The position numbers and the translations under genes are program-made. Source: a virus. From it: a stretch of DNA of 27,176 nt. The stretch spans positions 1 through 27,176 of the IMG/VR virus record IMGVR_UViG_3300017763_000142; one strand, 5' to 3'. Positions 1 through 27,176 of the stretch are shown in pieces. The notes below the pieces were generated by a model. It saw only the letters and a program-made list of their open reading frames with translations, did no database searches and had not been told where the DNA came from. Each line of letters begins with the position of its first letter. Position 1 is the stretch's first letter.

Positions 1-1
1 A

Positions 2-706
2 CTTCCATGGGCAAAGGTATGGTCACATGCTTTTCAAGGTCCCGGAGGTTGGTACATTGAGAACAGTCTCACCACACTAGGTCAGAAAGATCCAGTGTCG
101 GAGTACAACAGACTACTATGGAACAGTGGTAGTGATGACGATAAGGATCAAGCAAGGAAACAGAAAAGAAAACTCTCATATATTTCTAACATATATGTTG
201 TAAAGGATCCTGCTAATCCTCAGAACGAAGGTAAAGTATTCTTATACAAGTTCGGTAAAAAGATCTTTGATAAGATAACTGCAGCAATGCAACCTGAGTT
301 TGAAGATGAAGAAGCAATCGATCCATTTGATTTCTGGCAAGGTGCTAATTTCAAATTGAAGGCAAAAAATGTTGCCGGATATCGTAACTATGATTCAAGT
401 GAGTTTACTAAGACTGAAGCGTTATTAGATGACGATGATGCATTAGAAGAACTTTGGAAAGGAGAATTCTCATTAGAAGAATTCACCAAGGCAGATCAAT
501 TCAAATCCTATGGCGATTTGGAGAGGAGAATGAATGCAGTATTGAATCCTGCAAGTGCTAGAAAGTCTCTAGATCCAGAGACCTTTGATGAAGAGGCACA
601 GGTCAAGGCAGAAACAGATGTCAAAAAAGAACCAGTTGCTGTGGCAGCAGGTGGCGAAGACACTGATGATGCACTCTCATACTTTCAACGTTTAGCGGAG
701 GAATAG
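2..706 (+). CDS. 32: gp32 single-stranded DNA-binding protein (5' truncated by window edge)
   Basis: The reading frame is open from base 2, so the true start lies upstream; the GTG at 95 is internal. The visible 234 codons begin LPWAKVWSHAFQGPGGWYIE and continue through a basic stretch (KQKRKLSYISNIYVVKDP) and FLYKFGKKIFDKI. This matches the core of T4 gp32, which coats ssDNA in replication, recombination and repair. The C-terminal third is acidic and ends DDALSYFQRLAEE, like the acidic gp32 tail that recruits partner proteins. The zinc-binding part is not in the window. A strong Shine-Dalgarno (GGAGG, 697-701) for the next gene lies in its last codons. The assignment rests on recalled family sequence. 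Confidence 0.93.
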   Translation, partial: LPWAKVWSHAFQGPGGWYIENSLTTLGQKDPVSEYNRLLWNSGSDDDKDQARKQKRKLSYISNIYVVKDPANPQNEGKVFLYKFGKKIFDKITAAMQPEFEDEEAIDPFDFWQGANFKLKAKNVAGYRNYDSSEFTKTEALLDDDDALEELWKGEFSLEEFTKADQFKSYGDLERRMNAVLNPASARKSLDPETFDEEAQVKAETDVKKEPVAVAAGGEDTDDALSYFQRLAEE

Positions 707-707
707 T

Positions 708-977
708 ATGGGAAATCTTCTAGCAGCAGCAAGTCTCAACTTGAATGAAGCATGGAATATGTCATGGGGTGAGGGTATTCAATTCCTCATTGTATTGATT
801 ATTGTATACTATATCAAGAAACGTATTGACTTGCATTTCACAAAGAAACAATCCAAGATTGTTTATAGAGTAAAGGTTGTCGAAGATTCTCATATCAGCG
901 TTGACCATGCTCACATAGAGTCCATAGACCACAACCATGTTGAGGGTGATGTGAATACACATCAGAAGACTTGGTAG
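708..977 (+). CDS. Small single-span membrane protein with His-rich tail, unknown function
   Basis: This 89-aa protein has one hydrophobic segment at about residues 25-38 (IQFLIVLIIVYYI), followed by a basic stretch (KKRIDLHFTKKQSK). That predicts an N-out/C-in single-span membrane protein by the positive-inside rule. The C-terminal 30 residues carry two DHxH motifs (DHAH and DHNH) plus further His, which could bind a metal. The start is secure: GGAGG sits 6 nt upstream and the gap to the gp32 stop is 1 nt, so the two genes are probably co-transcribed and coupled. A hairpin terminator follows. I do not recognise a family. Confidence 0.75.
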   Translation: MGNLLAAASLNLNEAWNMSWGEGIQFLIVLIIVYYIKKRIDLHFTKKQSKIVYRVKVVEDSHISVDHAHIESIDHNHVEGDVNTHQKTW

Positions 978-998
978 GGAAAATCGACTTTTAGTTCC

Positions 999-1034
999 AA
1001 AAATACCGGAAAAAAAACTCCGGTATTTTTTTTT
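999..1034. terminator. Bidirectional intrinsic terminator
   Basis: There is a perfect 12-bp inverted repeat: AAAAATACCGGA at 999-1010 and TCCGGTATTTTT at 1019-1030, with an A-rich 8-nt loop and a T run to 1034. On the minus strand the A tract of the left arm likewise gives a U run. It lies between convergent genes ending at 977 (plus) and 1045 (minus), so it can end both transcripts. Confidence 0.93.
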
Positions 1035-1044
1035 GTCTCAGGTT

Positions 1045-1710
1045 TTATCTAAATGATAATATTCTTAGGTTACTGCCTTTTTTAGTACGAGTATCGATAT
1101 ATTGTGAACTATTGGTATATGTCATAATCTCCCTCATGTCTGTAAAGACTGTATCTAAGTAATTTGATCTAAGAGCGTATATATTTCTTTTATCATCATT
1201 CTTCTGTACCTCATATTGATAGGTTGAGACTGAAGTCAATATATTTGCACCAGAGAGGGATTTTACCTCATCCTCATCAGTGAACCTGAAGGTATAATTT
1301 GCATCTACCCATAATCCTTGTTGAAGTAATAACATACCAAAATCTGTTTTTACTTCCTTTGTCTCATAATGGTGTATTTCCGATAATTGCTCTTGTGAGT
1401 ACTTATTGTCAAGATACCTATCAAGGTCATATTGGGACATTGGCCACTCATCACGAATATTGATGATATTGTTGGATAGTAGTACAACCCAATCTAAATT
1501 AGAATCGTCATATAACTTTTTTGCCACATTATCAGGTCTATCATCGCCTACGATAGAATATAGATCAAAAACCGTTGCAGTTGAAAAGAAATCATCACGT
1601 ATCTTTGCACGTTTGAATAAATTCTTTGATTTTACAAAATCAGATGAAGAATTCCTTCCATCAACGAATGAGGGTAGTAAAATATCTGGAAACTCGTCGA
1701 AATATGCCAT
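1045..1710 (-). CDS. 53: gp53 baseplate wedge subunit
   Basis: This 221-aa protein is close in length to T4 gp53 (196 aa). It shows the family layout: an N-terminal FKRAKIRDDFFSTATVFDLY stretch, then DDRPDNVAKKLYDDSNLDWV and VVLLSNNIINIRDEWPMSQ. These parallel the T4 segment in which a short helix precedes a YWVLLMCN-type strand. gp53 clamps neighbouring baseplate wedges together around the hub. Its ATG overlaps the gp48 stop by 1 nt (TAATG on the minus strand), so it is probably translated by coupling as the last gene of the minus-strand operon. The family call rests on pattern recall; an HMM search would settle it. Confidence 0.85.
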   Translation of the reverse strand: MAYFDEFPDILLPSFVDGRNSSSDFVKSKNLFKRAKIRDDFFSTATVFDLYSIVGDDRPDNVAKKLYDDSNLDWVVLLSNNIINIRDEWPMSQYDLDRYLDNKYSQEQLSEIHHYETKEVKTDFGMLLLQQGLWVDANYTFRFTDEDEVKSLSGANILTSVSTYQYEVQKNDDKRNIYALRSNYLDTVFTDMREIMTYTNSSQYIDTRTKKGSNLRILSFR

Positions 1711-3530
1711 TAGAATCCTGTATCCTCCGTTGTAATTGGTCTGAATGCACCTTCTCCCATGTCTTCACCAAATTCATCACTGAACTGACTAAAGTTTGGA
1801 TCACCGGGGTTTGATGATTGTTCAAATTCAGAAAGGTAATCATTTGCAAATACTGGTGTGAGTTCAGTAAAGTTTAGATTCATAACAGTTCTAATTGGTG
1901 AAGATCCTGCCTTCGAGTCATCATATGATTGATAAACATTATCAGGGGCATAGTTTATCTCACATGTGGTCAAAGCACATATTTTGTGCATTGGTAAACC
2001 TTTGATCCTATCTCTTTGTTTTGTTCTGTATCTCAATCTGAATATATTTGGAGATCCTAAGAATATTAAATTCTCATTACTCCTTTTAGGTGCCATTCCC
2101 TGTTTGAAGAATCTTTGTATTTTTCTCATCACAGAAGCATCTAATTCATCATTGGGGGCAAAATTGAATGAAAAACTGAAACTTCTCAATTTTGGACCAT
2201 TGAATAGAAGTTCTAGGTTTGGGTTGATTGCTTGACCTACTCCTCTTTGAATAAACTGATTGGCATCAACGTTTATACCTATTCTTCCCAATGCAAATTG
2301 TGAAGCAAATGCTGATAGGAGAACTCCTGCCGGTTCAGAACGTGACAATTCTCCACTCCGTATATCTTTCAAAAGTTGTCCTGTATTATTCATACCATTT
2401 TTCATCGCTCCTGCAATGTCTCCATTAATAGCTTCTGAAATTGTACTATTTGCAGTAAGAAATGCTGCTGCTTCTACTGCATTTATTCTACCATCCCCCC
2501 AAGAAACACCATTTGAAAAACTTAGATTATTAGGAATGGGCATTCTACACACACCTATAAACTCTTTTATATTAGAGACTCTTCTAAGTCCTCTTAGATT
2601 GAGGGTTGCTTTTTTTTGTTGTATAGAAAATGAGTCTGACTGTGAACCTTGATACTGGAACTGCTCTATCACAATATGATCCTGTCCTGCTACACCCCCA
2701 CCACCATAAACTGCATCATGTGGGTATTTCAGTGATAGTATACCTCCTCCAAATACACCAAAAGATTCTTTGAATTGCTCTGGAGCATTATCAAAGGTGT
2801 TCAATAATGGTTCAAAATTCAAATTGTAGGGGGTGTCATCATCTCTGCCATCACTGACTTCAATTTTTTCAATTGTATCATTATCATCTAAAACTTCTGA
2901 AAAAAACTCTTTTTGCAGGTCTTCAGGTAAACCTTTTACATGTTCGGGGGTATATTGCCCCAACACGTCTGAATTAGGTAAACCTAATTGAGTATGATCT
3001 ATATCTTTATTAACTATCTTTTCAAATAGTGCACCAACTTCAGGATTATTTGCTTTTAGTTTTTTTATTAATTCATTCTTATCTTTTTTTTCTTTGGTTG
3101 CATACAAATCGAGTTGCACCAATTGAAAATGTACAGCATGAGAAAAGTTTGGATGATTTTTTATAAACTCATATGCTTGTTGATCTTTTCCACCATCATT
3201 TTGGACACCGGGTTGATAAGTGCCAATACTTGTGCCCGCATTATTGAATAAATTATGAGGAAATCTGGTATTTTGGAATCCATATTTAGGATCAAGTAAT
3301 CCAAAAGTTTCACTTGCGGGGTCTAAATCTATTCTACCTTCATATCTTTGTGCACCTTCCCCAGTTATGCCCTGCAAACCTTCGAGATCGGGCAATCCTC
3401 CAACAACATTAATTCCATCAGGTACACCATCACCATTTGGGATGTATACTTGAATTATTCCAGTTGGTCTGTAAAAGAAATCATCAGGTTGAAGTTGCAA
3501 ACCCGGCATCGGTTGATTATCTTCACTCAT
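1710..3530 (-). CDS. 48: gp48-like baseplate tail-tube cap protein, enlarged
   Basis: This protein has 606 aa, against 364 in T4 gp48. The C-terminal part (about residues 430-570) carries the tube-like core: GPKLRSFSFSFNFAPND, then a helix (MRKIQRFFKQGM), FLGSPNIFRLRYRTKQRDRI and LTTCEINYAPDNVYQS, ending in NLNFTELTPVF. This order fits gp48/gp54/gp19-type tail-tube folds, where gp48 sits on the hub and starts tube polymerisation. The N-terminal 250 residues are an acidic, Gly/Pro-rich extension with no recognised domain. Its start overlaps the upstream stop by 1 nt and its stop overlaps gp53. gp54 shares this fold, so a swapped 48/54 label is possible. Confidence 0.75.
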   Translation of the reverse strand: MSEDNQPMPGLQLQPDDFFYRPTGIIQVYIPNGDGVPDGINVVGGLPDLEGLQGITGEGAQRYEGRIDLDPASETFGLLDPKYGFQNTRFPHNLFNNAGTSIGTYQPGVQNDGGKDQQAYEFIKNHPNFSHAVHFQLVQLDLYATKEKKDKNELIKKLKANNPEVGALFEKIVNKDIDHTQLGLPNSDVLGQYTPEHVKGLPEDLQKEFFSEVLDDNDTIEKIEVSDGRDDDTPYNLNFEPLLNTFDNAPEQFKESFGVFGGGILSLKYPHDAVYGGGGVAGQDHIVIEQFQYQGSQSDSFSIQQKKATLNLRGLRRVSNIKEFIGVCRMPIPNNLSFSNGVSWGDGRINAVEAAAFLTANSTISEAINGDIAGAMKNGMNNTGQLLKDIRSGELSRSEPAGVLLSAFASQFALGRIGINVDANQFIQRGVGQAINPNLELLFNGPKLRSFSFSFNFAPNDELDASVMRKIQRFFKQGMAPKRSNENLIFLGSPNIFRLRYRTKQRDRIKGLPMHKICALTTCEINYAPDNVYQSYDDSKAGSSPIRTVMNLNFTELTPVFANDYLSEFEQSSNPGDPNFSQFSDEFGEDMGEGAFRPITTEDTGF

Positions 3531-3922
3531 TATTGATACCTCGCTATATTAACTGGCATTTCGATACCTCCTAGTACTCTGACAAATTCTGATAGTGATA
3601 AACTAAATGCTTTTTCCCAATCTGACATTGGAACCTCTGAAAAGGATGATCTTACGTAACCGTAGAGGTATTTATGGTATCCTGTAATGACTGTCGGATC
3701 ATTATTTTCATCAAGATATCTCATAATTGACATTCTATTTGCTGGTTTGGTGTAATGTAAGTTTATGCCATAAAAAGCACCAGATTCCACTGCTAAGACG
3801 TAGCATAAGGGGTGTTTATCGTAGAAAGGGAGTGTTTCTTTATACTTTGCCGAGTATCTGAACAGCAAAAGTTTTCCCGGGCTGACCGTTGATGGTTGAG
3901 TGTTGAGTAAACTAGATGCCAA
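3530..3922 (-). CDS. Conserved-looking phage protein of unknown function
   Basis: This 130-aa soluble protein lies between gp4 and gp48, overlapping gp4 by 11 nt and gp48 by 1 nt. The middle has a distinctive pattern, LLFRYSAKYKETLPFYDKHP, followed by VESGAFYGINLHYTKPANR. I associate this type of sequence with small structural or head-tail proteins in marine T4-like phages, but I cannot name the family. The C-terminal half (YKYLYGYVR, then DWEKAFSLSLSEFVRVLGG) is mixed helix and strand. Its place beside gp4, gp48 and gp53 suggests a role in head completion or tail assembly, which is inference from context only. Confidence 0.7.
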   Translation of the reverse strand: MASSLLNTQPSTVSPGKLLLFRYSAKYKETLPFYDKHPLCYVLAVESGAFYGINLHYTKPANRMSIMRYLDENNDPTVITGYHKYLYGYVRSSFSEVPMSDWEKAFSLSLSEFVRVLGGIEMPVNIARYQ

Positions 3923-4346
3923 GTTCTTTCTCCGTTATGATTTGAAATTTCCATTTACGATCTTTACAGAATGACTCTGCTGCTTCCCATTTTGCTTGGT
4001 TTTTAGCATACTCATACACCTCTGCAATATATTTTTTAGTTCTTCTTTTCTGTACAGTAGGACCTTTGACTTGTTTTTGTGGTTTGACCTCTACAAGTCT
4101 TTCCTCTATTTTCCCAGTAGAACTCTTCATTTTGACATAAAAGTCTGGAAAATACCTATGAACACGATTGTCAATAGGTGACTTGTATGGTATTATAATT
4201 TCTTCACTAGACCATTTCATTATATTAGCATTAGCATCACACCAACGCATAAACTTAAGTTCCCATAAGGATCTGTATATCACCTTTGTAGGATCACCTT
4301 TGTATTTTGTGGGGTTGGAAGGTCTAAACTTCCCCTTATATGACAT
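3912..4346 (-). CDS. 4: gp4 head completion protein with PD-(D/E)xK nuclease-like fold
   Basis: The 144-aa length is close to T4 gp4 (about 150 aa). The N-terminus (FRPSNPTKYKGDPTKVIYRS) and the sequence that follows match the T4 gp4 arrangement of KYxGDPxKxxYRSxWE. Possible active-site residues of a TnsA-like nuclease fold are visible: E29 in SLWEL, P67-D68 in YFPDFY, and E86-x-K88 in VEVKP. gp4 acts late in head maturation, after DNA packaging, so heads can join tails. It is the first gene of the minus-strand operon. The start lies 28 bp from the divergent gene at 4375, with no clear Shine-Dalgarno. Confidence 0.88.
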   Translation of the reverse strand: MSYKGKFRPSNPTKYKGDPTKVIYRSLWELKFMRWCDANANIMKWSSEEIIIPYKSPIDNRVHRYFPDFYVKMKSSTGKIEERLVEVKPQKQVKGPTVQKRRTKKYIAEVYEYAKNQAKWEAAESFCKDRKWKFQIITEKELGI

Positions 4347-4374
4347 ACATAGTATATACTGTCAATATATTTAG
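4347..4374. promoter_or_regulatory. Compact divergent intergenic region with palindrome
   Basis: These 28 bp separate divergent gene starts (gp4 on minus, the gp54-like gene on plus). A perfect 10-bp palindrome AGTATATACT lies at 4351-4360. On the minus strand CTAAATAT at 4374-4367 is one or two bases off the late-promoter octamer. The two operons must be transcribed outward from here or by read-through, but no canonical promoter is visible on either strand. Confidence 0.4.
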
Positions 4375-5181
4375 ATGTCTAATCCAAGAGTTTTCTCAAA
4401 AGATAGATTTTATCTGAGAACAGAGGAATTATATAATCTTGGTGGTTTCAATAATGCTGTTCCTGCTTTCAATAATGTCTATGACGTTTACATCAATTTC
4501 AATACGATTGGTGGACGACCTAATCTAATGGAATTTATCAAGCAACATGTCTTGATACCATCCAACGATGTCATGAACGAACCCGGAGATAATCTGGCAC
4601 TATTCTGTTCAGAAGCACTTTTACCGGGATCACAAGTCCAAACTGCATCAGTTGATGGGTTGAGACAGGGTGTTACCCAGAATTATGCAGTTTATAGAAG
4701 ATTTCCTGATTTCAACCTTACATTTTATTCTCAGAAAGACTACTATACTCAAGAAGTATTCAATGCGTGGGTAGATTATATTTCCCCAATGCAAATCGAG
4801 AATCAGGTTCATGGTGGAGTTGATGCTATAAGATCTAGAGATAATGCATATAGAAACATGAAATATCCTAGAACATATAAGTGTGAGATGGAGATAACTT
4901 CATTCAGTTCTGATTTTCTGATGCCTGAGTCTAGACTATCGGATGAAAGGGGAGTTGATAAGAGAACACCTAATTTCATCACATACTACATGAAAAATTG
5001 TTTTCCTTCTAATATTATCGCTGCTCCACTTGCTTATGGTAATGCAGAGTTAGTGAAGACTACTGTTAGTTTCAAGTATGACTACTTTACTATCAACAGA
5101 GGTGCTAGAACTTCTGATGAAGAGAGAGAAGTCAAGCAAAAAGCAAAGAAAATAATTAGTCCCTTTGTAACTGCTAAATAA
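4375..5181 (+). CDS. 54: gp54-like baseplate tail-tube initiator protein
   Basis: This 268-aa protein compares with 320 aa for T4 gp54. Visible features are ALLPGSQVQTASVDG, then YAVYRRFPDFNLTFYSQKDY with a helix (EVFNAWVDYISPMQ), and near the end NCFPSNIIAAPLAYG followed by VKTTVSFKYDYFTI. T4 gp54 has the same order: a strand region, a helix with DWVNSVQDP, then a GCIP...LSYD...FDVTFAYR finish. This is the gp19/gp54 tube fold, which nucleates the tail tube on the hub. It heads a long plus-strand operon. No Shine-Dalgarno is visible before the ATG. The exact gp54 label is an inference; other tube-fold baseplate proteins are possible. Confidence 0.6.
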   Translation: MSNPRVFSKDRFYLRTEELYNLGGFNNAVPAFNNVYDVYINFNTIGGRPNLMEFIKQHVLIPSNDVMNEPGDNLALFCSEALLPGSQVQTASVDGLRQGVTQNYAVYRRFPDFNLTFYSQKDYYTQEVFNAWVDYISPMQIENQVHGGVDAIRSRDNAYRNMKYPRTYKCEMEITSFSSDFLMPESRLSDERGVDKRTPNFITYYMKNCFPSNIIAAPLAYGNAELVKTTVSFKYDYFTINRGARTSDEEREVKQKAKKIISPFVTAK

Positions 5182-5201
5182 AGCCACTGAAGTGAATAAT
5201 T

Positions 5202-5930
5202 ATGCCATTACCAAAGGTGTCAACACCGGTATTTGAATTAGACCTAATTTCATCAAACAAAAAGGTAAAATATAGACCTTTCCTTGTAAAAGAAGAGAAA
5301 TCTTTACTTATAGCATTGGAAAGTGGTGAGGAGAAAACCATTTTGAGCACTCTGAAGAGTGTACTCAAGTCATGTATTTTGACTCGTGGTGTGAAGGTAG
5401 ATGAACTTCCCAGTTTCGATTTAGAATTTCTATTTCTGAATATAAGAGGTAAATCTGTCGGTGAATCTGTAGAACTATTAGTTACTTGTGAGGACGATGG
5501 GGTGACTCAAGTGCCTTTGACTATAGAAATGTCTGACATCAAGTTAGACGTTCCAGACGACCACACAGACACTATAGAGTTAGGAGATGACTTACATCTG
5601 AAATTCAAGTATCCATCTTTCAGTCAATTTGCTGAAAACAATTTCATGCCATCTAAAGAAAAAGATGACCAACTAATTGATAAAGCATTTGGCAATGTTG
5701 TTGATTGTATAGATCAAATCTATAATACAGACGAAGCATGGTCTGGATCTGATTGTACTAAGAAAGAGTTGATGGATTTCATTGAGCAATTGAGTTCTAC
5801 TCAGTTCCAAGAAATTGAAAAATTCTTCTCTAGTATGCCTAAACTGGTTTATAAAACCACTGTGAAAAATCCTAAAACTAAAAAGGATAATAAAATTGTA
5901 ATTGAGGGTTTATCAAATTTTTTCGCATAA
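5202..5930 (+). CDS. 26: gp26-like baseplate hub assembly protein / tail assembly chaperone
   Basis: This 242-aa protein (T4 gp26 has 208 aa) begins MPLPKVSTPVFELDLISSNK and continues VKYRPFLVKEEKSLLIALES, the recognisable start of the T4 gp26 baseplate family. A beta region (residues about 85-130, acidic) and a helical C-terminus (DFIEQLSSTQFQEIEKFFSS) follow. The end, KIVIEGLSNFFA, overlaps the next ATG by 1 nt. Just before the stop two in-frame slippery heptamers lie in AAATTTTTTC (5915-5924); a -1 shift there would fuse this protein to the next ORF. It is likely needed for hub assembly rather than being a major virion component. Confidence 0.82.
   Translation: MPLPKVSTPVFELDLISSNKKVKYRPFLVKEEKSLLIALESGEEKTILSTLKSVLKSCILTRGVKVDELPSFDLEFLFLNIRGKSVGESVELLVTCEDDGVTQVPLTIEMSDIKLDVPDDHTDTIELGDDLHLKFKYPSFSQFAENNFMPSKEKDDQLIDKAFGNVVDCIDQIYNTDEAWSGSDCTKKELMDFIEQLSSTQFQEIEKFFSSMPKLVYKTTVKNPKTKKDNKIVIEGLSNFFA
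5915..5924 (+). promoter_or_regulatory. Candidate -1 ribosomal frameshift site
   Basis: In the gp26 frame the codons are TCA AAT TTT TTC GCA TAA. This gives A_AAT_TTT (5915-5921) and T_TTT_TTC (5918-5924), both fitting the X_XXY_YYZ rule. Slipping back one base continues without a stop into the 61-aa ORF at 5930. Frameshift fusions are a hallmark of tail-assembly chaperone pairs such as lambda G/GT. Whether it is used here is inference. Confidence 0.45.
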
Positions 5931-6115
5931 TGATGTATTATGAGACTTTATCAAATTTTATGGAAACAACTTTTGCTTTAGTACAACACCATAACTGGAG
6001 CATTACTGAGATAGAGAACATGATACCGTGGGAGAAGCAAACATACGTGAAAATGCTTCAAAATTTCATCGAGAAACGTAACCTAGAGAACGAACAAGCA
6101 AAGCAGAATGGTTAA
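5930..6115 (+). CDS. 51: Small tail-assembly ORF in gp51 position
   Basis: This 61-aa helical, acidic protein contains FALVQHHNWSITEIENMIPW followed by EKQTYVKMLQNFIEK. The pattern of a helix, a pair of acidic residues, MxPWE and YxxML resembles C-terminal extensions of tail-assembly chaperones. In T4 the gene after 26 is 51, the hub assembly catalyst, but T4 gp51 is about four times longer, so the symbol reflects position rather than proven homology. The ATG overlaps the gp26 stop (TAATG), so translation may be by re-initiation, by -1 frameshift, or both. Its last 8 bases overlap the next gene. Confidence 0.65.
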   Translation: MMYYETLSNFMETTFALVQHHNWSITEIENMIPWEKQTYVKMLQNFIEKRNLENEQAKQNG

Positions 6116-7310
6116 TCCGGGACAAAACATGGTGATGAGAGGGGAAATGATGATCCCTGATAGTTTTGTGACACCTCAAACTTCTATGATACCAAGTAGA
6201 AAGGAAGAGGCATCCAAAACTGAAGAAAAACCTGTTGGTGTGCAACCATTGTCTCAGAGGATGAATGTAGCATATGATAAGTTTGTTAATAAGGTAGAAC
6301 CAGAAAAGGGTGTGCAGGGTAAAGATGTAGTTGCACTGGGGAGATTATTACTAGAGATAGAGCAGGTCAAAAATAACTTACAAAATATAGCACAGGAAGT
6401 CCAGACATCAAGTAGGAAGAAAAAGGAACTGGATGAGAAAGAGGTTGATCTATTAGAGAAAGAGGAGGATAAATTAACAGCATTGGGAGCATCTTTTAGA
6501 GGATTCAGAAGAAGACTCGCTGGTGTTTCTGCTCTTTTAGCAGGTAAACAATTTTTAGAAGGTGATATTAGTGGAGGAGTACAGGCTGCTACCGTAGCAG
6601 TGGGTGCTCTTCTACCAGAGATTGTAAAAATTACAAGTGGTCTTGTTTTAGGTGGACTTATCAGAGGTGGTGGTAGAGGAGTAGCAGCACCAAGAGGAGG
6701 TAGAGGAGGTTTACTACCACTTCTATTAGCAGGTGGTGGTCTATTAGGGGCAGGGTCATTCTTAGGTTCAAGGGGCGGTGGTGATCAGAGAAGATTTGAA
6801 CTAACAAAAAGGCAGGCACTTCCACAACTTTTATCAAGAAATGATGTTAGAAGATTTAGACTAACAACAAATAGGTTTGATAATCTCGTATCTAACGTAA
6901 ACAATAATAAATTAAATATAACCAATAGTGCTTTTACTACCGGATTTCAGGAAGATGTAGAGTTGCCACCGACTGCAAAAGATTCTGCTGGAAATGATTT
7001 TGAAACCATTATGGGTTTTATAGGTGGAGGAGAGGAAGAATCAGAGGGTGATGATTTGGAAGTCTCTGTTGATGAAGATAAGTTGAGTTCTCTTCCTTCA
7101 GACATTACATCTGATGACCTTGCGTTTTTAGGTGATGATTCTGATGGAGATGTGAATATATTTGATTTTGATGAGGGTGGAAATACTGAGCAACCAGTCA
7201 AAATTCCATCAAAATTAGCATCAAGCAGTAATGTCTCTGTAAATCCTGAATTTAGTGACAATAGTAAAATAACTTATATTCTACAGTATGGTGGAGGGGC
7301 AGTAGTATGA
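6108..7310 (+). CDS. Tape-measure-like tail protein, Gly-rich (first of two)
   Basis: This 400-aa protein has a charged coiled-coil stretch at residues about 75-125 (ALGRLLLEIEQVKNNLQNIA and on to a Lys/Glu-rich run). A long hydrophobic, glycine-rich core follows at about 138-225, including GGLLPLLLAGGGLLGAGSFL. The C-terminal part (about 285-375) is acidic. This composition is typical of tape-measure or hub proteins that line the tail tube and set its length. It lies between gp26/51 and gp27, in the T4 neighbourhood that also holds genes 28 and 29 (gp29 is the T4 length determinant). I see no sequence match that would justify naming it gp29. It starts 8 nt inside the previous ORF and overlaps the next by 4 nt. 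Confidence 0.6.
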   Translation: MVNPGQNMVMRGEMMIPDSFVTPQTSMIPSRKEEASKTEEKPVGVQPLSQRMNVAYDKFVNKVEPEKGVQGKDVVALGRLLLEIEQVKNNLQNIAQEVQTSSRKKKELDEKEVDLLEKEEDKLTALGASFRGFRRRLAGVSALLAGKQFLEGDISGGVQAATVAVGALLPEIVKITSGLVLGGLIRGGGRGVAAPRGGRGGLLPLLLAGGGLLGAGSFLGSRGGGDQRRFELTKRQALPQLLSRNDVRRFRLTTNRFDNLVSNVNNNKLNITNSAFTTGFQEDVELPPTAKDSAGNDFETIMGFIGGGEEESEGDDLEVSVDEDKLSSLPSDITSDDLAFLGDDSDGDVNIFDFDEGGNTEQPVKIPSKLASSSNVSVNPEFSDNSKITYILQYGGGAVV

Positions 7311-8758
7311 ACATAGGTACACTGCTGAATAAAAGAACTTTACTGGTTTCAACATCACAGAGACTCAATACCCTTTTGAGGAAAAGTTATAGGGTAGATA
7401 TAACTTCAAAAACATTATTACTCGAAAAAAAGAAAAAACTAAGTGATGTAAGAGCAAAAACATTTGCTGCATTAGGTAGACAGAAGGAGGACGATGGTGG
7501 TGGATTATTTGGAATAGGTGCCGGTATAGGTGGTGGAGCATCATTGCTTAGAGGAATGAGAGGGAAACCAAAAGTTACTAGAGGAATTGGTGGTAAAGTT
7601 AGAGGACTTGGAAAACTAAGCAAAACAAACGTTGTTTTGAACACTGCTTTTACAGCAGCAGATTTTATGGGTCGTAAGAAGTCTGGTCAAACTAATTTAC
7701 AAGCAGGTGTAGGTGCAGGAGCAGGATTATTAGGTGGTCTTGGAGGATTCTCTGCAGGTGCTAAGATAGGAGGGTCTATAGGAGCACTCGGTGGTCCATT
7801 AGGAATTGCTGTGGGTGGTTTGATAGGTGGTGCCATTGGTGGGTTTGCTGGATCTTCACTTGCAAGTGGTGCTGCAGATAGAGCGACTGGTGTCACAGGA
7901 TCAGAATTCAGAAGGAAAGAATTAGAAAGACAAGAAATAACAACTACTCAAAGAACTGAGTTTACTGCAGGTTTAGATAGTTTTGATAGGGCACTTGATA
8001 AATTTAGAAAATACGATGAAGATCAAAAAACTTTTATATTACGTGCTACAGGCAGAGATAGAGATAATCAGGCGATAAAACCTACTATATTTTCTCCATT
8101 TGGCGGTGGTGGTGCTAGTCAAAGTGATGTAGATAAGGCATATAGAAGAGGTATTGCCACTGGTGTGTATAGAACAGTTGGGGGAGTTTTATTAGTTGCA
8201 GCAGCAGTAAAGGGTGGTGCAATTCTACTCAAAAAGAAAAGTCTCGCTTTTGTAGTTAAGAAACTGTCTCAAGTTACTAGGGGGTCTAGATCCATGGGAC
8301 TCATGGGTATTGGAAAAGGTATGAAGTTCCCTAAAACTGATCTTGGAGCGTTATTTGGTAGGGGAAGAAAGGTAAATAAGGTGCTCATGACAAAACCAAA
8401 ATTCAAGATAACAAGATCTAGAAATAAAGTAAGAAACAGGAAAGTTCTAAAAGGTCAGGATAAAGTGACTTTTAGTGATAAATTTGATATAAAGAAGATT
8501 ACAGGTGTAAAAATAAATGAAATTAAAAAATCTTTGAAAGTATTAGAAAGATTCAATAATAAAATGAATAAAACTATAAACCCAAAGAAGAAAACATTTC
8601 AAAAATCATTGAATTTATTCAAGAAAAATAAAACTAATTCCAATAAAGGTCCAGATCTTAGTAGTCTAGGTGGTGGTAATACCATAGCGTTTGCTTCTGA
8701 AGATCCTTACTTGGGCACAATAAATAGTATCAAGGCGTATAGTGAGTTGACGGTATAA
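7307..8758 (+). CDS. Tape-measure-like tail protein, Gly-zipper (second of two)
   Basis: This 483-aa, strongly basic protein has a Lys-rich N-terminus (residues 30-50), a first Gly-rich run near 63-85, and a long glycine zipper at about 132-190 (AGVGAGAGLLGGLGGFSAGA and on). A second hydrophobic helix lies at about 281-320 (GIATGVYRTVGGVLLVAAAV). The last 150 residues are very rich in Lys and Arg. Glycine zippers like this occur in tail tape-measure proteins that insert into membranes during DNA delivery. It overlaps the preceding gene by ATGA and the gp27 start by TAATG. Together the pair (883 aa) may take the place of T4 gp28/gp29; this is inference from composition and position. Confidence 0.6.
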   Translation: MNIGTLLNKRTLLVSTSQRLNTLLRKSYRVDITSKTLLLEKKKKLSDVRAKTFAALGRQKEDDGGGLFGIGAGIGGGASLLRGMRGKPKVTRGIGGKVRGLGKLSKTNVVLNTAFTAADFMGRKKSGQTNLQAGVGAGAGLLGGLGGFSAGAKIGGSIGALGGPLGIAVGGLIGGAIGGFAGSSLASGAADRATGVTGSEFRRKELERQEITTTQRTEFTAGLDSFDRALDKFRKYDEDQKTFILRATGRDRDNQAIKPTIFSPFGGGGASQSDVDKAYRRGIATGVYRTVGGVLLVAAAVKGGAILLKKKSLAFVVKKLSQVTRGSRSMGLMGIGKGMKFPKTDLGALFGRGRKVNKVLMTKPKFKITRSRNKVRNRKVLKGQDKVTFSDKFDIKKITGVKINEIKKSLKVLERFNNKMNKTINPKKKTFQKSLNLFKKNKTNSNKGPDLSSLGGGNTIAFASEDPYLGTINSIKAYSELTV

Positions 8759-10074
8759 TGAGTTATTCTAGAGGAGCAAAGATAAAGTTCTGCACCGTCA
8801 GTACACCTGATGACACTGAACAAGTTGTACTCACTGAGCAATTAGGACCGATTCAGTTCTATGAAGACATGATAGATGCTTCTTTTCATGTAGAGATTAT
8901 GGTGTTTGATACTGCAGGTAAATTAGGCACTACACCAATAAGAAGTGGATCTAAAGTATTTCTTCGTATAGAAACTCCTTCTGGTGTCATAGACTTTGAG
9001 AAGGAACCTCTATTCATCAGTAATATCAAGACTTCTGGTAGCACCGCGAAGAAAGAATTCTTTGTAATGCAACTTGAATCCAAAGGCACATTCATAAATC
9101 ATTTCTCTAGAATATATAAGAGATATGATAGTAAAGCAAATATATTAGTTGAGAAATTCCTAAAGGAAGATTTAGAAATATCAGGCGATAAAATTTTAGA
9201 AATCGAGGAACCATCTAACTCAATATCATTCTGTGGCAACTATAAGAGACCATTGCAGACCTGTGTTAGTTTGGCAACAAAATCCATACCTAATATTGGA
9301 ACAAAACAAAATATAACAAGAGGTGGATCTGGATTTTTCTTTTGGGAAACATTGAAGGGATATAACTTTAGAAGTCCTGATGGTATATTCAAACAGATAA
9401 TAGACGATAAAGATAGTATACCAGTATACGAAAAGGTAGCATCATTCAACGCACTGGATCCAGAAAATGATTTTCATATAGTTGATGAACCATCATGGTC
9501 TAATAATGATAATTTACTTGAAAAATTATCACTAGGTCAGTATGCTGCATATAACACCTTCTTTGATATCAATGCAAGAAAGCATGTCGTAGCAGAGCGA
9601 GAGGACGATAAATCAGCAATACACGAGTATAAACCAACATCACAACAAGAAAGTGGTGAAAATGCCACAACATTATCAAATGAACAACCATTTGTACCAA
9701 ACTTTAAAAATTTTACAAGAAGAAGCAAAGAACTTCCTTCGAGGTACTTATTTTCATTTGTTGATCGTGGAACCTATACAAATGACTTGACTACACCACA
9801 GGAGCATGTAGAATATGAAGCGAAGAGGCAATCACGTTATGCAGCACTATTCTCACAAACATTGATGATTACAGTGCCCATGAATGTACAGTTATCCGCA
9901 GGTTCTGTGGTAAAGGTCAAATTTCCTCGAATAAATATAGATAGACCCAACAGTGGTAGTAATAACTCTGCTAGTGGGTACTATATGATCAAATCACTGT
10001 CTCACCAACTAGGATCTCAAGGTGACTTCACCGGACTGAAATTAGTAAGAGACGCTTATTCCAAACTATCATGA
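8758..10074 (+). CDS. 27: gp27 baseplate hub subunit
   Basis: This protein has 438 aa (T4 gp27 has 391). It shows two tube-like beta domains split by an inserted region. Visible segments are TEQLGPIQFYEDMIDASFHV, the middle GGSGFFFWETLKGYNFRSPD (the gp27 insertion with its FxxWETxxG pattern), and near the end LMITVPMNVQLSAGSVVKVK with GYYMIKSLSHQLG. gp27 forms the trimeric ring that adapts the six-fold tube to the three-fold gp5 spike, which fits the gp5-like OB-fold gene encoded shortly downstream. Its stop overlaps the CP12-like start by 4 nt (ATGA). Confidence 0.85.
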   Translation: MSYSRGAKIKFCTVSTPDDTEQVVLTEQLGPIQFYEDMIDASFHVEIMVFDTAGKLGTTPIRSGSKVFLRIETPSGVIDFEKEPLFISNIKTSGSTAKKEFFVMQLESKGTFINHFSRIYKRYDSKANILVEKFLKEDLEISGDKILEIEEPSNSISFCGNYKRPLQTCVSLATKSIPNIGTKQNITRGGSGFFFWETLKGYNFRSPDGIFKQIIDDKDSIPVYEKVASFNALDPENDFHIVDEPSWSNNDNLLEKLSLGQYAAYNTFFDINARKHVVAEREDDKSAIHEYKPTSQQESGENATTLSNEQPFVPNFKNFTRRSKELPSRYLFSFVDRGTYTNDLTTPQEHVEYEAKRQSRYAALFSQTLMITVPMNVQLSAGSVVKVKFPRINIDRPNSGSNNSASGYYMIKSLSHQLGSQGDFTGLKLVRDAYSKLS

Positions 10075-10298
10075 AAAGTATCGAAGACCATATCAAAAAG
10101 GATAAGGAGATCATCGATGATCCACAAGCAAACCCTGCTGCTAGAAGACATGCAAAAGAAGAATTGCATGATCTACAAGAATATGTCGGACATCACAAAG
10201 AAGAGATCGAAGCAGGAGATCACCATGATCCTAATGCATTAGAACTATTCTGTGATATGCATCCTGACGAACCCGAATGTTTAGTATACGACGATTAA
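10071..10298 (+). CDS. CP12-like small protein inside the baseplate operon
   Basis: This 75-aa hydrophilic protein ends NALELFCDMHPDEPECLVYDD (residues 55-75). That matches the C-terminal half of cyanobacterial CP12, which closes with FxxYCxxNPxxxEC(L/R)xYDD; the C61-x8-C70 spacing is exact. CP12 uses this loop and its redox disulphide to bind GAPDH, while the N-terminal Cys pair and helices bind phosphoribulokinase. Here the N-terminal pair is absent (KEIIDDPQANPAARRHAKEE) and the AWDxVEEL core has become RHAKEELHDL. The gene overlaps gp27 by ATGA and the next gene starts straight after its stop, so it is co-expressed with the hub. It could redirect host carbon flux or have become a structural peptide. 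Confidence 0.7.
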   Translation: MKSIEDHIKKDKEIIDDPQANPAARRHAKEELHDLQEYVGHHKEEIEAGDHHDPNALELFCDMHPDEPECLVYDD

Positions 10299-12242
10299 AT
10301 GGCACTTGAGTCTCGTCTGAATAAAATACATTTTGCTGGTCACGATGGCACTATGACCTTTGTGGGTCAGGTGACTACTGATGCAGCTTGGCGAGAGCAT
10401 CATAAGGATTATGGTTATCGAGTCAAGGTAAGAATATATGGGAAACATCCCCCATCAAACGTTCTATCTGATGAGAAATTGCCATGGGCACATGTTTCAG
10501 TGCCATGCACTTTTGGTGCAGGTAATTCACATGCAGGCACCTCATTATGCCTACAGGGTGGAGAAACCGTTCATGGATACTTTGCTGACGGAGAAGATGC
10601 ACAGATTCCTATAATACTGGGAGCATTTCAAACTGAATTTTCAATTCAAAATCGAATACCATACCTAATAGCGTCTAATGACAGTTCTCAGTTTTATGAA
10701 CTGTTTGCTAAAGAGGGATTAGAATGGTCTGCACTGAATGACAATGGTGGAAATCCCGGTGCTGACAACGGTGTAAACATTGCTAAGTTTGATAAGAAAC
10801 AGAATATCCTTGACGAAGAAAAGATAATTCTCAAAAAAGCACAGAAGTGTAAGACTGGTGGTTTTCTAAGTGAGGTTTCAAGATCTTTAGCATCATTCAT
10901 TGAAGTTACAAATGGATTGAGTAAACTTGAAGACACGTATATTGATCCTATAATGGATGAAATTAGGGATGTGCAAGATCTTGTAAGAACAACATCACAA
11001 GTCATATCTGGAGCATATTCTCAAGTTATAAGATTAGCAAGAAAGTATTTGTTTGACAAGATCTATAAGTTAGTTGAGCAACTTATGGGTTTCTTACAAC
11101 TCGATAGTTTATTGAAAGACATTGCTGTCAAGAAAGCAGTCGATCAAATCTATTGTGTCATAGAAAACATTATAAAGAGTCTACAGAAGGTTTTAGAGGA
11201 CTTCTTGACAGGATTGATAGGTAAACTTGTACAAGCACCTTTATGTGCTGCAGAACAGTTTTTAGCAGGGTTGAACACAAAATTGTTCAATGATATCGAA
11301 AGCAAAATTGGCGATGCACTAAGTTCTATCTCAGGAATACTTGGACCTATTGGATCGTTCATGGGTTTCCTTGATAAAGCAATGAACTATGCTCAGATAG
11401 GTCTAAAGTTACTATCATGCGAAGATACAGACTGTCCTCCAGAACCTTATGACTGGGCACTAAACTTCGGTCCTACAAAGCAGGATAAAATAAATTTCAA
11501 AAAGACAATCGATATATCATCTAAGTTTGATGCTATCGGTATTGGAAGATCAGTCAATGATAGAATTGATAAATTTTTCGGATTGGATGAAGATGATCTT
11601 GCAAATGCAGAAAAAGTTGCAGCGATTGTTGGAGACTGTCCTATAGATCAGAAGATATGTGGTGCTCCTAAGATAGAGATTTTTGGTGGCGGAGGAATTG
11701 GAGCAGCAGCAAACGCTGTTATCAATGAGTTTGGTTCTATCGTGGGTGTTAACATGACTGATCTAGGAGTAGGTTATACTTCAAAACCATATGTAAGTAT
11801 TCTTGACAATTGTGGAGGCAATGGTGCCGAAGGTGAAGCAATTCTCAAGGATGGTCAGGTTATTAATATTATAATAAGAAGAGGTGGTGGAGGATATCAA
11901 ACTCCTATCAATGTTTCCGATGGAGAAGGAACTGATGTAGTTGGTGAGATAGAGGGCGTGGAGATAATAAGAACAGGTAGAGAATATAAACCGGATGATA
12001 TCATAACAAGTCAATGTGGACAACTGAAAGTCAGATTAGACGACGCAGGAAGAATCATTGGTGCTACAGTTATTTCTGCTCATAAAGGTTGTAAAGTCAT
12101 TCCTGATCTATCAATAAATACAGAGACTGGTTATGGAGCACTTGTGAGACCTATTATGAGATACAGAAAAGTAGAAGATTATGATTCAACGATTCCTGCA
12201 GATGGAATCATGAGGGTTGTTGATTGTGTGAGTAGTTACTAA
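10299..12242 (+). CDS. 5: gp5-like hub OB-fold protein without a visible lysozyme domain
   Basis: This 647-aa protein has an N-terminal 120 residues that match the OB-fold of T4 gp5: MTFVGQVTTDAAWREHHKDY, then GYRVKVRIYGKHPPSN, EKLPWAHVSVPCTFGAG, GETVHGYFADGEDAQIPIIL. That domain mounts the spike on gp27. A T4-lysozyme domain should follow but I see none. Instead residues about 170-370 are alpha-helical (SLASFIEVTNGLSKLEDTYI and on), with a Cys-rich linker near 375-385. The C-terminus (about 460-640) is Gly-rich beta with two copies of a GxGYxxxPxV motif (LGVGYTSKPYVSI and RGGGGYQTPINVS). The middle may form a helical sheath or a different enzyme. ATG follows the upstream stop directly. Confidence 0.78.
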   Translation: MALESRLNKIHFAGHDGTMTFVGQVTTDAAWREHHKDYGYRVKVRIYGKHPPSNVLSDEKLPWAHVSVPCTFGAGNSHAGTSLCLQGGETVHGYFADGEDAQIPIILGAFQTEFSIQNRIPYLIASNDSSQFYELFAKEGLEWSALNDNGGNPGADNGVNIAKFDKKQNILDEEKIILKKAQKCKTGGFLSEVSRSLASFIEVTNGLSKLEDTYIDPIMDEIRDVQDLVRTTSQVISGAYSQVIRLARKYLFDKIYKLVEQLMGFLQLDSLLKDIAVKKAVDQIYCVIENIIKSLQKVLEDFLTGLIGKLVQAPLCAAEQFLAGLNTKLFNDIESKIGDALSSISGILGPIGSFMGFLDKAMNYAQIGLKLLSCEDTDCPPEPYDWALNFGPTKQDKINFKKTIDISSKFDAIGIGRSVNDRIDKFFGLDEDDLANAEKVAAIVGDCPIDQKICGAPKIEIFGGGGIGAAANAVINEFGSIVGVNMTDLGVGYTSKPYVSILDNCGGNGAEGEAILKDGQVINIIIRRGGGGYQTPINVSDGEGTDVVGEIEGVEIIRTGREYKPDDIITSQCGQLKVRLDDAGRIIGATVISAHKGCKVIPDLSINTETGYGALVRPIMRYRKVEDYDSTIPADGIMRVVDCVSSY

Positions 12243-12802
12243 TGGAAAGGAAAACACCACCATTAGTCATAAACACTCCCGAAGATGGGTTTCTTAGAGT
12301 TGGATTGAATACTGATGCTAAAACATCTCGTCCTGATCAAGTTCAATTGGCAGGTGGTTGTGGAGCAAGTCTTAGAATATTTGACGATGGTGGATGGGAA
12401 CTAAGATCCGTAAACAGACCCGGCAAACCAAATAAAAAGGGTTGTAATATAATAGCAAGAGGAGAAGGTGGGTTACAAATATATTCAGATGGTGATGTTA
12501 ACATAGATGCAAAAGGTGATTTCAATGTATCTGCAAGAAACATTACAATGGAAACCACTGCAGATGATGGTGACTTTACTGTATTCTGTAAAAGAGACAT
12601 AATGCTTGATGCAGACAATAACTTCAAAGCATATGGAACGAAATGTGTTATCACAGCATCAGATACTATGATCACACATTCAACAGGTTGGAATCTTATA
12701 GTGGGTAATCCAGTATATGTTTACGAGAAGAAATCCAAACTTATACCAACCAGCACATCAGATATCGTCAACAGTCTACTTGAAAACTTTATGTTATCAT
12801 GA
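12242..12802 (+). CDS. Central-spike beta-helix protein (gp5 C-terminal-like)
   Basis: In this 186-aa protein, residues about 75-150 are a run of short, alternating strands (GGLQIYSDGDVNIDAKGDFN, then VSARNITMETTADDGDFTVF). This is the pattern of the intertwined trimeric beta-helix at the end of T4 gp5 and VgrG needles. The N-terminal 70 residues are rich in Gly, Asn and Pro (GFLRVGLNTDAKTSRPDQVQ) and may anchor it to the gp5-like protein encoded just before (1-nt overlap, TAATG). In T4 one polypeptide carries OB-fold, lysozyme and needle; here needle and OB-fold seem to be separate genes. The role as spike needle is inferred from repeat pattern and position. Confidence 0.65.
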   Translation: MERKTPPLVINTPEDGFLRVGLNTDAKTSRPDQVQLAGGCGASLRIFDDGGWELRSVNRPGKPNKKGCNIIARGEGGLQIYSDGDVNIDAKGDFNVSARNITMETTADDGDFTVFCKRDIMLDADNNFKAYGTKCVITASDTMITHSTGWNLIVGNPVYVYEKKSKLIPTSTSDIVNSLLENFMLS

Positions 12803-13062
12803 TTCTATTCTCTTTTATTATATCATTATTTGCTAATCATTTACCTGTGATGTATGTTCAGGTGCCACAGTGGGCAGATGATTGGGCAGTGTGTGCAGTA
12901 GATGTACCTGATGCTAAGTGTCATTGGTATGTCATGTCACCTGACAATACCTTCGGTGAAGGTTTTGATTGGGAAGAAGCACCATGGTTCGATGCTAATG
13001 GACTAAATGATATAGCACCCATGCAGGAAAAAACAGTCGTGCAAAAACTACAGGAAAACTAA
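12799..13062 (+). CDS. Small Trp-rich protein with exported-like N-terminus, unknown function
   Basis: This 87-aa protein overlaps both neighbours (ATGA at the front, TAATG at the end). The N-terminal 12 residues are hydrophobic (MILFSFIISLFA), suggesting a signal or membrane segment; an in-frame ATG at 12850 would give a soluble 70-aa form starting MYVQVPQWADDWAVCAVDVP. The body is acidic and rich in Trp (five) with two cysteines eight residues apart (C32, C41). It lies between spike and fibre genes, so a virion or assembly role is plausible. No family recognised. Confidence 0.65.
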   Translation: MILFSFIISLFANHLPVMYVQVPQWADDWAVCAVDVPDAKCHWYVMSPDNTFGEGFDWEEAPWFDANGLNDIAPMQEKTVVQKLQEN

Positions 13063-13922
13063 TGGAATCCCCAGAGGTATCAACAGGTAAACTCTATATC
13101 GGTCCATCTATACCGGTAAAACTTGATTTATCAGCGTTCACACTAAATTCTAAACTTCCTTTCAATGGAACGTTAGCATGTGTCGGTCCTGCATTTTTCG
13201 GTGCGGTTCCACCAACAGGTTTTGCAAGAGCAATGTGTCAAATGGGTCCGGGAATCCCACCATTTGTATCGGCAGTTCCGGGTCTGACACTCGAAGTGAC
13301 AGGTGGCACACACCTGATGGGGTATTTGAATGCCTTTGGTCTAAACTCTATGATTGGTGTGACCAATAATATTGGTGTTCATAATGGAATAGGACTCAAG
13401 AATATGCTTGGGTTCCATAATAGAGTAGGAAAACAAACAGCAGTTGGTGGAGAAACATCAGCAGAACCTAAAAAGTTCTGTGCAGCACCGGCAATGACAC
13501 TTACTTCGGTTGCTGGAAAACTGATGGGTTTTTGGACATTCAATGGCACACCACTAAGTCTCCTGCATGCTCACTCAGATAGAAATCTAAAGAAGAATAT
13601 ACAACCTATACTATCACCTCTGTCTAAAGTTCTACAACTTCAGGGTGTGACATTTGAATGGGATCACCCTAAGTTAGCAAAGAATAGACCGGGAACAAAT
13701 ATGGGATTGATTGCCCAAGACACTGAAAAAGTAGTTCCAGAAGTCGTGATAAATACCACTATAACTACTGATGGCAAACAAACAGAATGTAAAGGCATCA
13801 TGTACGAAAACCTTGTTGGTCTCTTAGTTGAGGCAATTAAGGAACAAAACCAGCGAATTGAACATCTAGAACAATGCATTGTTACACTACAACAGGAAAA
13901 GTCCACATCGACGGAATCATAG
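13062..13922 (+). CDS. Fibre/spike protein with C-terminal S74 intramolecular chaperone
   Basis: In this 286-aa protein, residues 1-165 are Gly-rich with short strands (GLNSMIGVTNNIGVHNGIGL, then KNMLGFHNRVG), suggesting a trimeric beta-helix. From about residue 170 the peptidase S74 / endosialidase chaperone domain follows: HSDRNLKKNIQPILSPLSKV, FEWD, MGLIAQDTEKVVPEVV, YENLVGLLVEAIKEQNQRIE. The self-cleavage serine would be S172 with Lys177/178 in SDRNLKK. The domain folds the trimer and is then cut off. An ending coiled coil (IKEQNQRIEHLEQCIVTLQQ) supports trimerisation. The last 49 nt overlap the next ORF in another frame. Confidence 0.85.
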   Translation: MESPEVSTGKLYIGPSIPVKLDLSAFTLNSKLPFNGTLACVGPAFFGAVPPTGFARAMCQMGPGIPPFVSAVPGLTLEVTGGTHLMGYLNAFGLNSMIGVTNNIGVHNGIGLKNMLGFHNRVGKQTAVGGETSAEPKKFCAAPAMTLTSVAGKLMGFWTFNGTPLSLLHAHSDRNLKKNIQPILSPLSKVLQLQGVTFEWDHPKLAKNRPGTNMGLIAQDTEKVVPEVVINTTITTDGKQTECKGIMYENLVGLLVEAIKEQNQRIEHLEQCIVTLQQEKSTSTES

Positions 13923-14167
13923 AATTACCAGAGGAGTGGCAAGGTAAAATCAAAAAAGAAACAATCTCTGTGCAACTGACCTCAATAGGGACGGCTCAGG
14001 AATTATATGTAAAAGAAATTCAGTGGGGAACGAAGGTTATAATAAGAAACGGTGGAGGTGGTGCATTGAATGCATTTTATACTGTAACTGCAGATCCGAT
14101 CAAGGTTGAAGAACCAGCGAAACCAGTCCTGCTCAAAACAAAATCAAAAGCAAAGTTGACTGCATAA
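13874..14167 (+). CDS. Small fibre-associated beta domain protein, overlapping the S74 gene
   Basis: This 97-aa ORF has only one possible start: the ATG at 13874, 15 nt after a stop in this frame and 49 nt inside the S74 gene. Translation reads TTGKVHIDGIIELPEEWQGK, then ISVQLTSIGTAQELYVKEIQ and NAFYTVTADPIK. This resembles a small domain often found in phage fibres beside S74 domains, of form GxVxIDGxxxLPxxW followed by SVQLTxIG. The C-terminus is Lys-rich (TKSKAKLTA). Here it sits after the chaperone and in the -1 frame, so it may be a separate subunit made by coupling or re-initiation. A -1 shift is conceivable but no classical slippery heptamer is visible in the overlap. Confidence 0.65.
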   Translation: MHCYTTTGKVHIDGIIELPEEWQGKIKKETISVQLTSIGTAQELYVKEIQWGTKVIIRNGGGGALNAFYTVTADPIKVEEPAKPVLLKTKSKAKLTA

Positions 14168-14183
14168 GTCATTGTGGTATAAT
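14156..14183 (+). promoter_or_regulatory. Sigma70-type promoter, near consensus
   Basis: TTGACT (14156-14161) and TATAAT (14178-14183) are separated by 16 nt. The -35 has one mismatch and the -10 is perfect. The -35 is inside the last codons of the 97-aa ORF. Transcription would start near 14190, just before the small gene at 14206. It differs from the TATAAATA late type seen elsewhere in the window. Confidence 0.75.
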
Positions 14184-14205
14184 ATATGAGTATCTAAATT
14201 TTATT

Positions 14206-14382
14206 ATGGAATTTGAAGAACTTGTTGATCTCGTAGAAGTAAACATTCCTGCGAGGTCTTTTTCTTTGTTTGGAAGTCATGGATCCACTAAAGTTATTGA
14301 TAATCTGACCACAACACAATTCATGTCTGTTCTTGAGGTGATTAGGGCAGCAGAAGACGAGACTGAAATAATTTATGTATGA
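14206..14382 (+). CDS. Small acidic protein of 58 aa, unknown function
   Basis: The translation starts MEFEELVDLVEVNIPARSFS and ends EVIRAAEDETEIIYV. It is acidic, with a likely amphipathic helix (FMSVLEVIRAAED) and no membrane segment. It is the first gene after a near-consensus sigma70-type promoter; the leader would be about 15 nt with no Shine-Dalgarno, so initiation may be close to leaderless. Its stop overlaps the next ATG (ATGA), which supports both ORFs being real. I do not recognise a family. Confidence 0.6.
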   Translation: MEFEELVDLVEVNIPARSFSLFGSHGSTKVIDNLTTTQFMSVLEVIRAAEDETEIIYV

Positions 14383-14528
14383 GTGAGATAAGATGCCCTG
14401 TATGTGGACATATTTGTAAGAGTAGAATCGAGTTTGGTTCTCACATAAGGCGGTGTCAAGAAATAACTGGCAATAAAAAATTCAAATTTAATCAGAAAAA
14501 GAACCCGAAGAGGAAACGTAAAAAATAA
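14379..14528 (+). CDS. Tiny CCHC zinc-finger protein with basic tail
   Basis: This 49-aa protein reads MSEIRCPVCGHICKSRIEFG then SHIRRC. Cys6, Cys9, His22 and Cys26 give C-x2-C-x12-H-x3-C, the spacing of a classical C2H2 finger with the last His replaced by Cys. The final 20 residues are mostly Lys, Arg and Asn (KKNPKRKRKK), suited to nucleic-acid binding. It overlaps the preceding small ORF by 4 nt, so the two share the promoter at 14156-14183. It may be a small regulator of transcription or of a host protein; this is inference. Its stop abuts the end of the convergent minus-strand gene with no intervening base. Confidence 0.65.
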   Translation: MSEIRCPVCGHICKSRIEFGSHIRRCQEITGNKKFKFNQKKNPKRKRKK

Positions 14529-15269
14529 TTATTCTCTTATGAACTGAGCAAGATCAGGGTTTTGTAGTGTCTGCACTATCAAATTTGCACTGGTAATATC
14601 TGCATCTAATTCAACCTGTGTCTTATGATATCCATATCTTTGTAACTGATATTCTGATCGTGCTGCTTTCAATTCATTTATAGGTGTGGTAACAGCGTCT
14701 CGTGTTGCTTGTGCTGCTGTTATTTCATCATTCTTTGCAGTAATACTACTTCCATAGGATGTGCATACTGCTCCTGCACCTGTCAAAGCAAAAAATGTTC
14801 CTATGCTCACAGTCGTTATAGCAGTATGAGTTGCAACTCCAACATTTGATGTTGTCATAGCAAAATTACTTTCGTTGAATGGATCATCACCTGAATAAGA
14901 GGTGCTTGTGTAATCATAATCAAATAGTGTAACTACATCCCTTCTTACATCCACAACTGCTGTATTATCATCAACATAAGTTGAGCATCCTACTTGTTCT
15001 GCACCCGTATAGAGGTTGAATAAGTCTGTTTGTGCATCACTCACTGGTGTATTGAGTGTCAATATACGATCATCTAATCCTTGTGTGATAGGATCAAATC
15101 TGTTTATAACCTCATCTAAGTTCTCTATTTTGGCAAGAATATTATCTTCTGAATCTTTTATTTCAAAACCTTCTTGGGTTTTTGCTACTTCAGTTTTATC
15201 TTTTGCTGCCTTCTTTGCCTTCTCTTGAAAGGTCACAATTAGTTTTTCTGTTTCCGGACCAGATGCCAT
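14529..15269 (-). CDS. Probable structural protein, coiled-coil and Thr/Ala-rich, unknown
   Basis: This 246-aa protein has an N-terminal 70 residues that are charged and helical (VTFQEKAKKAAKDKTEVAKT), and the C-terminal 70 are helical again (AARSEYQLQRYGYHKTQVEL). Between them is a Thr/Ser/Asp-rich region with a hydrophobic patch at about 148-168 (THTAITTVSIGTFFALTGAG). No family recognised. It is transcribed toward the small genes on the other strand with zero spacing and no terminator. Its late-type promoter faces that of the 1776-aa adhesin, which suggests it is a late virion protein. Confidence 0.65.
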   Translation of the reverse strand: MASGPETEKLIVTFQEKAKKAAKDKTEVAKTQEGFEIKDSEDNILAKIENLDEVINRFDPITQGLDDRILTLNTPVSDAQTDLFNLYTGAEQVGCSTYVDDNTAVVDVRRDVVTLFDYDYTSTSYSGDDPFNESNFAMTTSNVGVATHTAITTVSIGTFFALTGAGAVCTSYGSSITAKNDEITAAQATRDAVTTPINELKAARSEYQLQRYGYHKTQVELDADITSANLIVQTLQNPDLAQFIRE

Positions 15270-15271
15270 AG

Positions 15272-15279
15272 TATAAATA
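15272..15279 (+). promoter_or_regulatory. Late promoter (TATAAATA) for the 1776-aa gene
   Basis: An exact match to the T4 late -10 octamer TATAAATA lies 32 bp before the ATG at 15312. Initiation about 6 nt downstream puts the transcript start near 15285. That is after the in-frame TTG at 15282 and leaves AAGGAG (15285-15290) at the very 5' end, so ATG 15312 is the better start. Confidence 0.7.
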
Positions 15280-15300
15280 GGTTGAAGGAGATAGTGTCAG

Positions 15301-15308
15301 TATTTATA
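15301..15308 (-). promoter_or_regulatory. Late promoter (TATAAATA, minus strand) for the 246-aa gene
   Basis: TATTTATA on the plus strand reads TATAAATA on the minus strand, 31 bp upstream of the minus-strand start at 15269. Together with the plus-strand octamer at 15272-15279 it forms an inverted pair whose predicted start sites are within about 10 bp of each other. Confidence 0.65.
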
Positions 15309-15311
15309 GGT

Positions 15312-18300
15312 ATGCCGTTAAGCAGACTCGAAAATTTTCTCAAGAATGTCACTGGAAACGTAATTTACGTCAATCCAGAAGAACTTGATGCAACAGATGA
15401 TATTAGTAATAAAGGTAGCAGTCGTGCAAGACCTTTCAAAACTATTCAACGTGCATTGATAGAGGCAGCGAGATTTTCATATCAAGTAGGGGGGAATAAT
15501 GATAAGTTTGATAAAACAACAATCTTAATATCACCCGGTGTTCATTACATCGATAACAGACCCGGATTGCAAATCAACACTTCAGGAACATTGACTGATG
15601 TCAATGGAACTGCAGCAACAATAGATCAATTATCTATTGGTTCAAATTTTGATGTTCAGGATCCTAATAATGTATTATACAAGTTCAACGGTGCCGATGG
15701 TGGTGTAATTATTCCTCGTGGTACTTCATTAGTTGGACAAGATTTAAGAAAGACAAAGATAAAACCTAAGTTTGTTCCACAACCAGACAACGATAGTATT
15801 TCAAGTACAGCAATATTCAGAGTAACGGGTGCTACTTTCTTCTATGGATTCAGTTTCTTTGATGCTGATCCAAGTGATAGAATCTTTAGAGACTACACAT
15901 CGAATGTATATGCACCAAACTATTCTCATCATAAGGTAACTTGTTTTGAGTACGCTGATGGTACAAACGTCATTTCAGGAAAGGGTAATACCGATCTTGA
16001 CATGTACTATTATAAGTTGACACTTGCTTATGGTACTAACAGTGGTCGTGCAATACCAGTATATCCTACAAACACTGACTTTGAGAAGTCAATAGATGAA
16101 ACTCGTATTGTAGGTGCTATATCACAGGTTGGATCTATTTCAATTAGTGACATATATTCTGGTGCAAATCCTACAGATGCAGTGGCAACACCGATTGTTA
16201 CTGTTATAACAGCAACTAATCACAACTTTGAAGTTGGGACACCAGTTCTGATCCAAGGTATTTCAGATGTGAATTATGATGGAAGTTATATTGTATCTCA
16301 GGTTCTTAGTGATACTTCCTTCACATATTCTGTACCATCAACACCAAGCAGCACTGCAACTCCAAACTTATCTGGATTGAATCCAATAGTGAAGATTGAA
16401 AGTGATACTGTTTCTTCAGCGTCACCTTACATTTTCAACTGTTCGATTAGATCTGTATTTGGTTTATGTGGTCTGAATGCTGATGGTAGCAAATCAACTG
16501 GATTCAAATCCATGGTTGTTGCACAGTTTACTGGTATCGCACTGAATAAGGATGACAATGCATATGTCAAATACAACACTACAACAGGTGTTTGGCAAGA
16601 TCAAGCAGCATTAGGATCAGCAGTAAGTTTACACACAGATAGTTTAGCAAAACACAAACCATCTTACCAAAACTATCATATAAGAGTAAGTAATAACGGT
16701 ATAATACAGGCAGTATCAGTATTCGCTATTGGATATGCACAGCATTTTCATGCAACTACTGGTGGTGATATGTCAATCACCAACTCTAATAGTAACTTTG
16801 GTGCCAAGTCATTAGAAGCAGATAAGTTTAGATTTGAAGCATTCCTGAAAGATGATAAGGGATTTATTAGAGAAATCAATCCTCCACAGCATAACTTTGC
16901 AAAAGAAACCTCAGTTGGATTTTTACCATTAGATGTAGAGGCAACAGTCGGTGTATCAACTGATAGTAAAGTTTACATCAATGATTTCAAGCAGCAAGAT
17001 AATAAACCAAACGTTATATTGAATGGGTTTGCATTAGGTGCAAAGGTAGGAGATAAACTCAATGTTAGTATAGGAAATACAGTTTTTGGAGCAGACATCC
17101 TTATGCCTGTTCCTCAAACTGACCCAGATGAAAGGGTGTCAGGTGAGAAGGAAATATTTGTTGGTAGAGTTTCAGGTATCAATAGTATAACTGGAAATAC
17201 ATTTACATTACAATCTGATCATAAGTTTATCAATGGGGAGACCGTCAGAGTTTACTCTGAGAATGGATCACTACCTGATGGGTTAGATTATAATAGAGTT
17301 TATCATGCTATAACAGCATCACTCAATGCAGATCAGATTCAGTTGGCATCAACACTGAATAATGCAGTTGCTGGTAATGAGATATCAGGTATCAATAATT
17401 CAGGTGGTTCTTTACGTATAGTATCAAAAGTATCTGATAAAGTAGCAGGAGATGTGGGACACCCCGTGCAATATGATACTACAGGTTGGTATGTAAACGT
17501 TGGTGTGGGTAATACTTTATCTAGTGCTATTACAGCAAACCAGAGTGCTATTACACCAAAGACTAGATCTTCATTCGTCAAGAGAACGCTAGACAGAAGA
17601 GAGGGATCAGAGAAAAACTATGGTGTGAAGTATGTCATACCTCAAGATTCTAATCTTGCAACAGCACCGATAGCAGGGTTCAGTATTGCAGAAACATCTA
17701 GTGTTCCTGATGACACAAACTATCAGAATGATAATAATGTATTAACATCTTCAGGTAATCTAAGAACTAAAAATATTATTATCAATGCTGCATGGGGAGG
17801 TAATGTTGGTATTATTACTGCAGAACAACCTCATGGACTGAAAGTAGGTCATACTGTACAGGTTTATAGAGTTAGAAGTTCAAGTAACACATCTGGAACA
17901 GACAATAGTGGTTTCAATGGTATATTTGTTGTATCTGCAGTTCCTAGTGATACTTCATTCAGAGTTGGATTGAACACGGATCCCGGTGGAATTACAACTA
18001 TCAGTGCTGGAACTCCTTACACATTCCATGATAGAAGTATAGTTGGTTCAGGTAGAACATTTAGTCCTTACTTTGTAAAACGTGATTTCAATACAAGTTA
18101 TCAGATACAAGGTACAGAAGAGGTACAGGAATATAAGCAAGGAGTACAGGATGGTGAGTACGATATAACTTTACGTGGTTATATCTCACAACCAGAGGTT
18201 TCTCCATTCTCTACAACCACAAACTACTTTGGACAAGATATCAGTGATATCATACCATCTGAAGATGTAGATAATAGAAACTATGATCCAAAAGCAGCAG

Positions 18301-20642
18301 TTAGTTATGCTGTGAGAGATGAGATTGGTAAGGTAGAGACTAACGATCCTGAAAGAAGTATTACTAAAGAAGGTATTAATTCACTTCTTAGGGAAGTGGG
18401 TATTGTAAAGACTATTGATACTACAGCAACTGGTTCAGGAACACTGACTATAAACACCGTAGTGGATCATGGATTCAATGGTATTGTGGGAATACAAAGT
18501 ATCACAGGTGGTGCTCAATATGGTACTAACAGTGGTAATGCTGAGTTCTACTACAATGTAAGACTTGAGGGTGGAGCAGGTGAAGGAGCAACTGCTGACG
18601 TAACTGTATCTGCTGCAAGCACAATTAGTGGTATAACATTATCCAACCCCGGATCTGGTTATAATGTAAATGATATTCTTACAGTCAGAGGAGTTCCATT
18701 CCACACACCCGGAACAGATTCTACAGTTGGTATTTCAGAGATTAGTAACAATGTCGGTGATGCAGTTGAAATAGTTGGTGTTTCAAGTGAGAGTTATGAT
18801 GGATTATACAGAATCAAGGAAGTCACAGATAAAAACACATTCACAGTAAATGGTAGTGCTGATGGTGCAGGAACAGGAGGACATGTTTACCACGTTGGTA
18901 TCTCCACTGGTATTGTTGATATTACTCATGATGCTATAAGTGGTATTGCTACAGTACAACTAAGTGGCGATGTTGGTCTAAGAAGAGGCGATCAGATTGT
19001 AATTGCTGGTGCCGTTGACTTTGCTACAGTCTATAATGGAACTCACTTTATTACAGATAGAGTAGGTTATGGTACTTCTTTATCAGTCAATATTGGTATA
19101 ACATCAAATGCTCCTGCTTTCACTGGCGTAGCGACAGCCCACGGGACAGGTATTTCAGTAAGAGGACATGGTAGAGGTATACCATTATACGGTGGTCATA
19201 CTACTAAACTGAATAATGATATCACTTCCACATCCACCGGTGTAACTCTTGCTAAGAAGGGTTCGCTAAGAAGAGGAGACTTCTTGATTATAGAGGATGA
19301 AATCGTTATGGTTTCAAACTCTGCAGTTACAACTGTAATCAGGGGTGTGCTTGGTACGAATGCAGTAGCACACACTAAGGAAGTATCCGTTAGAAAGATC
19401 AAACCAATTCCTACAGAGAACAGAAGATATTCTGTATTGAGAGCATCAGGACATACATTTGAATATGTTGGATTTGGACCCGGAAACTACTCTACTTCAA
19501 TGCCACAGGTACAGGATAGAGTAAGATCCGAAGAAGAAGAACTTATTGCTCAGTCATTACAAACCAGAGGTGGATTCGTAGTTTATACTGGTATGAATGA
19601 TGCCGGTGACTTCTATATTGGTAATATCAAGATTGAAGCAGGATCGAATTCACTCAAGTTCCTCAATGGTGGAAGAGTAGGTTCTGCAGTGGGAGAAACT
19701 GTTTTACCTGCTGATGCTACATTCGATTCACTAATTGTAGATTCTTCATTCCAGTCTAACGGAGATACAGAAGTTATTGATTTACTTCTAAAAGGTAATC
19801 GCTCCGGAGATATTGGACAGAGTGTTTATGTTGGTATACATGCAGGTAATATAACACCTACAGGTAATGTTGATAACATACTGTTCAGAACTAGCACTGA
19901 TGCTGGTGGATATGTTGGTTGGATCAAGACAGGCACTAACTGGAAACGATTTGGACCTATTTCAAAATCAGGAGAAACTCAGTCTTATGCCTTTGATACT
20001 CTTGAAGTTGCCGGTGTTTCTACATTCTCAAGTGCTATCAATGTAACTGGAACAACCACAATTACAGGAGATCTAACTGCAAGTGCAACAGTCACAGCAG
20101 AACAGATCACATCTACAGATGACATCAACGCTGCTGACGACATCACAGCAGGTGGAACAGTTACTGCTACTGACTTTGTTGGAAATGGTACTATACCTAT
20201 AGGTGGTATTATAATGTGGTCTGGAACTGATGCTGGAGTTCCGTCAAACTGGGCTCTCTGTGATGGTTCAAGTGGTACACCGAACTTGATTGATAGATTT
20301 ATTGTTGGTCGTGGTTCTGCATATGCAGCAGATGCCATAGGTGGTAGTGCAAATGCTACATTGGTTTCTCACAGTCACACAACAAACTCCACATCTAAAA
20401 CCCTAACGGGTGCTATTGTGAAGATATCGGAAGGTTTTAATGTTCAAGGAAGTGCAACTGGTGTATTCACAAAAACAAATGATGGAAACAACTCAGTAAC
20501 AGGTAGTTCCTCAAACAGTCCTGTATCTGGTGTTACTATGGATGCAACTCACACACATGGTACTGATACACAAGGTTCTTCAGCGACTAACGCTAACTTA
20601 CCTCCATATTATGCAATCGCTTACATCATGAGAATTAGTTGA
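15312..20642 (+). CDS. Giant tail adhesin: lyase-like N-terminus and tail-collar C-terminus
   Basis: This protein has 1776 aa from ATG 15312 (MPLSRLENFLKNVTGNVIYV), a start typical of cyanophage structural proteins; an upstream TTG at 15282 would precede the predicted transcript start. Residues about 12-90 carry ARPFKTIQRALIEAARFSYQ, as in pectate-lyase-like beta-helices. Further segments hold repeated modules of the form VGxxVxIxGI..YDGxYxV..V.SDTSF (near 310-345, 840-890, 1150), and SNPGSGYN near 1113. A terminal phage tail-collar domain begins near 1629 (IPIGGIIMWSG, LCDGSSGTPNLIDRFIVGRG) and ends LPPYYAIAYIMRIS. Two HxH motifs (SHSHTT, THTHGT) lie in it. It likely binds or digests host-surface glycans. 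Confidence 0.8.
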   Translation: MPLSRLENFLKNVTGNVIYVNPEELDATDDISNKGSSRARPFKTIQRALIEAARFSYQVGGNNDKFDKTTILISPGVHYIDNRPGLQINTSGTLTDVNGTAATIDQLSIGSNFDVQDPNNVLYKFNGADGGVIIPRGTSLVGQDLRKTKIKPKFVPQPDNDSISSTAIFRVTGATFFYGFSFFDADPSDRIFRDYTSNVYAPNYSHHKVTCFEYADGTNVISGKGNTDLDMYYYKLTLAYGTNSGRAIPVYPTNTDFEKSIDETRIVGAISQVGSISISDIYSGANPTDAVATPIVTVITATNHNFEVGTPVLIQGISDVNYDGSYIVSQVLSDTSFTYSVPSTPSSTATPNLSGLNPIVKIESDTVSSASPYIFNCSIRSVFGLCGLNADGSKSTGFKSMVVAQFTGIALNKDDNAYVKYNTTTGVWQDQAALGSAVSLHTDSLAKHKPSYQNYHIRVSNNGIIQAVSVFAIGYAQHFHATTGGDMSITNSNSNFGAKSLEADKFRFEAFLKDDKGFIREINPPQHNFAKETSVGFLPLDVEATVGVSTDSKVYINDFKQQDNKPNVILNGFALGAKVGDKLNVSIGNTVFGADILMPVPQTDPDERVSGEKEIFVGRVSGINSITGNTFTLQSDHKFINGETVRVYSENGSLPDGLDYNRVYHAITASLNADQIQLASTLNNAVAGNEISGINNSGGSLRIVSKVSDKVAGDVGHPVQYDTTGWYVNVGVGNTLSSAITANQSAITPKTRSSFVKRTLDRREGSEKNYGVKYVIPQDSNLATAPIAGFSIAETSSVPDDTNYQNDNNVLTSSGNLRTKNIIINAAWGGNVGIITAEQPHGLKVGHTVQVYRVRSSSNTSGTDNSGFNGIFVVSAVPSDTSFRVGLNTDPGGITTISAGTPYTFHDRSIVGSGRTFSPYFVKRDFNTSYQIQGTEEVQEYKQGVQDGEYDITLRGYISQPEVSPFSTTTNYFGQDISDIIPSEDVDNRNYDPKAAVSYAVRDEIGKVETNDPERSITKEGINSLLREVGIVKTIDTTATGSGTLTINTVVDHGFNGIVGIQSITGGAQYGTNSGNAEFYYNVRLEGGAGEGATADVTVSAASTISGITLSNPGSGYNVNDILTVRGVPFHTPGTDSTVGISEISNNVGDAVEIVGVSSESYDGLYRIKEVTDKNTFTVNGSADGAGTGGHVYHVGISTGIVDITHDAISGIATVQLSGDVGLRRGDQIVIAGAVDFATVYNGTHFITDRVGYGTSLSVNIGITSNAPAFTGVATAHGTGISVRGHGRGIPLYGGHTTKLNNDITSTSTGVTLAKKGSLRRGDFLIIEDEIVMVSNSAVTTVIRGVLGTNAVAHTKEVSVRKIKPIPTENRRYSVLRASGHTFEYVGFGPGNYSTSMPQVQDRVRSEEEELIAQSLQTRGGFVVYTGMNDAGDFYIGNIKIEAGSNSLKFLNGGRVGSAVGETVLPADATFDSLIVDSSFQSNGDTEVIDLLLKGNRSGDIGQSVYVGIHAGNITPTGNVDNILFRTSTDAGGYVGWIKTGTNWKRFGPISKSGETQSYAFDTLEVAGVSTFSSAINVTGTTTITGDLTASATVTAEQITSTDDINAADDITAGGTVTATDFVGNGTIPIGGIIMWSGTDAGVPSNWALCDGSSGTPNLIDRFIVGRGSAYAADAIGGSANATLVSHSHTTNSTSKTLTGAIVKISEGFNVQGSATGVFTKTNDGNNSVTGSSSNSPVSGVTMDATHTHGTDTQGSSATNANLPPYYAIAYIMRIS
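18640..18663 (+). repeat. 24-nt exact repeat shared by two adhesin genes (copy 1)
   Basis: This 24-nt stretch coding LSNPGSGYN-type sequence in the 1776-aa gene is identical to 22399-22422 in the 788-aa gene, while flanking bases differ. It marks a shared protein module. Confidence 0.8.
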
Positions 20643-20648
20643 TAAATA
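20641..20648 (+). promoter_or_regulatory. Late promoter-like octamer (GATAAATA)
   Basis: GATAAATA fits the cyanophage late consensus NATAAATA. It overlaps the last bases and stop codon of the 1776-aa gene and lies 24 bp before ATG 20673. A GGAGA ribosome-binding sequence lies at 20656-20660, about 12 nt from the start. Confidence 0.5.
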
Positions 20649-20672
20649 AACATACGGAGAGCACAGTAGTAA

Positions 20673-23039
20673 ATGGCATCAGTAAATAAAAAATTTGGTA
20701 TCGAGAAGGGTCTGGAGGTAGGAACAGACGCTTTAGTTGTTGATGCCGATAATAATCGAACGGGTGTTGGTAAAACTAATGCTCAATATGGTCTTGATGT
20801 AGCAACAACCGCCAACTTTGATGGTATAGTTGCTGCCGGTCAGGTCGGTGTAGGTAGTACACAACCGGCATATGACGTAGATATCAGAACAGACATGCGT
20901 CTGACTGGTAGGTTGCTTGATGGTAATTCAGGTGGTGGTAATAACGGTCAAGGTCTAATTTCAGTAGGTTCAGGTATATCATGGTCTGATCTATCAGAAA
21001 TTCAAACGAATGCTGCTGATAAGGTAGACTCAGTACAGTATAAGAAATCTGACGGTAAGTTTGGAGGTGCAGGTAATTTCGTATTTGACCCAACAAACTC
21101 TCGCGTAGGTATCGGAACTACCCAACCTGAATACTTACTTCAAGTTCAAAGACAAGGACAGAATGGTTATGTTCAGATAGGTGGAACATTCTTAGATTCT
21201 AACGGACAAACCGCAGGAATCGGATCAGTTCTTGGTGCATCTGGAGGAGATTTAGCATGGGTTGGTGCCGGTGCTAGTACACTCAACGTAATATATGTTG
21301 CAGAAGATGGGGACGATTCAATAAATGATGGAAGAAGACCAAGCACAGCACTAAGAACAGTCAAGGCAGCAGCAGCGTTAGCAGTAAATGGAGACGTTAT
21401 AAGAGTATCAGGTGGTATATATCCAGAGCAAAACCCAATTTCATTACCACAGAACGTAACCATTGATGGTGATGATCTTAGAAATACAAAGATTATCCCT
21501 GCAAATACAGGTGAAGATCTATTCTTAATTGATAATGGATGTTTGATTCAGAACTGTTCATTCGTTGGAGCAGCAAACACAGGTGCTATGGTATGTTTCC
21601 ATCCACCTAGAGAAGTTCTCAATCAGTTCAGCTCAGCGACTGCAGGAGCAGTGCACGTTTCAAATTGGAATGGTGCAACTCTTAATGTAACTGGATTTGA
21701 TTATAGTAGTAAGAGTGGTGTTGCTACTGTCACAGTGGGAGCGAATCATGGATTGACTGCTGGTGCAACACAGGTAGGATTCAAGACTGAATCTATTGCA
21801 CTAAAATGTTCTACTGATAACTTCAATAGAGCAAAGAGTTACCCTCGTGTTGGTAAAGATCCTTATATTGGAACTCTTATTAGTATAGCATCAACAACTG
21901 ATACAACCTTCACATCAAATATTGGAGTAGCAGGAATAGGATCCGAGTATGTTGGATTTATTACTCAGTCTCCATATATTAGAAACTGTACTAACTTTGT
22001 ACCTAATTCATTGGGTATGAAAGTGGATGGAGACCGTGCTAGAGGTCTCAAGTCAATGGTCGTTGACTCATACACTCAGTATAATGAGAACGGTATAGGT
22101 GTTAGTATAACAAACAATGGTTATGCTCAGTTAGTTTCTATTTTCACAATATGCCCTGATGTAGGAATCTATGCAGGTTCAGGTGGGCAGTGTGATATTA
22201 CTAACTCCAACAGTTCTTTTGGTAATAGAGGTTTAGTAGCACAGGGTATTGGAACTGTAAGAGCAACTGGAACACTTGCTGCAGCAGCAGTTGAAGAAGG
22301 AAATACATTTGTGATATCTGGTCTAGGAACATTCCGACCATATTCAGGACAGTCATTGTATGTTGGAGAGTTATTCCAAGATATAAGCACTATTACAGTA
22401 TCCAACCCCGGATCTGGTTATACAAGTGCCAATCCTCCTACTGTATCAATATCCAATCCTTCAGGACCCGGAGGAATTGCTGCCGATGGCGTTGCGGTGG
22501 TTTCAGGATTTGGATCTATAACAGCAGTAAACCTATTTGCTAACGGAAGACAGTATAGAGCAAGTGATACTGTAACTGTCACGATAGCACCTCCAACTTC
22601 AGGTATTACAGCACTAGCAAGTGCTGCATTAGCACCCACTTATTTCACTATAAATAGTGCTACACCACCTTCTGCAGGTATATCAACCGTAACAGTTGAT
22701 CAAAACATTCCAGCAGCAATCGGTATTGGTTCTACAGTTCCAATTGCTAGACAATCACTTATACTAGCATCATCACACTCATTTGAGTATATTGGAACAG
22801 GAGTTACAATTGCACAGGCAAGACCGTCACAGGGCGGAGTAACAATTCCTGAGAACCAAGTGATATCAATTGAGGGTGGTAAGGTAGTACATACATCTAC
22901 CGATGAACGAGGAAACTTCTTAATAGGTGACGACTTCGCAATCAATCAGCAGACTGGTACTATTGCCGGTGATGCATTCAACAAGAGTATACAGGCAACA
23001 ATGACACCACTTATCATCGCACTCGGAGGTCCAACATAA
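20673..23039 (+). CDS. Fibre/adhesin with lyase-like beta-helix, paralogue of the 1776-aa protein
   Basis: This 788-aa protein opens with three short repeats of the VGIGTTxPxxxLxV type seen in fibre stalks (residues about 30-43, 58-72, 145-158). From about 207 a lyase-like beta-helix begins: VIYVAEDGDDSINDGRRPST, then ALRTVKAAAALAVNGDVIRV and DGDDLRNTKIIP. A segment GLKSMVVDSYTQYNENGIGV followed by CDITNSNSSFGNRGL closely parallels the 1776-aa protein, as does the end module SHSFEYIGTGVTIAQARPSQ. SNPGSGYTSANPPTVSI lies between them. There is no collar or S74 domain, so it may rely on partners for trimerisation. It has its own late-type promoter and ribosome-binding site. Confidence 0.75.
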   Translation: MASVNKKFGIEKGLEVGTDALVVDADNNRTGVGKTNAQYGLDVATTANFDGIVAAGQVGVGSTQPAYDVDIRTDMRLTGRLLDGNSGGGNNGQGLISVGSGISWSDLSEIQTNAADKVDSVQYKKSDGKFGGAGNFVFDPTNSRVGIGTTQPEYLLQVQRQGQNGYVQIGGTFLDSNGQTAGIGSVLGASGGDLAWVGAGASTLNVIYVAEDGDDSINDGRRPSTALRTVKAAAALAVNGDVIRVSGGIYPEQNPISLPQNVTIDGDDLRNTKIIPANTGEDLFLIDNGCLIQNCSFVGAANTGAMVCFHPPREVLNQFSSATAGAVHVSNWNGATLNVTGFDYSSKSGVATVTVGANHGLTAGATQVGFKTESIALKCSTDNFNRAKSYPRVGKDPYIGTLISIASTTDTTFTSNIGVAGIGSEYVGFITQSPYIRNCTNFVPNSLGMKVDGDRARGLKSMVVDSYTQYNENGIGVSITNNGYAQLVSIFTICPDVGIYAGSGGQCDITNSNSSFGNRGLVAQGIGTVRATGTLAAAAVEEGNTFVISGLGTFRPYSGQSLYVGELFQDISTITVSNPGSGYTSANPPTVSISNPSGPGGIAADGVAVVSGFGSITAVNLFANGRQYRASDTVTVTIAPPTSGITALASAALAPTYFTINSATPPSAGISTVTVDQNIPAAIGIGSTVPIARQSLILASSHSFEYIGTGVTIAQARPSQGGVTIPENQVISIEGGKVVHTSTDERGNFLIGDDFAINQQTGTIAGDAFNKSIQATMTPLIIALGGPT
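22399..22422 (+). repeat. 24-nt exact repeat shared by two adhesin genes (copy 2)
   Basis: The second copy of the 24-nt identity lies in the 788-aa gene, coding VSNPGSGYT. The two copies are about 3.76 kb apart in direct orientation. Confidence 0.8.
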
Positions 23040-23040
23040 A

Positions 23041-23382
23041 ATGGCAGCGATTCCATTAAATAGATTTCGTACGATTACACATACCCTTACAACATCGTCC
23101 GTTGGAATATACACATGCCCACCGGGGGTAGCATCACTGATTGTATTTGGTAATGTTGCAAACGTAGGGTCTGGTACATCAGTTGTATCATTTACTGCAC
23201 TTCATAGCAGAAGTTCTGTAGATACACCAATCATAGAGAAGGGTAGAATCCCTAACCAAGATTCAATGAGTTTCATTGAAGGTAGATTAGTTCTTGAAAC
23301 AGGAGATATTCTCAAAGTCAAGAGTGAAGACAAAGATGGCACTTCAAAAATCATCATAAGCATATTAGAGAACGCTAAGTAA
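23041..23382 (+). CDS. Small beta-sandwich-like virion protein
   Basis: This 113-aa protein starts 1 nt after the upstream stop and is followed directly by the next ATG. It reads MAAIPLNRFRTITHTLTTSS, then VGIYTCPPGVASLIVFGNVA and ends SKIIISILENAK. The arrangement of NRFRTI, YTxPxGVASLIVxGxVAN, then IPNQDSMSFIEGRLVLETGD, is one I recall from small structural proteins next to fibre genes in marine myophages. Alternating strands suggest a small beta-sandwich, perhaps a fibre adaptor or decoration. No enzymatic motif is visible. Confidence 0.65.
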   Translation: MAAIPLNRFRTITHTLTTSSVGIYTCPPGVASLIVFGNVANVGSGTSVVSFTALHSRSSVDTPIIEKGRIPNQDSMSFIEGRLVLETGDILKVKSEDKDGTSKIIISILENAK

Positions 23383-25362
23383 ATGGCAAAACTACTATCT
23401 GGTAAGGTCGGTGTTCAGACTTATGCCGGTCTATCTACATCCCGAAATCAAATAGTTGGTGGTGATCCTACCTTTATAGGATTATCAGAAGCAGAACCTA
23501 ATTTGGGTTTATCACCACAGAACTCTTATGTTCTATATGGTGATGCAAATGGAACTCGTCGTTGGGGAGAACCATCAGGAGCACCTTCTGGTTCAGTTAG
23601 TGGTATAACAGTAAGAGATGAAGGTCTAAATCCAGTTGGATTGGCAGGGTCAATAACAATAATTGATATAGTTGGCGACGGTATAGTAGCAATACAAACA
23701 CATATCACACAAGGTGGTGTTACGGTAGGTTTAGCAACACTCACAGTACCGGCAAATAATTTAGATGCACAAAGTGGATCAGGATTTGTAGAAGTTTCAG
23801 GTATCTCTACTATAAGAGTAGGTGCTGGTCTTACTATATTTGCCCCTAGTGGTACTACTGGAATCGCATCTATTGGTAACATAACTGATGCTAACATAGA
23901 CTTATACGATAGTAGTTCAAATCTCACAGTGCCTGCAGCAGCACAAATAGTGGCAGGTTTAGGATTAACATTGAGCAGTCCTTCATCAAATAGAGGTAGA
24001 TTTGATGTCACTGGTAATTTTCCTAGACTAAACATAAGTGGTATAGCAACTCTAACACAGGTTGGCACACAAGATCTCAACGCTTCAGGTATTGTCACTG
24101 CTACAACATTTGATGGTAACTTAGAAGGTAATATCACAGGTAATGTAACTGGTAATGTTAGTGGTAATATAACTGGTGATATAACTGGTAATGTCACAGG
24201 AGATGTGTACGCAGGACTGGTAACGGCAACCAGAGGTATAAACGGGAACATCAATGCAACTGGTATCAGTACTGTAACTCAGTTGAGAGGTACTACTTCT
24301 TTCAATACTGGTTTATCAACTGCACTTGGATTCGTATCAAACGTTCACTCTTTCATGGGTAACGTAAATTCAACTGGTATTTCAACAACAGTATATCTAC
24401 AGAGTACTAATATAAATGCAAGTGGTATCATAAGTGCCACATCATTTACTGGTGATGGAACAAACCTATCCAATACTGGATCCACGCTTAGTGAACCGGC
24501 AAGTGGTTCACAGAGGTTGGTCACAACATCACTGACCAGTGGTAATATGAACACTTCTGCTACTGACTCAGCACTCACGTTCAACTTCGCCACACATACA
24601 CTCAGCAGCACAAACTTTGCAGGTGCTCTTACTGGTAATGTAACTGGTAATGTAACTGGAGATTTGACAGGCGATTTCTTAGCAGGACTGTCAACTGTCA
24701 CAAATGAATTGCATATCAAGAGTGATGATGGAACTCCGGGTCGTATCAACTATTATTGTGAATCAAGTAACTCACATTATGTACAGGTAAAATCTCCTCC
24801 TCATTCAGAATACTCAGGTAATATTACTGGCATTCTACCTAAAAAATCTGGTGACTTTATTGTAGGTGATACTGCAGGGGCAATAGATCAGAATATTCAT
24901 ACGAGTGGTATTATAACTGCAACTAAATTCGTTGGTGATGGCGTAGATCTAACAAACGTATCTGCAGGTAGTGTTCTGGTTACAGCAACTGACACAACAA
25001 ACGCCACTCACTTCATGGTATTCTCTGACTCAGTATCTGGTCAAGAGACTATGAGAACTGACAACGCACTTACATATAACCCAAGCACCAATGCATTATC
25101 TATTAATGGACCTATCAACGTAGGCGATATTGTATGTCATAACATAACACCAGAATTAAATAATAACTATAACTTAGGTTCAGACTCAACAAGATTTGCT
25201 AATATCTACTCTGCTGACCTTCAGTTGAGTAACAAAAATTCCACTCCTAATAGTGTTGATGGTACATTTGGAGACTGGACATTGCAAGAAGGGGAGAATG
25301 ACATATTCATGATAAACAATATGACTGGTAAGAAATACAAGATAGCACTAACTCCAGTATAA
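23383..25362 (+). CDS. Tail fibre with GNVT-type tandem repeats
   Basis: This 659-aa protein begins MAKLLSGKVGVQTYAGLSTS and contains QNSYVLYGDANGTRRWGEPS. It is built of repeated strands with ASGIxTATxF motifs and two GN(V/I)T arrays (residues about 249-276 and 414-433). The C-terminal 70 residues form a distinct cap: LNNNYNLGSDSTRFANIYSA, then DGTFGDWTLQEGENDIFMIN and GKKYKIALTPV. I recall this cap from other cyanophage fibres. The rod-like repeats with a globular end fit a trimeric fibre. The stop codon lies within the late-promoter octamer of the next gene. Confidence 0.75.
   Translation: MAKLLSGKVGVQTYAGLSTSRNQIVGGDPTFIGLSEAEPNLGLSPQNSYVLYGDANGTRRWGEPSGAPSGSVSGITVRDEGLNPVGLAGSITIIDIVGDGIVAIQTHITQGGVTVGLATLTVPANNLDAQSGSGFVEVSGISTIRVGAGLTIFAPSGTTGIASIGNITDANIDLYDSSSNLTVPAAAQIVAGLGLTLSSPSSNRGRFDVTGNFPRLNISGIATLTQVGTQDLNASGIVTATTFDGNLEGNITGNVTGNVSGNITGDITGNVTGDVYAGLVTATRGINGNINATGISTVTQLRGTTSFNTGLSTALGFVSNVHSFMGNVNSTGISTTVYLQSTNINASGIISATSFTGDGTNLSNTGSTLSEPASGSQRLVTTSLTSGNMNTSATDSALTFNFATHTLSSTNFAGALTGNVTGNVTGDLTGDFLAGLSTVTNELHIKSDDGTPGRINYYCESSNSHYVQVKSPPHSEYSGNITGILPKKSGDFIVGDTAGAIDQNIHTSGIITATKFVGDGVDLTNVSAGSVLVTATDTTNATHFMVFSDSVSGQETMRTDNALTYNPSTNALSINGPINVGDIVCHNITPELNNNYNLGSDSTRFANIYSADLQLSNKNSTPNSVDGTFGDWTLQEGENDIFMINNMTGKKYKIALTPV
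24127..24210 (+). repeat. Seven tandem 12-bp units coding GN(V/I)T-type repeats
   Basis: Seven successive 12-nt units (GGT AAT RTN ACN type) encode GNIT, GNVT, GNVS, GNIT, GDIT, GNVT and GDVY. Unit length is four codons, so gain or loss of a unit keeps frame. They code part of the fibre shaft. Confidence 0.85.
24622..24681 (+). repeat. Second tandem 12-bp array in the same fibre gene
   Basis: Five 12-nt units encode GALT, GNVT, GNVT, GDLT and GDFL. The two GNVT units are identical at nucleotide level. The repeat type matches the array at 24127-24210, and both are followed by an AGL(V/S)T segment. Confidence 0.8.
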
Positions 25363-25365
25363 ATA
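25358..25365 (+). promoter_or_regulatory. Late promoter (TATAAATA) for the last fibre gene
   Basis: An exact TATAAATA overlaps the stop codon of the 659-aa gene (TAA at 25360-25362), 29 bp before the ATG at 25395. The spacing matches the late promoters at 15272 and 15301. Predicted transcript start is near 25371. Confidence 0.7.
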
Positions 25366-25396
25366 TAAGTGTAGTATACTAACATAACACACTTAT
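25365..25396 (+). other. Inverted repeat that could mask the start codon
   Basis: ATAAGTGT (25365-25372) pairs with ACACTTAT (25389-25396) around a 16-nt loop; the right arm includes the first two bases of the ATG. A transcript started at the late promoter would lack most of the left arm. Confidence 0.5.
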
Positions 25397-27176
25397 GTCT
25401 AGAGCAAGAGAACTTGCGAAGGCGGGTGGCGTACAACAACGTATTGCTGGTTTCAGTAGTCACGTTGGAATGTCTACATTTTTGGCTGCAGTTCACATGG
25501 AGAATAATCTCACTGTGGATGGAAATGCTAATGTAGGAGGTAACCTTACAGTTACAGGTACGACAACCTTCAATGGTGGAACACTTACACTTGGTGATGC
25601 TAATACAGATAATATCGTATTTGGTGGTGAGGTAGATAGTAATATCATACCCGATGATGATAACTCATTCGACTTGGGTTCTTCAAGTAAAGAATGGAAA
25701 GATTTATATATTGATGGCACTGCACATGTTGACACATTAGATGTTGATGAAAATGCAGGGATCATTGGTAATTTAACCCTAACAGGTAACGGAGACTTCA
25801 ACGGAGATTTAGACGTTGATGGTACAACAAACTTAGATGTCGTTGACATAGATGGTGCTGTTGACATGGCATCTAATTTAGTCATAGCAGGTAACATTGA
25901 TGCTAACGGAAATTTAGATGTTGATGGTACAACAGATTTAGATGCAACCAACGTGGTTGGAACTCTGACTGTAACGGGTGACATTGCTGCGGATAATGTT
26001 ACTATAAATGGTAACACAGTATCCACATCATCAGGTAATCTTACTATAGATTCTTCAGGAGGAACTGTAGCAGTTGCTGATAATATCACAGTAAGTGGTA
26101 ACGGTTCTGTCACAGGAACATTTGATGTAGACGGTGCAACCACACTTGATGGATTGACAGTAGCAGAAGGTGCTTCATTCTCATCAACATTAGATGTAGA
26201 CGGTGCAACCACACTTGATGGATTGACTGTTGCAGAAGCAGCAACCTTTGATGTAGGTGTTACTATCACAGGTGCTCTTGATGCTAACGGTGGAGCAAGT
26301 ATTGATAACGTTCAGATTGGTGTTACCAACGATAACGAGATCGACACATCTTCAGGAAACTTAGTTATTGACTCAGCAGGTGGTACAACCACAGTTGATG
26401 ATAACTTGACAGTTTCGGGTAACTTGACAGTCAATGGTACAACAACTACCATTAATTCTACCACAGTTGCTATTGATGATAAAAACTTCCAAGTAGCGAC
26501 AGGTGCTGCAGATGATGCTGCTGCTGACGGTGCCGGATTGACAGTTGACTCTGGAGACGGAGACAAGACATTCAACTTTGAAGCAACAGGCGATAACTGG
26601 GGTGCTTCCGAGAACTTGAACCTTGCAAGTGGCAAGGCATATAAGATCAACAATGCTTCTATACTGAATGCAACTACTCTTGGTAGTTCAGTTGTAGCAT
26701 CATCACTAACAAGTGTTGGTACTATAGCGACAGGTGTTTGGAACGGAACAGCAATCGCAAATGCTAACCTAGCAAACAGCACTGTATCTTATGGTGGTAT
26801 AAGTCTAGCACTAGGTGCTTCAGATGCTACGCCAGCATTCGATTTACAAGATGCTACAGGTTATCCTACTTCAAGTCTAACGGGTACTATAACTAACGCT
26901 CAGTTAGCAGGTTCAATTGGTGATAGTAAGTTATCAACTATCTCAACTGCCAATAAAGTTTCAATCACTGCATTGAACATTGATGGTGGTACAGATATAG
27001 GTGCTGCACTAGCAAACACAGACGAGATTATCGTAGACGACGGTGGTGGTGGAACCAACAGACGTTGCGATATGAGTAGAGTCAAGACATACATATATGG
27101 AGCAACTTCTGGAGACGCTACCGCATCTTCAGCTGGAGCAATTACTCTTGCTGCTTCAGGTGTATCTGCTAATACC
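25395..27176 (+). CDS. Large repeat-rich tail fibre (3' end beyond window)
   Basis: 594 codons are open to the window edge. It starts MSRARELAKAGGVQQRIAGF, a basic helical N-terminus of the type that attaches virion fibres, then SSHVGMSTFLAAVHMENNLT leads into shaft repeats of NLTVxGTTTFNG and DVDGTTxLD type. SNIIPDDDNSFDLGSSSKEW near residue 79-98 parallels the LGSDSTRFANIYS cap of the preceding fibre. DVDGATTLDGLTVAE appears twice, 23 residues apart. Later parts read TTTTINSTTVAIDDKNFQVA and TGVWNGTAIANANLANST, and the visible end is less repetitive. The C-terminus, perhaps with a receptor-binding or S74 domain, is not visible. Confidence 0.8.
   Translation, partial: MSRARELAKAGGVQQRIAGFSSHVGMSTFLAAVHMENNLTVDGNANVGGNLTVTGTTTFNGGTLTLGDANTDNIVFGGEVDSNIIPDDDNSFDLGSSSKEWKDLYIDGTAHVDTLDVDENAGIIGNLTLTGNGDFNGDLDVDGTTNLDVVDIDGAVDMASNLVIAGNIDANGNLDVDGTTDLDATNVVGTLTVTGDIAADNVTINGNTVSTSSGNLTIDSSGGTVAVADNITVSGNGSVTGTFDVDGATTLDGLTVAEGASFSSTLDVDGATTLDGLTVAEAATFDVGVTITGALDANGGASIDNVQIGVTNDNEIDTSSGNLVIDSAGGTTTVDDNLTVSGNLTVNGTTTTINSTTVAIDDKNFQVATGAADDAAADGAGLTVDSGDGDKTFNFEATGDNWGASENLNLASGKAYKINNASILNATTLGSSVVASSLTSVGTIATGVWNGTAIANANLANSTVSYGGISLALGASDATPAFDLQDATGYPTSSLTGTITNAQLAGSIGDSKLSTISTANKVSITALNIDGGTDIGAALANTDEIIVDDGGGGTNRRCDMSRVKTYIYGATSGDATASSAGAITLAASGVSANT
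26124..26227 (+). repeat. Direct repeat of 35 identical bases, 69-bp period
   Basis: Bases 26124-26158 recur exactly at 26193-26227, an offset of 69 nt (23 codons). Both copies encode DVDGATTLDGLT. Related, less similar DVDGTTxLD copies lie near 25815 and 25919. The exact identity suggests a recent in-frame duplication in the fibre shaft. Confidence 0.85.

Follow-up and report, generated by a model that had tools for sequence, protein, structure and literature searches.

Why a gene resembling CP12 should lie among the tail hub genes of a virus, and why its product lacks the N-terminal cysteine pair, are the questions raised by a short ORF in a 27-kb virus fragment, IMG/VR record IMGVR_UViG_3300017763_000142 (27,176 nt, part of a genome only; hereafter the window). 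CP12, a small protein, is believed to shut down carbon fixation in the host, and classical CP12 clamps PRK. The features of the locus are collected in Table 1.

Table 1 Features of the cp12 locus in the window
Feature	Position	Strand	Evidence
gp27-like tail/hub gene	8758..10074	+	phrog_350 tail protein, E 1.5e-66
ATAAATA late-promoter-like element	8720..8726	+	pattern match; 31 nt upstream of gp27-like start
cp12 gene, 75-aa phage CP12	10071..10298	+	PF02672, E 2.6e-13; phrog_627, E 4.6e-39
AKEELHDL at the place of the AWDxVEEL core	10152..10175	+	alignment with 6gfo chain E; helix 22-41 predicted
C-terminal C-x8-C loop (Cys61-Cys70, GAPDH-docking end), then YDD	10251..10280	+	sequence; alignment with 6gfo, 3zdf and 3b1j CP12 chains
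gp5-like baseplate hub/tail lysozyme-type gene	10299..12242	+	phrog_1922, E 4.7e-75; phrog_694, E 2.3e-19

The cp12 ORF begins with ATG, its start shares 4 nt (ATGA) with the stop of the gp27-like gene, and the gp5-like ORF starts at the base immediately after the cp12 stop, in agreement with the overlap and abutment given in the preliminary description. The label gp27 is based on the tail-protein family phrog_350 and the label gp5 on hub/lysozyme families; with these neighbors and the profile matches, the placing of a CP12-like gene in a tail hub operon holds. A profile search, proposed beforehand as a check, gave a significant match to Pfam PF02672 (CP12) of 50.9 bits, well above the cut-off of 22.7 and covering profile positions 4–70 of 70, and the match to phrog_627 (cyanophage CP12) spans the full length of the protein; the E values of the two matches rule out a chance resemblance to CP12. 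All matches up to E 1 came from cyanophage or marine-virus records, and no significant match was found to homologues in non-cyanobacterial phages, a Vibrio phage at E 3 being noise.

Cys61 and Cys70 are the sole cysteines of the window protein, and the chain ends in YDD, so that the C-x8-C loop and YDD end, the missing N-terminal pair and the missing AWDxVEEL core were all described correctly at the outset. AKEELHDL aligns with AWDALEEL of the 6gfo CP12 chain, and the protein matches the CP12 chains of the solved GAPDH–CP12 structures (6gfo, 3zdf and 3b1j), best over the C-terminal 20 residues. Classical CP12 (6gfo/6gve chains, plants) shares with the phage form the GAPDH-docking C-x8-C-x2-Y-D-D/N end but has both an N-terminal cysteine pair and the AWD_VEE core, whereas the phage form has neither; a form with the C-terminal pair only, as in the window protein, is labelled CP12-C in PMC3906501. 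Cyanophage CP12s (T4-GC 337; phrog_627; including P-SSM4, S-SM2 and P-RSM6) are 50–92% identical to the window protein over the copies compared, are mostly 75 aa long with the longer linker and the C-terminal pair only (present in 101/101 full-length phage copies), carry a similar NPAARRH/NPQMRRH segment and in most cases have the same hub neighborhood. The N-terminal half specific to phages (NPAARRH plus a linker longer by 5 aa) is strongly conserved among them. By its sequence, then, the window ORF is an ordinary cyanophage CP12, a member of a known family, differing from most cyanophage copies in its 4-nt overlap with gp27 and in having no TAAATA 24–39 nt upstream.

An AlphaFold2 model of the window CP12 (mean pLDDT 82.8, with confidence lowest at the C-terminal end) is composed of helices 4–16 and 22–41 and two short C-terminal helices, and carries no information on GAPDH contact. 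The model retains a helix at the place of AWDxVEEL, where the motif itself is replaced. The best match in a viral structure library was cyanophage S-T4 CP12 (E 3.6e-4), and a search of PDB structures with the model gave no significant match.

The tail-hub operon is a common and known site of cp12 in T4-like cyanophages. The direct order gp27-like/cp12/gp5 is annotated in S-SM2, Bellamy, ACG-2014e, S-CAM4, S-RSM4, S-CAM9 and Sf-CH5, while cpeT, tRNAs or other small genes come before gp5 in P-RSM6, P-SSM4, Syn19, QB2, P-TIM40, S-RIM8, ACG-2014d and S-SZBM1; cp12 lies outside the hub site in P-HM2, where it is beside talC, and in P-TIM68, S-SRM01 and P-SSM2. Among 84 cp12 loci (80 of them IMG/VR contigs, all selected by CP12 similarity, the window copy counted), a gp27-like neighbor was found in 66 and a gp5 neighbor in 62, contig ends cutting many of the rest, and each of 371 phage records has cp12 at one place, although the genome of the window, covered here over 27 kb, may carry a second copy. 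The suggested survey of genes spacing gp27 and gp5 thus found cp12 to be a frequent occupant of this site, but the location is not new: at least seven isolates carry the annotation, and in 2010 Sullivan et al. (PMC3037559) had located cp12 either "near gp5" or within the psbA region.

Several contigs assigned to other organisms also carry the arrangement. Matches labelled Euryarchaeota, Anaerolineales and Nonlabens were rejected as non-cyanobacterial CP12s because their contigs bear hub genes of cyanophage type and seem to stem from mis-binning or contamination. Four contigs from Euryarchaeota or Anaerolineales MAGs (L085, L086, L087 and L090) have cyanophage-type gp27/cp12/gp5 and have probably been mis-binned; of the relatives found, L085 stands nearest to the window (gp27 57%, gp5 68%), and its cp12 runs straight on from gp27 as in the window. 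The 188-kb flavobacterial contig of Nonlabens xiamenensis 1Q3 (NZ_RMVE01000006.1) has cyanophage hub genes with cp12 around 3001–3225, the DNA directly upstream of cp12 being almost identical to that of cyanophage P-TIM40, and looks like a cyanophage contaminant. In the Prochlorococcus single-cell genome AG-418-C09 (L089 and L092), a host cp12 occurs together with a phage-type cp12 situated on a 189-kb contig, suggesting that the cell was infected. L089 carries, about 1.9 kb upstream of cp12, a 77% homologue of a further window ORF (12799–13062, 87 aa), which matches phrog_14182 ("esterase") at nearly full length, an odd name for a protein of this small size.

Across 53 distinct hubs, the median identity of the gp27-like protein was 24.5%, and that of CP12 was 84% for protein and 76% for DNA, the CP12 figure being inflated by the selection of hub loci on CP12 similarity. 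Substitutions in cp12 indicate that it is under strong purifying selection with no recent sweep, rather than recently copied, because dS is mostly saturated, dN is about 0.08–0.12 and four-fold sites of phage cp12 are 45% identical to those of the window. The distances of cp12 and gp27 are only moderately correlated (Mantel r 0.50, p 0.001), a value that fits long residence together with a degree of exchange; an origin of the high identity in recent movement of cp12 between phages was rejected for most pairs on the grounds of saturated dS and correlated gp27 distances.

These observations make it very probable that the gene is a CP12 auxiliary metabolic gene long resident at a conserved tail-hub site of T4-like cyanophages. 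A quite different reading, taken up from the preliminary description, would make the phage protein a specialized truncation, its N-terminal cysteines lost so that GAPDH capture would no longer depend on PRK or redox control; the window protein, with its C-terminal pair only, is what such a truncation would look like. We compared it with 72 host-family CP12s, taken from host-family genomes that were reached via Prochlorococcus single-cell genomes, and selected by the C-terminal pattern, so that paralogues with only the N-terminal pair would escape. Neither the N-terminal pair nor AWD occurs in any of the 72, five of which have a single cysteine in an extension upstream of the likely start. The CP12 of marine picocyanobacteria (Prochlorococcus/Synechococcus) is very similar to the phage form in its C-terminal half and likewise has no N-terminal pair and no AWDxVEEL; it differs in its N-terminal half (SAKAxGNxxKVRHLTEELH), and the 5-aa linker insertion of the phage form is absent from most host copies. 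A tree built from 67 phage and 71 host CP12s (77 columns, with many other forks unresolved) places all phage sequences in one clade with 100/100 support, adjoining two host CP12s that have the longer phage-type linker HHKEEIEAGDHHDP. These two come from host-family genomes L091 (Prochlorococcus AG-402-N21, with cp12 near an Obg-type GTPase gene) and L157, and would either stand for the lineage that gave cp12 to the phages or reflect passage of the gene from phage to host. A review (PMC3906501) likewise describes a marine picoplankton group that lacks the classical protein and names cyanophages as one of the exceptions. The notion of a special phage form is thereby largely refuted, and we consider it highly improbable; since the host-family proteins also have neither the N-terminal pair nor AWD and the phage clade stands beside them, the simplest reading is that phage CP12 was inherited in this state with no phage modification.

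Residence at the hub might instead reflect a role for the protein itself, either packaged in the virion, as suggested earlier, or active in hub assembly, which would explain the fixed place between gp27 and gp5. The site is indeed conserved across hubs whose gp27-like proteins share about 25% identity, as is the phage-specific N-terminal half. In S-SZBM1, however, where CP12 (SSZBM1_64) adjoins the gp27-like SSZBM1_65, the table of 30 virion proteins contains _65 and not _64 (PMC9146016), moderate evidence given that the missing protein is of 70–75 aa and the method mass spectrometry; CP12 is also not among the six non-structural proteins named in the S-CREM2 virion proteome. Some phages, moreover, place cp12 elsewhere, as P-HM2 does, and the C-terminal GAPDH end is conserved, a feature for which a structural role would have no use. 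Packaging is therefore disfavored, and a packaged or hub-building CP12 has very little to recommend it over an auxiliary metabolic gene. It is similarly far-fetched that the N-terminal half of hub-located CP12 gained a second late role, in hub assembly or in holding GAPDH at assembly sites, though if it did, a single 75-aa protein would tie Calvin-cycle shutdown to virion production.

The time at which the gene is expressed is less settled. A TAAATA core lies 24–39 nt upstream of the cp12 start in 87/100 phage loci (5.2% at random places), and before cp12 in 23 of the 33 groups whose upstream sequences are unrelated; it precedes gp27 in 12/71 and gp5 in 14/82. PMC2984593 gives the cyanophage late motif as NATAAATA, and since many upstream copies read TTAAATA or CTAAATA, the element is late-promoter-like but inexact. 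It overlaps the gp27 stop codon in the largest group and is absent before cp12 in the window and in twelve further loci, S-SM2, Bellamy and Sf-CH5 among them; in several of the loci without it, cp12 overlaps or nearly abuts gp27. In the window, the ATAAATA upstream of the gp27-like gene would drive gp27-cp12-gp5. The total count of ATAAATA in the window is at chance level, with no excess; the copies at 8720, 15273, 20642 and 25359 lie within about 40 nt upstream of the + strand ORF starts at 8758, 15282, 20673 and 25395, where late promoters would be expected to sit.

The late timing proposed in the preliminary description is thus plausible for hub-type phages from these motifs, but only in part sustained, in that the cp12 of P-HM2, with ATAAATA upstream, is a middle-class gene highly expressed in light infection (PMC5082946); the motif alone is therefore insufficient for late expression. 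It is possible, if the less likely course, that cp12 in hub-type phages has an earlier promoter of its own and is expressed with the middle genes as in P-HM2, a reading that concerns timing only and is favored also by the early and late promoters that S-PM2 middle genes are thought to possess (PMC2984593). Any such promoter in the window must lie within the gp27 coding sequence, and a scan of the region for sigma-70-like promoters gave matches at chance level with no excess; the promoter-like spacing of TAAATA in most phage loci also argues against it.

The analysis bears directly on family membership, ancestry, conservation and context; for the action on GAPDH and PRK we infer from known CP12 biology. 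The oxidized C-terminal loop would enter the active site of the host photosynthetic GAPDH (Gap2) and keep it inactive, and clamping of PRK as in classical CP12 is probably absent because the protein has no N-terminal cysteine pair and no AWDxVEEL core. It is thus a fair inference that the protein docks on GAPDH and leaves PRK uncontrolled, PRK binding by phage CP12 being expected to be weak or absent. The predicted effect is a slowed Calvin cycle, with the pentose phosphate pathway favored during infection; the Calvin cycle is inhibited in infected cells (PMC5082946). Judged by gene overlap and motif position, the window cp12 probably shares its transcript with gp27 and gp5, its translation being probably coupled to that of gp27, and CP12 would therefore be made with or shortly before the virion proteins.

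Both the presence of CP12 in cyanophages and the position of its gene near gp5 were thus already known. The absence of the N-terminal cysteines is a trait of the marine host lineage, and because phages share it with those hosts, a phage-specialized truncation is an unsuitable description of phage CP12. In most hub-type phages, a well-placed late-promoter-like element at cp12 stands against the published middle timing in P-HM2, and should late timing of hub-type cp12 be borne out, the moment at which carbon fixation is shut down would vary among phages.
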